NCBI GenBank assembly: GCA_021740915.1
Contig: JAIOYW010000003.1
Coordinates: forward strand, 124,001-188,000
Source: Ignavibacteriales bacterium
GTDB lineage: Bacteria; Bacteroidota; Ignavibacteria; Ignavibacteriales; Melioribacteraceae
Length of the DNA: 64,000 nt
Direction: 5' to 3'
This document shows, in pieces, positions 1 through 64,000 of the stretch. The position numbers were made by a program, and so were the translations under genes. The first letter of the stretch is position 1, and the number at the start of each line of letters is the position of its first letter. The notes below the pieces were generated by a model. It did no database searches. It saw only the letters and a program-made list of their open reading frames with translations, and had not been told where the DNA came from.

Positions 1-4
1 TTCC

Positions 5-1930
5 TTGCCTCCCTTTAGAACCAACAGAATACTTTCGAGAATCAGGAACAGACATTTTGCCCTGCTGGATCTGTTAGTCTTTATCCTCTCCGTTTTTCTG
101 GCGATACTTATCCGCTACGATAACTTTAGATTTCTGCACGCTCACTTCAATGAGATTGTCACTGTTTTTTCTCTTTTCCTCGTTGTAAAATTTACGATCC
201 TTATAATATTTGGCATCTATCGTAGAATGTGGGTGTTTGCGGGCGTTGATGAACTTGCTCAATTATCAATTGCCGGAGGTGTTATTTTATTTGCTGAAAT
301 CATTCTATTAGCGGTGCTGGAAATACTTTTTGACAACAAATTTGCTGCCGTTCCAAATTCGCTTATTATTATCGATTCATTTGTTTCACTGGCTTTTATC
401 TCAGCGAGTCGATTCAGTATCCGATTATTAAAAAGGGCGCGTGAGCGGTTTTTGCTTCAGTCAGAGGGTGTCAGCGTTGTTATTGCTGGAGCCGGTAATG
501 CAGGCATACAGGTTGTATCCGAGATTCAGAAAAATCCTCGTTTAATGATGAATCCGGTCGGCTTTATCGATGACGATCTTTCAAAATTGAAACTTCAAAT
601 CCGTGGACTGCAGGTATTAGGTGACCGCAGATCACTTGTGCACGTGAAAAAGAACTATGGTGTAAAAAAAGTCATTGTCGCTATGCCGACAGCCCCGGGC
701 GATGTGATCCGCGATATTATTCAAAAATGTGATGAATTGCAGCTCGAAGTACTGACTCTGCCGGGAATCTCCGATCTGATAGGCGGGAAAGTGACTATAA
801 ATCGTCTTCGTAGTGTTAAAATTGAGGATTTGCTGCGTCGGGATGTGGTCGAGACTGATCTTGAGAGGATCAGACAGATGCTTAACGGCAAGGTTGTCCT
901 GATTACGGGCGCCGGGGGATCAATCGGCGCTGAACTCTGCAGGCAGGTGCTTACAGGTGTTCCGTCAAAAATTATTTTATTCGGGCATGGTGAGAATTCA
1001 GTTTTCGAAATTGAACAGGAATTGTTGTTAAGGATTAGCCGCCAGCAGACATATCAGAATCCCAAAACCGAAATAGTAAGTAAAATTGCTGATATTAAGA
1101 ATATTGCAACTCTTGAACTGATATTTAAAACATTCCGTCCTGCTTATGTATTTCATGCAGCCGCCCACAAACATGTGCCGCTCATGGAATCAAATCATCT
1201 TGAGGCAATCTGGAATAATGTCATCGGGACAAAAAATCTTATCGAAGCCTCCATTAAATATGATGCCGAAAAGTTTATTCTTATTTCGACAGACAAAGCT
1301 GTTAACCCGACGAGTATTATGGGAGGAAGCAAGAGGATTGCCGAGATGCTTACTCTTGCTGCAGCGCGGAAATACAAAAGGAAATTTGCTCTGGTGCGTT
1401 TCGGGAATGTGCTTGGCAGCCGGGGGAGTGTAATAAGAACATTTAGCACACAGTTGGAAAACGGGGGCCCTATTACAATTACGCATCCCGAAATAAAACG
1501 ATATTTTATGACAATCCCGGAAGCTGTAAAATTAGTGCTCGAATCGTTCTTTCTTTGCAATGGGGGTGAAGCATTTGTACTTGATATGGGAGAACCAGTA
1601 AAAATAGTTGACCTTGCGAAAGATATGATCAGGCTGGCTGGTTTACAGGAAGATAGTGATATCCGGATTCAGTTCACGGGTCTCCGTCCTGGTGAAAAAT
1701 TGTTTGAAGAACTTTTTAACGATGGCGAGAATTATTCAAAAACTTCACACCAGAAGATTCTTATTGCACAAAATGCCAGTGAGTTCGTTCATGAACAACT
1801 TATTAGCTGGGTGCAGAGGTTTGAAAATTATTCTCCCAACTGGACACATGCCGAATTGGTAAATGCGATAAGAGAAATAATTCCGGAATTTGCGAATGAA
1901 ACGCATTTAAGGGAAAATAACCCTAAGTAA
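5..1930 (+). CDS. CapD/FlaA1-type membrane nucleotide-sugar 4,6-dehydratase/epimerase
   Basis: Polysaccharide biosynthesis enzyme acting on a UDP- or other NDP-amino sugar, anchored in the inner membrane. The first ~145 residues hold about four hydrophobic helices. A first Rossmann-like region (CoA-binding-like) starts at about residue 158 (AGAGNAG). The catalytic SDR domain starts at about 295 with TGAGGSIG (301-308). The active-site stretch STDKAVNP (428-435) is followed by Met439 and Lys443, the M-x-x-x-K variant of the usual YxxxK that is known in WbpM/PglF/FlaA1 dehydratases. The start used is a TTG only 4 bases from the window edge. The length (641 aa) matches the family, but the true start may lie upstream. 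It heads the polysaccharide group at 1-6.5 kb. The family assignment is secure; the exact sugar substrate cannot be read from the sequence. Confidence 0.88.
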   Translation: MPPFRTNRILSRIRNRHFALLDLLVFILSVFLAILIRYDNFRFLHAHFNEIVTVFSLFLVVKFTILIIFGIYRRMWVFAGVDELAQLSIAGGVILFAEIILLAVLEILFDNKFAAVPNSLIIIDSFVSLAFISASRFSIRLLKRARERFLLQSEGVSVVIAGAGNAGIQVVSEIQKNPRLMMNPVGFIDDDLSKLKLQIRGLQVLGDRRSLVHVKKNYGVKKVIVAMPTAPGDVIRDIIQKCDELQLEVLTLPGISDLIGGKVTINRLRSVKIEDLLRRDVVETDLERIRQMLNGKVVLITGAGGSIGAELCRQVLTGVPSKIILFGHGENSVFEIEQELLLRISRQQTYQNPKTEIVSKIADIKNIATLELIFKTFRPAYVFHAAAHKHVPLMESNHLEAIWNNVIGTKNLIEASIKYDAEKFILISTDKAVNPTSIMGGSKRIAEMLTLAAARKYKRKFALVRFGNVLGSRGSVIRTFSTQLENGGPITITHPEIKRYFMTIPEAVKLVLESFFLCNGGEAFVLDMGEPVKIVDLAKDMIRLAGLQEDSDIRIQFTGLRPGEKLFEELFNDGENYSKTSHQKILIAQNASEFVHEQLISWVQRFENYSPNWTHAELVNAIREIIPEFANETHLRENNPK

Positions 1931-1972
1931 GTTTAGAATTGCAAAACCATGGAATATTCTTTCTTTATTGTT

Positions 1973-2761
1973 TTAACGGGTTCTGCTAATTATCATACCC
2001 CACAAAATACCAGCTGCTTCCTGTAAAACATTGTCGATAAGTATTGATTTATGCCAGGAAGGCTCCCACCCGGATCCGGGATTTTCCGGATCTTCCATAT
2101 ACAAATAATCACACGGCGCCGGAATCGTATTCACTCCATAACTTTTAAACCAGTATTGCGCTCTTCTCATGTGGAAAGCGCTTGTTACAAGAACAATTGT
2201 ACCTTCTGAATTATTGTTCATTGATGATTTATTAAATCTTATTGAGTAAGCTTCGGCTTCACCTCGCGTATTCAGGGTGTTCGAAAGTCTTAGAGTATCT
2301 TTGGGTGATACTCCTAAGGTTACTGCCGCATCGGCGACTGCCTCTGCCTGAGAACGGTCTGTATTGATTGCAGCCCCGGAAGTAATTATTTTTGCTCCTT
2401 CAATTGATTTATAGATTCGGATCGCTTCCATCAGACGTAAAGAAACGCTTCTGCCTAATTGTGAAAGTGTCGGGAAAACCGGATTATTTGTATAACCAGC
2501 CCCCAGGACTATGATATGCAGGTTTTTAGTGTCTGTACTTACTGAATTGATATCAAATGGTGGATATTCCTTTTCCCACCATTCTGAAATCAGAATCGGC
2601 AGAGGTGAGATAAAAACAATAAAGATGAGCGGAAGCAGGATCGATAAGAGAATCAGTCTTAGTCTTCGATTTTTATGGAATAACCAGAGAGAAAAAAATA
2701 AGATCAGAAATAATATCTGAATGCTGATAAGATATTTTAATATCTCAGTTATTATGGACAT
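1973..2761 (-). CDS. DUF218 (YdcF/ElyC/SanA-like) membrane protein
   Basis: Two hydrophobic segments (about residues 8-28 and 35-58) are followed by a periplasmic or cytosolic DUF218 domain. Family marks are VLGAG (85-89), the SGA...QAEA stretch, TRGEAEA, and the late TSAFHMRRA motif with its conserved His and Arg. E. coli relatives (ElyC, SanA, YdcF) are linked to envelope integrity and peptidoglycan or lipid-carrier metabolism, but the reaction is not settled. It is on the opposite strand between two polysaccharide genes, so it is not co-transcribed with them. Its position is consistent with an envelope role, which is inference. Length 262 aa is normal for membrane-anchored members. Confidence 0.8.
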   Translation of the reverse strand: MSIITEILKYLISIQILFLILFFSLWLFHKNRRLRLILLSILLPLIFIVFISPLPILISEWWEKEYPPFDINSVSTDTKNLHIIVLGAGYTNNPVFPTLSQLGRSVSLRLMEAIRIYKSIEGAKIITSGAAINTDRSQAEAVADAAVTLGVSPKDTLRLSNTLNTRGEAEAYSIRFNKSSMNNNSEGTIVLVTSAFHMRRAQYWFKSYGVNTIPAPCDYLYMEDPENPGSGWEPSWHKSILIDNVLQEAAGILWGMIISRTR

Positions 2762-2833
2762 TATTTTTCACAATTTAATTAAGTTAGAGACAATAAATTT
2801 TATATCAATCAAAATATTTTAAAGCGATAAAAA

Positions 2834-4018
2834 TTGCTAAATAAAGATACTATAAAGAATTCAAGGAATTCCGAATTTCTTACTAAAACCATGATCATCG
2901 GTTTTGCGACTTTCCTTTCAAAAGCCTTTGTTCTTGTTCTGCCATTTTTACTGATACCTGTTGAATATAATGAATTTAACACAATTTATTATCCGCTGTC
3001 ACTTATAATTATAATCGCGGGTTTTGGTTTTGAATTTTCTTATCCGCATTGCAATATTTCGCTTCTAAAATTATTAACTGCCGTTACAGTAAATGTTACA
3101 ATCGTCGCATCAGCGTTGATTCTTACGGGTGTTCTCAATACTGATCCGGTAACAGTGATCCTGATAATTCTTGCTGCCGTTGCCGGAATATCTGTTAGTG
3201 TTACATCCTTCCATATGCTCTTTCACGGCAACATAAAGTCTTATGGTATTCTTCAGATTACATTCCATGGCGTTATTATTGTTCTATTTCCAGTAATCAA
3301 TCAGTTTGAAGGCTCACCATTTTTTTTCTATGTCCTCTTAAAAACTGCAGCAGCTTTGATAGTATTTTTATTGATCAAAAATAATTTGAAAAGGCGCGGT
3401 AATGAGATTCTAAAACTTTATACTTTCGGTTTTAATGCAATGGTTATTAACGGACTATTTACCGTAATCTTAAGTATTAATCATATTCTTGCCGTTAAAT
3501 TATTCAGTGTGGATTCCGGAAATAATATTATCCTCTCATGGATATTTGCGATTCCTCTGTTATATCTTAGCGGTATTTTCGAAAAAGTATTGTATAACAG
3601 CAATGATCTTAGAGAAAAGATCATAAACTGGTCAACTTGGAATCTATCCCTGATGATATTTTATACACTTGGGCTTGTTGTATTTATGAACTGGTTCGGG
3701 AATTTTCTGCCTGCTTCTGCCGATACGACTCTTCTTGCCAGATTTATCCCGGTCATTTTACCGGCGATATTTCTCTATTCAATATTTAATGCCTTATTAA
3801 ATGCCTATGTATTCAGAACTCTTGATTATAAATATCAGAGCAGGATAGTTGCCGGTTATTTAGGAATACTTTTAATATTTTTATCTCTGGCAATTTTAAT
3901 GGGGAATAAAATAATTTTAATCAGCGAGATTGAATTAACAATATTCAGCACCATTGCGATAATGCTTTCTATTCTGGTGAAGTCAGTTTTTTCCATTCAA
4001 TACTTCAGAAAGAATTAA
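2834..4018 (+). CDS. Wzx-like polysaccharide flippase / multi-spanning membrane protein
   Basis: A 394-residue, almost wholly hydrophobic protein with roughly ten to twelve membrane segments and short charged loops. It resembles the MOP-superfamily oligosaccharide flippases by composition, size and genomic setting, although I see no diagnostic motif. The start shown is TTG at 2834; the first hydrophobic helix begins at about residue 20 (TMIIGFATFLSKAF), which resembles the start of Wzx proteins. Its stop is one base before the start of the polymerase/ligase gene, so the two are almost certainly co-transcribed. The inferred job is moving lipid-linked glycan units across the inner membrane. An alternative is another polytopic envelope protein. 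Confidence 0.6.
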   Translation: MLNKDTIKNSRNSEFLTKTMIIGFATFLSKAFVLVLPFLLIPVEYNEFNTIYYPLSLIIIIAGFGFEFSYPHCNISLLKLLTAVTVNVTIVASALILTGVLNTDPVTVILIILAAVAGISVSVTSFHMLFHGNIKSYGILQITFHGVIIVLFPVINQFEGSPFFFYVLLKTAAALIVFLLIKNNLKRRGNEILKLYTFGFNAMVINGLFTVILSINHILAVKLFSVDSGNNIILSWIFAIPLLYLSGIFEKVLYNSNDLREKIINWSTWNLSLMIFYTLGLVVFMNWFGNFLPASADTTLLARFIPVILPAIFLYSIFNALLNAYVFRTLDYKYQSRIVAGYLGILLIFLSLAILMGNKIILISEIELTIFSTIAIMLSILVKSVFSIQYFRKN

Positions 4019-4019
4019 T

Positions 4020-5288
4020 ATGCTTTCAATTATTGACCGAAAAAAAAGATACCTGCTTCCGACGTTTTTACTTTTTTCAGTCATGAATTCTGTTCCTCAG
4101 TTTAAGCTGTTACATTATTTTGCGCCTTTGCTTGGAATCCTTATACTTTATTTATTTCGTGCCGATCTGAAAGAAGCGTTTTCTAAAAATCGCGCATATT
4201 CTATTTTTTTACTGCTTCCATTTTTTGCGATTCTGTCTTCATTTTGGTCACCAGATTGGTTTATGTCTTTCTCGAGAGGGGTGTTTTTACTTTTTATTAC
4301 AATTGCCGGGCTGTTATCAGGATTATTATCCTATAAATATTTACGGAAAAAGAACATTTTTTTACCTGTTAATATTGTTGTTATTATGCTTTCAATCATT
4401 TCTATACTTTTTGATGTCCCGGAAGGCAACTGGAAGCAGATCACTTTGCAGGCTTTCAGAGGATTTGCATTCCATCCTAATACACTTGGCGCATTGATAT
4501 TATTTTCTTTAAGTCCTCAATTAATATTCTGGTATGAATCAGGAAAAAAGATCCATCCTGTTGATATACAAATGAAAGATCAGACGGTCAATCTTCCTTC
4601 GAAATTAAGAAAAATACTATCAGGCCAAAGATTATATTTACTAGGGGCAGGTATTCTCATTTTATTAAATTTATTTGTTTTATCACTTTCATTCTCGAGG
4701 GCATCAATTCTTTCTTTATCGGTGCTTTTTTTTCTGCTGTTATGGAATTTTTATGTAAAAAAAATACTGCTTTTCGTATTAGCAGCACTTACTTTGTTTA
4801 TAGCTTTTTATTTTATATTGCCTCAGACAGCAGATTTTGTTTTGCAAAAATATTATTTTAAAGGAACCGATCAGATTCTTCACACGAGGCAAAAATTGTG
4901 GGAGGATTCATTCAAAGCCGCTGAAAATGGGGGTTTAATTGGTTTAGGGTTTGGTGTTTCCGACCCCACTATTCAAAATCCGATAGAATCTCATCCGGAG
5001 AGAGGAATCCGTGAAAAAGGCAACAGCACTCTTGCTGTAATTGAAGAAATCGGGATTATTGGTCTATCTCTTTTCTTTCTGCCTTTTTTGGGGCTTTTAA
5101 GAGAAATTTACAGAAAAGGCAAATTGGCTGATCTTGGAATTAGAATTAGTTTGTTTATTTTGGTGGCGTTTTTTATCCATTCTAATTTTGAAGGATGGTT
5201 TGTCGGGGTTGCATCATTTAATTTATTGTTTTTTTATGTAATCACAGGAATATTAATCGGCAGGGTAAGCGCAGAGCAGATCAGTTGA
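4020..5288 (+). CDS. O-antigen ligase/polymerase-like (Wzy/WaaL) membrane protein
   Basis: A polytopic protein (422 aa, about ten to twelve helices) with a large non-membrane stretch at about residues 275-345 (RQKLWEDSFKAAENGGLIGLG followed by SHPERGIREKGNSTL). This is the typical position of the periplasmic loop in the Wzy_C/O-antigen ligase family, where conserved Arg and His residues act. The arrangement 'helix-LWED-GLG-SHP-N-helix' is characteristic of that family. It starts 1 base after the flippase gene and is followed 49 bp later by a GT4 glycosyltransferase. The likely role is polymerising glycan repeats or ligating them to a lipid or protein acceptor; the sequence does not separate these two. 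Confidence 0.75.
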   Translation: MLSIIDRKKRYLLPTFLLFSVMNSVPQFKLLHYFAPLLGILILYLFRADLKEAFSKNRAYSIFLLLPFFAILSSFWSPDWFMSFSRGVFLLFITIAGLLSGLLSYKYLRKKNIFLPVNIVVIMLSIISILFDVPEGNWKQITLQAFRGFAFHPNTLGALILFSLSPQLIFWYESGKKIHPVDIQMKDQTVNLPSKLRKILSGQRLYLLGAGILILLNLFVLSLSFSRASILSLSVLFFLLLWNFYVKKILLFVLAALTLFIAFYFILPQTADFVLQKYYFKGTDQILHTRQKLWEDSFKAAENGGLIGLGFGVSDPTIQNPIESHPERGIREKGNSTLAVIEEIGIIGLSLFFLPFLGLLREIYRKGKLADLGIRISLFILVAFFIHSNFEGWFVGVASFNLLFFYVITGILIGRVSAEQIS

Positions 5289-5337
5289 TCGCATAACCGG
5301 GTACAAACAGGGTGCTGTTATTACTGATACTTTTTGT

Positions 5338-6474
5338 ATGAAAAATAAAACAATTCTCATTTTTGCCGGATATTATATTCCGGGATACCTTGCAGGGGGA
5401 GCTCTCAGGACAATCTCCAATATGGCAGCGCATCTTTCAGAGATATTTGTTCTGAAGATTATTGCACTTAACAGAGATTTTGATTCTCATTCATCATACC
5501 CCGGCATCAATACTAATATTTGGACAAAAACCACAGCCGGTGAGATCTTCTATACTGATCTTAAGGTTTCTTTCCGGCAGGAAATAAAGAAGCTGGATTT
5601 TGACATATATTATCTTAACAGCCTATTCAGTAAAAACTTCTCGATAAAAATTATTCTTTTGAGGAAGCTGGGACTAATACCCGGGAAGCCGGTGATTCTT
5701 GCTCCCAGGGGTGAAATTATGGCCGGGGCGCTGGCTGTAAAGAGCCTTAAAAAACGCATTTTTCTCACTTTGGTGAAATTTCTTCGATTGTATGATGATG
5801 TTGTCTGGCATGCTTCTAACGATCTTGAAGCACATTTTATCAGACGCGAATTTGGGGATCAGGTTAAAATAAAAACAGCAATGGATGTGCCCGATTTTTC
5901 CCTGCTCGAAAATCCTGCCTTTAGTAAAAAAAGTAAAGAGAGGGGTAAATTAAAAATCCTCTTTTTATCTGTTATTAACCCCAAGAAAAATCTCAGGTTT
6001 GTGATTGATGTTCTTAATCAGGTGAAAGGCGATTTTGAGCTTGATATTTTTGGACCGGTAAAAGAGCACTGGTATTTCGAGGACTGTATTTCCGCAATAC
6101 TGCCTGAAAAAAAGGATAGAATTAATTATCGGGGGCAGATTGAGCACTGCAGAATTGCCGAAATCTATCCATCGTATGATATATTTTTTTTCCCAACTCT
6201 GGGAGAAAATTTTGGTCACGTTGTTTTTGAAAGTCTCTCGCTGGGATGTCCCGTTCTTACCACAAATGAAGTGCCATGGACCGATCTCGAAAAGCACAAT
6301 GCAGGCTGGAATATCGATTTAGCCGACAAACAGGATTTTATTCACCTCCTCGAAAAATTAATTGATTGCGATTCTGATGATTTTTTAAAGAAGGTTTCCG
6401 GCTGCAGGGAATATACGGGAATGATGATCAATAAGGATCAGCTTCTTGAAGCAAATCGCCGGCTTTTTGAGTAG
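5338..6474 (+). CDS. GT4-family glycosyltransferase
   Basis: A retaining GT-B glycosyltransferase of group 1 (378 aa). The N-terminal domain opens with a Gly-rich loop (GYLAGGALRTI, about residues 18-28). The C-terminal nucleotide-sugar domain has LFLSVINPKKNLRFVIDVL at about 205 and the E-x7-E signature ENFGHVVFE near 286-294, followed by GCPVLTT. It probably adds one sugar to the polysaccharide built by the neighbouring genes. A strong intrinsic terminator (6561-6583) lies about 90 bases downstream and closes this transcription unit. Donor and acceptor cannot be told from sequence. Confidence 0.85.
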   Translation: MKNKTILIFAGYYIPGYLAGGALRTISNMAAHLSEIFVLKIIALNRDFDSHSSYPGINTNIWTKTTAGEIFYTDLKVSFRQEIKKLDFDIYYLNSLFSKNFSIKIILLRKLGLIPGKPVILAPRGEIMAGALAVKSLKKRIFLTLVKFLRLYDDVVWHASNDLEAHFIRREFGDQVKIKTAMDVPDFSLLENPAFSKKSKERGKLKILFLSVINPKKNLRFVIDVLNQVKGDFELDIFGPVKEHWYFEDCISAILPEKKDRINYRGQIEHCRIAEIYPSYDIFFFPTLGENFGHVVFESLSLGCPVLTTNEVPWTDLEKHNAGWNIDLADKQDFIHLLEKLIDCDSDDFLKKVSGCREYTGMMINKDQLLEANRRLFE

Positions 6475-6560
6475 CCGATAGTTTTCACTCAGGAAGATGC
6501 ACTTTTTTGATCTTCCGGAAATAATCAGAATTTAATACATCTGGTTTTCTTATTGGAATT

Positions 6561-6586
6561 AAGTCTCCTCCGGGAGACTTTTTAAT
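6561..6586 (+). terminator. Rho-independent terminator after the polysaccharide operon
   Basis: A perfect 8-bp stem (AAGTCTCC with GGAGACTT) closes a 4-base loop and runs straight into TTTTT and a further T-rich tract. It ends the plus-strand unit finishing with the GT4 gene at 6474. A second, U-poor hairpin (GGAAGAT/ATCTTCC, about 6492-6518) lies just upstream. Confidence 0.85.
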
Positions 6587-6688
6587 TTTAAACATTGGAA
6601 AATCGTTACTTATTTGTCTTCAAATAATGTAAATAAGACCGTAAATTGTAAGAGAAATATTTTTTTAGTAGTTCAGGGATTTGTTACT

Positions 6689-9616
6689 ATGAAAAAGACC
6701 ATTCTGTATGCAGGAGTTTATCTCTTTTTATTTCAGACTATGTTTTTTCAGAATCTGACAAAATATGTTGATCCATTCATCGGTACTGGCGGACACGGAC
6801 ACACTTTTCCCGGAGCGACTCTTCCTTTTGGAATGGTTCAGCTCAGCCCCGATACAGGCACTTTGGATTGGGACTGGTGTTCCGGCTTTCATGAATCCGA
6901 TTCGTCCGTGATCGGTTTCAGTCACACACATTTGAGCGGAACAGGCTGCGCAGATTACGGCGATATTCTTATTGTCCCGACCGCGGGTAAACTTAAATTT
7001 ACCCCCGGAAGTAAGAATAACCCTGACGAAGGATATCGGTCGCGTTTTAAGAAGGCTAACGAAAAAGCTTCACCGGGATACTACTCGGTAATTATGGACG
7101 ATTACAATATTTTTGCCGAATTGACCGCAACACTCCGCGCCGGATTTCATCGCTATACTTTTCCCGAAACCGGACAGGCAAATATTCTCATTGACCTTGA
7201 GCATGGCATATCCGACAGAACAACTGAAGCTTTTATCAAAATAGAAGGAAACTCAGTGCAGGGTTTCCGGCGTTCTTACGGCTGGGCAGCTGATCAGATT
7301 GTTTATTTCTATGCTGAATTTTCAAAAGAATTTTCCTCTTACGGCATTTACCGAAAAGGAGAGCCGGTTTCAGGGCTGAGAGAAGCAGACGGTACAGATT
7401 TGAAATCATACCTCACATTTTCAACCAGCGAAAATGAGCAAATCCTTGTGAAAGTTGGAATTTCCGCAGTCAACCTTGAAGGCGCAAAGAAAAATCTTCT
7501 AACTGAAATTCCGGGCTGGGATTTTGATCTTGTCCGTAAAAATGCAGAATCTGCCTGGGAAAAGGAACTTGGCAAAATTATCATCGAAACCAAAACAGAC
7601 TCCCTCAAAACAATATTCTATACATCGCTCTATCATACGATGATACATCCGAATATTTTTACCGATGTTGACGGGAAATATAGGGGAAGCGATAAAATTA
7701 TTTATGAATCAGACGGCAGTGATTATTACACAGTGTTTTCATTATGGGATACCTACAGATCTCTCCATCCGCTGTTTACAATTATTGAACCGGAGAAGAA
7801 TCTCGATTTTATCCGGACACTCATAAAAAAATACAGAGAGACAGGCATTCTTCCCGTTTGGGAACTTGCATCAAATGAAACCGGGACAATGATCGGATAT
7901 CATTCTATTCCTGTTATTGCCGATGCTTTTATGAAAGGATACCGGGATTTTGATTTTGCGACTGCCTTCGAAGCAATGAAACACAGCGCTGAAATGGATC
8001 ATCTCGGATTGAAAAGTTATAAAAAACTGGGCTATGTTGCCCGGGACCTTGAACATGAAGCCGTCTCGAAATCCCTCGAATATGCTTATGATGACTGGTG
8101 TATTGCAATGATGGCAAAGGAACTGGGGAAAGACAAAGAATATAACAGATACTCAAAAAGAGCGCTGAATTATGTAAATCTTTTTGACGGCAGTTCCGGA
8201 TTTATGCGCGGCAAGGATTCCGATGGCAACTGGCTTCCATCTTTTAATCCTTTCGAAGTCTCGAAAGATTATACGGAGGCAAATGCCTGGCAGTATGCTT
8301 TTTATGTCCCTCACGATCTGAAAGGGATGTCCGGCCTCCATGGTGGTAAAGAGAGGCTTATTGGTCTGCTCGATGAGATGTTTACTTCCGAATCAACGCT
8401 TGACGGGAAGATGCTGAGTGATATAACAGGACTTGTCGGGCAGTATGCACAGGGAAATGAACCAAGTCATCATATGGCATACCTTTATAGTTATCTTGGT
8501 GAACCTGCAAAAACACAAAAGTGGGTGAGATACATTCTGGATAATATGTTCACAACGCAGAGAGACGGAATACCCGGGAATGAGGATTGCGGTCAGATGT
8601 CCGCCTGGTACGTTTTCAGTTCGATGGGCTTTTATCCTGTCACTCCCGGAAGCAGCGAGTATATTCTGGGAACTGCAATTTTTGACAGGGTCACAATTAA
8701 TCTCCCTGAAGGAAAACAGTTTGTGGTCGAGGCAAACAATCCTTCGGTAGATAATTATTACGTAAGTGATTACTTACTGAATGGGAAAAAACTTGATCGT
8801 GCTTTTATTAATCATTCCGATATTGTTTCGGGAGCAGAACTGAGTTTTATTATGTCCTCAGAACCGCGGCGATTTGACATTAGTAAGCATCCTGTAAGTC
8901 TTTCTGAGACTGAGATTGTTTCGCCTCCGTATATACCGGATTACAAAGAGGATTTTGAGGTAAGCAGGGAAGTAAAATTGGAAACCCGCACGAAAGACGC
9001 AAGTATCTATTACCGCGATCCTTCGAATTCCTCCGGTGAAATGATGCTCTATTCATCGCCATTTACTATAGAAAAATCTGGTAATGTAAGCGCTGTTGCA
9101 GTTAAGAATGGGGATAATAAGAGCGTACCCGGGCAGTATAAATTCTTCCTCCTGGAATATCTGGACGGCTCTGAACTTGACGCACCTGAGAATGGAGTTA
9201 ATTTTGCATATTATGAAGGCGACTTCCGCAGTGTGGAAGATATAAAAAAGGCTGTTCCGAAGACAACAGGTATTCTTAGCGGGATTTCTCTTAAACCTGC
9301 CTCAATTGAACATGCTTTCGGTTTTATTTATAATTTTTACTTTTACGCCGAAAATGACGGAATTTACAGATTTTATACACTTTCCGATGACGGTTCGGCA
9401 TTATTCCTCGGCGATCGTATGATTGTCGATAACGATGGTCCTCACAGCGCTAACGAAGAATCGGGAGTTGTGGCTTTGAAAAAAGGATACCACCGCATGA
9501 CATTGCTTTATTTTGAAGGCTATGTGGATAATGTTCTCAAATTCTCTTTCGAAGGACCCGATCAGGTGAAAAGGGAGATGGAACCAAAATATCTTTTCCT
9601 TGCAAAAAAGGAGTGA
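6689..9616 (+). CDS. Secreted GH92 alpha-mannosidase with chitobiase-like and PA14 C-terminal domains
   Basis: A GH92-family exo-alpha-mannosidase (calcium-dependent, mainly alpha-1,2), about 975 aa. The ATG at 6689 is preferred over an upstream in-frame TTG at 6614 because it places a signal peptide at the N-terminus (MKKTILYAGVYLFLF). The domain begins at once with YVDPFIGTGG and HTFPGATLPFGMVQLSP, then SGTGCADYGD. Later family marks are GNEPSHHMAYLYSYLG and GNEDCGQMSAWYVFSSMGFY, which carry the acid/base and Ca-binding residues. A chitobiase-type C-terminal module (about 775-830) and a PA14 domain (about 845-960, SDDGSALFLGDRMIVDNDG) follow. It sits alone between glycosyltransferase islands and probably trims mannose-bearing glycans outside the cytoplasm. 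The family call is very secure. Confidence 0.93.
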   Translation: MKKTILYAGVYLFLFQTMFFQNLTKYVDPFIGTGGHGHTFPGATLPFGMVQLSPDTGTLDWDWCSGFHESDSSVIGFSHTHLSGTGCADYGDILIVPTAGKLKFTPGSKNNPDEGYRSRFKKANEKASPGYYSVIMDDYNIFAELTATLRAGFHRYTFPETGQANILIDLEHGISDRTTEAFIKIEGNSVQGFRRSYGWAADQIVYFYAEFSKEFSSYGIYRKGEPVSGLREADGTDLKSYLTFSTSENEQILVKVGISAVNLEGAKKNLLTEIPGWDFDLVRKNAESAWEKELGKIIIETKTDSLKTIFYTSLYHTMIHPNIFTDVDGKYRGSDKIIYESDGSDYYTVFSLWDTYRSLHPLFTIIEPEKNLDFIRTLIKKYRETGILPVWELASNETGTMIGYHSIPVIADAFMKGYRDFDFATAFEAMKHSAEMDHLGLKSYKKLGYVARDLEHEAVSKSLEYAYDDWCIAMMAKELGKDKEYNRYSKRALNYVNLFDGSSGFMRGKDSDGNWLPSFNPFEVSKDYTEANAWQYAFYVPHDLKGMSGLHGGKERLIGLLDEMFTSESTLDGKMLSDITGLVGQYAQGNEPSHHMAYLYSYLGEPAKTQKWVRYILDNMFTTQRDGIPGNEDCGQMSAWYVFSSMGFYPVTPGSSEYILGTAIFDRVTINLPEGKQFVVEANNPSVDNYYVSDYLLNGKKLDRAFINHSDIVSGAELSFIMSSEPRRFDISKHPVSLSETEIVSPPYIPDYKEDFEVSREVKLETRTKDASIYYRDPSNSSGEMMLYSSPFTIEKSGNVSAVAVKNGDNKSVPGQYKFFLLEYLDGSELDAPENGVNFAYYEGDFRSVEDIKKAVPKTTGILSGISLKPASIEHAFGFIYNFYFYAENDGIYRFYTLSDDGSALFLGDRMIVDNDGPHSANEESGVVALKKGYHRMTLLYFEGYVDNVLKFSFEGPDQVKREMEPKYLFLAKKE

Positions 9617-9637
9617 CCAGGATATTTATTCTGGTCA
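9614..9637 (+). terminator. Hairpin at the GH92 stop codon, no U tract
   Basis: The stem TGACCAG/CTGGTCA begins in the stop codon and closes a 10-base loop. No T run follows, so it is a stem-loop at the 3' end rather than a proven intrinsic terminator. Confidence 0.4.
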
Positions 9638-9999
9638 GCCGGTAAATTGCCTTTATCAATAAAGCAGTAAGATTCTGCATAACTTTTACGTTTATGCAAT
9701 ACGTTTCAGAAGCAGAATTGATCAGAGAAGCGGTCGTTGGATGAAATCATAAATGGGAATTTTTGCAGACAAATTAAGAATGTCAGCCCTCACCGCCCCC
9801 CCCTCCTCCTGAGGGCTGCCCGCAGGGCAGAGCAATGCAGGTGATCTTAATTTTGCCTGTCCAATCTCCGACTGCTTATGCCCAGGCATGACTATAATTA
9901 TCGGTACCGTGCGGAATATTCCTACTTTTATCCCTGAAATTTCAGTAACGGGGCTTTTTTTATTATTTTACAGCTATATATTTCTGAGAAACCGAATAA
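9638..9999. other. Intergenic stretch with C-rich hairpin cluster
   Basis: About 360 bases without a gene. The notable part is 9786-9829: GCCCTCA/TGAGGGC flanking a C8 run and other C/T-rich bases, followed directly by the small hairpin TGCCC-GCA-GGGCA. The C-run is foreign to the AT-rich surroundings and looks like a dispersed repeat or repeat remnant. A weak stem with a T7 run (9932-9964, CCC...GGG around TGAAATTTCA) could be a terminator. No coding region is supported. Confidence 0.5.
9932..9965 (+). terminator. Possible weak intrinsic terminator
   Basis: A CCCTGAA...TTCA...GGGG stem with a 5-base bulge is followed by a T7 run. It lies 35 bases upstream of the GT2 start. It could end transcription from the GH92 side or be a chance pairing. 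Confidence 0.35.
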
Positions 10000-11169
10000 A
10001 TGTACCAGAGAAGAAAATATTACAGAAAGAAAAAAAAGCCGGAAACTGAATCTGAACAGCCTGAATTAAAGCCGGCTGAAAATGAATCAGCGGAAATTAA
10101 AGAAGAAAGTCCTGTGCAGCCAAAAGCAGTGGAAGTAAAACCGGCTGAAAAAAAGCCGGAAATTCGCACCCAGCCGCAGCAGCAGAACAGGAACCAGCAG
10201 CAATCGAAGCCGAATAAACTTCAGAATAAGAATAAGTGGAAAAAACTCAGTATCGTCGTTCCTCTTTATAATGAAGACGAATCGCTGAAAAATTTATACG
10301 CTGAGATTATTAAGTCGCTTGGGAAATTCTCCAGAAATTATGAAATAGTATTTGTTGACGACGGAAGCACCGATAAATCACTTGAAGTTATTAAACAGTT
10401 TGCACGGAATGACCGCAATGTGAAATATGTTTCATTCCGCAAAAATTATGGAAAATCTGCCGCCCTGAATGCAGGTTTTGCCAGAACAACCGGTGATTAT
10501 GTTATTACGATGGATGCCGATCTTCAGGACGATCCGGCAGAGATTCCTTCCCTGATAAATAAACTTGAAGAAGGATATGATCTGGTTTCGGGGTGGAAGA
10601 AAGTCAGGTTCGATCCTTTTATTAAAAGGCACACTTCCCGTTTTTTTAATGCAGTCACCAGAATTTCATCCGGTATTAATATTCATGATTTTAATTGCGG
10701 ACTCAAGGCTTATAAAGGAGAGGTGACAAAAAACATAAATATTTATGGTGAACTTCACCGTTATATTCCCGTTCTTGCCGCATGGCAGGGCTATAAAATA
10801 TCCGAAGTCCCGGTCAGGCATCATTCACGCAAATTCGGTAAAACAAAATTCGGGATTTCAAGATTTTTCAAGGGATTCGTTGACCTCATTACAGTAATAG
10901 TCACAACCCGGTACATCAGACGTCCTATGCATCTTTTCGGATTCCTCGGCGCAATTGCTTTTCTCGCGGGATTTGCTGTGAGCGGCTATCTTTCTTACGA
11001 ATGGTGGGCATTCAATAAGCCTTTGAGCAATCGCCCTCTGCTTCTTTTTGGTATGCTTCTGATGATTGTCGGCATCCAGTTTTTCTCAACCGGCATTCTG
11101 GGAGAGATTATGGTCCATAATTTTGCCTCCGCCCAGGAATATGTCGTAAAAGAAGAAAAAGTAAATTAG
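10000..11169 (+). CDS. GT2 polyprenyl-phosphate glycosyltransferase (DPM/GtrB-like) with low-complexity N-tail
   Basis: An inverting GT-A enzyme that probably charges undecaprenyl phosphate with a sugar. Residues 1-80 form a polar K/E/P/Q-rich tail with no recognisable domain. The catalytic domain starts at about residue 83 (LSIVVPLYNEDESL) and shows FVDDGSTDKS and the DADLQDDP metal-binding motif, then NCGLKAY and the basic HHSRKFGKTKFGISRF stretch typical of this family. Two membrane helices (about 309-331 and 345-367) end the protein. The tail is unusual for the family. It is followed 12 bases later by a GT4 gene, so the two form a pair. Substrate unknown. Confidence 0.87.
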   Translation: MYQRRKYYRKKKKPETESEQPELKPAENESAEIKEESPVQPKAVEVKPAEKKPEIRTQPQQQNRNQQQSKPNKLQNKNKWKKLSIVVPLYNEDESLKNLYAEIIKSLGKFSRNYEIVFVDDGSTDKSLEVIKQFARNDRNVKYVSFRKNYGKSAALNAGFARTTGDYVITMDADLQDDPAEIPSLINKLEEGYDLVSGWKKVRFDPFIKRHTSRFFNAVTRISSGINIHDFNCGLKAYKGEVTKNINIYGELHRYIPVLAAWQGYKISEVPVRHHSRKFGKTKFGISRFFKGFVDLITVIVTTRYIRRPMHLFGFLGAIAFLAGFAVSGYLSYEWWAFNKPLSNRPLLLFGMLLMIVGIQFFSTGILGEIMVHNFASAQEYVVKEEKVN

Positions 11170-11181
11170 TCTAAACCACAA

Positions 11182-12291
11182 ATGAGAATCGTAATTCTCT
11201 CCGCTGCATATCCTTACCGTGGGGGGATTTCTTCTTTTGCTGCCCAGCTTTACAGGGAACTTGCCCCGGAAAACGAGACCGCGGTAGTGACGTTTACAAG
11301 GCAGTATCCGGGCTTTCTTTTTCCTGGGAAAACACAGTTCGAAAAAGACCGCTCTGAAGAAATTCCTGCAATCCGCCTGCTCGATTCTCTGAATCCGCTT
11401 ACGTGGTTCAAAACAGCCCGGTATATTGCAGACCTCAACCCTGATGTACTCATCATCAAATATTGGACGCCATTTTTCGCTTTGCCCTTTTCAATTATTG
11501 CGCGGAAATGCCGGAAGCGGAATATCCGCGTTCTTGCAATTTGTCATAATGTCCTCCCTCATGAAAGATTGCCTTTCGATAAAAAACTCACCAAATATTT
11601 TCTGGACTCAATCGACAAAATTTTTCTGCTTTCCGGCTCAGTTGAAAAAGAATTGCTCGCCTTCTCTGACTCATATAATTACAGAATCCTTTTCCATCCC
11701 GTATATTCCAAGTTCGGAGAAATCGTTCCGAAGCAAAAAGCCCGCGAAAAACTTGGGATCAGCGATGGTAAACTCCTGCTCTTCTTTGGATTTATCCGGG
11801 AGTACAAGGGGTTGGATATTCTTCTTAAAGCAATGAATTTACTGCGGGAGCTGAAAGGAATTAAACTTATAGTTGCCGGTGAATTTTATTCGGGGCGAGA
11901 GGAACTCCTTAAAATGGTAAGCGATATGCAGATTCAGGATATCGTAAGGTTCGATGAAAATTTTATTCCTTCGGATATGGTCAGGTATTATTTTTCTGCA
12001 TCTGACTTAGTCGTTCTGCCCTATAGAGATGCAACCCAAAGCGGAATAACACAGATCGCATATAATTTCCTGAAACCCGTGCTTGTTACAAGAGTAGGGA
12101 GTTTACCGGAAATTGTTTCGGATGGTAAAACCGGACTCCTTTGCAGACCGGAAGATCCGCATGATCTCGCCGGTAAGATCAAACAGTTTTTTCTCAACGA
12201 AGGAGACATTGATTACAAGGGCAATATTTCCAACGAACTGCAGAAAAAATCATGGGCCCGGTTCGTTTCAGACCTGTTAGAAATTGTTTAA
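11182..12291 (+). CDS. GT4-family glycosyltransferase
   Basis: A group 1 glycosyltransferase (369 aa). The N-terminal loop SAAYPYRGGISSFAAQL (7-23) resembles the acceptor/donor Gly-rich loop of GT-B enzymes. The C-terminal domain has LLFFGFIREYKGLDILLKAM (about 195-214), PYRDATQSGITQIA near 279-292 where the second catalytic Glu of the E-x7-E motif is usually found, and VGSLPEIVSDGKTGLL. In this subfamily the first Glu of the motif is not obvious, a small deviation. It is co-directional with, and 12 bases from, the GT2 gene, so both probably act on one lipid-linked glycan. Confidence 0.83.
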   Translation: MRIVILSAAYPYRGGISSFAAQLYRELAPENETAVVTFTRQYPGFLFPGKTQFEKDRSEEIPAIRLLDSLNPLTWFKTARYIADLNPDVLIIKYWTPFFALPFSIIARKCRKRNIRVLAICHNVLPHERLPFDKKLTKYFLDSIDKIFLLSGSVEKELLAFSDSYNYRILFHPVYSKFGEIVPKQKAREKLGISDGKLLLFFGFIREYKGLDILLKAMNLLRELKGIKLIVAGEFYSGREELLKMVSDMQIQDIVRFDENFIPSDMVRYYFSASDLVVLPYRDATQSGITQIAYNFLKPVLVTRVGSLPEIVSDGKTGLLCRPEDPHDLAGKIKQFFLNEGDIDYKGNISNELQKKSWARFVSDLLEIV

Positions 12292-12475
12292 CTTATTTAT
12301 TTATCGCTGTTATTAAAAGAGTTAAAATAAGACATAAAGACTTATTTGTTTTTAGTTCACATTTCATTATTTTAGTCGGTCAAAAGTTTATTCTGAAGAT
12401 AATTAATTGTAGGTATTTATAATTTGAAAATTCCTTTGGATTTGCTCTTAATAGTTTCTTTGATTTCCCCGCAAT

Positions 12476-12483
12476 TAAATTTG
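12476..12483 (+). promoter_or_regulatory. Candidate Bacteroidota-type -7 element (TAAATTTG)
   Basis: Matches TAnnTTTG, the -7 consensus known for the major sigma factor of Bacteroidota. It lies 76 bases before the start of the FadL-like porin gene, which has its own clear ribosome site (AGGAG, 12547-12551). No good -33 TTG is seen at the usual distance, so support is moderate to weak. Confidence 0.35.
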
Positions 12484-12558
12484 CTTTTATTGGCAAAAAT
12501 TGCTGAATCATAGGCTTTTCACACAATCACATCTAATCATATTGATAGGAGTTAACAC

Positions 12559-13779
12559 ATGAAAAAAACTGTTTCTATTCTTAAAGTGGTTGCTTTAGCT
12601 GCTGCATTGACCACAAGTATATTTGCAAACGGTTTAAGCCTGAACTCAATCGGTGCACGCGCACTCGGTATGGGCGGCGCTTTTATCGGTCTTGCCAATG
12701 ACGGGACTGCCTTGTACTGGAACCCTGCAGGACTCGCAGGACAGAAAAGCAGTTTACTTCTTTTTGCTACGGATATAATACCTAGCGGTTCTTACAAAAC
12801 TACAGGTATTGATGCCACAATGGTTACAAACCATTACCTCAGCCCAAATCTTTTCGCCAATTACAATATGGGTAAACTTTCTGTCGCGCTCGGTGTTTAT
12901 GTTCCTGCCGGTCTTGGCGCTGAATGGGATCCCACACAATTCGGGTATCCTGCAAGCGCTAATCTTGAATTTTTTTCGAAAATTGGTGTAATTAATTTCT
13001 CGCCAGGTATTGCTTATCAGGTTACTGATAAATTATCATTAGGACTTGCAGCCAATATTTATTATGCAATGTTTGATATGAAAAGACCGGCTCCGGGTTC
13101 GATTTTGCAGTATTCAGAAGAATCAACAGGTATGGGATATGGTTTTACCTTCGGCGCTAAATACCAGGTAAACGATCAGCTTTCTGCAGGCGCTACTTTC
13201 CGCCTCGCAACAAAAGTTACGATGAACGGAACTGCCACAAATCCAATGTTCGCTGCATACAATAAAACAAACAGCGAATTTGACCGCGATATCACATGGC
13301 CGATGTGGGCCGGTTTTGGTCTAGGATATAAAGTTAATGATCAGTTGACACTCGCTCTCGATGCACAGTATAGCCAGTGGTCTGAACTCGATGAACTGGT
13401 TACCGAGTATAAAGAAAGTCTCTGGAAAACCGTTATCGAACCAACTGAAGGTCATAAATTTTTCCTTAAATGGGAAGATAAAATTCAGATCCGTTTAGGC
13501 GCTGAATATGCAGTTAATAATGACCTTTCATGCCGTCTTGGTTATTATTATGATCCTGCTCCTGCTCCGGATGAAACAATTAACGTTCTTTTCCCGTCTT
13601 CAACAAACCATGTTATCACCGGCGGCGCTACCTATAAAATGGGCGCTCTTTCAGTTATCGGCGGACTCGAATACCTGTTAGGCGGTGAAAGAGAAATAGC
13701 TCCTGCTGCTCATGCCATGCCAGGAACACATCAGATGAGCATTTTTGCTTTTAGTGTCGGCTTAGGATACTGTTTATAA
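12559..13779 (+). CDS. FadL/OmpP1/TodX-family outer-membrane porin
   Basis: An outer-membrane beta-barrel transporter for long-chain fatty acids or other hydrophobic compounds. A signal peptide spans about 1-23 (ending SIFANG). The hallmark N-terminal hatch sequence follows: LNSIGARALGMGGAFIGLANDGTALYWNPAGLA (read in two parts, residues 26-58). The rest is alternating amphipathic strands ending in the aromatic-rich VGLGYCL, as for barrel proteins. Length 406 aa is normal. The start is decided by the AGGAG ribosome site 7 bases upstream. It is monocistronic: a long leader precedes it and a strong terminator follows 24 bases after the stop. Confidence 0.9.
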   Translation: MKKTVSILKVVALAAALTTSIFANGLSLNSIGARALGMGGAFIGLANDGTALYWNPAGLAGQKSSLLLFATDIIPSGSYKTTGIDATMVTNHYLSPNLFANYNMGKLSVALGVYVPAGLGAEWDPTQFGYPASANLEFFSKIGVINFSPGIAYQVTDKLSLGLAANIYYAMFDMKRPAPGSILQYSEESTGMGYGFTFGAKYQVNDQLSAGATFRLATKVTMNGTATNPMFAAYNKTNSEFDRDITWPMWAGFGLGYKVNDQLTLALDAQYSQWSELDELVTEYKESLWKTVIEPTEGHKFFLKWEDKIQIRLGAEYAVNNDLSCRLGYYYDPAPAPDETINVLFPSSTNHVITGGATYKMGALSVIGGLEYLLGGEREIAPAAHAMPGTHQMSIFAFSVGLGYCL

Positions 13780-13803
13780 TTTTTTTCATGCTCTTTTTTT
13801 TTG

Positions 13804-13840
13804 ACGGCGGGCAGTTCAAACTGTTCCGCCGTTTTTTTTG
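13804..13840 (+). terminator. Rho-independent terminator after the porin gene
   Basis: The stem ACGGCGG/CCGCCGT has an inner extension CAGTT/AACTG and is followed by a T8 run. A textbook intrinsic terminator for the FadL-like gene. Confidence 0.93.
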
Positions 13841-13954
13841 CCTTCCGTTCTGAGCCAAATTCACCTTATATATCATTCGTTATCCAATTTTTAAGTATAT
13901 TTTCAGATTCTATTCCGGAAGATTACAACTGACAAATCCATACATAAGGTGCAC

Positions 13955-16513
13955 ATGGCTGAGCAAAAAAAGAAAATTGTGAAAAGCAGACCCGAACAGA
14001 AAGCAAAAGAAACGGGATTTCATATCGATAATATTATTCCGCAGAAGTATCAGACTGCGGCGCTTCTTGCTGTAATTGTAGTGATATTCCTTGCATATCT
14101 CTCGCCCATGTATTTCGGGGGGAAAACCTTTCAGTCGGGTGATATTATTACAAGCAAGAGTATGAGTTCTTATCTCGATAAAGACCGTGAAGGATATACT
14201 CTCTGGTACCCTTACATTTTTGCCGGTATGCCGGCTTATGGACTCGCAACCGATTATAAATGGTTTAACCTTATCTGGGTGGGTGTTCAATCTGTCCGAT
14301 CCGCTTTCTCAGCATTTTTCTCCGTTGATTATGCAAAATGGTCGTTTTACCTTATTCTCCTCGCGTTCACATCATATTTTCTTGTTTATTATCTTACCAA
14401 AAACAGGCTGATAGCTCTTTTTGCCGCACTTTCAACAAGTTTTAGCACAGGGCTTATACTTTTCCTGTTTATAGGACACGTGACCAAACTGACGGCAATA
14501 TGTTTTTTCCCGCTTATTTTCCTTATGCTCCTGAAATTCAAAGACGAAGGAATTTCAGTCAGGAACCTTGCAGTTCTTATCATATCCCTTCAGCTTGCAA
14601 TGCAGGGCTGGCACGTGCAGATAATTTTCTATACTCTGTTTGCAGTTGGAATTTATTTCCTCTTCTTTATCGTAAGATCATTCATTATTAAAAACAATGA
14701 TGATCTAAAAAGCTATTTTAAGTCCGGTCTTGTGTTCAGCGGTGCCTTTCTGATCGCTCTTATTATTCAGGCGGATAACCTGACTCAGATATACGAATGG
14801 AATCCATATTCAACACGCGGTTCTCAGAGCGTTATTGATATGCAGGAATCAGTGCAGAAAAAAGCATCGAAGGACAGCGATTTTTACGAATATGCAACAA
14901 ACTGGTCATTCTCACCTGGTGAGGTGATGACCTTTATTATTCCCTCCTGGTATGGGTTCGGAAATTCTAAATACTCGGGACCGCTTACCCGAAATCAGGA
15001 AGTTGAAGTGAATACTTATTTCGGACAGATGCCTTTTGTCGATGTTGCAATGTATATGGGTATCGTTGTGCTCTGGCTGGCGCTTCTCTCAATATACATA
15101 AACCTTAAAAGGAAAAATCCGCTGATTCAGTTTTATACTGTTCTTGCTATGATAGCGCTTTTTATCTCGTTCGGCAGAACATTCCCATTTTTGTATGACA
15201 TAATGTTCTATTATTTCCCCTATTTCGATAAGTTCAGAGTTCCTTCAATGATACTCGTTCTTATTCAGCTTACTCTTCCGGTTGTTGCTGCTCTCGGCAT
15301 AAAATACATTATTGCCGACGGCAGAAAGGATAAATCGCTGCAGAATATTATCAGGTATTCACTGATCGGAAGCGCAGCGGTTTTTGTGGCATTTTTACTG
15401 CTGAGCAGTCCTGTGAAAGGATGGATGGAAAGCAGAGTAATGGATTATGCGGCGGAAAATGCTTCGAATCAGAACCTCGCTAATCAGTTCAGGGCTCTCT
15501 CCGGGTTTATTGCCGATTTTTTCTGGACTGACGCAATGTTTGCATTCGGCTTCCTCACACTCAGTATCGGATTTGTTTATCTCTATCTCATTAATAAACT
15601 CACATCATCGGTTCTTGTAATTATTCTTGTTATAATTTCAGCCGCCGATCTATTAAGGGTCAGTTCAAGAGGAGCCAAATATAGTGATGAGATGAACAGC
15701 GAAATGCTTTTCAGAGAACCGAATTATGTTACAGTGATCAGGAACCAGAAAGATTCTGAACCGTTCAGAATGCTTAACTTAAAACAGGACGGTTCGATGG
15801 GTTCTTTTAATCAGAACCAGAATTTTAACGGCTTTTTCGGACTTCACGATTTTTACGGTTATTCCTCGTTAAAACCCAGAGCATACCAGGATTATATGGA
15901 TATTGTCGGTCCGGTCAATAATACTCTCTGGAATATGTTGAACGTAAAATATATAATATCGGACAGGCAGATTAACAGACCTGGTATGACGCAGATTTCC
16001 GCAGCTCAGAATGAATTCGTTTACAGGAATGAATCGGCTCTGCCCAGAGCTTATTTTGCTGACAGCGTTGAAAAATCCACCCCGCTCCAGGTTCTGAATC
16101 TGGTTAAGAATGATTCTTTCAATCCGCGTGCTATTTTATATACTACCGATTCAGAACTCACAATCGATAAACCAGATAGTACAACTTCCGTTAGTTTTGT
16201 ATCATATCAGGATGAAAAAATAGTGATTCGGGCAAATGCAAGCGGCAATAACCTGCTTTTCCTCGGCGATACATATTTCCCTTCCGGCTGGAAAGCATAT
16301 ATTGACGGAAATGAAACTGAGATATACAGGCTCAATCACGGTTTCAGGGGAGTTGTTGTACCCAAAGGCAGCCACGAATTGGTATTTGAATATAATCCGC
16401 AGTCATTTGTGATATCAAAATATCTCGCTCTTTCGCTGAGCTTTCTCACAATAGCGGGATTAGGGTTCGGTATTTTTATAGAGTCGAAAAGGAAGAAAAC
16501 TGCATCGGCATAA
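13955..16513 (+). CDS. YfhO-like large membrane protein (putative GT-C-type glycosyl transfer)
   Basis: A protein of about 852 residues with an N-terminal cytosolic basic tail (to ~residue 35), about twelve membrane helices up to ~540, a soluble extracytoplasmic domain (~555-810) and a last helix at about 820-842. The soluble part has LGDTYFPSGWKAYIDGNE and HELVFEYNPQSF, characteristic of the YfhO family. In Gram-positive bacteria YfhO participates in glycosylating lipoteichoic acid; in Bacteroidota the role is unknown. The ATG at 13955 is preferred to the GTG at 13949 because AAGG at 13944 is then correctly spaced. A perfect 13-bp hairpin follows the gene. Confidence 0.8.
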   Translation: MAEQKKKIVKSRPEQKAKETGFHIDNIIPQKYQTAALLAVIVVIFLAYLSPMYFGGKTFQSGDIITSKSMSSYLDKDREGYTLWYPYIFAGMPAYGLATDYKWFNLIWVGVQSVRSAFSAFFSVDYAKWSFYLILLAFTSYFLVYYLTKNRLIALFAALSTSFSTGLILFLFIGHVTKLTAICFFPLIFLMLLKFKDEGISVRNLAVLIISLQLAMQGWHVQIIFYTLFAVGIYFLFFIVRSFIIKNNDDLKSYFKSGLVFSGAFLIALIIQADNLTQIYEWNPYSTRGSQSVIDMQESVQKKASKDSDFYEYATNWSFSPGEVMTFIIPSWYGFGNSKYSGPLTRNQEVEVNTYFGQMPFVDVAMYMGIVVLWLALLSIYINLKRKNPLIQFYTVLAMIALFISFGRTFPFLYDIMFYYFPYFDKFRVPSMILVLIQLTLPVVAALGIKYIIADGRKDKSLQNIIRYSLIGSAAVFVAFLLLSSPVKGWMESRVMDYAAENASNQNLANQFRALSGFIADFFWTDAMFAFGFLTLSIGFVYLYLINKLTSSVLVIILVIISAADLLRVSSRGAKYSDEMNSEMLFREPNYVTVIRNQKDSEPFRMLNLKQDGSMGSFNQNQNFNGFFGLHDFYGYSSLKPRAYQDYMDIVGPVNNTLWNMLNVKYIISDRQINRPGMTQISAAQNEFVYRNESALPRAYFADSVEKSTPLQVLNLVKNDSFNPRAILYTTDSELTIDKPDSTTSVSFVSYQDEKIVIRANASGNNLLFLGDTYFPSGWKAYIDGNETEIYRLNHGFRGVVVPKGSHELVFEYNPQSFVISKYLALSLSFLTIAGLGFGIFIESKRKKTASA

Positions 16514-16530
16514 AATATTAATTGAATTTT

Positions 16531-16578
16531 TCCGGAGATATGAGGCAAAAAACTTATCCTCATTTTCATATCTCCGGA
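16531..16578. terminator. Long bidirectional stem-loop between convergent genes
   Basis: TCCGGAGATATGA (16531-16543) is perfectly complementary to TCATATCTCCGGA (16566-16578), enclosing a 22-base loop. The gene on the left ends at 16513 and the one on the right (minus strand) ends at 16589, so it probably serves both. Neither strand has a strong T run after the stem. Confidence 0.6.
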
Positions 16579-16588
16579 CTAATTCTTA

Positions 16589-17284
16589 TCAGACATTCAG
16601 ATATTCATTCCATATCTTATAAAGTTCATATGTGGCTTTAATATCGTCGCTGCAGTATTTTGCAACTTCTTTAATTTTTCCGGCTTCGTAGAGTTCTTTA
16701 ACATCCATACCGCTTACGCCTTTGGATTTGGGGCTTTCGATGCCGAATGAATGGCAGTAGAAATCGAGATTGAATTTTTTGAATCCCCCGAAATACGAAA
16801 AAGCTTCGAGCAGATCGAGATGGCTTTTCATATCGTACCGGTAGCCCATAAAATTTCTTGTGGCTTTGATCTTAAGCATAGCCGATCTTATCATAAGGAA
16901 AGGTACATCAAAACCCCTGCCGTTAAAGGTAATCAACTGGTCAATCTTGGCGGCATAATTCCAGAATTCTCTGATAATTTCTGCTTCAGTTCCTGCTTTG
17001 AAAATTCTTTTTGCACCCTCAGCGCCCGTTTCCCATTCATCCTTTTTTTCGCCTTCGAAAAGGATAAGTGAATTTCCGGATTCCACATTATAGAATGCAA
17101 TTACAACAACCTTAGCGGTAAGCGGATAAAGGCTGAGCCATCTTTTTGCCTCTTCGGTTTTCAGAAGCCGCTGTTCCGGATCAGTTTCTTTTTCAGCCGC
17201 TCTCAGCATATATTCCTGCTGCGATTCGCTCAATGTATCAAAATCGAAACCGACAGTTTCAATATCCATAACAATTCTTTTCAT
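16589..17284 (-). CDS. 3'-5' exonuclease of the PolB-like RNase H fold
   Basis: A stand-alone DEDDy-type proofreading-like exonuclease (231 aa). Exo I is MDIETVG (Asp7, Glu9), Exo II is ITFNGRGFDVPFL near 127-139, and Exo III is YCSDDIKATYEL near 210-221 with Tyr and Asp in the YxxxD arrangement. DMKSHLDL supports the assignment to the predicted PolB-like 3'-5' exonuclease family, which trims nucleic-acid ends in repair or RNA processing. It is the last gene of the minus-strand operon, beginning 1 base after the thioesterase stop. The physiological substrate is unknown. Confidence 0.82.
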   Translation of the reverse strand: MKRIVMDIETVGFDFDTLSESQQEYMLRAAEKETDPEQRLLKTEEAKRWLSLYPLTAKVVVIAFYNVESGNSLILFEGEKKDEWETGAEGAKRIFKAGTEAEIIREFWNYAAKIDQLITFNGRGFDVPFLMIRSAMLKIKATRNFMGYRYDMKSHLDLLEAFSYFGGFKKFNLDFYCHSFGIESPKSKGVSGMDVKELYEAGKIKEVAKYCSDDIKATYELYKIWNEYLNV

Positions 17285-17285
17285 T

Positions 17286-17738
17286 TTATGCTCTTCGTTC
17301 TATTCTGACTTCTTCTTCATAATCCATAACTGCCGCATAAAATTCTTCCTGCAGCGGCATAGGCTTAAGCGTATTACGGTTTATGTGCACAAACACGCCT
17401 CCGCCTTTTGCGATAATTTTCCCGGTCTTTTTATTCCTGACAAGATGCCTGAGTCCAAAACTCGAATTACGCACATACTCTATTCTTGTGTCGATAATAA
17501 GAACATCATCAAGTCTTGCAGGCTGAATGTAATCACATTCGTTGTGCGCCATTATCAGGAACGATTCTCCGTGGAGAAATTCCTTAAGCCCGTAATGAGA
17601 TTGAATATGCTGAATGTATTTGAGTCGTGCATCCTCAAAGTAATTGAAATAAATAGCGTTGTTCATAACGCAGAGCATATCCACTTCGTGAAATCGGACG
17701 GTCTCTTCTATTGAATGTCTGTATTTATCAGTTGTCAT
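17286..17738 (-). CDS. Hotdog-fold acyl-CoA thioesterase (4HBT/YbgC-FadM-like)
   Basis: A single hotdog domain of 150 aa. The family motif near the N-terminus reads [20 protein letters not shown] (residues 14-33): the NN-x-x-Y-F part is conserved, and the usual Asp of the D-x-x-G-H-V-N-N pattern is present as Asp20 while the Gly-His pair is replaced by Cys-Val. The central part [20 protein letters not shown] is typical of the FadM/YbgC group. It hydrolyses acyl-CoA thioesters, substrate unknown. The gene start overlaps the stop of the threonine aldolase gene by 4 bases, implying translational coupling. Confidence 0.85.
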
Positions 17739-18772
17739 GCGGCTTTCAGAATTTTTGAAAAAATCTTTTTTGTTTCTGCCAGTTGTTCATCATTAAAATC
17801 GAGATGGGTCACTAACCGGATAAATCCCGGTGCCCCGGTTGAGATCAGAAGCCCTTCCTTCCGTGCATTAATAATTAACTGCTCAGGACTGATCTTTAAC
17901 GGTTTGAACATTATTATGTTTGTATGAACGAGTGAAATATCAATATCAACATCTCCGGTGCCAGCGAGAAAATCAGCAAGAATTCCTGCGCGTGAATGGT
18001 CTTCAGCCAAACGCCGGATATTGTGTCTGATAGCATAGAGAGCTGCTGCGGCAATAACTCCGATCTGCCTCATCCCGCCGCCCCAGGCTTTTCTTATCCT
18101 GAATGCCCGGCTGATCTTTTCCTTGTCCGATACAATCATCGATCCGAGAGGCGTTCCTAATCCTTTGGAAAAGCAGCAGGCGAGAGTATCAAAATTAGCG
18201 GCATAATCAGCGAGCGCGATGCCTGTGGCAACGTGAGCGTTCCAGATTCTTGCGCCGTCAAGATGCATATAAAGATCGTTCCTGGAAGCAAGTTCCCTGA
18301 GTGCTTTAATATTTTCAAGCGGCTGAATTATTCCTCCGGCGCGGTTATGTGTGTTTTCAATCTCTATTACTTTAGTAGATGCCATATAATAAGCTTCTTT
18401 CGGACGAATCAAAGGTTTTACATTTTCCACATTCAGAAGTCCATTGGCAGTGTTAACAAGAGAGAGCTGCAAACCGCTCAATGCAGCGGGTGACCCGGAT
18501 TCATACTGGAAAATATGGGCATTATAATCGCAGATAACTTCATCGCCGGGCTGAGTCAGGGTTTTTAATGCAATTTGATTTGCCATAACGCCGGTGGGCA
18601 CAAACAATGCGGCTTCTTTGCCGAACATAGCAGCGACAGTCTCTTCAAGCTGATTTACAGTAGGATCTTCCTTATAAACATCATCGCCAACTTCCGCATC
18701 ATACATTGCTTTCCGCATTCCTTCGGAGGGTTTTGTAACTGTGTCGCTCCTCAGGTCGATTAAATCTTTCAT
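17735..18772 (-). CDS. ltaE: Low-specificity L-threonine aldolase
   Basis: A PLP-dependent fold-type I aldolase splitting L-threonine or L-allo-threonine into glycine and acetaldehyde (345 aa). The N-terminus [19 protein letters not shown] and [13 protein letters not shown] are family signatures. The PLP lysine is Lys203 in [12 protein letters not shown], and LDGARIWNA (172-180) supplies the cofactor-binding Asp and Arg. It overlaps lnt upstream and the thioesterase downstream by 4 bases each. It could provide glycine for the folate C1 pool; the glycine-cleavage T-protein gene is also in this window but far away. Confidence 0.93.
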
Positions 18773-20427
18773 TTTTTATTCCGGTATAATAACAATTGAA
18801 TTTTTTTCAGATAAAATAACAGGACGCCCCAGGCAAAAATTGAGAGCGAAAATACAGGTACAAGTAATGGGTAGCGGGAGTAAAATGTCAGTTCCTGCCG
18901 TAAACCGGCTTTCCCGTTAATAGCTGTCTGTGTGAAGAGTTCCGTTTTGATCGTATAATCTCCATTGGGGCTGATTATTCCGCTGATACCTCCGTTTGCA
19001 CACCGGACGAGCCATCGCCTGTTCTCAATTGCGCGTATCCTGCTGAAAGCTTTATGCTGAAACGGTCCGCTGCTGTAGCCATACCAACTGTCGTTTGTAA
19101 CAACAACAAGTAATTCGGCGCCTTTTTTTACAAATTGAGCTACAAAGTCTGGATATATCGACTCAATACAAATCACCCCGCCAAGTTTCGCCTCTGTACC
19201 GTCCCGCATTTTTAACCTAAGCAGCGTTGTATCTTTGCCGGTATTCCAGCTTGAGATGCCCACATTCCATTTAATCCATCTTCCCAGGATAGGGATCTTC
19301 TCAACGTAGGGTACTTTTTCACCGAATGGCACCAATTTGATTTTCCCGTACTGGTCGATATTATGCTGACCCCGATTAAAAAGAAGGATTGAATTATACG
19401 ATTGATAATAACTTCCGGAAGGCGTCTTTTTAGCATCTTCAGGGATATTGTTTTCATCGTAATAAAAGAAGGCGTGCGGCATTCCGGTCAGAATCGAGGT
19501 TCCGTATTTTTCAGTAAACCTTTTGATCTCTGCCACAATTTCCTCATTGCCTCCCGAAAGCAGATAAACAGGCATCGCACTTTCGGGCCAGACAATCATA
19601 TCAGTCTTACCTTTCAGGCTTTTTTCGCTTAAACTGAGATATAGTTCCGCCTGTTCGTCTAAGTTTCCCGATTCCCATTTATTCCATGGATTAAGGTCGG
19701 GCTGCACTATCCCGACATTTATGTATTTATCGGCGCTGAATTCATCCCCTGATTTTATTATTCCATAAATGAAGGCAGTGAGGGGCAATGCTATAAAGGC
19801 AAAAAACCACGCGGATCTGTAAAAATACTTTTTACCGCGGGTTTTAATCGCACGATAGAGGAAAATATTTGCGAAAATTATCAGGATACTTAATCCGTAA
19901 ACCCCCGTGATGTCAGCCGACTGAACAATAAATTTTTCTTCTGCAAAAACATTTCCGAGAGTAAGCCAGGGAAATCTGAATTCCGTTAAAGTATAAAGGA
20001 ATTCATAAGCTGCCCAGAAAAAGGGGAGCAGCATCAGACTTTTTCCCTTGCCTGTAATTTTCCCGGTCATATAATATGCGGTTGAGGGAATAAGGAACAG
20101 CAGCGGATTGAAAAAAACAAGAACTCCGCCTGATATCATCAGGAATGTATCAGCTTCTTTTGTCCAGCTTCCAACCCAGTAAAGAGTTATAACATTGAAT
20201 ATCAGAAAAGTTAGATAAGTAAGTTTATTTATTGCCGCAAGTGAATCTTTTTTATCGAGTGCGATCAAATAAGGCACAAGTGCGATCAATGCAAGATAAG
20301 AAAACGGAAGCGGAGGGAAAGCCAGCCCGAGTCCTGTACCCGAGACCAGCGCAATAAATAAATCAGTCCTGAAAAAAGAATTACTTTTATCAGCAGGTCT
20401 TGTTGAATAAATATTCGAAAAAATCAA
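18769..20427 (-). CDS. lnt: Apolipoprotein N-acyltransferase
   Basis: The final enzyme of bacterial lipoprotein maturation, transferring a fatty acyl chain from phospholipid to the N-terminal Cys of diacylated lipoproteins in the inner membrane. The N-terminal half has about six to seven membrane helices. The nitrilase-like domain (~235-500) holds the catalytic triad Glu282 (WPESAMPVY), Lys362 ([14 protein letters not shown]) and Cys420 ([11 protein letters not shown]). A final helix lies near the C-terminus, as expected. Length 552 aa is usual. The window encodes likely substrates (lipoproteins at 26.7, 31.2 and 37.3 kb). Its start lies 1 base from the dedA-like stop. Confidence 0.93.
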
Positions 20428-20428
20428 T

Positions 20429-21037
20429 TTATTTTGCGAACCGATAATAAATGAAACGGACTACGAAAGCCAGTATAATTACTCCCGTAATAATAAGAAT
20501 AATATTCGAATAAGTCTCAAGATAGTGGTCCACCAGATTGATATTATTGCCCAGAGCCATACCGAGGTAGATTATGATTGCGTTCCATAAAAAGGCGCTT
20601 ATGAGCGCAATTACAAATGTTTTGTTAGGGTCAAGTTTATGTATTCCAGAGAAAAAACTGATTACCGAACGTGTGCCCGGCAAAAATCTGTTGGCAAGGA
20701 TAAGAAAGTAGCCGTATTTCCGAAACCATTGGTCGGGTTTATCGATAGCGCCTGGGTTAATGAATTTTATTTTTCCTTTCCGCAGGATATTCTCTCCGAA
20801 AAACTTTCCGATATAATACATTAGAATAAATCCGGCAGCACTGCCCAGGCCTGTAATTATAAGTATTGGGAAATAGCTGAGAGATGTGGATGCGATAAGC
20901 GTTGCACCGAAAACTATTACAAGATCACTCGGCAGGGGAGGAAAAACATTCTCGCCGAATGCAAACAGGAAAAGTAATACATAAATAATAATGGGGCTTA
21001 CCTGACTCATATATTGCAGGCTATCTTCGAGCATCAA
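20429..21037 (-). CDS. DedA-family membrane protein
   Basis: A small polytopic protein (202 aa) of the DedA/SNARE-associated (VTT) family, proposed to flip undecaprenyl phosphate or phospholipids and to support envelope homeostasis. Signatures are FGENVFPPLPSDLVIVFGA (about 27-45), ILANRFLPGTRSVISFFSG (about 112-130) with its conserved Arg residues, and GSAAGFILMYYIGKFFG between them. It is followed by a C-terminal helix. It shares an operon with lnt, and both act in the membrane. Whether this paralogue transports a lipid carrier is inference. Confidence 0.88.
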   Translation of the reverse strand: MMLEDSLQYMSQVSPIIIYVLLFLFAFGENVFPPLPSDLVIVFGATLIASTSLSYFPILIITGLGSAAGFILMYYIGKFFGENILRKGKIKFINPGAIDKPDQWFRKYGYFLILANRFLPGTRSVISFFSGIHKLDPNKTFVIALISAFLWNAIIIYLGMALGNNINLVDHYLETYSNIILIITGVIILAFVVRFIYYRFAK

Positions 21038-21523
21038 TCAACTCCGAATAAGTAATATGGTTGCATAAGCCTCAATTCCTTCTTCCTTCCCAACAAATCC
21101 AAGTTTCTCCGATGTTGTCGCCTTCACCGAGACATCCTCCGGTGCTAACCCCGTTATTGCGGCAATTTTTTCTTTCATCAATGGAATATAAGGTGCTATT
21201 TTGGGCTTTTGTAGTATTACTGTTGAATCAATATTTACAATTTCATACCCTCTTTGGACGACCATATCATAAACTTGTTCCAAAAATAATGAACTGTCAT
21301 AATTTTTGAATTTGCTGTCATTATCCGGAAAAAATTTCCCGATATCGCCGGCGCCAATGGCGCCAAGCATAGCATCGCAGAGTGCATGCAGCAGCACATC
21401 GGCATCTGAATGACCGTCTGCTCCCTTTTCTGCAGGGATTTCTATCCCGCCCAGGAAAAGTTTTCTGCCTTCAGTCAATCTGTGGACATCGTAGCCCGAG
21501 CCGATACGGAATTGTGATTTCAA
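21038..21523 (-). CDS. ispF: 2-C-methyl-D-erythritol 2,4-cyclodiphosphate synthase
   Basis: The MEP-pathway enzyme that cyclises CDP-methylerythritol 2-phosphate, releasing CMP (161 aa, usual length). Metal ligands are Asp12 and His14 in GSGYDVH and His46 in DADVLLHALCDAMLGA. FFPDNDSKF and the C-terminal VSVKATTSEKLGFVGKEEGI are family signatures. It shows the organism makes isoprenoids by the MEP route. The start codon overlaps the end of the acylphosphatase gene by 4 bases; the stop abuts the dedA-like start with no gap. Confidence 0.96.
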   Translation of the reverse strand: MKSQFRIGSGYDVHRLTEGRKLFLGGIEIPAEKGADGHSDADVLLHALCDAMLGAIGAGDIGKFFPDNDSKFKNYDSSLFLEQVYDMVVQRGYEIVNIDSTVILQKPKIAPYIPLMKEKIAAITGLAPEDVSVKATTSEKLGFVGKEEGIEAYATILLIRS

Positions 21524-21804
21524 TGTTTAACCCTGAAATTGTTGAATTCGCCAGTGTATTCTTCTAATCTGATTTTGCAGGTAGTAACATGTGCCCGTGA
21601 AGGTCCGTTTTTTAATAATTCAAATAAGGTATCAATGTCATTCTTGGGTCCCTCCGCAACTGTAAGAACTTCTCCCGAATAGAGATTTTGCGTGAAACCA
21701 GTTAATTTGAGCCGCTCTGCATTAGTTATAACAAAATATCTGAATCCGACACCCTGCACCAGTCCGGATACCAGTATTTCTGCTCTAACAAGATTATTAT
21801 CCAT
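21520..21804 (-). CDS. acyP: Acylphosphatase
   Basis: A 94-residue alpha/beta-sandwich enzyme hydrolysing acyl phosphates. The catalytic residues are Arg22 in GLVQGVGFRYF and Asn40 in GFTQNLYSGEV, both at canonical positions, and AEGPKNDIDTLFELLKNGP matches the usual second helix. Its start overlaps the transporter gene by 8 bases and its stop overlaps ispF by 4. Cellular role remains obscure in most bacteria. Confidence 0.93.
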   Translation of the reverse strand: MDNNLVRAEILVSGLVQGVGFRYFVITNAERLKLTGFTQNLYSGEVLTVAEGPKNDIDTLFELLKNGPSRAHVTTCKIRLEEYTGEFNNFRVKH

Positions 21805-22723
21805 TTTGTTTCTTAAACCGGTTGTCGTATAGTTCCGCGATAATAAGCCCGGAAAAAATCAGAAAACTGCCGAGCGCTCCAAAGTTACTGATTTTTTCAT
21901 TCAGGGCAAAGAACGCTATGATAGCTGCAAATATTGGCTCAAATGAATAAATAATACCTGCCTTTGTGGGCGTAACTTCTTTCTGATATTTAGTCTGGAA
22001 AAATGTCGCTCCCACAGTTGCAAAAACGGCTGTGTATATCAGTCCAAATATCAGGTAGCCGGTCAGATTGAAATGATAAGGCTGATAACCTGAGGCGTCG
22101 AATAATGATGCGGTTATTAAACCAAGTATTGCTGAAACTGCCATCTGAAAAAACACAAGCACATTCAGGTTATGTTTTTTGCTCAATATATCAAGATATA
22201 CAACGTGGAGCGCGAATAATACGGCGCAGATCAATGTAAGCAGATCGCCGAAGTTAAAATTATTTCCGAGGTCATTTAGTAACGTAAAAATATCGCTTTC
22301 TCCGGTTGAAAGCAGGACAATGCCGAAAAAAACGAGTATCGTCCCGATTATCGCTCCGGTTGTTGGCGGACGTCTTTCTATTATTAGCTGAAAAATCGGA
22401 ATGATAACGACAAGTGTTCCGGTTATAAATCCCGATTTTGTCGCCGTTGTATATTGCAGTCCGGCAGTCTGACTCGAGAAAGCCAGAAATATCAGTACAC
22501 CAAGAAAGATACCTGCAAGAATATCCTTTTGGTTGCGGGCAATATCTTTTATAACAAATGGCGCAAATAAAAGAGCTGCAAGCGAAAAGCGGACAGCAAC
22601 GAACATCATCGGGGATGCATCGTTCAGGGATTCCTTCACGATCGTGAACGTCCCGCCCCACATTACCGTCACAAGCAGGAGCGCCAGCTCACCTCTGTAT
22701 TTGCGGTTTTGCAGTATTTTCAT
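21797..22723 (-). CDS. EamA/DMT-family transporter
   Basis: A drug/metabolite-superfamily transporter of 308 aa with ten predicted helices arranged as two five-helix EamA repeats. The first repeat opens with LLLVTVMWGGTFTIVKESL and the second with LLTLICAVLFALHVVYLDIL. TYSFEPIFAAIIAFFALNEKIS-type residues (IYSFEPIFAAIIAFFALNE) near the end are a family hallmark. Substrate cannot be predicted; relatives export amino acids or other metabolites. Its start directly abuts the era stop. Confidence 0.9.
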   Translation of the reverse strand: MKILQNRKYRGELALLLVTVMWGGTFTIVKESLNDASPMMFVAVRFSLAALLFAPFVIKDIARNQKDILAGIFLGVLIFLAFSSQTAGLQYTTATKSGFITGTLVVIIPIFQLIIERRPPTTGAIIGTILVFFGIVLLSTGESDIFTLLNDLGNNFNFGDLLTLICAVLFALHVVYLDILSKKHNLNVLVFFQMAVSAILGLITASLFDASGYQPYHFNLTGYLIFGLIYTAVFATVGATFFQTKYQKEVTPTKAGIIYSFEPIFAAIIAFFALNEKISNFGALGSFLIFSGLIIAELYDNRFKKQNG

Positions 22724-23626
22724 CTATTCGGTCTTATATCCGAAATATTTCAGCATTTTCGGATCGCTCCGCCATTTTTCCTTTACTTTTACACGAAGTT
22801 CCAAAAAAACCCCTCTGCCAAGGAATTCTTCAATTGATGCGCGCGACTTTTCCCCGAGCTTCTTTATTGCCGATCCTGATTTCCCTATAATTATCGGCTT
22901 CTGACTTTCCCTTTCAACAATTATCGTAGCCGTAATTACATCCTTCCGGTTTTCCTGCTCTTTGAAATCTTCGATTATAACTTCCGTGCTGTATGGTATT
23001 TCATCCTGAAAAAGCTCAAATACTTTTTCGCGGATAATTTCGGATACAAAAAATCTCTCGTTCTCATCGGAAAGCTGATCATCCGGAAAAAATTTCGGGT
23101 GAATTGGCAGATTTTCCAGCAGGGAGGGGAGGATCCTCTCAATATTAAACTTATTCAGTGCAGATACAGGGATCACTTCAAGGAATTTTTCCTGAGCGCT
23201 GAGATTATTGAGGGCTTCCTGGATTTTTGCCTGTGGCGCAAGATCAATTTTATTAAGAAGCAGGATTCGCCCCGCTTCGGATTTATTTAGTAAATCCTGA
23301 ACAACCGGATCGTTAAGAAATTTTTCCGCTGTCGGGTCATCGGCTGCATCAACTATTAACAGAAGCAGATCGGCATCGAGAATAGACAATTCTATAAATT
23401 CGAGCATCCTGTTCTGAAGCAGGTATTCAGGATTCAATATTCCGGGAGTATCGAGAAAAATGACCTGCGAAACCGCATCCGAAAGGATACCCATAACACG
23501 CTTTCTTGTCGTCTGGGGTTTGCTTGTCGTTATCGAAAGTTTTTCGCCTAATATCGCATTCATCAGCGTGGATTTTCCGGCATTAGGTTTGCCGATTATT
23601 GCAACGTAACCACATCTGTGGTCCAT
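22724..23626 (-). CDS. era: GTPase Era
   Basis: An essential GTPase that binds 16S rRNA and checks small-subunit assembly (300 aa). G1 is GKPNAGKS (12-19), followed by the Era-type switch region TTSKPQTTRKRVMGI, G3 DTPG, and G4 NKID. A C-terminal KH domain carries the Era signature GKSGSAIKKLGEKSR and the ending LRVKVKEKWRSDP. The ATG at 23626 is chosen because it gives the standard MDHRCGYVAIIG start; a longer reading to 23677 would add 17 atypical residues. It is the first gene of the nine-gene minus-strand run. Confidence 0.96.
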   Translation of the reverse strand: MDHRCGYVAIIGKPNAGKSTLMNAILGEKLSITTSKPQTTRKRVMGILSDAVSQVIFLDTPGILNPEYLLQNRMLEFIELSILDADLLLLIVDAADDPTAEKFLNDPVVQDLLNKSEAGRILLLNKIDLAPQAKIQEALNNLSAQEKFLEVIPVSALNKFNIERILPSLLENLPIHPKFFPDDQLSDENERFFVSEIIREKVFELFQDEIPYSTEVIIEDFKEQENRKDVITATIIVERESQKPIIIGKSGSAIKKLGEKSRASIEEFLGRGVFLELRVKVKEKWRSDPKMLKYFGYKTE

Positions 23627-23929
23627 ATTGTTTCCTGATAAATTAATTCTGATTACAAAAATATAATAATCCCGCACTAGGACATAATAAAATGACAGAA
23701 GTTTTACTATAGATCGGAATGCTTCAGATTGAAATGGGTAAAAACAGATAACATCAAACCTGCATACCCTGCCTGCAACGGGCAGGCAAATTTAGGGGGT
23801 ACCCTTCTGAGCGGGCCAGTTTGTGAAAAAGCTAAACACCTATATAGCTTACCACTATCATTATTCCCCTCTCTTGAAAGAAAACCATTAAAAGACTGTA
23901 TTAAGACCAATGATCAGAAGGAAAATGGA
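23627..23929. other. Intergenic region with a hairpin element before the toxin-antitoxin patch
   Basis: About 300 bases with no supported gene. Bases 23770-23788 form a perfect 7-bp hairpin TGCCTGC/GCAGGCA with a 5-base loop, followed by a G-rich patch ending in a KpnI-like GGTACC sequence. The stretch is richer in G/C than the DNA around it and looks like a dispersed repeat next to an accessory insertion. Whether other copies exist outside the window cannot be seen. Confidence 0.45.
23656..23663 (-). promoter_or_regulatory. Candidate -7 promoter element (TATTTTTG) for the era operon
   Basis: Read on the minus strand it fits TAnnTTTG and lies about 30 bases before the era ATG, so the leader would be short. 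No clear TTG is found at the expected -33 distance. Confidence 0.35.
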
Positions 23930-24206
23930 ATGAAATTAAGTGAGTCTGTTAAATCCATAAGTTATCTAAAGCTAATGCCGCCAAGATGATTGAAGATGCT
24001 AATAAAAATCAAAAAACATTTGTTATTACTCAAAATGGTGAAGCAAAGGTAATCGTTCAGGATTTAAAAGCGTATGAAAAGACACAGGAAACATTAGCTC
24101 TTTTAAAAATCTTGTCATTGAGCAGCAAAATATTCAAAGCGGGCAGGCTAAAGGAATAAAGGAAACCTTTGCCGAAATTAGAAAGGAATTAGGAACATCA
24201 AAATAA
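23930..24206 (+). pseudogene. Phd/YefM-type antitoxin with two single-base frameshifts
   Basis: Read with two single-A insertions the region gives a continuous 92-residue antitoxin: MKLSESVKSISYLK, then ANAAKMIEDANKNQKTFVITQ, NGEAKVIVQDLKAYEKTQETL, ALLKILSLSSK, and NIQSGQAK...AEIRKELGTSK before TAA. Both breaks fall in A runs (about 23973-23975 and about 24132-24135), each one A short, and 277 bases plus 2 is exactly 93 codons. NGEAKVIVQDLKAYE is the Phd/YefM DNA-binding/dimer region. A good ribosome site (AGAAGG) precedes the ATG. It ends 1 base before the ParE toxin ATG. It is either a real pseudogene or two homopolymer sequencing errors. Confidence 0.82.
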
Positions 24207-24207
24207 A

Positions 24208-24531
24208 ATGGAATATACATTACTGATAGATCCATTAGCAAAACAGGATATTATAGATATTTATAACTTTATCGAAGTAAATGATTCAGAAGATAAAGCA
24301 GAGAAGCTATTAGAAAATTTAGAAAAAACGTATTTAAGTTTAGAAAAATTACCAGCCAGAGGTCATATACCGGAAGAACTTAGGAATACTGGAATTACCA
24401 GATACCTGGAAATCCATTATAAACCCTATAGAATAATTTGCGAGATAAGTAATAACGTAGTTTATGTTCATTGTATATTGGACGGAAGAAGGAATATGCA
24501 GGAATTATTATCCATGAGATTATTAAGATAA
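24208..24531 (+). CDS. ParE/RelE-superfamily toxin
   Basis: A compact toxin of 107 aa. ParE-like marks are the opening MEYTLLIDPLAKQDIIDIYNF, LEKLPARGHIPEELRN with the PxRG turn, YRIICEISNNVVYVHCILDGRRNM and the basic C-terminus. Relatives either poison DNA gyrase (ParE) or cut mRNA on the ribosome (RelE); the PARGHIPEEL segment favours the ParE/RelE-like group commonly paired with Phd/YefM antitoxins. The frame is intact. It starts 1 base after the antitoxin reading, as in a coupled operon. The antitoxin is frameshifted as given, so either the toxin is inactive or silenced, or the sequence has errors. Confidence 0.87.
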   Translation: MEYTLLIDPLAKQDIIDIYNFIEVNDSEDKAEKLLENLEKTYLSLEKLPARGHIPEELRNTGITRYLEIHYKPYRIICEISNNVVYVHCILDGRRNMQELLSMRLLR

Positions 24532-24869
24532 AAGAAACTTTAATGCCTCAGATGGAAAGGGGAAAACAAAGTTAACCGCAGACCCGCGACCGTGCGGTTA
24601 AATGTTCACCTCGTTTCTTCAACATTGATGATGAAATTTCTGATTCTATTTTGAGTAGTATCTTACCTGTTCAGAGAATTCAATAAATACCTAATTTCTG
24701 CTTCCAAGTCATTACCATTACAGCACAGGAATTAACAAAAATTGAAGGAATTTCGGTATAGCTAATCGGAATATTGATTTTTGTTCTTACCTTATCTTTG
24801 GCTTATCTGTTGCACGGCGCTTGATACATCCTTAAGTTACAAATAGAAATTTATTAATCCTGGATCTGT
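24532..24869. other. Intergenic stretch after the toxin gene
   Basis: About 340 bases with no supported gene. An inverted repeat AACCGCA/TGCGGTT (about 24574-24599) surrounds a short GC-rich loop and lacks a T run. Nothing else is recognisable; the DNA may be the right arm of the accessory insertion carrying the toxin-antitoxin pair. Confidence 0.4.
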
Positions 24870-26144
24870 GTGGAACGGGTTTCCCGAAAAAAATTATTAT
24901 TTGATATTAATATCCCCTCACACGTAAAGAAACTTTTGCAGTTTCTTTTGGCTTTCTCCGTCTTTCAAAATATATGGGCACAACCAGATACGTTAATTAA
25001 TTTCAATCCGGCATTAAACCAATTGAATTATTATCCCTCAGTCGGTATTGATAGTCAGAAAATATTCGATAATACAAATTGGAACAAAGGCAGTGAACCT
25101 GGCTTAAGTCTTCTCAATACTCTCCCGCCCGAAATCACATATAATAATTCCGGGTTTTCAGATTTTTTGCTTGCCAGGGAAAAATTTTCACCGGCTGATT
25201 ATCCGGCACGAACTGCAGTTATATTGTTCGTAAGCGAAAATGGCATTCTGAAACAGAAGTGTTCAGGAGTATTAGTTGCTTATAATTATGTTCTGACGGA
25301 TTGCCACTGTGTCGGGATATTTGATACAAGCAGCAGACTTAGATTTTTTGACAGTATCTGGGTTTATCCCGCTTTTGACAATGGATATGAAAACCCGGTG
25401 TTTGGAAAAAGTCTTGGTGCTGAATATATCACTTTCAAATCAAATCTGACCGGTTTTTATAAAAAGGACATCGCCCTTATAAAACTTAACGATGATATCG
25501 GAGCCAAAACCGGCTGGTTAGGAATTGCATTCTCAACTGATGACAGCTATTTTGAGAATAAAGTACTTCATAAATTCAGTTATCCCGGACCCGTTGATCC
25601 AACGGATTCATCGAGAATTTTTCTTAGTGGTTCACTTTATTATAATTACGGCACTCTGGATTTGATCACTTCAGACTGGATCGGCTATAATATCACCGGA
25701 ATTCCGGGGCAAAGCGGCAGTTCATTGTTCTATACGAATAATGATGAATATCTTTCTTTCGGAGCACAGGTCTGGTCGGGACAATCAAAGCATTTAAGGA
25801 TTACTCCTGAAATATTCTATCCTTTCAGGTCAGTGATAAATAACGGCGTCTCTTCATTTAAGGTCGGACATGATAATGCAGCATTTTATTATATATCAGA
25901 AGCATATCCCAACCCATTTAATCCCGTTACCAATGTAAATTATTCAATTCCGCAGACTGGTTTGGTAGAATTGAAATTGTTCGACATTATGGGGAGGGAA
26001 GTCCTTACTCTTATTAATGAGATAAAAGTAAAAGGAGAATACCATACCACAATCGATGGCAGTCATTTGTCGGGAGGGGTATATTTTTTAGGTATTCGAA
26101 GCGGGAGATTCTATCAGGTAAGGAAATTAATTTTATTAAAATAA
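24870..26144 (+). CDS. Secreted trypsin-like serine protease with T9SS sorting tail
   Basis: An extracellular protease of up to 424 aa. A signal peptide ends near residue 38 (FQNIWAQ). The S1-like domain carries the triad His146 (VLTDCHCVG), Asp200 (KKDIALIKL) and Ser282 (GIPGQSGSSLF), the last replacing the usual GDSGG with GQSGS. From about residue 345 comes a T9SS type A sorting domain: AYPNPFNPVTNVNYSIP, then LKLFDIMGREVLTL and SGGVYFLGI...KLILLK. The protein should be exported by Sec and then across the outer membrane by T9SS. The start is uncertain: GTG 24870 is used, while TTG 24936 would give a tighter signal peptide. It stands alone between the toxin and zinc loci. Confidence 0.85.
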   Translation: MERVSRKKLLFDINIPSHVKKLLQFLLAFSVFQNIWAQPDTLINFNPALNQLNYYPSVGIDSQKIFDNTNWNKGSEPGLSLLNTLPPEITYNNSGFSDFLLAREKFSPADYPARTAVILFVSENGILKQKCSGVLVAYNYVLTDCHCVGIFDTSSRLRFFDSIWVYPAFDNGYENPVFGKSLGAEYITFKSNLTGFYKKDIALIKLNDDIGAKTGWLGIAFSTDDSYFENKVLHKFSYPGPVDPTDSSRIFLSGSLYYNYGTLDLITSDWIGYNITGIPGQSGSSLFYTNNDEYLSFGAQVWSGQSKHLRITPEIFYPFRSVINNGVSSFKVGHDNAAFYYISEAYPNPFNPVTNVNYSIPQTGLVELKLFDIMGREVLTLINEIKVKGEYHTTIDGSHLSGGVYFLGIRSGRFYQVRKLILLK

Positions 26145-26151
26145 GGTTTAT

Positions 26152-26170
26152 TCCCTGAATTGTTCAGGGA
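26152..26170. repeat. Tight 8-bp hairpin with REP-like flank
   Basis: TCCCTGAA/TTCAGGGA with a 3-base loop lies 8 bases after the protease stop, and is followed by CCCGGGAATGACGG (26173-26186). On the minus strand this flank reads CCGTCATTCCCG, a sequence type frequent in dispersed bacterial repeats. It may act as a 3' stem-loop of the protease mRNA; a T run is absent. Confidence 0.45.
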
Positions 26171-26293
26171 TACCCGGGAATGACGGATTACAGGACCCTG
26201 TCTGTTGATTTTATTTACTGATTTGTAAAGTTATAGCATTTTTTAATTTTATCTGTCTTAAAGTGTGCTGTCAAGAGTGAACTTTTTGTAGCT

Positions 26294-26313
26294 TATATTT
26301 GTACTAATAATAT
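26294..26313 (+). promoter_or_regulatory. Candidate promoter (-7) overlapped by a Fur/Zur-type 19-bp palindrome
   Basis: TATATTTG (26294-26301) fits TAnnTTTG exactly. The overlapping 19-mer at 26295-26313 (ATATTTGTACTAATAATAT) is a 9-1-9 imperfect palindrome with 7 of 9 pairs matching, the geometry of Fur-family operators. It lies 20 bases before the first gene of the zinc-type operon. In AT-rich DNA such a palindrome can be chance; the assignment to Zur is inference from the genes downstream. Confidence 0.35.
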
Positions 26314-26333
26314 CAAAAATTTATTATCGATTG

Positions 26334-26672
26334 ATGGAAGAATTAAAACTAAAACAAAAAATCAGAGCTGCAATACTGTTGGGATCATATCTGATTCTTG
26401 TTTTGTTTGCTGTATTTCATCACCACCCGCATAACTCCAATGCCGTAAATGTTGTTTCAAATTCGGAATCTCTGAATTACTCCGGCCACAATAATTTTGC
26501 ACCTTGTCCTGTATGTCTTCTGCTGAATTCAGGTTTCGCAAAACCAGACAGTTATAAAACTGTATCCGGATTGGAAGGCGAAACTGAATTCCTTCAGTAT
26601 TTTAATCCGGGCGACATTTCCAGTTCACATAAGTTTTCCACTTTTCTGCGGGGACCTCCGGACAACTCCTGA
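26334..26672 (+). CDS. Small membrane protein with His-rich and CxxC motifs (metal-related)
   Basis: A protein of 112 aa starting at the ATG 26334 (a TTG three bases earlier is less likely). One N-terminal hydrophobic segment (about 12-32) is followed by FHHHPHN and then PCPVC, resembling DUF2946-like small proteins found beside metal receptors. The Cys and His residues would face the periplasm and could bind Zn or Cu. The C-terminal part is hydrophilic and unremarkable. It is the first gene of a three-gene unit with a His-rich lipoprotein and a ZnuD-like receptor. Function unproven; the family call is tentative. Confidence 0.65.
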   Translation: MEELKLKQKIRAAILLGSYLILVLFAVFHHHPHNSNAVNVVSNSESLNYSGHNNFAPCPVCLLLNSGFAKPDSYKTVSGLEGETEFLQYFNPGDISSSHKFSTFLRGPPDNS

Positions 26673-26714
26673 TTTGGTAAATATATTTTATAAACTAAAT
26701 TCTAAGGAGTTAAT

Positions 26715-27173
26715 ATGTTCATGGTTAGAAAAATCCTTGTATTCGTGGTTTTATTTTTAGTTGTTGTTGCATTTTCAGCCTGTAAGGATGATCCCGTTAC
26801 ACCACCGGAAGACCATTTTGAGGCAATCGGTGTGCAGATAAGTACTTCAGGCATACCAGTCGCATCAATTCTCAGAGGTGTGACTTCCGATACTCTTCAG
26901 GCAAGTGTCGGGGTTCTCACCGACCACTATGATATTAAATTTTACGATGAATCCGAAAATCTTCAGGATCCGCCTTCCGAAGATCATTACAAATTATCAT
27001 GGGCAATTTCCGATACTTCTCTTGTTGAAGTTCGTCAGCATGAAGGTGAAGAAGGTGGTTTTGAATTTCACCTGATGGGTAAAAAATCAGGTTTTACTGA
27101 TATAGAGTTTTTTATTCTTCATAATAATCATTCTGATTTTCGCTCAGGGAAAATTCCTGTTCTCGTTAATTAA
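26715..27173 (+). CDS. His- and acid-rich lipoprotein next to the ZnuD-like receptor
   Basis: A 152-residue lipoprotein with a type II signal peptide ending in the lipobox FSAC (Cys at residue 23). The mature part is rich in His, Asp and Glu (PPEDHFEAIGV, LTDHYDIKFYDE, PPSEDHYKLSW, VRQHEGEEGGFEFHL, FFILHNNHSDFR), suggesting a surface or periplasmic metal-binding protein. A ribosome site AGGAG sits 6 bases before the ATG. It is 42 bases after the previous gene and about 30-70 bases before the receptor gene, with a 12-bp stem-loop in between. No known family is recognised with certainty; it resembles lipoproteins that accompany zinc receptors. Confidence 0.7.
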   Translation: MFMVRKILVFVVLFLVVVAFSACKDDPVTPPEDHFEAIGVQISTSGIPVASILRGVTSDTLQASVGVLTDHYDIKFYDESENLQDPPSEDHYKLSWAISDTSLVEVRQHEGEEGGFEFHLMGKKSGFTDIEFFILHNNHSDFRSGKIPVLVN

Positions 27174-27183
27174 TATTTTTTAA

Positions 27184-27226
27184 TTTCCGGGGAGATGTGT
27201 GATTGATTCATCTCTCTCCCCGGAAA
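27184..27226 (+). promoter_or_regulatory. Perfect 12-bp intercistronic stem-loop upstream of the receptor gene
   Basis: TTTCCGGGGAGA (27184-27195) pairs perfectly with TCTCCCCGGAAA (27215-27226) around a 19-base loop. It lies between the lipoprotein stop (27173) and the receptor ATG (27245), with no T run after it. It could stabilise or process the operon mRNA, or tune receptor expression; an operator at DNA level is also possible. Confidence 0.55.
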
Positions 27227-27244
27227 GGAATACTAAGTAAAAGT

Positions 27245-29479
27245 ATGAGACATTTAAGTTTCAGAAAACCATTTTATTTTTTTTACGCTATCTTTTTTCT
27301 TATGTTCTTTCGCCCGGGAGACATCTCCGGGGAAGGGTTAACTCTCACCGGCAGGCTGCTTGATATTTCCGATGACACTCCCGTACAGGGTGCTGTTATA
27401 AGTATCGTGAATTGCGGAAAATATACGACCTCCGATTTCCTGGGTAAGTTCCATTTTACCGAATTGGACAGTGTACATCTCTCCCTAAAAATTACACATA
27501 TTGCTTATAAAGAAAATGTTGTGCATTTTTTTATCGATAGAACTGAAGATAAGATTCTCAATATCTTTTTGACTCCCAAAGTTCTTGAAATTAATCCCGT
27601 GATTGTTTCCGGATTCCATTCACATTCGGTTTTTGAGGAAATTGCAGAGAAAAGTTCTTCAATGAAAGGTAAGGAACTTGAAAAAAATCTCAGTTTTTCT
27701 CTCGCATCAACACTGAAAAATGAGGCTGGTTTCGCAATCCGTTCAATGGGACCCGCTCCCGCAAGACCGGTGATCCGCGGATTAAGCGGAGACAGGGTGA
27801 TGATGGCTGAGGATGGCACAAAAACTACCGATCTTTCAGCTACTTCACCAGATCATGCCGTAAGCATCGATCCTTTTTCCCCGGAACGTATAGAAGTTAT
27901 CAGGGGTCCGAGAGTGCTTACAAAAACATCAACTACAATCGGCGGCGTAGTTAATGTTGTACGTCATGAAATACCGTTCGAAATGAGGGACAAATTTTAT
28001 GGAACAACGGGCTTATATGGTGAAAGCGCCAATTCCGGATTCCTTTATTCGGCTGGGGGTGAACTGCCGGTCTATCCATTTATGCTTAAAGGCGAATTCA
28101 GCAGGCGCGTATCGGGTGATATGAACTCTCCCGGTGGGGTTCTCGAAAACACTCAGTCCAAAAACACTAATTATTCGTTTGGCTCCACATTTTTCTTTCA
28201 CGAGGGTCTCGCAGGTGTATCCTACAGGGACTACTCTCTCGATTACGGTATTCCCGGCGGATTTGTAGGCGCACATCCGAATGGCGTTAATATCAGTATG
28301 TATAGAAATCAGTTCAATTTCAGATCGCAGTTCGATATCGTGCAGGAGTATATTGAAAAAATCCAGCTTGATTATTCCTATGCGCTTTACAGGCATAAGG
28401 AATTTGAGGCGGCTGATCTCATCGGCGCTGAGTTCAAAGTGGGCAGTCATATGATAAACGGCAGCCTGCATTTCAAGGACATAGCGTATGCTGAGAAAGG
28501 TATTATTGGCTTTTCATCTGAAGTGAAAAAATTCGAGATGGGCGGTTTTGTATTTACCCCTCAATCGGATCTTCTTAATTTATCTGTCTTTTCCTTTCAG
28601 ACATTTTCTGCCGGTGATTTTAATTTTGAATCCGGCTTCAGGATCAATTTTGACAGGATAAAGCCTGAAATATCAATTCCTGATTCTAAGATCGGAAATA
28701 TCAGGGAGAGAAAATTCACTACCTGGTCAGCGTCATTTTCCGCACTTTATCCGCTAAGTAACCGCGTTTTTGCCGGCGTTAATATAAGCCGTTCATCCAG
28801 AGTGCCCACAATTGAGGAATTGTATTCTCAAGGGCCGCATCTTGCAGCCTATTCTTATGAAACGGGAAATCCTGATCTTTCATCCGAAAATGGATATGGA
28901 TCTGAATTTTTTATTTTCCACCGGTTCAAGTCGCTCTATTTTAATTTAAACCTGTTCTATAATTATCTCAATTCATATATAATCCCCGTCAATACAGGTA
29001 CGATCAATTATCAGACATTTCTGCCAATATTTGCAACGAGAGAAACAAATGTTACACTCACTGGTTTTGATTTTGAGATGGAATATGATTTTATGCCTGA
29101 TTTTCAACTGAAGACCACAATTGGTTACACAAGCGGTAAATATCGTGCTACAGGGAAGCCCCTGCCGCAGATTCCTCCGCTTAAAGGTATGTCGGAGATA
29201 ATCTTGGATCTGGGAAAAATAAGTATTTCAGCCCAGGCTGAATGGGCGCTTGAACAAACACGTGTCGATGAATTTGAACAGCCGACTGCGGGGTATTTTA
29301 TTAATAATCTCTTCGTTCAGGGATCCTTTGTAAAGGGCGGATATATTCATAATATTTCAGTCGCTGCGCTGAACATTTTTAATAAAACTTACCGGAATCA
29401 TCTTTCGAGAATTAAAAGTATCCTTCCTGAACCGGGATTCAGCGCGCGGGCAACATATAAATTGTTTTTCGAAATTTAA
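27245..29479 (+). CDS. TonB-dependent receptor, ZnuD-like (probable zinc uptake)
   Basis: An outer-membrane receptor of 744 aa from ATG 27245 (a TTG at 27203 would lie inside the hairpin loop). A signal segment leads into a CarboxypepD_reg-like domain (GRLLDISDDTPVQGAVI). The plug follows: LASTLKNEAGFAIRSMGPAPA, RPVIRGLSGDRVMMAEDG, then SATSPDHAVSIDPFSPERIEV and IRGP. The 'SPDHAV' stretch next to the plug strongly resembles ZnuD, the TonB-dependent zinc receptor. The barrel continues to the C-terminal aromatic residue (LFFEI). With the His-rich lipoprotein and the His/Cys small protein it forms a likely zinc-acquisition operon. Other metals remain possible. Confidence 0.82.
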   Translation: MRHLSFRKPFYFFYAIFFLMFFRPGDISGEGLTLTGRLLDISDDTPVQGAVISIVNCGKYTTSDFLGKFHFTELDSVHLSLKITHIAYKENVVHFFIDRTEDKILNIFLTPKVLEINPVIVSGFHSHSVFEEIAEKSSSMKGKELEKNLSFSLASTLKNEAGFAIRSMGPAPARPVIRGLSGDRVMMAEDGTKTTDLSATSPDHAVSIDPFSPERIEVIRGPRVLTKTSTTIGGVVNVVRHEIPFEMRDKFYGTTGLYGESANSGFLYSAGGELPVYPFMLKGEFSRRVSGDMNSPGGVLENTQSKNTNYSFGSTFFFHEGLAGVSYRDYSLDYGIPGGFVGAHPNGVNISMYRNQFNFRSQFDIVQEYIEKIQLDYSYALYRHKEFEAADLIGAEFKVGSHMINGSLHFKDIAYAEKGIIGFSSEVKKFEMGGFVFTPQSDLLNLSVFSFQTFSAGDFNFESGFRINFDRIKPEISIPDSKIGNIRERKFTTWSASFSALYPLSNRVFAGVNISRSSRVPTIEELYSQGPHLAAYSYETGNPDLSSENGYGSEFFIFHRFKSLYFNLNLFYNYLNSYIIPVNTGTINYQTFLPIFATRETNVTLTGFDFEMEYDFMPDFQLKTTIGYTSGKYRATGKPLPQIPPLKGMSEIILDLGKISISAQAEWALEQTRVDEFEQPTAGYFINNLFVQGSFVKGGYIHNISVAALNIFNKTYRNHLSRIKSILPEPGFSARATYKLFFEI

Positions 29480-29547
29480 TCGGCTGTTTCTCCGAAAGGA
29501 ATAATGCGTCAAATTCAGGAACCAACTGTAGAGTTTCAATAGTTTGT

Positions 29548-29577
29548 AAAAAAAACCCGGTCTTGCAACCGGGGTTA
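29548..29577 (-). terminator. Rho-independent terminator for the aldo/keto reductase unit
   Basis: Read on the minus strand, AACCCCGG and CCGGGTT pair around an 8-base loop and are followed by a T8 run. It lies 46 bases downstream of the reductase stop. Confidence 0.88.
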
Positions 29578-29622
29578 ATCACCTATAAATATAAATTATA
29601 TGAAAAGAATCTCTTCCAGCCT

Positions 29623-30618
29623 TTAAGAGGCTTTGCTGCCGGGATTAATATCCTTGAATACATCTTTTACAAGTTCAAAGTCTTTATCGGATAAAGGATT
29701 ATCGGCGCTGGCAAGATTTATCTTGACCTGGTTCAGGTTCCGGAAACCAGGTATTACCGATCCGACCACATTATATTTCAGCATATACTGAAGTGCCACG
29801 CGGGCAAGAGATTCAGCATCAGAACCGAAATGGGACATAATTTTTTCAAGACCGGGTGCAACTTTTTCAAGATTTTCGGCTGAAAATCTTGCTGAATTTT
29901 TCCTGTGATCGCCATCTTCAAATTTCGGCGGATTCTTTTTATCATATTTATTAAGCAGAACACCCTGTGCCACTGGTCCGAATGCAATAAAACTGATGCC
30001 GAAATCTTCAAGCATTTTCCTTACCGGAGTTCTGTCTGCCACAAAATGATCATCCAACGCGCTTGCCGAACTCTGCAGCACGTCCGGGTTAACTTTCGGG
30101 ATCAGTTTGACAAAATCCTCATTTGAGTATGCTGACTGTCCGATAGCCCTTATTTTTCCTTCGGCTTTCAGCCTGTAAATCACTTCAATGGCATCATCAA
30201 GATACATGTCATTCTTACCAAAATTGCCGTGATGGAAATAATAAAGATCAATATAATCGCGGTTAAGATTTTTCAGGGACTGTTCGCACTGATGACGTAT
30301 ATGAAGCGGATCATAAGCGTGTTCGGCTGTACCTTTAAACCATCCGACTTTTGTTGCTATTATAAAATCATTCGTCCTGGCACCAAGTATCCTCGCAAGC
30401 ATACGTTCAGCCCGACCGTTGCCGTAAACATCGGCATTATCAAAATGATTAACGCCATTATCTATTGCATAATAGATTGCTTCGCGAACTTCACTTTCGT
30501 CAACGTCTGCCCATCCGTTCGGAACGCCGTCAACCCAGTTCCTTCCTCCCATTGTCCAGCAGCCAAGGCTTATTTCCGAGACAACAAGATCACTTTTTCC
30601 AAGTTTTCTATATTTCAT
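29623..30618 (-). CDS. Aldo/keto reductase
   Basis: A (beta/alpha)8 NADPH-dependent oxidoreductase of 331 aa. The catalytic tetrad is visible: Asp and Tyr in HFDNADVYGNGRAE, Lys in IIATKVGWF and His in IDLYYFHHGN. The late GSVIPGFRNLNQVKIN is the cofactor-binding segment. It belongs to the broad AKR11/12-like group of bacterial aldo/keto reductases and could act on aldehydes or ketones; its true substrate is unknown. It starts 9 bases after the stop of a small lipoprotein gene, so they are probably co-transcribed, although a functional link is not evident. Confidence 0.9.
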   Translation of the reverse strand: MKYRKLGKSDLVVSEISLGCWTMGGRNWVDGVPNGWADVDESEVREAIYYAIDNGVNHFDNADVYGNGRAERMLARILGARTNDFIIATKVGWFKGTAEHAYDPLHIRHQCEQSLKNLNRDYIDLYYFHHGNFGKNDMYLDDAIEVIYRLKAEGKIRAIGQSAYSNEDFVKLIPKVNPDVLQSSASALDDHFVADRTPVRKMLEDFGISFIAFGPVAQGVLLNKYDKKNPPKFEDGDHRKNSARFSAENLEKVAPGLEKIMSHFGSDAESLARVALQYMLKYNVVGSVIPGFRNLNQVKINLASADNPLSDKDFELVKDVFKDINPGSKAS

Positions 30619-30627
30619 TTTTTATCC

Positions 30628-31233
30628 TTATCTGATATTCCATGTGCGAAATTTTAATACCTGCCCGTCAGCGGGACTTATCATCATTTCTTTTCCTCTT
30701 GCTTTATAATTCTCGCCCGATCCGGTTTCGTATTCGGTGGCGAGGACATACCAAACATATTGATTAGTTTCCGTACTCCATCTAAAACTGATTTCCCAGT
30801 CCCGGATTCCTTTGGGCAATTTCTGAACTTCAGCTATTTCTTTGACATCTGATTGATCGAGTTCAAAAACACAATGCGATGGGTCGCTTTTACAGTCCGG
30901 TATCCCGATTATATCAAATTTTTCCAGAACGGTTCCGGCGGTATCAACCATAAAGTAGATTTTTTCGTTAATGAAATCCATCCCTTTAATTTTCAGCAGG
31001 TAATGCATCTCATAATTGCCGCCCAATTCCCTGATTTTATTGAAATCAGCCTGAACATTATCTTCAAAGAACTCCTGACTTGTTCTGGAGATAATAAATT
31101 CATTTGCTTTTTGGAAAATCCGCTGGGGGACTTTCAGTTCGGGTAATTCACCGGAATATTTTTCCGCGCTGCACCCGGTGGCAATAACAATAATAAATTG
31201 CAACGCTGCCAGTTTTAACAGGTATTTGATCAT
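30628..31233 (-). CDS. Lipoprotein of unknown function
   Basis: A 201-residue lipoprotein. The signal peptide ends in ATGC (Cys21), followed by SAEKYSGELPEL. The mature part is mixed alpha/beta with YFMVDTAGTVLEKFDIIGIP, a two-Cys stretch (DCKSDPSHC) and the end SPADGQVLKFRTWNIR, resembling a PepSY- or NTF2-sized protein, but no family is certain. It precedes the aldo/keto reductase gene by 9 bases. The two Cys residues may form a disulfide in the periplasm. Confidence 0.7.
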   Translation of the reverse strand: MIKYLLKLAALQFIIVIATGCSAEKYSGELPELKVPQRIFQKANEFIISRTSQEFFEDNVQADFNKIRELGGNYEMHYLLKIKGMDFINEKIYFMVDTAGTVLEKFDIIGIPDCKSDPSHCVFELDQSDVKEIAEVQKLPKGIRDWEISFRWSTETNQYVWYVLATEYETGSGENYKARGKEMMISPADGQVLKFRTWNIR

Positions 31234-31288
31234 GAGATTACTCTTTTAATAATCTCTAAAAATACAAAAATGTTATCTTAAATATTCT

Positions 31289-31322
31289 TTAAAATTAAAA
31301 CAGGCGCCAAAAATAGTGCCTG
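31289..31322 (-). terminator. Probable terminator on the minus strand
   Basis: CAGGC/GCCTG stem (31301-31322) followed on the minus strand by TTTTAATTTT. It sits downstream of the kinase gene and the decayed gene and upstream of the lipoprotein, so it would end the former unit. Confidence 0.5.
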
Positions 31323-31361
31323 TAAGTAAATGAATATTTTTTAAATGAGGAATTGCTGCTG

Positions 31362-31658
31362 ATTAAAACTGCATATTTCCCTGATAGGCAGCATAATTCT
31401 TCATCACATCCCAGGCTAATTCATGTGTATTTTCAAATCACTGAATCAAACCTTCTTTAATCATTTCATCAAGCACAAACCCCAAATCCGAATCATTACT
31501 TGGTTTATGATAACCCCGGAAGCTGTGTTAAATATATTCAACAGCCCGAAAAGTTTGCTTAAGGCTTCATTGAAATTTGAAAACCTCTTTTCGCACCTGA
31601 TATCTTGATCCCTTTTACCTGTCAATACTTTGGAGAAAGTATAGATCAAGTACTTCAC
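31362..31658 (-). pseudogene. Degraded HI0074-type nucleotidyltransferase substrate-binding protein (MNT/HEPN)
   Basis: The minus strand encodes fragments of the HI0074-like four-helix (HEPN) family. In one frame DQDIRCEKRFSNFNEALSKL (31553-31612) matches the usual opening of these proteins. In another frame EGLIQ, a TGA stop, then FENTHELAWDVMKNYAAYQ (about 31386-31456) matches the conserved 'FEYTHELAWNVMKD' core. A frameshift, an in-frame stop and early truncation show it is inactive. Members normally pair with a minimal nucleotidyltransferase (MntA) as a toxin-antitoxin-like module; no partner is seen here. The following bases (31660-31878) hold nothing recognisable. Confidence 0.7.
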
Positions 31659-31878
31659 CCTTCTGAATGCAAAAACAGCTGAATTAAGCCAGGAAAAGTT
31701 ATTCTAGCAGTTGGTTTCTGCCATGGAGGACATCAACTGTTTAAATTGGCCCCCGGCAAATGGTAGAGTGTATATCTGAATTATAATGCACGCATTGCAA
31801 TTCCACGAACCTTTTGATTTTAAGACCAGTTCCAGCCAAATAAACTTGGTTAAACAAGGTTCTGTAATCCGCGTAAAA
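31659..31878. other. Non-coding stretch next to the degraded gene
   Basis: About 220 bases without recognisable coding potential. It contains GTAATC-like AT-rich sequence and a short minus-strand reading that overlaps the end of the kinase gene, which is treated as chance. It probably belongs with the decayed HI0074-type locus. Confidence 0.4.
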
Positions 31879-33006
31879 TTAAAACTCAATTCTTGGAATT
31901 GTAAAACTGAATGTACTTCCATAGCCGGGAGCTGAGTTTACACTTATCTCCCCGCCGTGCTGCTCAACAAATTCTTTGCAGAGAATCAGTCCCAGTCCTG
32001 TGCCTTTTTCGTTCTGGGTTCCCGGAGATGTATCGCGCTCTTTCTCCACAAACAGTTTTTTTAATTTTGCCGGCTCAATACCAATGCCGGAATCAATTAC
32101 AGAAACAACAAAATTCTCCTCGTCGGAAGTTGTCAGTATTTTCACTGTGCCGCCCACAGGTGTAAATTTGATTGCATTTGATACCAGATTTCTTAAAACA
32201 GTATGCAGCATATTCGCATCTGCATTAATATGACATGTAGATGCGTATTCGGTCGAAAGATTGATTTTTTTAAGTGTGGCATTTTGTTCGAGAAGCTTTA
32301 TTACTTTGTCGGTTACCGCACAAAAATCAAGTTTTGATGGTGCAAACTCAATTTTGCCAAGCTGAAGCCGGGACCATGCGAGCAGGTTATCCATCAGCTC
32401 AACAAGCTCTTTCGAGATATTCAGTATGTTCGTCGAAAATTTCAGGAGACTTTCCTGATCAATTTTATTGATGTCTTCAACTATCAGATCGGCATAACCG
32501 TGAATTGCCGAGAGCGGGCTGCGGATGTCATGCGATATTATAGAGAAAAGTTTGTCCTTGCGGTTATTAGATTGTAAGAGGTTTAAGTTTAATTCCCTTA
32601 ATTTCGACTGCTGTTGTCTGATAAGCAGTTGTGTATTCACTCTGGCTAAAAGTTCAGCATACTGAAATGGTTTTGTAATATAATCAACACCTCCGACTTC
32701 GAATCCTTTAATTTTCTCGGCAGTTGCCGTGAGAGCGCTGAGGAATATAACCGGGATCTCAGAAAGAGCGCTATCATTTTTCAGTACCGTACATACTTCA
32801 AAGCCATCCATTTCGGGCATAACAATATCTAAGAGAATAACATCAGGTCTGAATTCCCTTGCAAGTTCGATTCCTGATTGACCTGAATCAGCTACCAATA
32901 CTTTATAATTCCTTTTTGTCAGATAATTAAAAAGCATCGCCAGATTTGCTGGAGTATCGTCAATTATTAGGACTGAAGACTGTGAGAATTGGGAATCATC
33001 TGCCAT
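31879..33006 (-). CDS. Hybrid response regulator-histidine kinase (REC-HisKA-HATPase)
   Basis: A two-domain signalling protein of 375 aa without membrane segments. The N-terminal receiver has acidic IDDTPANL (15-22), phospho-acceptor Asp60 (ILLDIVMPEMDG) and Lys112 (YITKPFQ). A linker leads to HisKA with His159 (SIISHDIRSPLSAIHGYADL), then N box NLVSNAIKFTP, DSGIGI and GTGLGLILCKEF. The receiver-first order marks a cytosolic kinase that receives phosphate and relays it further, but no dedicated response regulator lies nearby. It is 43 bases downstream of the S46 peptidase gene on the same strand, so it may belong to the same transcript. Confidence 0.92.
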   Translation of the reverse strand: MADDSQFSQSSVLIIDDTPANLAMLFNYLTKRNYKVLVADSGQSGIELAREFRPDVILLDIVMPEMDGFEVCTVLKNDSALSEIPVIFLSALTATAEKIKGFEVGGVDYITKPFQYAELLARVNTQLLIRQQQSKLRELNLNLLQSNNRKDKLFSIISHDIRSPLSAIHGYADLIVEDINKIDQESLLKFSTNILNISKELVELMDNLLAWSRLQLGKIEFAPSKLDFCAVTDKVIKLLEQNATLKKINLSTEYASTCHINADANMLHTVLRNLVSNAIKFTPVGGTVKILTTSDEENFVVSVIDSGIGIEPAKLKKLFVEKERDTSPGTQNEKGTGLGLILCKEFVEQHGGEISVNSAPGYGSTFSFTIPRIEF

Positions 33007-33049
33007 ATTTTTTCCAACTGATTATTTTCATTGTATTAATAATGCTGAA

Positions 33050-35152
33050 TCATTTTAAGCTGCCGGTTTCAAGTTCGCCGGCTATCCTGTCAGCTTTGTA
33101 TATATATTTAAGTGCATTCAGCATTCCTTCAGATGATACCGATACGCATCGGTTTTCATGTGGCATATAAATAAAATTTCCGGCTATACTCTTGACGTTA
33201 CCGTCAAAAGCAACTCCAACGAGCTCAAGGTTTTGATTAATTACTGGCGAACCTGAATTCCCGCCTACAATATCATTTGTTGAGACAAAATTATATGAGG
33301 AGCTAAGCTTAAACTCTGCCGGAGGATTAGCCCATCTTTCTGGCAGTCCCCAGGGATATTGTTTATTATTTGAGTAGTAACGGTCATACATTCCGTAAAA
33401 CGTTGTTTTTACAGGGGAAATCGTTCCGTTATAATCAAAGCCGCGGAGAACGCCATCACTGAGTCTTAGCGAAAAATTCGCATCAGGGGGAACCTGATCT
33501 CCATAAAGGGCATAAATCAGGTTACCGAGTTCATTTAAAATATCATTTTCGGAATCAAAAATTTCCTCTTCAGTTTTCTTTGCCTGTTCAAATTTTTCCT
33601 TCGTTGCTTTTACGAGTCCGATTAACGGATCATCGCTTAAGAGAATCTGTTCAAATGTCATTCCAGTAAAAACTGCCAGCTTATCATCTCCGCTCATCTT
33701 ACCGCTCAAAATAAAGTCCGCTGCCTCATATCCTCTTTTGCCTTTCAGAAAGTCTTTTAACAAGGCATCATTTTCGGGCAGGTTCAGATAGCATATGTCG
33801 ATAAATATTTTCAATTTTTCTCTGTCTAGAACCTGGTCATAATTCCTGAACAAATCTTTAGTTAAACTGTCAAGTTCGGTTTTCTCTGCAACTTTGTTTT
33901 TATCACCCGATAAAATATATGTGTAGAATTTTTTTGCGGCATCAACACTTCTTGCAGTCAGATTACCGCTGAGTCCATGGGTTTCCAGCACGGGCGCAAT
34001 CTCTCTTAATTCTGCTCGCAGGTTCGAAACATTTTCCCATATAGATGAGTATTTCCCATACTTGGTTTCATCGGATTTCACTTTTTCTCTGAGCGTTTTT
34101 TCAAAGGCTGCTTTTCTTGCCATCAGGTATTCATCCTGCAATGCTGAATATACATATTCGGTTACTTTTCTGCCATTACCGATACCGGTGATTATGTCTT
34201 CAAATTCATCAGCACGGTCAGGATAAACAGTTTTTAATTCCTGCAGCTTGTACGTGTATTGCTGCATCAGGTATGTTCTGTTTCTGTATGAATAATCTCT
34301 CAGGTATTCAAGCATAGCGACAGTAAAAAGTCTGTTTGTTCTTCCGGGATTACCGACGGTAAAAATGACTTCATCCTCAGCAGGTCCGGTTGGACTCCAT
34401 TTATAGTAATGATCAGTTTTAAGCGGTTCTCCGTTTTCATCATATACACGGAACAGAGTGAAATCGAGGGAGTATCTGGGATATGTGAAATTGTCAAAAT
34501 CACCGCCAAAATAACCCATTTCAGCTTCCGGAATAAAAACCAGCCTGATATCAGTATAACGTTTATAGCCATAAAGAGCGTATCTTGCTCCGGAATACTG
34601 TGCATATATTGTACACCGCAGACCTGTTTCGCCGGAGTATTTTTTTTGCAGGTTTTCTATCCTGTTTTGAAGTGAATCCTGCCTGCCTTTAATGTTTTCA
34701 CCTAAACCTGCATTTACTTCGGAAGTGACATCCTGGATCAGAACCAACTGATCAGCAAACATTCTTGGTACTTTTCTCTCCTGATCGAGTGAGGCGGCAT
34801 AAAAACCGGTTTTTGCAATATCTTCGCCCTTTGCCTGTATCCTTCTGGCATGTCCTTCAGAACAATGATGGTTTGTGAGCAATAATCCGTTTCCGGAAAC
34901 AAAAGAAGCCGAACACCCTGGAATTCTCAGCGCAGCAAGTCTTGCTTTCTCCAGCCATTCTTCTGAAGCATCGAATCCGTATGTAACCTCAAGATATTCA
35001 GTGGGAGGGTTATCAAAGGTCCACATTTTGCCAGTATCAAACTTCCCGGTTCTGACTGTATCCGGATTAAAACTATTCGTGTTTTGTGAATATATTACCG
35101 AGAAAGCAAGTATTAGAATTAAGGCAATTTTTTTTGTCATTTGGGCAAACAT
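33050..35152 (-). CDS. S46-family dipeptidyl-peptidase (DPP7-like), secreted
   Basis: A 700-residue periplasmic dipeptidyl-peptidase of family S46. A signal peptide spans about 5-22. The His of the triad lies in LLLTNHHCSEGH (about 90-101), the Asp in GDFDNFTYPRYSLDFTLFR, and the Ser in GGNSGSPVINQ. Downstream, GVAFDGN has Gly where DPP11-type enzymes have Arg, so hydrophobic P1 preference (DPP7-like) is expected. The ATG at 35152 keeps a ribosome site GGAG 6 bases upstream; ATG 35140 would also give a signal peptide. It follows the second S46 gene by 25 bases. Confidence 0.92.
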   Translation of the reverse strand: MFAQMTKKIALILILAFSVIYSQNTNSFNPDTVRTGKFDTGKMWTFDNPPTEYLEVTYGFDASEEWLEKARLAALRIPGCSASFVSGNGLLLTNHHCSEGHARRIQAKGEDIAKTGFYAASLDQERKVPRMFADQLVLIQDVTSEVNAGLGENIKGRQDSLQNRIENLQKKYSGETGLRCTIYAQYSGARYALYGYKRYTDIRLVFIPEAEMGYFGGDFDNFTYPRYSLDFTLFRVYDENGEPLKTDHYYKWSPTGPAEDEVIFTVGNPGRTNRLFTVAMLEYLRDYSYRNRTYLMQQYTYKLQELKTVYPDRADEFEDIITGIGNGRKVTEYVYSALQDEYLMARKAAFEKTLREKVKSDETKYGKYSSIWENVSNLRAELREIAPVLETHGLSGNLTARSVDAAKKFYTYILSGDKNKVAEKTELDSLTKDLFRNYDQVLDREKLKIFIDICYLNLPENDALLKDFLKGKRGYEAADFILSGKMSGDDKLAVFTGMTFEQILLSDDPLIGLVKATKEKFEQAKKTEEEIFDSENDILNELGNLIYALYGDQVPPDANFSLRLSDGVLRGFDYNGTISPVKTTFYGMYDRYYSNNKQYPWGLPERWANPPAEFKLSSSYNFVSTNDIVGGNSGSPVINQNLELVGVAFDGNVKSIAGNFIYMPHENRCVSVSSEGMLNALKYIYKADRIAGELETGSLK

Positions 35153-35177
35153 CTAAACTCCGGATTAAAGATTTATT

Positions 35178-37331
35178 TTAATTGCTGATATTTCCTTTTA
35201 TTAATTCTTCAGCTATCCTTTTTAGTCCATAAATATCGCTGACCGCTTCAAGAATCGCCGAGGCTGAAACACCAACCATCCTGTTTTTTTCTTCAAGATA
35301 TAAAAAGTCTCCGGCAAGGCTTTCAATGTTGCCATCGAATGCCAGACCAATTAACTTAAGATCTTTGCTGATAACCGGTGAACCAGAATTCCCTCCGGTA
35401 ATATCGTTTGTGCTTATAAAATTGAATCTTGTGGAAAGATCAAAATCTGCTGAAGGATTTCTCCATCTTTCCGGAAGATCCCATGGGTACTTTTTGTTGT
35501 GTGAATAATAACGGTCGTAGAGTCCGTGAAATGTTGTAAATACAGGAGCGATTGTTCCATTATACTCGTATGAGCGCAGGACACCTTCGGTAAAACGCGG
35601 ACTCATTGTCGCGTCCGGTGAAAGACTTGTTCCATAAACATCCGCAACAGCCTTCCCGAGTTTTTCTTCAAGTACTTTTTCGGTTGCTTTAATTTCTTTA
35701 TATATCTTTTCGGAATTTTCTAACCGGATTTTTCCTTCTTTGAAAAAATAAACAAGCGGGTCTTCCGGATTATTCAGCGCGCTTCCTCCCTGAGCTGATG
35801 CTTTTATGAGCTTTTCAGGTGAACCGTAAACTGAATTTGACATTGCCCATTTTGCACCTTCTAATCCTTTGAGACCATTAAAAATCTTCTTTATTGCCGG
35901 ATCATCTGAGGGCAGATTGCCCGCAAGCAAATCAGCGAGAAGTGCAAGTTTTTCCATCTCAAAATCTTCATAGAAATTTTTCCCGAAGAGCGCTGTCAAA
36001 GTGGAGTCGAGCCCAGTTTTTTGATATTCTGCATCCCTTTCTTCTTCTGGAAGACTGAGCTGAGCAGATAGTTTTTCATGTTTAGACGCCGCTCTTAGCA
36101 CAACAGAAGCAGAATTCACATTAACTTTGAATGAAGATATATTTGCATAATGTTTCCTGGCTTCCTGAAGCGTGGAATTTATATCGTTCCATAGATTGCC
36201 ATAAGCAGCCTTGAGTTCGGGGCTGCTGTTTACTCTGCTGCTGAAATCTTTTTCAAATGCTCTTTTACGCGCGAAAAGATATGGGTCCTGTAATGCTTCA
36301 AGCTGACCCGCGAAAACTTTTGCACTGTTGGAGATCATAAAGAACATTGGGGCAAGTTCTTCGGCTCTTTCTGCTGATCGTTTCATTTCTCTGCCGTATA
36401 TATCCTGCATACCATTGAGCATCAGAGCCTGATTCCTTACTGTAAAATCCCTGAAAAATTCGAGCTGTGCCGATGTTTTGTGGCGATTGGTCTGACCGGG
36501 ATTCCCAGGAACGAATATCAGTTCATTCTCAGCGGGTCCTTGTGCATCCCATGCGAAATAATATTCATTTTTTAAAGGTTTGTCATCTTCATAGACGCGG
36601 AGCAAAGAAAAATCCAAATTATAGCGGGGATATGTAAAATTATCTGGATCACCGCCGTACAAACCTATTTCCCGTTCAACAACAAGTACCACTCTTATAT
36701 CATTGTACCTTTTAAAACCGTACAATGAATATTTTCCGCCATTATACAGCTTTTCAATTTCACATACCAAACCGGTTTCTGAAGCATAAGCCGAACTGAC
36801 CGCAGATATTGCATCTGAACTGCTTTTCCCCTCAGCTTCAGCTTTTCTAATTGCTTCGTTAATTTCTTCGGTAACGTCTTTCACAAAAGCAAGCTGATCT
36901 ACAAAAACGCCCGGAACTTTTCGTTCTTCTTCAAGCGTGGCTGCGATAAAACCCTTTCCGGGAATATCTTCACCTTCCTGCTCAAAGGAATTGATAATAA
37001 AATCAACGCAATGATGATTTGTTAGTATCAGCCCGTCGCCGGAAACAAATGAAGCAGAGCACCAGCTTGCAAAACGAAGCGTCGAATTTTTTACATGTTC
37101 GAACCAGTTTTCATCCGGGGCGAAATCATATCTTTTTGACAAATAATCAACCGGTGCATGTTCAAAGGTCCACATCTTTCCGAAATCAAGATTATTGAAT
37201 GTGACCGTATCGGGATCAAATTTTTGTAATAGAGGTAACTCAGATGTTCTGCTGAGATTTTGTGATGTTGAACATGAGATTATTGCCAGAATGGAAATAA
37301 TAGCTAATGTGATGCGGTATTTGTTTTTCAT
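35178..37331 (-). CDS. S46-family dipeptidyl-peptidase (DPP7-like), predicted lipoprotein
   Basis: A paralogue of its neighbour (717 aa) with a type II signal peptide: lipobox IISC, Cys20. It should be membrane-anchored, unlike the free neighbour. Catalytic marks are LILTNHHCVDF, GDPDNFTYPRYNLDFSLLR and GGNSGSPVISK; GLAFDGN has Gly at the specificity position, again DPP7-like. Together the two enzymes should cut dipeptides from oligopeptides generated by secreted proteases. Peptide use as a carbon or nitrogen source would fit an Ignavibacteria-type heterotroph (inference). It is the first of the pair and probably of a three-gene unit ending with the kinase. Confidence 0.92.
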   Translation of the reverse strand: MKNKYRITLAIISILAIISCSTSQNLSRTSELPLLQKFDPDTVTFNNLDFGKMWTFEHAPVDYLSKRYDFAPDENWFEHVKNSTLRFASWCSASFVSGDGLILTNHHCVDFIINSFEQEGEDIPGKGFIAATLEEERKVPGVFVDQLAFVKDVTEEINEAIRKAEAEGKSSSDAISAVSSAYASETGLVCEIEKLYNGGKYSLYGFKRYNDIRVVLVVEREIGLYGGDPDNFTYPRYNLDFSLLRVYEDDKPLKNEYYFAWDAQGPAENELIFVPGNPGQTNRHKTSAQLEFFRDFTVRNQALMLNGMQDIYGREMKRSAERAEELAPMFFMISNSAKVFAGQLEALQDPYLFARKRAFEKDFSSRVNSSPELKAAYGNLWNDINSTLQEARKHYANISSFKVNVNSASVVLRAASKHEKLSAQLSLPEEERDAEYQKTGLDSTLTALFGKNFYEDFEMEKLALLADLLAGNLPSDDPAIKKIFNGLKGLEGAKWAMSNSVYGSPEKLIKASAQGGSALNNPEDPLVYFFKEGKIRLENSEKIYKEIKATEKVLEEKLGKAVADVYGTSLSPDATMSPRFTEGVLRSYEYNGTIAPVFTTFHGLYDRYYSHNKKYPWDLPERWRNPSADFDLSTRFNFISTNDITGGNSGSPVISKDLKLIGLAFDGNIESLAGDFLYLEEKNRMVGVSASAILEAVSDIYGLKRIAEELIKGNISN

Positions 37332-37595
37332 TTTTGCCTGTCGTAGCGATTAATCGAATTGATTCATATTAATTAAGAAAATTAAGTAAATAGATTTATA
37401 TATTAAAATTATTTTATACGAATCGGGGCATTATAATTGATTTTTTGCAGGAAATAAGCAACAGACCTTTTTAACCGTAAGTTTAAGAATTTCAATGTCT
37501 GGCAATTTTAAATAACTTTGTCAGACACAATCCTAAAGCATTTCAGGAATCATATTGCTGATGAATACTTGAAATAACGAATAATAAAATTTCAG

Positions 37596-38669
37596 TCAAT
37601 TTTCCTTTTTAAACACAGTTTTAGTATCCTTTCCAAGTATCCTCACCGACCAGGGCTTCAGCACTGTTTCAAATGGTTCCAGAATAGCTGTAACACCCCG
37701 GGCAAAAAAGAGCGGGGCATGATAAACTATAAGCTCATCAAACTGGTTTGCTGATAAAAATTTCGTAAAAGTACCGGCTCCACCTTCAATTAATAAAGAG
37801 GCAATATTCTGCTCACCCAAAAATTTTAAGATATGGCATATCCCGATGCAGTTAGCACCATCGCTGTCAAATTCAAAAACTCTCACTCCGGAGGCTTTTA
37901 ATTTTTCGATTCGTTCTGCATCATTATTCTTCCCGGTGAAAACCCAGGTTTTTTCAGGATCGCGGGAGTTAAAAATTTTCCGGTCCAAAGGCAGATTCAG
38001 TTCACAATCCAGAACAATTCTTATAGGATTTCTCCCGTTTATACGGCGGACATTTAATTGGGGGTCGTCTATTGATACAGTTTTGCTCCCGACAAGCACG
38101 GCATCGTACGAATTCCTGAGTTTATGCACGTCTCTGAGAGCATCAACTCCTGTTATTCGTGTCTGTTTGCCCTCGCAGCTTGTTATTTTTCCGTCAAGTG
38201 TCTGAGCGATTTTTACTGTGACGTAAGGAGTGCGCTTTGTTATAAAATGGAAAAAGAATTTATTCAATTCTCTTCCCTCGTCTTCTAAAATTCCTTCGAT
38301 AACCTCAATTCCTGCTTCCCTTAATTTCAGGATTCCTTCACCGTTCACATCCGGGTTTGGGTCACGATTTGAGATTACAACTCTTTTTATGCCTGAACCT
38401 ATGATATGCGGAACACAGGGAGGTGTTTTTTTATTCGTATGTGAACATGGTTCAAGGTTACAGTATAAATCGCAGCCGGCTGATTCAGCTCCGGCTTGGT
38501 TCAAGGCTTCTGCCTCGGCATGAGGGGAACCAAATTCTCTGTGCCATCCCTCAGAGATTAAATTTCCGTCTTTTACGAGAAGCGATCCCACAAGGGGATT
38601 CGGGCTGACAAGTCCTGTGGCTCTCCTTGCCAGTTCGAAACATCTCCTCATATATTTTTCATGTTCCAT
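37596..38669 (-). CDS. ribD: Riboflavin biosynthesis bifunctional deaminase/reductase
   Basis: A 357-residue RibD with two domains. The N-terminal cytidine-deaminase-like domain binds zinc through His-Ala-Glu (PHAEAEAL, about 49-56) and two Cys in EPCSHTNKKTPPC (about 73-85). The reductase domain starts near 145 (YVTVKIAQTLDGKI) and includes LVGSKTVSIDDPQLNVR and LLIEGGAGT. It converts diaminohydroxyphosphoribosylaminopyrimidine to the ribitylamino uracil precursor in two steps. No other riboflavin gene is adjacent, though ribF is at 54.3 kb. No FMN riboswitch is visible upstream. Confidence 0.94.
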   Translation of the reverse strand: MEHEKYMRRCFELARRATGLVSPNPLVGSLLVKDGNLISEGWHREFGSPHAEAEALNQAGAESAGCDLYCNLEPCSHTNKKTPPCVPHIIGSGIKRVVISNRDPNPDVNGEGILKLREAGIEVIEGILEDEGRELNKFFFHFITKRTPYVTVKIAQTLDGKITSCEGKQTRITGVDALRDVHKLRNSYDAVLVGSKTVSIDDPQLNVRRINGRNPIRIVLDCELNLPLDRKIFNSRDPEKTWVFTGKNNDAERIEKLKASGVRVFEFDSDGANCIGICHILKFLGEQNIASLLIEGGAGTFTKFLSANQFDELIVYHAPLFFARGVTAILEPFETVLKPWSVRILGKDTKTVFKKEN

Positions 38670-39073
38670 TTTATAAATATGGTGATTTTATTTATAAACG
38701 TAAAGTCAGATTAAAAATTATTTGTCTCTCCCTATTATCATAATTGAGAAGAATATTCAAATTTTTTCAAAGCAGAGAGACTGAAAGCAAAGCTGCATTT
38801 CCATTCACTGCCCATTTTTGAGGTCGTGGCTTTAAGAATACTGCTGCTACTTACTCCTCTAACTTTATTCTGAACCTTATGCAGAGCAATTATTTTACAA
38901 TATAAAACATTGGTTTTAATTGTATTTTACATGTAAAAACAAGAGCAATTTCAATAGATAGCTTGTCAATCCAAATTTCAGGCATATTTTTTGATAATGT
39001 TTACATACCTGAGCTAAAACTCATTTGAAATTTTTTAATAAACTCAAATAATCGATTTTCAGAGGTACTAAAA
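38670..39073. other. Divergent intergenic region between ribD and the ferredoxin gene
   Basis: About 400 bases without a gene. It contains a candidate promoter for the ferredoxin gene (below) and otherwise AT-rich sequence with no recognised RNA or riboswitch element. Confidence 0.4.
38963..38993 (+). promoter_or_regulatory. Candidate Bacteroidota-type promoter for the ferredoxin gene
   Basis: TTG (38963-38965), 19 bases, then TATTTTTTG (38985-38993), which is the TAnnTTTG element with one extra T. Transcription would start near 39000, leaving a leader of about 70 bases. The TTG distance fits the family consensus, so this is the best-supported promoter in the window, yet it remains a pattern match. 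Confidence 0.42.
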
Positions 39074-39373
39074 ATGGCAGTAAAAATTACTGAAGAATGT
39101 ATCGCATGTAACGCTTGCGAAGCAGAATGCCCAAACACCGCAATTTACTCAGCGGGAGTCGCGTATTTTTATGATGGAGCCGAACATCCTGCTCTTTCAG
39201 ATGATTACACTTATGTCGTTCCTGACAAATGTTCTGAATGTGTTGGTTTCTATGATGAACCACAATGTATTGCAGCTTGCCCGACAGAAGCAATTGTAAT
39301 GGATCCGGATTATGTTGAAACCAAAGATCAGCTTATGGCTAAAAAAGTTAAACTTGATCAGATAGGCAGATAA
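39074..39373 (+). CDS. 2[4Fe-4S] ferredoxin (Alvin-type)
   Basis: A 99-residue low-potential electron carrier with two [4Fe-4S] clusters. Cluster one uses CIACNACEAECPN (Cys9, 12, 15, 19). Cluster two uses CSECVGFYDEPQC and AACP (Cys53, 56, 65, 69), with the longer spacing between second and third Cys that marks the Allochromatium (Alvin) type. The extra C-terminal helix (residues 79-99) also fits this type. It is monocistronic, with a candidate promoter upstream and a strong terminator downstream. Comparable ferredoxins are used in Chlorobi-type bacteria, which agrees with the inferred affiliation. Confidence 0.95.
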   Translation: MAVKITEECIACNACEAECPNTAIYSAGVAYFYDGAEHPALSDDYTYVVPDKCSECVGFYDEPQCIAACPTEAIVMDPDYVETKDQLMAKKVKLDQIGR

Positions 39374-39381
39374 TATTGAAA

Positions 39382-39410
39382 AAGCCCCGTCCGCGGGGCT
39401 TTTTTTTCTT
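39382..39410 (+). terminator. Rho-independent terminator after the ferredoxin gene
   Basis: AGCCCCG/GCGGGGCT stem (39383-39400) with a tiny loop, then a T8 run. Strong intrinsic terminator. Confidence 0.94.
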
Positions 39411-39676
39411 TCAAACTCAATTTGTGACATAATTAACACCCTCTCTTTTATTACCTGTTTTTACTTTAAGATTAAATATTTATTTATTAAATTAATCGGT
39501 TTCTTCGTAGCTGATTTACAGTTCCGTTTTAAGAGAAATCGTTTGTGCAAAATGCTGCGATTTATTTGATCAGCGTTTCTTTAATCTTTCACTCCGGGTG
39601 TTTGTTGATTCATTATTTCGGATTATGGCAGATTCTTTAGAAATTCACTATTTCAAATCACATAAAGTAACAATCA

Positions 39677-40135
39677 ATGAAAAAACTAATAATAATCATT
39701 TTTCTCTGCAGTGTTTCAGTTTATAGCCAAAACTATAATCTGAACATCAATCTCAGGGATAGCAGCACAATTTCTTTTGCCGTCAATGAAATCACCAGAA
39801 TTACATTTGATAATATTACCGGTTTGGGAGATCTTAATAATGTTCAGCAACTGATACGATCGTTTAAGGTTATCGGGAATTATCCCAACCCTTTTAACCC
39901 TTCAACAACTATTGCCTATTCTATTCCCCAAAAATCGGATGTCAAGGTTAATATTTATGATGTAAACGGACAGTTGATAAAAGAAATTGTCAATGAATCT
40001 CTGGATGCGGGGAAGCATTTTGTCACCTGGAACGGCACGAACCAGACTAATTCCAGTGTCGCAAGCGGCGTATATATATATACGGTTCAAAGCGGCAGCA
40101 GGCTTGTTTCCCGACAAATGATTCTCGTTAAATGA
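39677..40135 (+). CDS. Small secreted protein consisting of a short module plus a T9SS sorting tail
   Basis: A 152-residue protein. Residues 1-18 are a signal peptide ending VYSQ. Residues 19-50 are one short module (NINLRDSSTISFAVNEITRI followed by TFDN), then a linker. From about 68 a complete T9SS type A tail follows: NYPNPFNPSTTIAYSIP, VNIYDVNGQLIKEIV, and GVYIYTVQSGSRLVSRQMILVK. Almost nothing lies between signal and sorting tail, which is unusual for a cargo protein. It ends 1 base before the beta-helix gene's in-frame ATG region (40137), suggesting co-transcription. The same short module occurs at the start of that protein. Confidence 0.8.
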   Translation: MKKLIIIIFLCSVSVYSQNYNLNINLRDSSTISFAVNEITRITFDNITGLGDLNNVQQLIRSFKVIGNYPNPFNPSTTIAYSIPQKSDVKVNIYDVNGQLIKEIVNESLDAGKHFVTWNGTNQTNSSVASGVYIYTVQSGSRLVSRQMILVK

Positions 40136-40151
40136 CATGGAGTGGAAAAAA

Positions 40152-42476
40152 ATGAAAAAAATTATGTTGTATATTTTATTTGCTGTGATTTTCACCTCAA
40201 ACATTTTTGCACAGGTTCTTAAAGTTGGCGTATCAGATGGCGATTCTACAGAGTATAATATATCTGATATTCTTAATATCACACTCAGCCCGCAGCCCGC
40301 CCGAAGCCTGGGAATGAATACAATTACAGTGAAAATGCTCGTTCATACAAGTGAGGGTACTGCAGAGATGCTTGCTTCAGAAATAGACAGCATCTTTTTT
40401 GATGAAGTGAATTCTCTTCTGTTCATACGGACTCCAGCCGGAATAAACAATTACAGCCTCATCAATATTGACAGTATTTCGTTCAGCATTGTGGATGACG
40501 ACCCTGCCGTATATATAACTTATAATGATAGTACTGTTACAGTCAAAAACCCTCACATTAATCAGGGTATTGCAATAGCAGTGGATGGAGCAGATGTTGT
40601 AGTCACTTCCACGACCACCATGAGTAATATTGATTATGTTTTATCAGGCACAACTACAGATGGTATGTTTAAGATATATTCCGATAAAAAATTGCGGCTT
40701 CACCTGAATGGGGTGGACATTACAAACCAGGACGGCGCAGCTATCAATATCCAGACCGGAAAGAATATCGAAGTTATTCTTGAAGACAGCACTGATAATT
40801 ATCTGCATGATGCCGTTACTTATGCTGCCCCGCCGAATGCCGAAGAGGAAGATGCCGCATTTTATAGTGAAGGTCAAATGATTATTTCCGGAAGCGGTAA
40901 CCTTACTGTAAATGCGGTGGGAGTTGATAAGCATGGAATTAAGAGTGATGATTATATCCGGATAGATCAGGGAAGTATTACTGTAAGCCAGTCTAAAAAG
41001 GACGGAATTAACGCTAATGACGGAGTTTTTATTAATGGCGGAACGATAAATGTAACCTCCGGTGATGACGGAATAGACGGAGGGGAAAACCATCTTGAAA
41101 TAACAGATGGTGAGATTACGATTCTGAGTCTTTCACAGGATTGTGATGCACTTAAATGCGATAGTTCTCTTTCTATTTCAGGCGGATCAATAAATATTAC
41201 AGTTCAGGGCAGCCAGTCAAAAGGTTTGAATGCCAATAAAGTGCTTCTCACAGGAGGGGCTCTGAATATCAGCACTTCCGGCGGTGCTGTACTTGTGGCT
41301 TCCGGCTCGGGATACGACCCCTCATACTGTACAGCCATTAAAGCGGATTCTGAATTTTCAATGGATTTATCCGATGTTACGATTGTAACTACCGGAGCAG
41401 CCGGAAGAGGGATTTCAAGTGACGGCGTAGTTAATATTTCCTCAGGTACGCTAAAGATTACTTCCAGCGGAAATGGCAGCACTTATACGAATGTTTTAGG
41501 ACAGGCAGACGCATATCATGGTCCCTGCATCAATGCAGATGCTGCGATTAATATTGCCGGGGGTGATATTACCCTGTCTCATTCGGGAAAAGGAGGCAAA
41601 GGAATTTCAACCGATGCTCAGATCAATATTGGTTCGGGCTCAGCAGAGCCGGTTATTCATATAACAACAACCGGGCAGAGTATTACAATATCGAACGGAA
41701 ATTATGCTGAGGCAAAAGCTATTTCAGCCGATAGCGCTATAACGGTCGAGGGCTGCCAGCTCACAATCGCATCAATTGACGATGCTGTTAAATCCAAAGA
41801 ATCCATTACTATTAATAACGGAACCATTAATATTACAGGTTCTTATGAAGGAATTGAAGCGCCTTTTATCAATATCAACGGCGGTGATGTGAGTCTGATC
41901 TCAAGCGACGACGGATTAAATTCCACTTTCGGCGTCGATGGCGAATTTAATGATGGCAGTAAACTTACGATCAATGGCGGCTACGTCTTTGTCAGCTCAA
42001 CTCAGGGTGACGCAATGGATAGCAATGGAGACATTTTTATCAATGGCGGCGTAATTTTAGCTCATGGTCCTCAGTCTTCGCCCGAAGTTGGTATGGACGT
42101 TAACGGAGTTTGCAAAGTGACCGGAGGATTTCTCGTTATCTCCGGTACGAATTCGAATATGACCGAAGCCCCAAGTTCAACTTCAACTCAGCGCTCAGTA
42201 CTGTTAAAAACAAATCAGAGTCTTAATGCCGGAACTCTTTTTCATATTGAAGACGCCAATGGCAATAATCTTCTGACATTTGCTCCGCTAAGAAGATACT
42301 ATTCAGTAATATACTCTTCTTCTGATCTGACTACAGGAGTTCAGTATAAGCTTTATACCGGCGGAACTTCAACAGGCGCGCTACGTAATGGTCTTTATAC
42401 CGGCGGCATCTATTCCGGCGGTACATTGCGGACAACTTTCTCGCTTACAAATATGGTCTCTACAATTTCTTTCTGA
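40152..42476 (+). CDS. Beta-helical carbohydrate-binding-like protein (Cthe_2159/DUF4353-type)
   Basis: A secreted protein of about 774 aa from ATG 40152, which has GGAG about 7 bases upstream (an in-frame ATG at 40137 is less likely). Signal peptide to about FAQ. Three short repeats of a 'V-x-DG...Y-x-I-x-x-I-x-x-I' module follow, then a right-handed beta-helix built from many INGGTINV / ISGSGNLTV / SSDGVVNISSG rungs with SGDDGIDGG and DDGLNS metal-type loops. Such domains (Cthe_2159) bind acidic polysaccharides. Unlike its short neighbour it has no T9SS tail, so its final location is unclear. A hairpin follows the gene. Confidence 0.8.
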   Translation: MKKIMLYILFAVIFTSNIFAQVLKVGVSDGDSTEYNISDILNITLSPQPARSLGMNTITVKMLVHTSEGTAEMLASEIDSIFFDEVNSLLFIRTPAGINNYSLINIDSISFSIVDDDPAVYITYNDSTVTVKNPHINQGIAIAVDGADVVVTSTTTMSNIDYVLSGTTTDGMFKIYSDKKLRLHLNGVDITNQDGAAINIQTGKNIEVILEDSTDNYLHDAVTYAAPPNAEEEDAAFYSEGQMIISGSGNLTVNAVGVDKHGIKSDDYIRIDQGSITVSQSKKDGINANDGVFINGGTINVTSGDDGIDGGENHLEITDGEITILSLSQDCDALKCDSSLSISGGSINITVQGSQSKGLNANKVLLTGGALNISTSGGAVLVASGSGYDPSYCTAIKADSEFSMDLSDVTIVTTGAAGRGISSDGVVNISSGTLKITSSGNGSTYTNVLGQADAYHGPCINADAAINIAGGDITLSHSGKGGKGISTDAQINIGSGSAEPVIHITTTGQSITISNGNYAEAKAISADSAITVEGCQLTIASIDDAVKSKESITINNGTINITGSYEGIEAPFININGGDVSLISSDDGLNSTFGVDGEFNDGSKLTINGGYVFVSSTQGDAMDSNGDIFINGGVILAHGPQSSPEVGMDVNGVCKVTGGFLVISGTNSNMTEAPSSTSTQRSVLLKTNQSLNAGTLFHIEDANGNNLLTFAPLRRYYSVIYSSSDLTTGVQYKLYTGGTSTGALRNGLYTGGIYSGGTLRTTFSLTNMVSTISF

Positions 42477-42519
42477 CATATCAACAAGGACTCTGGTTTT
42501 TGTGGAATATTAAATTGAA

Positions 42520-42547
42520 GGCTGGCTGAAAACTCAAAAAGCCAGCC
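42520..42547 (+). terminator. Stem-loop after the beta-helix gene
   Basis: GGCTGGCT/AGCCAGCC perfect 8-bp stem with a 12-base A-rich loop, 44 bases after the stop. No T run follows, so it resembles the other U-poor 3' hairpins in this window. Confidence 0.5.
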
Positions 42548-42839
42548 TCCTATTATCATCTGATCAAAAAAAAATTTGAAATATCTTTTAAAAGACTTAG
42601 ATTTCCGGGGCATTTTATCATAGAATCACCTGAAGAAAAATTCTTCTTTCGGCAGTGAGTTCTGTTATAAAAACTCTGCCAGTAAATGGAATCATTCGGC
42701 ATACTTCCCGCTGGCGTTTGTGCCGCTGGTAGTATATGACGGAAAGGGACTTTGTATTTAATATCATTTTTATCGCACCTTTCGGGAGTGTAATAATGCT
42801 TTTTCCGTCCAAAAATGCAACTTTACCCGATTATATAAA
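42548..42839. other. Intergenic stretch before the AMP-ligase module
   Basis: Roughly 290 bases (about 360 counting from the previous stop) with no supported gene. I see no convincing promoter or repeat in it beyond AT-rich sequence. It probably carries the promoter for the module at 42840-47048. Confidence 0.4.
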
Positions 42840-44408
42840 TTGAACCAGGTCTCAAATTCGATATCCGGGCAATTCACCCGATTGCAGGATATTCTTTCAT
42901 TTAATAGTATTATCCATCAGGATAAAACAGCCCTTATTTCTAATGGTGAGAGGCTTACTTATTCCGAAATTGATTCAAAATCGAATCAGTTAGCTAATGC
43001 TTTACTTAAATATGGCTTAAAAAGCGGTGAACGGATAATTTTCTATCTCAAGAACAGCAGCGAACTCGTTATCAGCATATTTGCTGCAATGAAAGCAAAT
43101 CTTATCTTTTCAGTAGTTGATCACGCCAGTAATTTTTTAACACTGACTAAAATAATCAGGGATTGCCAGGCGTCAGCCATAATCAGCTACGCTCATCATT
43201 CTGAGGATTTACAGAAACTATCTTTGGAATTTGATTTTCTGAGTACCATAATTCTAACCGGTCAGATAAAAGGTGAAGCTATAAGGAATGCGATTTCTTT
43301 TGAAGATATCTTCGATGACGAATCTTCAGCAATTCAGTCATCCGGGAATCAGAACAGCAGTATTGCCTATTTGATTTATACTTCAGGAAGCACCGGGGAA
43401 CCGAAAGGAGTGATTGCTACACATAAAGATGTCATTTTTACAATAGAAAATGGACTCAGGCGGATTGGCCAGAAAGAATCGGATATCCATGTTAGTCCTC
43501 TGCCGCTTTCGTTTTCACCCGGGATCAATCAATTATTTCAGACTTTCAGAGCTGCAGGGACGCTGATACTTGAGCAATCTTTCACTTTCCCGGTTTCTAC
43601 ACTGAAAAAGATGGAAGCTGAAAAAGCTTCCGGTTTTGCAGGCGTTCCAACCGTCCTGCTCTATCTGCTGAAAAATAATCCTCAAAAATATGATCTGAGC
43701 AGTCTCAGATATATAACAAGTATTGGAGCCGCATTGCCTGTGCGGCTTATTGAAGAGACAATGCAGAAATTTCCCGGCATTTCACTTTATTCAATGTACG
43801 GCAGCGCAGAAGCATCATTTACGTTGTGTCTTGATCCCTCACAGATTTCTCTCAGACCGACATCAGTCGGCAAACCATTCCCGGGAGTTTATGTGCAGAT
43901 TCTTGATGAAAATGGAAATAATGTACCTGAAGGAGAAACCGGAGAATTAGTGATCAGCGGCGGAAATGTCCGTTCCGGCTACTGGAGTGGAGGTGCTTTG
44001 GATAATGCTATTCAGAAATTCAGAGATTTTAACGGCGGAAGGAGTTATTATACCGGGGATTTATTCAGAAAGGATGAGGATGGCTATTATTATTTTGTTG
44101 GCAGAACCGATGATATGATAAAGACAGGCGCTAAAAAAGTAATTCTCAGTGAGATCGAAAGTGTACTGAACCAGCTCGAAGGCGTTCTTGAATGTGCCGT
44201 GGCGGCAATCCCTGATGATACACTTGGCATGGCGATAAAGGCTTTTATTGTGCCTGATAATAACCAGAATCTAACCCTTGATCAGAACACAGTTCTTAGT
44301 TTTTGCCGGCTACGTTTAGAACCGTTAAAAATTCCTAAAGAAATCGAATTTACAGATTCACTGCCTAAAACAGTGAGCGGAAAAATTCAAAGAAAAAAAC
44401 TGGTGTAA
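42840..44408 (+). CDS. AMP-forming acyl/aminoacyl ligase (ANL superfamily)
   Basis: A stand-alone ANL-family adenylating enzyme (522 aa) that should activate a carboxylic or amino acid as an acyl-AMP and load it onto a carrier protein or CoA. Motifs: A3 YLIYTSGSTGEPKGVIATH (177-195), A5 MYGSAEASF, A7/A8 YYTGDLFRKDEDGYYYFVGR followed by DDMIKTGAKKV, and A10 PKTVSGKIQRKKL with catalytic Lys515. It starts at TTG 42840 with no strong ribosome site, so the N-terminus is unsure. The carrier protein gene three genes on, 45091, is the probable partner. The substrate code cannot be read reliably here. Confidence 0.87.
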   Translation: MNQVSNSISGQFTRLQDILSFNSIIHQDKTALISNGERLTYSEIDSKSNQLANALLKYGLKSGERIIFYLKNSSELVISIFAAMKANLIFSVVDHASNFLTLTKIIRDCQASAIISYAHHSEDLQKLSLEFDFLSTIILTGQIKGEAIRNAISFEDIFDDESSAIQSSGNQNSSIAYLIYTSGSTGEPKGVIATHKDVIFTIENGLRRIGQKESDIHVSPLPLSFSPGINQLFQTFRAAGTLILEQSFTFPVSTLKKMEAEKASGFAGVPTVLLYLLKNNPQKYDLSSLRYITSIGAALPVRLIEETMQKFPGISLYSMYGSAEASFTLCLDPSQISLRPTSVGKPFPGVYVQILDENGNNVPEGETGELVISGGNVRSGYWSGGALDNAIQKFRDFNGGRSYYTGDLFRKDEDGYYYFVGRTDDMIKTGAKKVILSEIESVLNQLEGVLECAVAAIPDDTLGMAIKAFIVPDNNQNLTLDQNTVLSFCRLRLEPLKIPKEIEFTDSLPKTVSGKIQRKKLV

Positions 44409-44411
44409 ATA

Positions 44412-45083
44412 TTGGAAAAAATAATAATTTTCGGAACATCGTCCGCGGCGGTATTAACTTATTATTCAATGATGGAAGAAAACTCCTTTGAAGTAGCCGC
44501 TTTCACTGTGGATAAGCCTTATATTAAAAATCCCACTTTGAAAGGATTACCAGTTGTACCATTCGAGGACGTCGAATCAGTCTATGATCCCCGTGAGTAT
44601 AAAATGTTCGTTGCAGTTTATGCAAGCCGTATCAATCATACAAGGGCATTAAAATATTCTGAAGCAAAGGAAAAGGGTTATAAACTGGTCTCGTTTATAA
44701 GTTCGCGGGCAATTATTCCCAAAGATATCAGTATAGGCGAGAATTGTTTTATCGGGGAAGGGGTTATTTGCAGACCGTTTGCCAGTATTGATGACAACGT
44801 TATTATTATGCCCGGATCGTATATCGGCCATGATTCCGTTATACATAAACATTGTTTTATCGCAGCACGGGCTGTGATTTTAGGAGCCGCTGTTATTAAC
44901 TCATATTGTGTTCTCGGGGCTAATTGCACTGTTCAGGACGGTATTACTGTTGAGGAAGGCTGCGTGCTTGGCTCCGGGACTGTTACTTCCGTAAACACAG
45001 TAAAAAACGGAATTTACGTATCAGAGAAGCCTAAACTTTTGCCAGTGGGAAGTGATAAAATGAAAAATATCCTGTTTAAGTGA
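44412..45083 (+). CDS. NeuD-like sugar O/N-acyltransferase with left-handed beta-helix
   Basis: A 223-residue acyltransferase. An N-terminal PglD/NeuD-type domain (IIIFGTSSAAVLTYYSM) is followed by hexapeptide rungs forming a left-handed beta-helix (IGENCFIGEGVICRPFASID, DNVIIMPGSYIGHDSVIHKH, CFIAARAVILGAAVINSYCV, LGANCTVQDGITVEEGCVLG). His at SYIGHDSV and the following KH are typical catalytic or cofactor positions. It starts 3 bases after the ligase stop at a TTG. In this context the donor may be the acyl-carrier protein rather than acetyl-CoA, which is inference. Confidence 0.83.
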   Translation: MEKIIIFGTSSAAVLTYYSMMEENSFEVAAFTVDKPYIKNPTLKGLPVVPFEDVESVYDPREYKMFVAVYASRINHTRALKYSEAKEKGYKLVSFISSRAIIPKDISIGENCFIGEGVICRPFASIDDNVIIMPGSYIGHDSVIHKHCFIAARAVILGAAVINSYCVLGANCTVQDGITVEEGCVLGSGTVTSVNTVKNGIYVSEKPKLLPVGSDKMKNILFK

Positions 45084-45090
45084 ATCAATT

Positions 45091-45339
45091 ATGAATGAAA
45101 GAGAAATAATCAGAGATTTTTTAGTACAGAAAGTCGGCACGACCACATTTTCTGACTCAGATTCTCTTATTCAAAACAAATTGTTAGACTCACTCTCAGT
45201 TATGGAATTCGTTTCCTTTTTGGAAGAACAATTCGAAATAAGCTTTGAGAGTGATGATATGGTTCCGGAAAACCTTGATTCAATCGATTCGGTTATTAAT
45301 TTGCTGATCTCAAAAAATGCACTGGTTGAAGTGGATTAA
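45091..45339 (+). CDS. Acyl carrier protein
   Basis: An 82-residue carrier with the phosphopantetheine Ser34 in the DSL motif (LLDSLSVMEFVSFLEEQF). Acidic helices and the ending DSIDSVINLL fit the ACP fold; the predicted load is an acyl or aminoacyl group from the neighbouring AMP ligase. It begins 7 bases after the acyltransferase stop. It is not the fatty-acid ACP by context: fabF and related genes are absent. Confidence 0.86.
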   Translation: MNEREIIRDFLVQKVGTTTFSDSDSLIQNKLLDSLSVMEFVSFLEEQFEISFESDDMVPENLDSIDSVINLLISKNALVEVD

Positions 45340-45363
45340 TTCAATGTTGGGTATTCTAAGTAG

Positions 45364-46317
45364 ATGAATATTAATTCTTCAGTTGATACCCCTTTGGTAA
45401 GTGTTATTGTTCTGACTTACAACCATAAGGACTATCTGGAGCAGAATTTAAATGGAATACTGATGCAAAAAACAAGTTTTCCATTTAAAATTTATGTGCA
45501 CGATGATGCTTCAACAGACGGGACAAGAGATATTATTCTTAAATACTATGAAAAATATCCCGGCATAATTGTTCCGATTCTTCAGTCCGAGAATCAATAT
45601 TCAAAAGGCATCCGACCCTATTCCACGTTCGTTTATCCAAAACTGAATTCAAAATATGTCGCCTTTTGTGAAGGCGATGATTATTGGACTGATCCTGATA
45701 AACTCCGGATACAGATAGAGTATCTGGAGCAAAATCCCGGCTGTTCGATATGTTGTCACGATGTTAATATTGTTCATGAGGGTATCGAAAGTCCGCGGGA
45801 AGTTTTTTACAATATTCCGCATAAATCCGATTTCAGATTTGATTTCTTATCTGAATTTACAGATCATTTTGTCCCGACTCCCACCATTGTTACCCGTCTG
45901 GATATCCTGAGGGAGCAGCCGGATAATTATACCACTCTTGTAAGCGGCGACATTCAGAAAATTCTTTTTTTGCTTAGCAGAGGGTACGGTTACTATTTTT
46001 CGAAAAAGATGGTAACTAAACGAAGAAATCGCGGCGGAATTACATCGAACATGGAGTATCGGAAGATTGAATTTGAAGGGCGGTACGAAGTTCTGTATTA
46101 CATAATTAATTTTGCTCCCGATATCGCTGTTAGTGCAGTCAGGAAGAAAATGGCAGAATATGAAAGAGCTTTTATCAAATTAAGGCTTCCGGTTAAAAGG
46201 CATAACTTTCTAATGCTGATCCTAAATGCCGTCTGGCACGATCCGGGCTGGTTTTTCCGGCGCCGCACTAATTTAATAGCCGTGAACACAATTCTTTTTC
46301 CGGGAGCCCCGCATTGA
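45364..46317 (+). CDS. GT2-family glycosyltransferase
   Basis: A GT-A enzyme of 317 aa. It has VSVIVLTYNHKDYLEQNL at about 12-29, HDDASTDGTRD, and the acidic metal site FCEGDDYWTDPDKL. The pattern YVAFCEGDDYW is typical of the rhamnosyl/glycosyl GT2 group in O-antigen clusters. It overlaps the WbqC-like gene by 4 bases and follows the ACP gene by 24, so it belongs to the same module. The sugar is unknown. Confidence 0.86.
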   Translation: MNINSSVDTPLVSVIVLTYNHKDYLEQNLNGILMQKTSFPFKIYVHDDASTDGTRDIILKYYEKYPGIIVPILQSENQYSKGIRPYSTFVYPKLNSKYVAFCEGDDYWTDPDKLRIQIEYLEQNPGCSICCHDVNIVHEGIESPREVFYNIPHKSDFRFDFLSEFTDHFVPTPTIVTRLDILREQPDNYTTLVSGDIQKILFLLSRGYGYYFSKKMVTKRRNRGGITSNMEYRKIEFEGRYEVLYYIINFAPDIAVSAVRKKMAEYERAFIKLRLPVKRHNFLMLILNAVWHDPGWFFRRRTNLIAVNTILFPGAPH

Positions 46318-47048
46318 ATATTGCAATAATGCAGCCATATTTTTTGCCGTACCTGGGTTATTTTCAATTGATAGATGCGGCAGATCTTTTTATTGCTTAT
46401 CCGTATGTGGATTTTAACAGGAGAGGATGGATAAACAGAAACCGTTTTCTAATTATTCATGGTCAGCCCAGATTCTTCAATATTCCGGTTCACAATTATT
46501 GTTCTAAACCTAAAATCTCAGATTTAAAAATAGATTATTCGAAAAACTGGAGAAGGAAACTGTTCGAAGACATCAGGTTTAATTATAAACGCTGTCCCTT
46601 TTTTGATGAAATATTCCCTGTTTTCTCTGAAATCTTAACTCCTGATTTTGAGTATCTGGTAGATCTTAATATTTCTTCAATCAGCAAAGTATGCAGAATC
46701 CTCGGCGTTACAACCCAGATTATCAGCTCAAGACCCTATTTCGGGGAGATAGAGAATGAAGTTCTAATAATTAAGGATAAAACTGAAAGAATGCAGAGAA
46801 GAATTACATCAATTTGCCGTCACGAAAATTCTGACCTTTACATAAATGCAATCGGCGGCAAATGCCTGTACCCTAAAGAGTTATTCACCGAAGAGCATAT
46901 TGATATCAGGTTTGTGCAGTCAGACCTGCATGAATATAAACAGAATTCAGATGTTTTTTATCCTAATCTTTCCATTCTCGATGTCCTGATGAATCTTGGA
47001 GTGGAAAAAACAAAAATTGAACTGAAAAGTTATGAACTTAGCAGTTGA
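46314..47048 (+). CDS. WbqC-family protein
   Basis: A 244-residue member of the WbqC-like family, common in O-antigen and capsule clusters. The start IAIMQPYFLPYLGYFQLIDA with AADLFIAYPYVDFNRRGWINRNRF is the family signature, and TSICRHENSDLYINAIGGKC, LYPKELF and HEYKQNSDVFYPNLSILDVL complete the hallmark end. It starts at TTG 46314 overlapping the GT2 stop, with GGGAG 8 bases upstream. Relatives are predicted to act with aminoacyl/acyl-modified sugars, possibly as condensing enzymes; the reaction is unproven. Confidence 0.88.
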   Translation: MNIAIMQPYFLPYLGYFQLIDAADLFIAYPYVDFNRRGWINRNRFLIIHGQPRFFNIPVHNYCSKPKISDLKIDYSKNWRRKLFEDIRFNYKRCPFFDEIFPVFSEILTPDFEYLVDLNISSISKVCRILGVTTQIISSRPYFGEIENEVLIIKDKTERMQRRITSICRHENSDLYINAIGGKCLYPKELFTEEHIDIRFVQSDLHEYKQNSDVFYPNLSILDVLMNLGVEKTKIELKSYELSS

Positions 47049-47231
47049 GAATTGAGGACGCAGATAAACCCCAAGAGATTCAATAATAATTTAACCCTTG
47101 GGTTTTGCACGGCTTAAAGCTGCAAATCAGCAGATTACGGGTGGAAAAACAGGAGACTTGAATAAATTCATATAAACCTGTTCTCGGAAAAGGTCTGAAA
47201 CATAGTAAATCGGGCGCAGCAGATAATTCTA

Positions 47232-47429
47232 TTACTTTTGCCCGGTATATTCTGTCTGGCGGCGTTCGCCTTCTTTAGCCAGGAAGTCCTTTTTCTGAAG
47301 CTTCATCTTGTTGGTTTTATTAAATCTTATCTTATGAATAACTGTAAAAAGTACAAATGCAACAACGATGATTATTGACAGCCATAAAATGGCTTTATAT
47401 ACTAATTCGGTTGATCCTTCAGCTTGCAT
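47232..47429 (-). CDS. Small single-span membrane protein
   Basis: A 65-residue protein with one hydrophobic helix (about 13-35, AILWLSIIIVVAFVLFTVI) and a basic, hydrophilic C-terminal tail of about 30 residues. No family is recognised. It is read divergently from the YbjN-like pair, with a candidate -7 element (CAAAATTA read in reverse) about 50 bases before the start. It may be real because of its clean membrane/tail layout, but is short. Confidence 0.55.
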   Translation of the reverse strand: MQAEGSTELVYKAILWLSIIIVVAFVLFTVIHKIRFNKTNKMKLQKKDFLAKEGERRQTEYTGQK

Positions 47430-47476
47430 ATTTTTCTTTCTTTTAAATCATTATTTGTAAATTTATGAATAATTTA

Positions 47477-47484
47477 CAAAATTA
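47477..47484 (-). promoter_or_regulatory. Candidate -7 element (TAATTTTG) for the small membrane protein
   Basis: On the minus strand it matches TAnnTTTG exactly and precedes the start codon by about 48 bases. No clear -33 TTG. Confidence 0.35.
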
Positions 47485-47568
47485 TATGTGAGTTTTGTCA
47501 ATAAAATATTAAGTATGCTTTTAGTTCAATCTTTTTATTATTAAAATATAATCTGAAAGGTACAGTCA

Positions 47569-47997
47569 ATGTACGAATCTGAGCAGGTTTTAGCAGCTCG
47601 CCGAAGGATCAAGGCTTTTCTTGATGTTAAAGAATGGCCTTACGATATTGAAGATAATGGCGAATTCCGTTTGTATCAGGGATCAACATTTGTTTCCGCT
47701 GAAGTAAAACAATGGGGGCAGTTTACACTTGTTATTATTAGGGCGCCTATTTCACTTGGGATCAAAACAATGAATGAAAAAGTTTACCGTTATATGCTTG
47801 AGAAAAATTACAGCCTTATAGTCGGAAAACTTGCCTATAGCAGAACCCAAAATGCAATCTACTATGAAAATGCAATCCTCGGGGACGATCTTGATCCTGA
47901 AGAATTGTATGGTGCGCTTGAATCCGCAGCATTAACTGCCGATAATTATGATGATCCGATTTCTGCGCTGACCGGCGGCAGAAGAGCAATTGATTAG
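47569..47997 (+). CDS. YbjN-like protein, first of a tandem pair
   Basis: A 142-residue cytosolic protein resembling the YbjN / type III secretion chaperone-like fold. It opens with a helical RRRIKAFLDVKEWPYDIED, then alternating strands, and ends with a recognisable tail LDPEELYGALESAALTADNY followed by LTGGRRAID. The neighbouring protein shares this tail, so the two arose by duplication. The 11-base gap between the genes shows an operon. YbjN-type proteins are implicated in stress and motility regulation in enterobacteria; the role here is unknown. TATAAT at 47547 and AAAGG at 47557 could serve as promoter and ribosome site. Confidence 0.7.
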   Translation: MYESEQVLAARRRIKAFLDVKEWPYDIEDNGEFRLYQGSTFVSAEVKQWGQFTLVIIRAPISLGIKTMNEKVYRYMLEKNYSLIVGKLAYSRTQNAIYYENAILGDDLDPEELYGALESAALTADNYDDPISALTGGRRAID

Positions 47998-48008
47998 GAG
48001 AGGAAACT

Positions 48009-48449
48009 ATGAAGTACAAGATTGAGAACATCGAACAATTATCAAAGTACGTTGAAAGCCTTCTTATCAAACGGAGCTGGCCTTATAAAAAAATCGACGA
48101 GCTGAATTACAGACTAAACCTTGAAACAACTTACATTCTTGTAAGCTGTAAAAACTGGGGAAGGAATGTTCTGCTTTCAATATCATCGCCCATTTCTGTG
48201 CATTCAAAAAACCTCAACCTCAATGCGCTTGAGAGGATAATCGAATTAAGCAGCACAATCGAAATGGGGAAATTCTCGCTCGATCCCGAGAATAACATTA
48301 TTTTTTATGAATATTCTCTACTTGCCGATAATCTTGACCCGGATGAATTTTTCGTGAGTCTTACTACAGCCGGAACAATTTCCGATAAGTATGATGAGGT
48401 GATCTCGCAACTGACAGGTGGTAAGCGTTATATCGATCTGAAAAGATAG
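48009..48449 (+). CDS. YbjN-like protein, second of a tandem pair
   Basis: A 146-residue paralogue of the preceding protein. The shared parts are RSWPYKKIDELNYRL at the front, the NNIIFYEYSLLADNLDPDEF core and the tail TISDKYDEVISQLTGGKRYIDL. The two proteins may form a heterodimer, as chaperone-like members do. It is followed by a terminator ending just before rimP, which separates this pair from the information-processing operon. Confidence 0.7.
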   Translation: MKYKIENIEQLSKYVESLLIKRSWPYKKIDELNYRLNLETTYILVSCKNWGRNVLLSISSPISVHSKNLNLNALERIIELSSTIEMGKFSLDPENNIIFYEYSLLADNLDPDEFFVSLTTAGTISDKYDEVISQLTGGKRYIDLKR

Positions 48450-48492
48450 ATTTGCTTTTCATCTTTATTAGTGTTAACTTTCATTATCTAAT

Positions 48493-48518
48493 TCGCCCTT
48501 AATGGGCGATTTTTTTTA
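48493..48518 (+). terminator. Intrinsic terminator ending 3 bases before the rimP start
   Basis: TCGCCC/GGGCGA stem with a 5-base loop (TTAAT) followed by a T8 run (48510-48517). The ATG of rimP is at 48521. It can end the YbjN-like unit; because rimP has no leader beyond it, it must be read through, or rimP must be transcribed from a site inside or beside it. Confidence 0.88.
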
Positions 48519-48520
48519 TT

Positions 48521-48970
48521 ATGCCGGTAAACAAAAAGAACATACAAGAAATAATTGAAACCGAAGTTTCTGCACATGGCTATTTTTTAATAGAACTTGT
48601 AATTCGCGGAACTGATCAGAAATTAATTCTCGAAGTCTATGTTGATAATGAAAGCGGAGTGACTACTGAGGCATGCGCAGATATCAGCCGTGAAATTAAC
48701 GGAAAACTGGAACTTGAAGAAAGCCTTAAAGATTACAGGCTTGTTGTTTCTTCCCCAGGAGTTGACAGACCATTAAAATTCCTCTCACAATACAATAAGC
48801 ATATCAACAGAAATTTCGAAATAGATTACGATGACGGTCAGCCCAGGAAGTTAAAAAATGCGAAACTTTTGGCTATTGAAGGCGATAAACTCCGGTTTCA
48901 GACCGTAAAGCACGAAGTGCTAATCGAATTTAACCGGATTATTACCGCTAAAGTTTTATTAAGTTTTTGA
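48521..48970 (+). CDS. rimP: Ribosome maturation factor RimP
   Basis: A 149-residue protein needed for 30S maturation. It has the N-terminal alpha/beta domain (GYFLIELVIRG...LEVYVDNESGVTTEACADIS) with the conserved 'VSSPGVDRPLK' segment (LVVSSPGVDRPLKFLSQYNK), and a C-terminal Sm-like domain. Order rimP-nusA-infB is the standard cluster, 17 bases to nusA. The intrinsic terminator directly upstream is unusual; no ribosome site is visible because the T run occupies that place. Confidence 0.93.
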   Translation: MPVNKKNIQEIIETEVSAHGYFLIELVIRGTDQKLILEVYVDNESGVTTEACADISREINGKLELEESLKDYRLVVSSPGVDRPLKFLSQYNKHINRNFEIDYDDGQPRKLKNAKLLAIEGDKLRFQTVKHEVLIEFNRIITAKVLLSF

Positions 48971-48987
48971 TTACGGAGGATCAAAGA

Positions 48988-50235
48988 ATGAACAACGAAA
49001 TTCAGGAATCGTTTTCCCAGATGGTCAAGGCTAAAAGCCTTGATAAAGACGTGCTGGGTAAAATCCTGGAGGATATTTTCGGTCTGCTGATCAAGAAAAA
49101 ATTTGGTCAGGATGCAAATTACTTTATTGGTCTCAACATGGACAAAGGTAATATTGAGATATTCCTTGAACGAAGAATTGTTGAAACTGTTGAGAACCCT
49201 GCCTGTGAAATCAGTTTTGAAGATATCAATGCTTTAGGCAATGATGAAGGTCTGGAACTTGGCGACGATTATATCGAGAAAGTTGATCTTTCATTGTTCG
49301 GACGCAGACATGTAAATCTTGCGAAACAAAGCCTCAGTCAGAAGATCAGAGAGATTGAAAAAGAAATTACTTACAAGGATTACGGCGATAAAGTCGGCGA
49401 AATAATTGTAGGAGATATTTATCAGGTACGTAAGAACGATATCCTGATAAATCACAATAAAAACGAATTGATCCTTCCAAGAAAAGAACAATTGCCAAAA
49501 GAAAGGTACCGCAAAGGTGAAACTATTAGGGCAATCGTTAAAGAAGTGAAAAAAACTCAGAATGGTCCCGTGATCATTATATCCCGTTCTGATAATCTCT
49601 TTTTAAAACGTCTTTTTGAAATCGAAATCCCTGAAATATACGATGGAATTATCGAGATCAAAGGAATTGCAAGAATTCCCGGCGAGCGCGCCAAAGTTGC
49701 TGTCGAATCACAGGATGCCCGCATCGATGCAGTAGGCGCCTGCGTTGGCATGAAAGGCGTTAGGGTTCATGCTATTGTCCGTGAACTCAACAACGAAAAT
49801 ATTGATGTTCTCAGCTTTTCGACCGATCCCGGTATTTATATCCAGAGGGCACTCGGTTCGAATAAAATCAAACAGCTCGATCTCGATGAAACAAACAGAA
49901 TGTGCTATGTGAAAGTGGATTCAGAACATGTTTCACAGATCGTAGGACGTTTCGGAGCTAACCTTAAACTTGCAATGGAACTAACCGGTTATAATATTGA
50001 GATCATCAGGGAAGAAAAGCCGTTCGAAGAATATGAAGAAGATATCGAACTTGTTCTTTTAAGAAAAGAACTTGGTTCTGAAATTATTGACCTTCTGATC
50101 GATAACAGGCTTGATACAGCCAAAGAAGTTCTTACGACCGGCATTGAAGGACTCGCGCAGTTCGAAGGACTTGATGCTGAGAAAGCAGCAGAAATAATTG
50201 AGAAAATTAAAGATCTATACACTGAAGAAGAATAA
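48988..50235 (+). CDS. nusA: Transcription termination/antitermination protein NusA
   Basis: A 415-residue NusA. Start chosen at ATG 48988, with GGAGG 9 bases upstream; a longer reading would add seven atypical residues. Domains: N-terminal RNA-polymerase-binding domain (to ~130), S1 domain (~134-205, GEIIVGDIYQV), and two KH domains (~215-350) with VGACVGMKGVRVHAI and VGRFGANLKLAMELTGYNI. A short C-terminal helical repeat (LAQFEGLDAEKAAEIIEKIK) is present. It controls pausing, termination and antitermination; it could regulate its own operon through the terminator upstream of rimP, as autoregulation is known for NusA (inference). Confidence 0.95.
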   Translation: MNNEIQESFSQMVKAKSLDKDVLGKILEDIFGLLIKKKFGQDANYFIGLNMDKGNIEIFLERRIVETVENPACEISFEDINALGNDEGLELGDDYIEKVDLSLFGRRHVNLAKQSLSQKIREIEKEITYKDYGDKVGEIIVGDIYQVRKNDILINHNKNELILPRKEQLPKERYRKGETIRAIVKEVKKTQNGPVIIISRSDNLFLKRLFEIEIPEIYDGIIEIKGIARIPGERAKVAVESQDARIDAVGACVGMKGVRVHAIVRELNNENIDVLSFSTDPGIYIQRALGSNKIKQLDLDETNRMCYVKVDSEHVSQIVGRFGANLKLAMELTGYNIEIIREEKPFEEYEEDIELVLLRKELGSEIIDLLIDNRLDTAKEVLTTGIEGLAQFEGLDAEKAAEIIEKIKDLYTEEE

Positions 50236-50252
50236 CAGAGTTTTAAAAAGAT

Positions 50253-53207
50253 ATGATGGATAAAATCCGGGAAAAAAAGTGGCGGATTGCAAAATTCGCC
50301 GCCGAGTACAAAATACCTACAGAATCGGTGATCGATTTTCTTAAATCGAAAGATCCGGGCTCCAGTCTTACACTTATGACAATGATGAGCGATGATATGC
50401 TCGAACATGTTATTGAGAAGTTCAAACGTGAGATTGAGGACGCTGAAAGGGTCCACAAGAAGATCGATAAGATCATTGATATTATTTCACATGATACGCC
50501 ACCCCCTAAACCTGCGGTAAAGGAACCTGAAGCCGAACCGGAAAAACCGGCGGAGCCTGAAGTGGAAGCGCCTCCGGTGGAAATTGAAATTCCTGCTGTG
50601 GAAGTTCAGCCTGAGGTTGCTGCTGAAATCCCGGAACCTGAGAAACCGGAAGAACCTATTGAGGAGCCCGAAGTTCCAGTTGTTGAGGAACCGCAGCCCG
50701 CTGAAGAAGCCCCGGTGGAAATTGTCAGCGCGGAACCTGAAGTTTCAACTGAACCCGAGGAACCGGTTTCTGAAATTCCTGCTGCTGATGTTGTTGAAAC
50801 GGTTGTAGCTGCTGAAAAGGAAGATGTGACTCCAGCTGAAGCACCTGAACCTGAAGCGGCTGTGCCGGTTGAAACTCCTCCTGTGGAAGAAGCTCCGAAG
50901 AGTTTTGTTAAACCGATTTTCAGGACAGAAACCGAAAAAGAACTTGAAAAAATGAAAAACTCTTTCAAAGTTTATGGTAAAGTTGATATTGAGGGTTCTT
51001 CTCCTAAGAAAATTCTTAAAAAAGCAAAACCCGGATCTTCTCAGCAAAAGCCTGAAATGAGACTGAAAAAGTCTGTTGCATCAGATGGTGCGAGAAAAAC
51101 AGATGGCACCGGCAAGACTTTTATTAAGGAAATACAGTCCGAGACTGATGACAATAAGACTAAGACGGCAACCACCGAAGGCGGTGCATCTGATGATGCC
51201 AAAGGCAAGAAAAAAAGGCTCAAAAAGCAATTCAAAAAAGAGGACGGTACCGAAGAAGATCTGAAGTCAAAGAAAAAGAAAAAGACCAAGAAATTCGAAG
51301 TTGATGAAAAACAGGTTGATGAGGCGCTGAAAAGAACTATCCTCAGCCTCGATGAATCAGCCCTCGGTTCCCGTGCAAATGTCAGGAAAAAGAAGAAAAA
51401 AGAAAAAGCAGAAGTGCAGGAACTCATTGACGAGCAGAAAAGAGTTGAAAAGAGGAAAATTCAGGTTACTGAATATACCGCTGTCAGCGAACTTGCGAAT
51501 CTTATGAATATCAGCGCAACTGAAGTTATACAGAAATGTTTCTCGATGGGTGTTATGGTTTCAATTAACCAGAGGCTCGATTCCGATACAATAACTCTTG
51601 TTGCCGATGAATTTGGCTTTGAAGTTGAGCAGGTTACAGATTATAATCCTGAAGCCCTTGAGGATCAGGATGATCCTGATGAATTGAAAACTTCCAGACC
51701 GCCTGTTGTTACGATAATGGGACACGTTGACCACGGTAAAACATCCCTTCTCGATCATGTCCGCAAAGCAAATGTTGTTGCAGGGGAAGCCGGTGGTATC
51801 ACACAGCATATCGGTGCATACAGGGTTCAGGTCGATGAAAGTCGTTTTATCACATTCCTCGATACTCCCGGTCACGAGGCATTTACGGCGATGAGAGCAA
51901 GAGGCGCGAGGGTTACGGATATCGTTGTACTTATTGTTGCTGCCGATGACGCAGTTATGCCGCAGACTGTTGAGGCTATCAACCATGCTCAGGCTGCCGG
52001 AGTGCCGATTGTTGTTGCTATTAACAAAATAGATAAACCAAACGTAAATATTGATAAAATCAAACAGCAGCTTGCCGATAGGAATATCCTTGTTGAAGAC
52101 TGGGGTGGTAAATACCAGTGCGCTGAAATTTCCGCCAAAAGCGGCAAGAATATTGATGTGCTTCTGGAAAAAATACTTCTCGAAGCAGATCTGCTTGAAC
52201 TGAAAGCAAACGCAGATCGCACTGCACGCGGAACAGTTGTCGAGTCCCAGCTTGATAAAGGGCGCGGAATTACCGCAACGATACTCGTACAGAAAGGTAC
52301 GCTTAAAATCGGCGATATTTTTGTTGTCGGAAACCAGTTCGGACGTGTCCGTGCTATGTTCGATGAAAGAAACCAGAAAGTCAGTTCTGTAGGACCATCT
52401 GCACCGGTACTTGTTCTTGGTTTCGAAGGAGCGCCACAGGCAGGCGATAACCTGATAGTTGTTGAAAGCGAACGTGAAGCCAGAGAGATCAGTATCAAAC
52501 GGCAGCAGTTCCAGAGAGAACAGGAGCATCGTCAGGTGCATCATATTACGCTCGATGAAATCGCTGCCCGCATTGGTTCCGGAGGTTACAAAGAACTTGC
52601 TGTTATTGTTAAGGGCGATGTTGACGGCTCCGTTGAGGCGCTTGCCGATTCGCTTCTGAAAATATCAACATCCGAAGTTGCCGTAAGAGTTATTCATCGT
52701 GGGGTTGGCGCCATTTCTGAAGGTGATGTTCTTCTGGCAGCAGCTTCCCAGGCTATTATTATCGGTTTCCAGGTACGTCCGCACACAAGCGCCCGTAAAC
52801 TTGCGGAAACTGAAAAAGTGGAAATTAGGCTTTATAACGTGATTTATGACGCTATTAATGAGATAAAGTCCGCTCTCGAAGGAATGCTCTCGCCTGTTGT
52901 TTCCGAAGAAGTTGTCGGAACCGTTGAAGTAAGGGAAGTTTTCAAAGTTCCGAAAGTTGGAAATATTGCCGGATGTTATGTGACCGATGGTAAGATTTTC
53001 AGAACTAATAAGATCAGACTTTACAGAGAGGGTATTGTTGTCTATTCAGGTGAACTTGCTTCGCTGAAAAGATTTAAGGATGATGTGAAAGAAGTTGATG
53101 CAGGGTATGAATGCGGACTTAATATTTCTAACTTTAACGATATCAAATTAGGCGACATTATTGAATCCTATAAACTCGTTGAAACAAAGAAAAAATTAGA
53201 ATCCTGA
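50253..53207 (+). CDS. infB: Translation initiation factor IF-2
   Basis: IF-2 delivers initiator tRNA and binds GTP (984 aa). The N-terminal region opens with a short IF2_N helix, then ~95 residues rich in Glu/Pro/Val (residues ~85-210), then Lys-rich segments (~240-400, [24 protein letters not shown]) and a second IF2_N motif ([19 protein letters not shown]). The GTPase core starts near 485: G1 [10 protein letters not shown]3 DTPGHEAF, G4 NKIDKPN, followed by domains II-IV. The start may be ATG 50253 or 50256. The acidic-to-basic N-region is longer than in many IF-2 proteins. It overlaps rbfA by 1 base. Confidence 0.96.
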
Positions 53208-53566
53208 TGGCATCTTACAGAACACAAAAAGTTGCCAGTCTTCTTAAAGAAGAGCTGAGCCTGATATTGCTGCATAAATTATCCGATCCGGCTTTCGGGC
53301 TGATGACGATAACGAGCGTTAAACTTAGCCCTGATATGAAACTGGCGAAAATTTATGTTTCCACTTATCAGACTGAAATGCGTGAAGCGCTGCTGGAAAA
53401 ACTCAACGAGGTTAAAGGACTGATAAGATCGGAACTGGCGCATAGGGTACAGTTGAGGTTTGTTCCGGAGCTTGCTTTTTTTATTGATGATACTCTTGAT
53501 TATGTTGATAAGATGGAAAGGATTTTCAAAAAGCTGCATGATAACGAAAAAAAGTCTGACGAATAA
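53207..53566 (+). CDS. rbfA: Ribosome-binding factor A
   Basis: A 119-residue KH-fold factor for 16S 5'-end maturation. It has the opening RTQKVASLLKEELSLILLHKL and SDPAFGLMTITSVKLSPDMKLAKIYVS, with the usual Ala kink region and ending DDTLDYVDKMERIFKKL. The start overlaps the infB stop (ATGA). It overlaps truB by 29 bases. Confidence 0.95.
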   Translation: MASYRTQKVASLLKEELSLILLHKLSDPAFGLMTITSVKLSPDMKLAKIYVSTYQTEMREALLEKLNEVKGLIRSELAHRVQLRFVPELAFFIDDTLDYVDKMERIFKKLHDNEKKSDE

Positions 53567-54284
53567 AGAATATGATTTTCTGAAGGGAGAATGTCTGCTT
53601 GTTGAAAAACCTTCGGGCATGACTTCTTTCGGTGTTATTGCCAGGATCAGGAGAATACTTAAAGTAAGGAAAGCAGGTCATTCCGGAACTCTCGATCCTC
53701 TTGCTTCAGGACTGATGATTGTATGTACAGGCGGCAGCACCAAAAAATTGAATTCTTTTATCGATTCCGATAAAACTTATGTCGCTGAGATTTGTCTTGG
53801 TAAAACCACCAGTTCGATGGATACCGAAACCCCTGTTATTGCCGAGGTGGATTATTCACATATTCAGAAAGCAGATATTGTAAGTTTGCTCAATAAATTC
53901 ACCGGTGAAATTGATCAGATTCCTCCGATGTATTCTGCGGTGAAATTTAAGGGTAAGCCGCTATATAAGTATGCGAGGAAAGGCAAAGAAGTTAAAAGGG
54001 AAGCAAGGCGGGTTAACATTTATTCGATTGACATTATTTCCTTCAATAGCCCTTTTCTTACGATTGAAGTCCGGTGTTCGAAAGGCACTTATATCAGGGT
54101 TCTTGCCGATGATCTGGGCAAAGATCTTGGCTGCGGAGCCCATCTTTCAGGGCTTAGAAGGACTTCGATAGGGGAATACAGAATTGAAGATGCTTTCAAT
54201 TTTGATGAGATTCAGACAGAAATAGCGCCGCTCAGAGCGATTCAGCAGGAAGCCGCCGCTGATAATGTCCCGGTGATATCATGA
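53538..54284 (+). CDS. truB: tRNA pseudouridine(55) synthase TruB
   Basis: A 248-residue pseudouridine synthase acting on U55 of tRNA. Catalytic Asp53 lies in AGHSGTLDPLASGLM; VEKPSGMTSFGV and QIPPMYSAVKFKGKPLYKYAR are family signatures, and TYIRVLADDLGKDLGCGAHLSGLRRT marks the C-terminal core. The ATG at 53538 (MITKK) is the best start, inside the end of rbfA, so expression is probably coupled. It overlaps ribF by 4 bases. Confidence 0.93.
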   Translation: MITKKSLTNKEYDFLKGECLLVEKPSGMTSFGVIARIRRILKVRKAGHSGTLDPLASGLMIVCTGGSTKKLNSFIDSDKTYVAEICLGKTTSSMDTETPVIAEVDYSHIQKADIVSLLNKFTGEIDQIPPMYSAVKFKGKPLYKYARKGKEVKREARRVNIYSIDIISFNSPFLTIEVRCSKGTYIRVLADDLGKDLGCGAHLSGLRRTSIGEYRIEDAFNFDEIQTEIAPLRAIQQEAAADNVPVIS

Positions 54285-55219
54285 TTGTAGTCAGAGATAT
54301 AAACGGATTCGATTTTCCCCGCGGAACCGCGGTTACAATAGGTACTTTTGATGGACTGCATCTTGGGCATCTGAAACTTATTGAAAAGCTTGTTGAGTCT
54401 GCGAGAGAAACTTCCACGGAATGTGTTCTTATTACTTTTGAACCGCACCCGCGCACTGTTATATCAGGAACGACCGGATTAAAATTATTGACCACAATCG
54501 ATGAGAAGTTAAATGTTCTTTCCAGGACAGAAATCTCAAAAGTCTGGGTAATTAATTTCACAATGGAATTCGCTCAGACAGATTTTGAAGATTTTGTTTC
54601 GGAGTACCTTGTAAAAAAACTTAATGCAAGACATCTTATTGTCGGATACGATCATAAGTTTGGACATAACCGGAGCGGTGATAAAAACAAACTTTCCGGG
54701 CTTGGTCTCAGATATGGCTTCGATGTATCTGTTCTCGATGAAGTTGCGTTAGGTGAGAAAAATATCAGCAGCACGCGGATAAGAACCGCACTTCTTTCCG
54801 GAGACGTTAAAGCCGCCGCTGAGATGTTGGGCAGAAATTACTCATTCACCGGTAAAGTAGCCCAGGGAAAAGGCAGAGGTAAATCAATCGGATTTCCTAC
54901 AGCCAATGTTGAAATTGCGGATGTTAATAAACTGATCCCTGCCCCCGGAGTTTATCTTACTGCCTGCAGAATTGGTGATGAAAGGCATTTCGGAATGATG
55001 AATATCGGGTACCGCCCGACTTTTGAACATGATGGAATGATAATCCCGGAGGTTCACATTTTTGATTTCGACCATGAAATTTACGGTGCGGATATTGAAG
55101 TGGAGTTTATTTCCCGGATCAGGGATGAAAAAAAATTTAATTCGGCTGACGAGCTTATAGCTCAGATAAATTCCGATAAGGAAACATCACAGGTATTATT
55201 AACTAATTTAATTAATTAA
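54281..55219 (+). CDS. ribF: Bifunctional riboflavin kinase/FAD synthetase
   Basis: A 312-residue RibF making FMN and FAD. The N-terminal FAD synthetase domain has the nucleotide-binding GTFDGLHLGHLKLI (about 23-36) and VGYDHKFGHNRSG, and the second half NISSTRIRTALLSGDVKAAAE. The riboflavin kinase domain starts near 190 (RNYSFTGKVAQGKGRGKSIG, GFPTANVE) and ends with EIYGADIEVEFISRIRDE. It overlaps truB by 4 bases, giving the classical truB-ribF-rpsO order. Its stop is at 55219. Confidence 0.94.
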   Translation: MIVVRDINGFDFPRGTAVTIGTFDGLHLGHLKLIEKLVESARETSTECVLITFEPHPRTVISGTTGLKLLTTIDEKLNVLSRTEISKVWVINFTMEFAQTDFEDFVSEYLVKKLNARHLIVGYDHKFGHNRSGDKNKLSGLGLRYGFDVSVLDEVALGEKNISSTRIRTALLSGDVKAAAEMLGRNYSFTGKVAQGKGRGKSIGFPTANVEIADVNKLIPAPGVYLTACRIGDERHFGMMNIGYRPTFEHDGMIIPEVHIFDFDHEIYGADIEVEFISRIRDEKKFNSADELIAQINSDKETSQVLLTNLIN

Positions 55220-55239
55220 TCCCGGTAGGTTCTGGGATT
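55218..55239 (+). promoter_or_regulatory. Stem-loop in the ribF-rpsO gap
   Basis: AATCCC/GGGATT stem (6 bp) closes a 10-base loop, beginning in the ribF stop codon and about 30 bases before rpsO. S15 autoregulates its mRNA through structured leaders in several lineages, so this may be such a site, but a 6-bp stem is weak evidence. Confidence 0.35.
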
Positions 55240-55270
55240 TAATCGTAAAATAAATCATGAGGTAAAACAA

Positions 55271-55540
55271 ATGAATTTAACAAAAGAAGAAAAACTTCAG
55301 ATAGTACAAAAATACGGAAAGGACGAAAAGGATTCCGGTAAAGCTGAAGTTCAGATTGCTCTTTTAACTGAGAGGATCAACAAATTGACTGGACATTTCT
55401 CTTCTCACAAGAAAGATCATGCTTCGAGAAGAGGTCTGATGATGATGGTTGGTAAAAGAAGACGTTTACTTGACTATCTCGTAAAAACGGATATTGAAAG
55501 ATACCGTGCAATAATAAAAGATTTGAACTTAAGAAAGTAA
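55271..55540 (+). CDS. rpsO: 30S ribosomal protein S15
   Basis: An 89-residue primary rRNA-binding protein. Signatures: [14 protein letters not shown]-type [21 protein letters not shown], the [20 protein letters not shown] stretch with conserved His and Arg, and [20 protein letters not shown]. Length matches the usual 89 aa. It lies between ribF and pnp, the typical order, with an 11-base gap to pnp. Confidence 0.97.
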
Positions 55541-55551
55541 AAGGAATTTAA

Positions 55552-57651
55552 ATGATAACAATTAAAGAAACCCTTATCGGAGGAAAACCTCTGATCATTG
55601 AGACAGGGAAACTTGCAAGACAGTCAAACGGAGCCGTGATGGTAACTTACGGAGATACTATGGTTCTGGTTACTGCTGTTTGTGGTTCCGAGGATAAGGA
55701 GGATCTTGATTTTTTCCCTCTTTCCGTGGAGTACAGAGAAAGAGCCTTTGCAGCCGGAAAAATCCCCGGCGGGTTCTTCAAGAGAGAAGGAAAACCAACT
55801 GAAAAAGAAATACTTAGCGCAAGGCTGATTGACCGCCCTATCAGACCATTATTCCCTGAAGGGCTTTTAAGGGAAACTCAGGTTGCTGCTTTTGTATATT
55901 CTTTTGATGGTGAGAACGATCCGGATATATTAGGCGCAATAGGAGCATCGGCAGCGCTTTCAGTTTCTGACATTCCCTTCGATGGTCCCATCGGTGAAGT
56001 CAGAGTTGGAAGAGCAGGTTCTGAATTCATAATTAACCCGACACACTCGCAGATTGATGCATCGGATATGGAGCTTGTTGTTGCAGGTACTTATGATTCG
56101 ATAATGATGGTTGAAGGCGAAGCAAAAAACGTGAGTGAGGATGATCTTCTTGAAGCGTTGAAATTTGCCCATCAGGAGATTCAGAAGCTTATTGTTCTCC
56201 AGAATGAACTGCGTGAAGCCTGCGGCAAACCGAAATTTGAACTTAAACCAAAAGCAATTGATGAAAATCTCAAAAAAGAGATATACGAACTTGCACTGGA
56301 AAAATTCAAAAATGTTGTCGCTACTACGCTTAGCAAAGAAGAACGCTCTGCAGCCAATAAAGAAATTACAGAGTCCGTTCTTACTGCCCTGTCCGAAAAA
56401 TATCCCGAACAGGAAAAAGTAATGAAACTTGTCCTCCATGATATGGAAAAAGACCTGATGAGAGAAAGAATTCTTGATGCCGGTCTCCGCCTCGATGGAA
56501 GGAATACTACACAAATCCGTCCGATAACAATTGAACTCGGTCTTGTAAAAAGGACACATGGTTCATCCTTGTTTACTCGCGGTGAAACACAAAGTCTTAC
56601 AACCCTTACTCTGGGCACAAAAGATGATGAGCAGATAATTGACGGACTGAAAGAAGAGTATAAAAAACGTTTTATGCTCCATTATAATTTTCCGCCTTTC
56701 TCAGTTGGTGAAACAGGTCGTTATGGCGGAGTTGGCAGAAGAGAAGTCGGTCACGGCAATCTTGCTGAAAGATCGCTCAAAGCTATGCTGCCGGGCGAAG
56801 ATCTTTTCCCTTATACTATCCGTCTGAATTCAGATATTCTTGAATCAAACGGCTCATCTTCGATGGCTACAGTTTGCGCAGGTTCACTCGCTCTTATGGA
56901 TGGCGGTGTTCCCGTCAGCAATGCAGTTGCAGGAATTGCTATGGGTCTTGTGAAGGAAGGCGACAGATTTGCAGTCCTTTCGGATATTCTCGGGAATGAG
57001 GATCATCTCGGAGATATGGATTTCAAAGTTGCCGGTACAGATCAGGGTATCACTGGTTTCCAGATGGATATCAAAATCCAGGGTATCTCTTTTGAAATAA
57101 TGCAGAAAGCGCTTTATCAGGCAAAAGAAGGCAGAATGCACATACTTGGTAAAATGAAAGAAGCAATTGTTGCTCCAAGAGAAAGTATTTCGCCATTTGC
57201 TCCGGTTATGCTTCTGACTAAAGTTAAAACTGAAAAGATCGGAATGGTAATTGGACCTGGCGGCAAAATGATTCAGGGCATCCAGAGAGATTATGGAGTT
57301 GATATATCAATCGAAGATGACGGCAGTGTAAGCATTGCCGGAACCAGCATGGAGAAAGCTTCCAAAGCACGCGACTTCATCCGCGCACTTGTTGCTGAAC
57401 CTGAAATCGGAGCCGTTTATCATGGCAAAGTAATTAAAATAACCGATTTTGGCGCTTTTGTTGAAATACTCCCGGGTACTCAGGGTTTGCTTCACATCTC
57501 CCAGATAGACCACACAAGGGTTAACAAAGTTACAGATGTTCTCAAGGAAGGAGAAATGATTGACGTTAAGCTTCTTAAAGTTGAAAACGGCAAATTTAGC
57601 CTTTCCCGTAAAGCTACTCTTGAGCAGCCGAAATCTCAGGAAGAAAAATAA
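55552..57651 (+). CDS. pnp: Polyribonucleotide nucleotidyltransferase (PNPase)
   Basis: A phosphorolytic 3'-5' exoribonuclease of 699 aa. Two RNase PH domains flank a helical domain: the first has LDFFPLSVEYRERAFAAGKI and PGGFFKREGKP, the second LTTLTLGTKDDEQIIDGL and MATVCAGSLALMDGGVPV with DMDFKVAGTDQGITGFQMD. A KH domain (IGPGGKMIQGIQRDYGVDI) and an S1 domain (GAVYHGKVIKITDFGAFVEI) follow. It is 11 bases after rpsO. A hairpin with a short T run follows it. Confidence 0.97.
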   Translation: MITIKETLIGGKPLIIETGKLARQSNGAVMVTYGDTMVLVTAVCGSEDKEDLDFFPLSVEYRERAFAAGKIPGGFFKREGKPTEKEILSARLIDRPIRPLFPEGLLRETQVAAFVYSFDGENDPDILGAIGASAALSVSDIPFDGPIGEVRVGRAGSEFIINPTHSQIDASDMELVVAGTYDSIMMVEGEAKNVSEDDLLEALKFAHQEIQKLIVLQNELREACGKPKFELKPKAIDENLKKEIYELALEKFKNVVATTLSKEERSAANKEITESVLTALSEKYPEQEKVMKLVLHDMEKDLMRERILDAGLRLDGRNTTQIRPITIELGLVKRTHGSSLFTRGETQSLTTLTLGTKDDEQIIDGLKEEYKKRFMLHYNFPPFSVGETGRYGGVGRREVGHGNLAERSLKAMLPGEDLFPYTIRLNSDILESNGSSSMATVCAGSLALMDGGVPVSNAVAGIAMGLVKEGDRFAVLSDILGNEDHLGDMDFKVAGTDQGITGFQMDIKIQGISFEIMQKALYQAKEGRMHILGKMKEAIVAPRESISPFAPVMLLTKVKTEKIGMVIGPGGKMIQGIQRDYGVDISIEDDGSVSIAGTSMEKASKARDFIRALVAEPEIGAVYHGKVIKITDFGAFVEILPGTQGLLHISQIDHTRVNKVTDVLKEGEMIDVKLLKVENGKFSLSRKATLEQPKSQEEK

Positions 57652-57657
57652 AGTTGT

Positions 57658-57693
57658 TGTGCCGGGTGGTTTCTATCCGGCACATCTCTTTTT
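57658..57693 (+). terminator. Probable terminator between pnp and dusB
   Basis: TGTGCCGG/CCGGCACA perfect 8-bp stem with an 11-base loop, followed by TCTCTTTTT. The T run is interrupted, so it may be partial, letting dusB be read through. Confidence 0.6.
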
Positions 57694-57707
57694 AAAATGG
57701 ACTTCCG

Positions 57708-58757
57708 ATGCTTGTCGGTAAACTTGATTTAGGAGATAAGCTTTTTGTAGCGCCAATGGCGGATGTTTCTGATATGCCTTTTCGTCAGATATCCAAAGAA
57801 TTGGGTGCAGGGCTGTGCTTTACCCAGATGGTGAGCGCCAAAGGTGTGATCGAAAATGATTTCGATTCGCTCAGAGACCTTGCGTTCCCTCGTAAGGAAA
57901 AACCTATTGGTGTTCAGTTTCTTGGTAACGATCCCGAAATACTTTACTCGGCTTCACGGGAAATTCGTTCTTATCAGCCTGATCTGATTGACCTTAATTG
58001 CGGCTGCCCCACCGAGAATGTTGTTAAGTGTAATCTCGGTGCTAATCTGCTCGAAAATCCCGCCCTCATTGGCAGACTGGTGAGCAGTATGGTCAGAGGC
58101 GCCGGGGATATACCTGTTTCTGTTAAGTTACGGCTGGGACCGGACAGAAAAAAAGTTAATATTTTTGATACAGCCAAAGCTGCTGAAGATAATGGCGCCA
58201 GTTTATTATTTATCCATGCAAGAGCAAAAACTGACAAATATCACATGGATCCGTTGATAGAATGGATTTCAGAAGTGAAAAAGAGAGTTTCTATCCCAGT
58301 GGTTGGGAATGGCTCGGTTTTCACTCCTCAGGATGCGGAATTGCTCAGAAACGAAACCGGCTGCGATTCAGTGATGGTTGCCCGGGGAGCGCTCGGCAAC
58401 CCTTTTATCTTTCAGCGATTTAATAAGCTTAAATCTGAAGGATCTGATCCCGGTCAGCCCCAGATTGATGAAGTGCTATCTGTTGCCCTCAGGCATATAT
58501 CTTACCTTGCCGTGGAATATAAAGAAGCCCTTTTCCTGAACCATGCCAAAAAACATTCCATATGGTATTTCAGGAGATACCCCGGGATTAAGAATTTTGT
58601 AAATGGTCTTTTACCTTTAAGGACCAGAGAAGAAATTGAAAATTTTTTAAAACAACACGCCTCTGAAATCAAAAACCGGAATTATGTAGAATCTGATCCC
58701 AGCGATAATGATGAACAGTTCAGAAGACGTGTGGTTTTTTGGATCAACCAAACATAA
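57708..58757 (+). CDS. tRNA-dihydrouridine synthase (DusB-like)
   Basis: A 349-residue FMN enzyme reducing uridines in tRNA D-loops. The family opening VAPMADVSDMPFRQISKELGA, the active-site Cys in LNCGCPTENV, and GNGSVFTPQDAELLRNETGC followed by DSVMVARGALGNPFIFQRF are present. Lys and His positions occur in SVKLRLGPDR and FIHARAKTDKY. The C-terminal helical part (AVEYKEALFLNHAKKHSIW) binds tRNA. The exact Dus subtype is uncertain. It is 6 bases before rng. Confidence 0.92.
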   Translation: MLVGKLDLGDKLFVAPMADVSDMPFRQISKELGAGLCFTQMVSAKGVIENDFDSLRDLAFPRKEKPIGVQFLGNDPEILYSASREIRSYQPDLIDLNCGCPTENVVKCNLGANLLENPALIGRLVSSMVRGAGDIPVSVKLRLGPDRKKVNIFDTAKAAEDNGASLLFIHARAKTDKYHMDPLIEWISEVKKRVSIPVVGNGSVFTPQDAELLRNETGCDSVMVARGALGNPFIFQRFNKLKSEGSDPGQPQIDEVLSVALRHISYLAVEYKEALFLNHAKKHSIWYFRRYPGIKNFVNGLLPLRTREEIENFLKQHASEIKNRNYVESDPSDNDEQFRRRVVFWINQT

Positions 58758-58763
58758 AGTTTT

Positions 58764-60326
58764 ATGAGAAAAGAAATTGTAATTAACTCATCCACGTCCC
58801 AGAATCGGCTTGCTATTATCGAAGATGGGAAACTTGTGGATTTTTTTATTGACCATCACGATAAAGATCGTATGGTCGGAGATATCTATTACGGGCGTAT
58901 CGCCAGGGTTCTTCCCGGTATCCGGGCAGCATTTGTAGATATCAATATGAAACACGATGCTTTCCTGCATTTCTCCGATATCGGGGATAGAATGAAAGAG
59001 CTGCAGGCAGTATTCGATGACGACGATGAGGATGGTGAGAAACCACCCCAGGAAAAGCCCCAGGCTGAAAAGCAGGAGAATGTACCTAGCGTTAAGGAAA
59101 AAGCCGCCCAATTGCATAAAGGACAGGAAATCCTTGTACAGATAATTAAGGAGCCCGTCAAGGATAAAGGAGTGCGTGTGACTTCCTCCATTTCCATTCC
59201 GGGCAGATTCTGTGTGCTTATACCTTACGATAATAAAGTAGGCATATCGAAAAAAATAACTGATTTCCGCGAACGTAAAAGATTAAGAAGGCTTGCCAAG
59301 GGAATTCTTCCGGATAATTGCGGACTTATTATTCGTACAGCAGCTAAGGACCAGTCTGAAGAATCTCTCACCGGCGATCTTAAATACCTCGTTAAAACAT
59401 GGGATGAAATCCAGGAGAATATCAAAGCTCAGTCGCCTCCCGCTCTTGTGTATAAGGATATATCGACAACAATGAGCGTAATACGCGATATGCTTACAAA
59501 CGATATTACGAACCTTTATATCGATTCGAAAAAGATCCTTAAGGAAATAAAGGATTATTTGCAGATAATTCAGCCTTCACTTGTTGCAAAAGTGGAATTT
59601 TACCGCGGCAGTGATTCTATTTTTGATTATTTCAAGATCGAAGAGCAGATCAGGGAACTGATGGGAAGACGGGTATCTCTTCCGGCAGGCGGACATATTG
59701 TTATTGAGCATACTGAAGCTATGACGGTTATAGACGTAAACAGCGGAAGGTATGCCGCAAAGAAAGAGCAGGAACTGAATTCGCTGAAAACAGACCTTGA
59801 AGCCGCAAGGGAAATCGTAAGACAGCTCAGGCTTAGAGATATCGGCGGTTTGATAGTTGTGGATTTTATTGATCTGGAAGACGATAAGAACCGTAAGAAA
59901 ATTTTTGATGAACTTAAAAAAGAATTCCGAAAAGACCGTGCAAAAATTGCAATGCTGCCTATGACCGATTTTGGCTTGATGCAGATCACACGTGAACGCA
60001 TCAGGGAAAATATCGTTCAGTCAATGAATGAAGTATGTCCTTATTGCGATGGCACCGGAATAATGCTGAAAAGATCGAATCTTATACACTCAATCGAAGA
60101 CTGGCTGCGCCGCTACCGTAATGAAGGCAAGTTCCGGAAAATCAGGCTTATTGTTCATCCTTCTCTGGCAAAGGACCTGAAATCGGGTGTCATCTCCGCA
60201 GTAAACCGGTATCAGTTAAAATACTTTTTAAGAATAATTCTTCAGGAAGATATAAGTCTTAACCCGCAGGTATTCAAATTTATCTCGGCTAAAACGGGCG
60301 AAGACCTTACGGACGATTTTATCTGA
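58764..60326 (+). CDS. rng: Ribonuclease G/E
   Basis: An endoribonuclease of the RNase E/G family (520 aa). The S1 domain occupies about 35-130 and contains a Glu/Asp/Pro/Gln-rich insert (~78-112). The metal-binding catalytic Asp residues lie in VIDVNSGRYA and VVDFIDLEDDKNRKK. The zinc-link CPYCDGTG joins subunits. It lacks the long C-terminal scaffold of RNase E, so it is RNase G-like. Together with pnp it may handle rRNA 5'-maturation and mRNA decay. An 89-base gap to gcvT could hold a promoter. Confidence 0.92.
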   Translation: MRKEIVINSSTSQNRLAIIEDGKLVDFFIDHHDKDRMVGDIYYGRIARVLPGIRAAFVDINMKHDAFLHFSDIGDRMKELQAVFDDDDEDGEKPPQEKPQAEKQENVPSVKEKAAQLHKGQEILVQIIKEPVKDKGVRVTSSISIPGRFCVLIPYDNKVGISKKITDFRERKRLRRLAKGILPDNCGLIIRTAAKDQSEESLTGDLKYLVKTWDEIQENIKAQSPPALVYKDISTTMSVIRDMLTNDITNLYIDSKKILKEIKDYLQIIQPSLVAKVEFYRGSDSIFDYFKIEEQIRELMGRRVSLPAGGHIVIEHTEAMTVIDVNSGRYAAKKEQELNSLKTDLEAAREIVRQLRLRDIGGLIVVDFIDLEDDKNRKKIFDELKKEFRKDRAKIAMLPMTDFGLMQITRERIRENIVQSMNEVCPYCDGTGIMLKRSNLIHSIEDWLRRYRNEGKFRKIRLIVHPSLAKDLKSGVISAVNRYQLKYFLRIILQEDISLNPQVFKFISAKTGEDLTDDFI

Positions 60327-60415
60327 GTTTCTGCTCTTCCGTAATTTTCATAAATTTATATTTTGCATTATTCTTTATTAAAGATACTGAACATTAATCT
60401 CTTCGGAGTTTACAG

Positions 60416-61498
60416 ATGAAGAAAACAAAACTTTACACCGCTCATCAGAAATATGGAGCGAAAATTATCGATTTTGCCGGTTATCAGATGCCGGTGCAGT
60501 ACACCTCAATGATTGCTGAACATCAGGCGGTCAGAAATGCCGCAGGCTTGTTTGATGTTTCTCATATGGGTGAGTTTTTTGTACGCGGCAAACAGGCGCT
60601 CGATCTTGTTCAGCATGTTACGGTCAATAACGCAGCGCTGCTTAAACCCGGGAAGATCCAGTATTCGGCTATGTGTTATGAAGATGGCGGAATTGTTGAT
60701 GATCTCCTTGTTTATATGATCTCTCAGGAGGAGTTTCTGCTCGTTGTAAATGCTTCGAACATTGAGAAGGATTTTCAATGGATCACATCCAACAACACCT
60801 TCGATGCCACAGTTACCGATGAGAGCGATGAATGGAGTCTCATTGCTTTTCAGGGTCCTATCTCCCGCGGGGTTCTTCAGTCTTATTGCGACTCTCCGCT
60901 TGAACTGGAGTACTATCACTTTATGTACGCCAAAGTCTGCGGTATCGATACCCTGGTCTCCAGAACAGGATATACAGGCGAATTGGGGTATGAGCTCTAT
61001 ATTAAAGCAGGCGAAGAGGAAGTTCTTCATATATGGGACAGCCTCTATAAAACCAGCAGCGATAAAGGCGGTTCGTTAACCGGTCTTGGGGCAAGAGATA
61101 CTCTCAGGCTCGAGATGGGTTATTGTCTTTATGGTAATGATATCGATGCTGCAACAAATCCGCTGGAAGCCGGACTTTCCTGGATCACCAAACTGAATAA
61201 AACAGAATTTATCGGCAGGGATGCGCTTTTAGAAATAAAAAACCAGGGACTTAAACGTAAACTCTGTGCTTTTACATCCGATGAGAAAATTTTCCCCAGA
61301 CACGGTTATTCAATATTTAAAGGAAATGAAAATATCGGGGTTGTAACCAGCGGAACAGTTTCCCCAGTTCTTAATAAGCCGATTGGGATGGCTTATATTG
61401 ATAGCCGGTATTCTGAGACAGGTACTGAACTTGAGATTGAAATCAGGGGAAAAAGAAGTAAAATTGATATTGTCAAACTTCCCTTTATCCTGAAATAA
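60416..61498 (+). CDS. gcvT: Glycine cleavage system T protein (aminomethyltransferase)
   Basis: The tetrahydrofolate-dependent T-protein (360 aa) of glycine cleavage. Signatures: MPVQYTSMIAEHQAVRNAAG followed by LFDVSHMGEF; LVVNASNIEKDFQWI, SRTGYTGELGYELYI and LGARDTLRLEMGYCLYGNDI with the catalytic-site Asp; SWITKLNKTEFIGRDAL near the end. No gcvH or gcvP lies in the window. GGAG 8 bases before the ATG supports this start. It abuts the next gene with no gap. Confidence 0.95.
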   Translation: MKKTKLYTAHQKYGAKIIDFAGYQMPVQYTSMIAEHQAVRNAAGLFDVSHMGEFFVRGKQALDLVQHVTVNNAALLKPGKIQYSAMCYEDGGIVDDLLVYMISQEEFLLVVNASNIEKDFQWITSNNTFDATVTDESDEWSLIAFQGPISRGVLQSYCDSPLELEYYHFMYAKVCGIDTLVSRTGYTGELGYELYIKAGEEEVLHIWDSLYKTSSDKGGSLTGLGARDTLRLEMGYCLYGNDIDAATNPLEAGLSWITKLNKTEFIGRDALLEIKNQGLKRKLCAFTSDEKIFPRHGYSIFKGNENIGVVTSGTVSPVLNKPIGMAYIDSRYSETGTELEIEIRGKRSKIDIVKLPFILK

Positions 61499-62257
61499 AT
61501 GAATATTAAAGTTTTATTTTCCCCGCTGAATGCCGATGAACTCTTCTTCAGCGGAAAAAACACTGTCGTAATTGATGTGCTCCGTTCCACGACTACAATA
61601 ATTACGGCTCTTGATAATGGCGCAAAAGAAGTTCTCCCTGTAAACTCAATTGAATTTGCGATGAAAATTTCTGTCAGCGCTTTTGGTAGTCTTAGCTTAA
61701 TAGCCGGCGAACGCAACGGTATTAAAATCGATGGGTTTAATCTTGGTAATTCACCGCTCGAATTTGATGAGGAGAGAGTAAAAGGAAAATCTATTATTCT
61801 TTATACTACCAATGGCACAAAAGCTATGGTCAGGGCTAAATTTTCATCAAAATTATATGTCTGTTCGTTTACTAACCTTTCGGCTGTAGCAAGGAAGGTT
61901 GCAGAAGATAATGAGGATTTGATTATTCTCACTTCAGGTTCGAACGGGATGTTTTGTCTTGAAGATACCGTGTGCGCAGGAATGTTGATTGACGAAATTT
62001 CTGCTCTTACGGGTAAAACATTTTATTCTGATTCGGTTATTGCCAGTTGTAATCTAAGCGCCGCTTATAAAGGGGATTTATTAAAGCTCCTGAAAGAATG
62101 TGAACATGGCAAAACTCTGATTGAGAAAAATTTTATGCAGGATATGGAATTCTGTTCGCGTATAAATTCTTCGGAAACAGTTCCGGTTCTGGTTTCCGGC
62201 GCCATCCGTAAGCTATTGCCAGAAAATAATTTGCAAGATGAACTAGTTGAAATCTGA
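61499..62257 (+). CDS. 2-phosphosulfolactate phosphatase (ComB-like)
   Basis: A 252-residue member of the ComB family, which dephosphorylates 2-phospho-3-sulfolactate in coenzyme M biosynthesis. Conserved segments are VVIDVLRSTTTIITALDNGA (22-41), AGERNGIKIDGFNLGNSPLEF, and the loop ILYTTNGTKAM. The other CoM genes are not in the window, and ComB-like proteins are widespread in non-methanogens where their substrate is unclear, so the role is uncertain. The stop overlaps the ftsK start by 1 base, and the start abuts the gcvT stop. Confidence 0.85.
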   Translation: MNIKVLFSPLNADELFFSGKNTVVIDVLRSTTTIITALDNGAKEVLPVNSIEFAMKISVSAFGSLSLIAGERNGIKIDGFNLGNSPLEFDEERVKGKSIILYTTNGTKAMVRAKFSSKLYVCSFTNLSAVARKVAEDNEDLIILTSGSNGMFCLEDTVCAGMLIDEISALTGKTFYSDSVIASCNLSAAYKGDLLKLLKECEHGKTLIEKNFMQDMEFCSRINSSETVPVLVSGAIRKLLPENNLQDELVEI

Positions 62258-64000
62258 TGACAAAAAAAGTTAAAAAAGAGAAAGATAATGCCGATAATTT
62301 TTTTCTTATCCCTCTGGAAAAAAAGAAAAAGATATTAGGATTCCTGCTCCTTCTTGTAGCGCTGTTTCTTTTTCTTAGTGTACTTTCCTATCGTTCAAGC
62401 GATTACGCTAATTTGACTTACAGGTTCACCGATCTCTTCAAAATCTTCTCCGATGATGTTGAATTTTTGGCAAGGGTGGAGAATACAAAAAATTGGCTCG
62501 GTATTTTCGGCGCTTATACTTCCTCAATTCTAATTGCTTCGACTATCGGCTATTTTTCAATTGTTTTTCCCCTTGTTCTTTTTGTTTGGGGCTACCAGGT
62601 AATAAAAGAACATAATTATAAATTAGCTGCACACATCTCGAATATAATAATTGCAGCCGGTGTTCTTGCTGCCTCTTTCTTCGGACTGCTTCAGGCGGAA
62701 TTAAATATCTTTCCTGAAACGATCGAATTATCAGGCAAAATAGGATTTTTTCTTGGCTCGGGAGTCGGCAGACTGCTTGGCGGTCTTGGCGGCATCCTGT
62801 TTTTTGCTGCAGCTTATTTGATCCTTGCTTATATACTGTTCGAGAACATTATCGTTTCATTTGTTAAGTCTTTTATTGAATTCCTTAAAAACACTTTCAG
62901 GGATGAACCCGAAACAGAAAAACCAGTTCAGACCGATTCCCCGTCAGAAAAAGAAATACAGCCTGTCATAAGCGTTAAAAGAGATGAACCGGAAATCAGA
63001 AAAGAAGAAAATCGGCCGACCATCATCAATATTCTTAATGAGCAGCCTGATAGTCTCCCGGTGAAAGACCGGGATAATATTTCCGGCGATGACGACCTTC
63101 CTGCTATTAAAGTAATCAAAAGGCATAAGGAAGAGGCGATAGTTGAACATGTTGATAACGACTATGATCTGCCTGAGGAAAAAATATCTGCTGATGACAC
63201 CGATGATTTTTTTGACGACGATACTGCCGAAAATATTACGAGTCTCCCCGAGCAATGGGAGGAAACCCTCGATTACACTCCTCCGAAACTTGAAGACCTT
63301 CAGAAAGATCCGCTCGATAATTACCGGATTCCGGAGGAAGAACTTCGCAACAATGCAAAATTGCTGAAGGAAAAACTTGCGTTATTTGATATTGGCATTC
63401 AGGATATATCTATTACTCCCGGACCTGTTGTAACTATGTATGAATTAGTGCCTGAACCCGGCGTTAAGATAAGTAAAATAGTCAGTCTTGAGAATGACAT
63501 TGCCCTCGCTCTTGCAGCCCGTGGAATAAGGATAATCGCTCCGATTCCCGGGAAAAGCGCTATTGGTGTTGAAATACCAAACAATATCTCTGCTACTGTC
63601 AGCGCGCGCTCCGTGCTGGGCAAAATCCGGGAATCCAAGGCGATTCTTCCGCTCGCGGTCGGGAAAACAATTGCAGGGGATATTTTCTTTGCCGATCTTG
63701 CCTCCATGCCTCACCTTCTGGTTGCAGGTTCTACCGGTTCGGGAAAGAGTGTCGGTATCAATATGATGATTATGAGTCTCCTGTATGCGAAACATCCTGT
63801 TGACTTAAAGTTTGTGATAATTGATCCTAAGAAGGTCGAACTTTCATTTTATAAAAAACTCTCACACCATTTTCTCGCTGTTTCTCCGGATATTAATGAG
63901 GAGATAATTACAACAACTCAGAATGCTCTCGTTGTACTTCAGGCTCTTCTGCGTGAAATGGAAATGCGTTATATAATGCTTTCCAAAGCCCAGGTGAGGA
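62257..64000 (+). CDS. ftsK: DNA translocase FtsK (partial, cut by window edge)
   Basis: The first about 581 codons of FtsK/SpoIIIE, running off the right edge with no stop. The ATG overlaps the comB-like stop (TGATG). The N-terminal domain has four membrane helices (nucleotides about 62335-62870), followed by an acidic linker. The gamma-less motor domain shows PGPVVTMYE, ISKIVSLENDIALALAARGI and RIIAPIPGKSAIGVEIPN, Walker A AGSTGSGKSVGINMM near 63724-63768, and the end of Walker B IIDPKKVELSFY. It moves DNA at the division septum and helps resolve chromosomes. The motor's end and gamma domain are missing from view only. Confidence 0.94.
   Translation, partial: MTKKVKKEKDNADNFFLIPLEKKKKILGFLLLLVALFLFLSVLSYRSSDYANLTYRFTDLFKIFSDDVEFLARVENTKNWLGIFGAYTSSILIASTIGYFSIVFPLVLFVWGYQVIKEHNYKLAAHISNIIIAAGVLAASFFGLLQAELNIFPETIELSGKIGFFLGSGVGRLLGGLGGILFFAAAYLILAYILFENIIVSFVKSFIEFLKNTFRDEPETEKPVQTDSPSEKEIQPVISVKRDEPEIRKEENRPTIINILNEQPDSLPVKDRDNISGDDDLPAIKVIKRHKEEAIVEHVDNDYDLPEEKISADDTDDFFDDDTAENITSLPEQWEETLDYTPPKLEDLQKDPLDNYRIPEEELRNNAKLLKEKLALFDIGIQDISITPGPVVTMYELVPEPGVKISKIVSLENDIALALAARGIRIIAPIPGKSAIGVEIPNNISATVSARSVLGKIRESKAILPLAVGKTIAGDIFFADLASMPHLLVAGSTGSGKSVGINMMIMSLLYAKHPVDLKFVIIDPKKVELSFYKKLSHHFLAVSPDINEEIITTTQNALVVLQALLREMEMRYIMLSKAQVR

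Follow-up and report, generated by a model that had tools for sequence, protein, structure and literature searches.

What do two small envelope-protein genes contribute when they precede a receptor resembling the zinc transporter ZnuD, and how is such a unit switched on and off? To our knowledge, outer-membrane zinc import has been little studied in the phyla concerned. The question is raised by a locus of an Ignavibacteriales bacterium within a window of 64,000 nucleotides (contig JAIOYW010000003.1), where three open reading frames (ORFs) of the region 26294-29479 run in the same direction in the order small protein, lipoprotein, receptor. A sequence-only reading had proposed a zinc-acquisition unit in which both small proteins could chaperone zinc at the envelope. 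The analysis reported here makes it likely that this zinc-uptake operon is controlled post-transcriptionally by its own first gene, acting as a nascent-chain arrest switch.

A conserved three-gene unit with a ZnuD-like receptor

The proposed unit is borne out by real ORFs, and the motifs FHHHPHN, PCPVC and SPDHAV are all present as first described. The receptor was found at 41-51% identity in 12 of the 37 relatives searched, and all 12 also carry the lipoprotein and the small HxH/Cys protein in the same order, which argues that the arrangement is not due to chance. At the phylum level, a lipoprotein ORF was obtained in 70 of 72 loci (all except L151 and L201) and was followed by a receptor ORF in 69 of these 70. 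Among 65 loci seeded with the receptor and having at least 1400 nt of upstream sequence, 55 show the small upstream ORF (uORF), 57 the lipoprotein and 48 both, although the carrier sequences are related and counts across loci are not independent events.

The receptor (744 aa; 27245..29479, + strand) finds in ZnuD its best match by both sequence and fold (4rdr, E 3.8e-35, TMt 0.73), as the first reading had anticipated. It shares with ZnuD of Neisseria meningitidis, as characterized in the source used here, the receptor fold and the Asp-His-Glu-His zinc site (PMC4557270; PDB 4rdr). In the profile alignment to 4rdr, the plug residues Asp203-His204 (27851..27856) correspond to ZnuD Asp99-His100, Glu386 (28400..28402) to Glu340 and His532 (28838..28840) to His499, all on the + strand and all invariant in 17/17 and 71/71 receptors; L069 was omitted from receptor alignment A3, and the larger set leaves out L134 and L163, which have no receptor ORF above 600 aa. 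Unlike ZnuD, to which it is about 20% identical in the fold alignment, the receptor carries a CarbopepD_reg domain, and it scores 186 bits against the ZnuD model NF038289, below the cutoff of 950. The structural model has a pLDDT of 71.5, with residues 112-185 and 195-207 below 50. A plasmid search at E 1e-60 did not recover the receptor, which is ZnuD-like and, by ligand conservation, a predicted zinc transporter.

The lipoprotein (152 aa, lipobox Cys23; 26715..27173, + strand) is modelled as an Ig-like beta-sandwich (pLDDT 90.7). Scans of 13 and 42 members against Pfam/NCBIfam gave scattered weak matches and no named family, and it was not found in viral contigs or plasmids. By fold it resembles generic Ig-like, filamin and S-layer domains (best VIA Z 10.0), which assigns it no function. 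The protein belongs to an unnamed Ig-like family in which His34, His136, His139 and Asp141, invariant in 13 members and invariant or at least 90% conserved in 42, are candidate metal ligands. A chaperone role may be conceived for it.

The small protein as a putative leader peptide

The uORF (26334..26672, + strand) encodes 112 aa counted from an ATG, with a TTG one codon upstream. Despite an identity to the window protein of just 17-25%, or 11-26% in a second comparison, the members keep a hydrophobic N-terminal stretch, seen in the alignment, and three motifs at fixed spacing in 20/20. These are an HxH, here within HHHPH (codons 29-33; 26418..26432), located 75-83 residues before the Arg of the C-terminal motif; a Cys, here Cys58 of CPVC (codons 58-61; 26505..26516), 47-50 residues before that Arg; and R[AGSP]PP, here RGPP (codons 106-109; 26649..26660), all on the + strand. 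The last of them lies 2-5 residues from the C-terminus in every member. The same DNA contains 289 other ORFs, and none has the motif. In the window peptide, the two Cys of CPVC are 48 and 45 residues from Arg106, and RGPP stands 3 residues before the end, a detail not mentioned in the sequence-only reading. Among 18 receptor-linked loci, the Cys-to-Arg distance varies between 47 and 50 (s.d. 0.9), as against 50-77 for the stretch before the Cys.

The same spacing extends to more distant carriers. A uORF with RxPP precedes the lipoprotein in 61 of 70 phylum-level loci, with the Cys 44-53 residues before the Arg in 61/61, and the 58 uORFs among 78 receptor-seeded loci all place it at 44-50. One carrier, the cultured Fodinibius sediminis DSM 21194 (L247), combines uORF, lipoprotein and receptor, its motif being RSPP. 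Nine of the 70 lack a regular RxPP uORF: L139 and L160 have KAPP, L143 a long tail and L181 a split frame, L186 meets a contig end, and none was seen in L168, L185, L188 and L189. The start codons of the L062, L069 and L072 uORFs, and of some next genes, were assigned by choice. A CXXC at the place of the conserved Cys is present in 31 of the 61 phylum-level uORFs; among the 18 order-level loci it occurs in the window alone, the others having the HxH and one Cys.

The comparison with DUF2946 (PF11162) suggested by the first reading gave no match for the window peptide, and weak ones for 6 of 42 members scanned (best E 1.8e-4). A Pfam/NCBIfam scan of 20 members returned two matches to DUF6769 (best 1.6e-4) and two to CzcI (best 1.7e-4), and nothing else of note. 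In its own genome, a profile search finds the window copy only; a weak match at C26 was rejected as a second copy, being a 208-aa ORF without RxPP.

A hydrophobic N-terminus, an H-x-H, a Cys 47-50 residues before the Arg and a C-terminal R[AGSP]PP make up the layout of a RAPP/RGPP arrest-peptide uORF. This pattern of conservation, together with the RNA pairing of the 3′ end described below, is why the small His/Cys protein looks like a cis-acting regulatory leader peptide, with RGPP as its predicted arrest motif, and not like the envelope zinc chaperone first proposed.

Predicted pairing between the end of the uORF and the lipoprotein start

The gap between uORF and lipoprotein is 42 nt. The codons that follow RGPP contain AACTCCT (26664-26670, within Asn-Ser-stop), which forms part of the 5′ arm (26664..26674, + strand) of a predicted hairpin and pairs with the Shine-Dalgarno (SD) region of the next gene at 26705-26711. 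The 3′ arm (26698..26711, + strand) includes the lipoprotein SD, AGGAG (26705-26709); pair probabilities between the arms are 0.79-1.0, and that of AGGAG being unpaired is 0.01 in three folding windows. The first reading does not mention this hairpin between the small ORF and the next SD.

The pairing is locus-specific in two sets, one of 18 related loci and a second of 56. In the 18-locus test, from which L078 and L079 were excluded, uORF 3′ ends paired with their own next start region at -10.0 kcal/mol versus -8.0 when swapped, a result equalled by 1 of 20000 permutations and by none of 2000 synonymous shuffles, while 50 control gene pairs averaged -4.3 kcal/mol; L076 (-2.6) and L018 (-4.5) pair weakly within this set. 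For the second test, five of the 61 loci were dropped because their gaps fell outside 15-160 nt (L134, L141, L144, L174 and L178), and the remaining 56 gave -7.3 for own versus -4.8 for swapped partners (0/20000 permutations, 0/500 shuffles), several of them not exceeding their own synonymous shuffles. The lipoprotein SD is predicted to pair with the end of the uORF, as in a SecM-type gating hairpin, and opening of the hairpin on stalling is only weakly supported: the predicted SD release is modest at the window locus (0.20-0.74, depending on the stretch and edge chosen), and over the 18 loci has a mean of 0.17 to 0.33; for L062, L070 and L076 a loss is predicted. The gap exceeds 300 nt in 8 of 58 receptor-seeded uORFs, which is too long for an SD gate there.

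Promoter and zinc context

The unit is preceded by TATATTTG (26294..26301, + strand), read from the sequence as a predicted -7 element matching TAnnTTTG, which we take to be the Bacteroidota-type -7 consensus. This part of the earlier promoter description stands, and the Fur-type 19-bp palindrome said to overlap the element does not: 7 of its 9 positions match, and when the last 90 nt were shuffled 2000 times, 568 of the shuffles held a palindrome as good, so Fur/Zur control through it was rejected as being at chance level. Of the 10 znu promoters examined, 8 contain a perfect TGCAAN5TTGCA; the two regions without the box are L091 (where genes lie just upstream of znuA) and L093. A conserved Zur box, which the first reading had suggested looking for at homologous loci, was not found: none of 18 uORF promoters (200 nt scanned) has a site with fewer than two mismatches, and four have one with two, where 7.4% of shuffles have at most two. 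In the genome of the window the motif occurs, with up to one mismatch, at 207 sites per strand (24 for a control pattern), too many for defining a regulon. It is the probable Zur box marking znu promoters, and not the uORF promoter.

Zinc as substrate and signal would follow from the receptor. In CruR, CXXC serves as the copper motif, and it takes the form CPVC in the window peptide. Among the 12 order-level loci, L068 alone adjoins znuACB, its unit coming immediately after the genes for ZnuA, an ABC ATPase, an ABC-3 permease and a FUR-family regulator, and in four Poribacteria loci a ZnuA-like gene follows the receptor (tblastn only). Six of the 12 order-level genomes gave no ZnuA-family match; in the window genome, znuA is adjacent to a FUR-family gene.

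Discussion

Computation on the sequences shows the gene set, motifs kept at conserved spacing, pairing that is specific to each locus, and a receptor with all four zinc ligands. The switch that we infer from them would start with export of the 112-aa uORF product through its hydrophobic N-terminus. On reaching RGPP, as in the RAPP class, the ribosome would stall. Their distances from the Arg, about 48 residues for the Cys and about 77 for the HxH, would probably place these ligands at the translocon or past it. At low zinc the stall would last, and the ribosome covering 26664-26670 would prevent the hairpin, freeing the SD for synthesis of the lipoprotein and then the receptor. With ample zinc, metal bound to the nascent HxH/Cys would, by analogy with CruR, release the stall; translation would end, the hairpin would re-form and the operon would be off. 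The receptor would bring zinc through the outer membrane, and the Ig-like lipoprotein would serve it as a metal-binding accessory. In its complete form, the model has a zinc-sensing arrest peptide whose nascent HxH and Cys, each a set number of residues from RGPP, would read zinc within the translocon or past it. Through the SD-hiding hairpin this peptide would gate lipoprotein and receptor, and it would replace Zur at the operon in Ignavibacteria and Balneolaceae and, as far as the gene set goes, in several candidate phyla; we regard the chances of this full version as even.

The same switch could respond to copper, another ion or export status, since copper is the signal for both CruR and CutF, CPVC occurs in the window uORF and some members, though not the window peptide, match DUF2946 weakly. 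The retention of all four ZnuD ligands, the znu neighbours in L068 and Poribacteria and the restriction of CXXC to the window among the 18 order-level loci speak against it, and make a signal other than zinc unlikely. A mature envelope metal chaperone, with RGPP and the RNA pairing incidental, would account for the metal-ligand residues and the hydrophobic N-terminus of the small protein, yet members with so little overall identity all retain RxPP at the very C-terminus, a motif that the other ORFs do not have, and the 3′ codons pair with the next start better than synonymous shuffles in two locus sets; this is the least probable of the readings considered.

Rho-dependent termination between uORF and lipoprotein, in place of SD freeing, is how an arrest peptide would mainly work if the locus followed CruR, and the long gaps of 8/58 uORFs would suit it. 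The gap of 42 nt here, against 162 in cruR-bfrG, and the locus-specific pairing at the start region render this unlikely too, to about the same degree as a different signal. An ordinary Zur-repressed ZnuD operon with the uORF as a minor extra, for which the FUR-family gene beside znuA and the two-mismatch sites could be invoked, is less probable still, as the box is perfect in most znu promoters and each of the 18 uORF promoters departs from it by two mismatches or more over the 200 nt scanned. The arrest switch gating the SD remains the preferred reading.

RAPP uORFs before TonB genes are already known. In Bordetella pertussis, according to the sections of the reports drawn on here, the DUF2946 uORF CruR controls a TonB receptor in the cruR-bfrG-bp2921 operon in response to copper through Rho-dependent termination within the 162 nt that separate cruR from bfrG, with a CXXC at 90-93 and a RAPP at 139-142 that is needed for expression (PMC9426467), and its arrest was demonstrated in vitro (PMC12992588). 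The locus shares with CruR a small peptide (exported in CruR) with a Cys motif before a C-terminal RAPP-type motif (46-49 residues in CruR), heading a TonB metal-receptor operon. It differs from the copper- and Rho-dependent CruR operon, whose third gene encodes a PepSY_TM protein, by the HxH, the short gap with a hairpin, the Ig-like lipoprotein and the ZnuD-like receptor. The wider RAPP/RGPP class combines a C-terminal motif with a localization signal before TonB-related genes of Gram-negative bacteria (PMC12992588), and the small ORF with its C-terminal RGPP upstream of a TonB gene resembles this group; copper is named for the class, whereas zinc has no occurrence in the main text and neither lipoprotein nor hairpin enters its description, in the part available to us. 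The SD-hiding stem-loop has parallels, opened by a stalled ribosome, in SecM-secA, where secretion is sensed (PMC10987492), and in CutF-cutO, where a CxxxC peptide responds to copper and a copper oxidase is switched on (PMC9973294), both, as there described, differing from the proposed switch in their signal. Small proteins of the same broad kind occur near zinc genes: Caulobacter CC2720, which heads an efflux operon, and CC1775 are DUF2946/CutF-like and linked to zinc-regulated operons (PMC4176598), and CzcI of Cupriavidus, which lacks the C-terminal proline motif, also heads an efflux operon; the accounts consulted describe them without an arrest switch.

Narrowly worded searches of the open-licence PMC literature found no zinc version of a RAPP arrest uORF, no arrest peptide with zinc uptake and no ZnuD with a Bacteroidetes lipoprotein. 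If the model is true, translation arrest would be a second, post-transcriptional route of zinc-uptake control, and metal-sensing arrest peptides would gain a metal besides copper. Both the strictness of the spacing and the hairpin lead to clear, readily tested predictions, and an uncharacterised lipoprotein family is singled out as probably partnering zinc receptors.

A conserved receptor unit with a zinc-type site

The three open reading frames that the sequence-only reading had assigned to a zinc-acquisition locus were found in the window at 26334-26672 (small gene, 112 aa), 26715-27173 (lipoprotein, 152 aa) and 27245-29479 (TonB-dependent receptor, 744 aa). The receptor contains Plug, TonB barrel and CarbopepD_reg domains, and its proposed likeness to ZnuD was borne out by NCBIfam, where ZnuD is the top match (E 1.1e-54), and by the solved structures, among which Neisseria meningitidis ZnuD (PDB 4rdr) is the closest relative by sequence, by profile and by fold, the last with a receptor model of pLDDT 71.5 whose plug is poorly modelled. 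By model score, however, the receptor is not a member of the ZnuD family (186 bits, where the cutoff is 950), nor is the small protein one of DUF2946. The ZnuD zinc-site residues Asp99, His100, Glu340 and His499 align with receptor Asp203, His204, Glu386 and His532 (profile alignment, positions counted by hand), which are invariant in 17/17 and 71/71 receptors, the window being counted in both sets.

A receptor with 41-51% identity occurs in 12 of 37 relatives, always preceded by the lipoprotein and the small HxH/Cys protein (12/12), and in five more relatives the receptor is 27-31% identical and the small gene is present, without a lipoprotein between them. No named Pfam or NCBIfam family suits the lipoprotein, the matches there being weak and scattered. 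AlphaFold predicts an Ig-like sandwich (pLDDT 90.7), and among 42 lipoproteins there is no variation at Cys23, Gly126 or His136 and at least 90% conservation of His34, His139 and Asp141, residues that may plausibly form a metal site. A tandem Ig-like duplicate is present in six of the 12 relatives (L062, L063, L068, L069, L071 and L072), with the HxxHxD pattern lost from the second copy in five of them and kept in L068. The gene just 5′ of the conserved unit in the window, and no part of it, encodes a trypsin-like protease that ends in a C-terminal sorting domain for type IX secretion (24870-26144, + strand).

Zinc uptake genes and the Zur box

A role in zinc uptake is favoured by a ZnuA-like gene found by tblastn 3′ of the receptor in four Poribacteria loci (L257, L268, L271 and L275, about 23% identity), whereas six of the 12 receptor-bearing relatives lack any ZnuA-family match. 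In relative L068, ZnuA, an ABC ATPase, an ABC-3 permease and a FUR-family regulator precede the small gene, lipoprotein and receptor, in this order; in L063 a single ORF (4491-5558, +) directly 5′ of the uORF operon fuses FUR-family and metallo-beta-lactamase domains. Beyond these two, tblastn detected no match to ZnuA, ZnuB or Zur in the remaining loci of the 16 (L061-L076).

The palindrome TGCAAN5TTGCA is perfect 5′ of eight of the 10 znu regions examined, including that of the window's own genome, and is likely the Zur box of this lineage, a name that we infer. It was located at L088:4639-4653 and also 5′ of znu in L089, L090, L095, L096, L099, L100 and L068. The conserved Zur box sought at the homologous uORF promoters was not found in any of 18 (200 nt scanned), which have 2-4 mismatches each, four of them with two; shuffled promoters show a mean of 3.4 mismatches, 7.4% having two or fewer. 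The Fur-type 19-bp palindrome described earlier proved to be at chance level.

A probable leader peptide with a near-terminal RxPP

The small gene product looks like a leader peptide with predicted arrest. In an alignment of 20 small proteins (17 from relatives in which the receptor is linked, one from the window and two identified through similarity), H29, H31, C58, R106, P108 and P109 are invariant, and in all 20 RxPP (R[AGSP]PP) lies 2-5 residues from the C-terminus, with the Cys 47-50 and the HxH 75-83 residues before the Arg. This motif occurs in 0/289 other ORFs of the same DNA. The Cys-to-Arg distance varies little in the 18 receptor-linked loci (s.d. 0.9 versus 5.7 for the stretch before the Cys). 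Moreover, across 79 loci RxPP uses all six Arg and all four Pro codons, indicating conservation of the peptide and not of the DNA. In locus L181, upstream of 3492 (oriented), the uORF is split over two frames, the second of which holds RSPP; a frameshift or a sequencing error may be the cause.

The architecture matches that of CruR, a Bordetella pertussis uORF that comes first in a TonB-receptor operon, with CXXC at 90-93 and RAPP at 139-142, whose arrest is relieved by copper, turning the operon off (PMC9426467). A later study demonstrated CruR arrest in vitro and described RAPP/RGPP uORFs that precede TonB-related genes across Gram-negatives (PMC12992588). The class is therefore already known, and what is added here is a zinc-type receptor, a lipoprotein and a Shine-Dalgarno (SD) gate. 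On this reading the locus would follow the RAPP-uORF mode in a form that is of zinc type and gated by a hairpin, the arrest, the metal and the direction of response being inferred. RAPP uORFs with CPVC also lie 5′ of Plug plus CarbopepD_reg proteins of 810 aa (L078:5933-6283, +) and 824 aa (L079:5585-5929, -), which may represent a second type of receptor headed by such a leader peptide.

Predicted sequestration of the downstream SD

In the predicted fold of the window, AACTCCT (26664-26670), which begins one codon past RGPP, pairs with AGGAGTT (26705-26711), the arm containing the lipoprotein SD, with probabilities of 0.79-1.0, leaving AGGAG 1% unpaired in three folding windows. Over 18 loci, in five of which the uORF is followed directly by the receptor gene, the uORF tail pairs with its own start region at a mean of -10.0 kcal/mol, versus -8.0 with swapped partners (1/20000 permutations as good) and -4.3 in 50 control co-directional gene pairs; the summed pairing was reached by 0/2000 synonymous recodings, L076 and L018 being the weakly pairing loci. 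A second set of 56 loci not used to form the idea gave -7.3 versus -4.8 (0/20000 permutations, 0/500 recodings). Many of these loci have no obvious SD, the tail pairing there with bases before the start codon, and some show no pairing.

A ribosome stalled at RxPP is predicted to raise the unpaired fraction from 0.17 to 0.33 (18 loci) and from 0.35 to 0.54 (56 loci), compared with 0.46 to 0.46 in the 50 control pairs. The change goes in the wrong direction in L062, L070 and L076. For the window, the opening takes values of 0.20-0.74, depending on which stretch is folded and which edge is used. On these figures SD sequestration is well supported, and its release by a stalled ribosome less so.

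Distribution across phyla

The lipoprotein profile matches 80 genomes in a sample of 345 from the phylum, and one locus was taken from each of 72, the other eight being already sampled. The lipoprotein ORF is present in 70/72 loci, followed by the receptor ORF in 69/70 and preceded by an RxPP uORF in 61/70. All 61 uORFs have a Cys 44-53 residues before the Arg, 60 have HxH (45 at 70-88 before the Arg) and 31 CXXC.

A receptor-seeded scan of named genomes, some overlapping the phylum-level set, kept 78 loci from a longer list (at least 78). Among the 65 loci whose upstream stretch is 1400 nt or longer, the lipoprotein is present in 57, the uORF in 55 and both in 48. By the names on the genomes, the kept loci with uORF and lipoprotein belong to Ignavibacteria, Melioribacteraceae, Balneolaceae, Rhodothermales and Kapabacteria, and also to Zixibacteria, Latescibacterota, KSB1, Neomarinimicrobiota and Poribacteria. 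Among the kept Gemmatimonadota loci, most have the uORF without a lipoprotein match; RAPP/RGPP uORFs with no such match before the receptor are seen in L238, L248, L260, L263 (730 nt upstream only), L266, L270 and L273. The gap from uORF to next gene exceeds 300 nt in eight of the 58 uORFs found in receptor-seeded loci.
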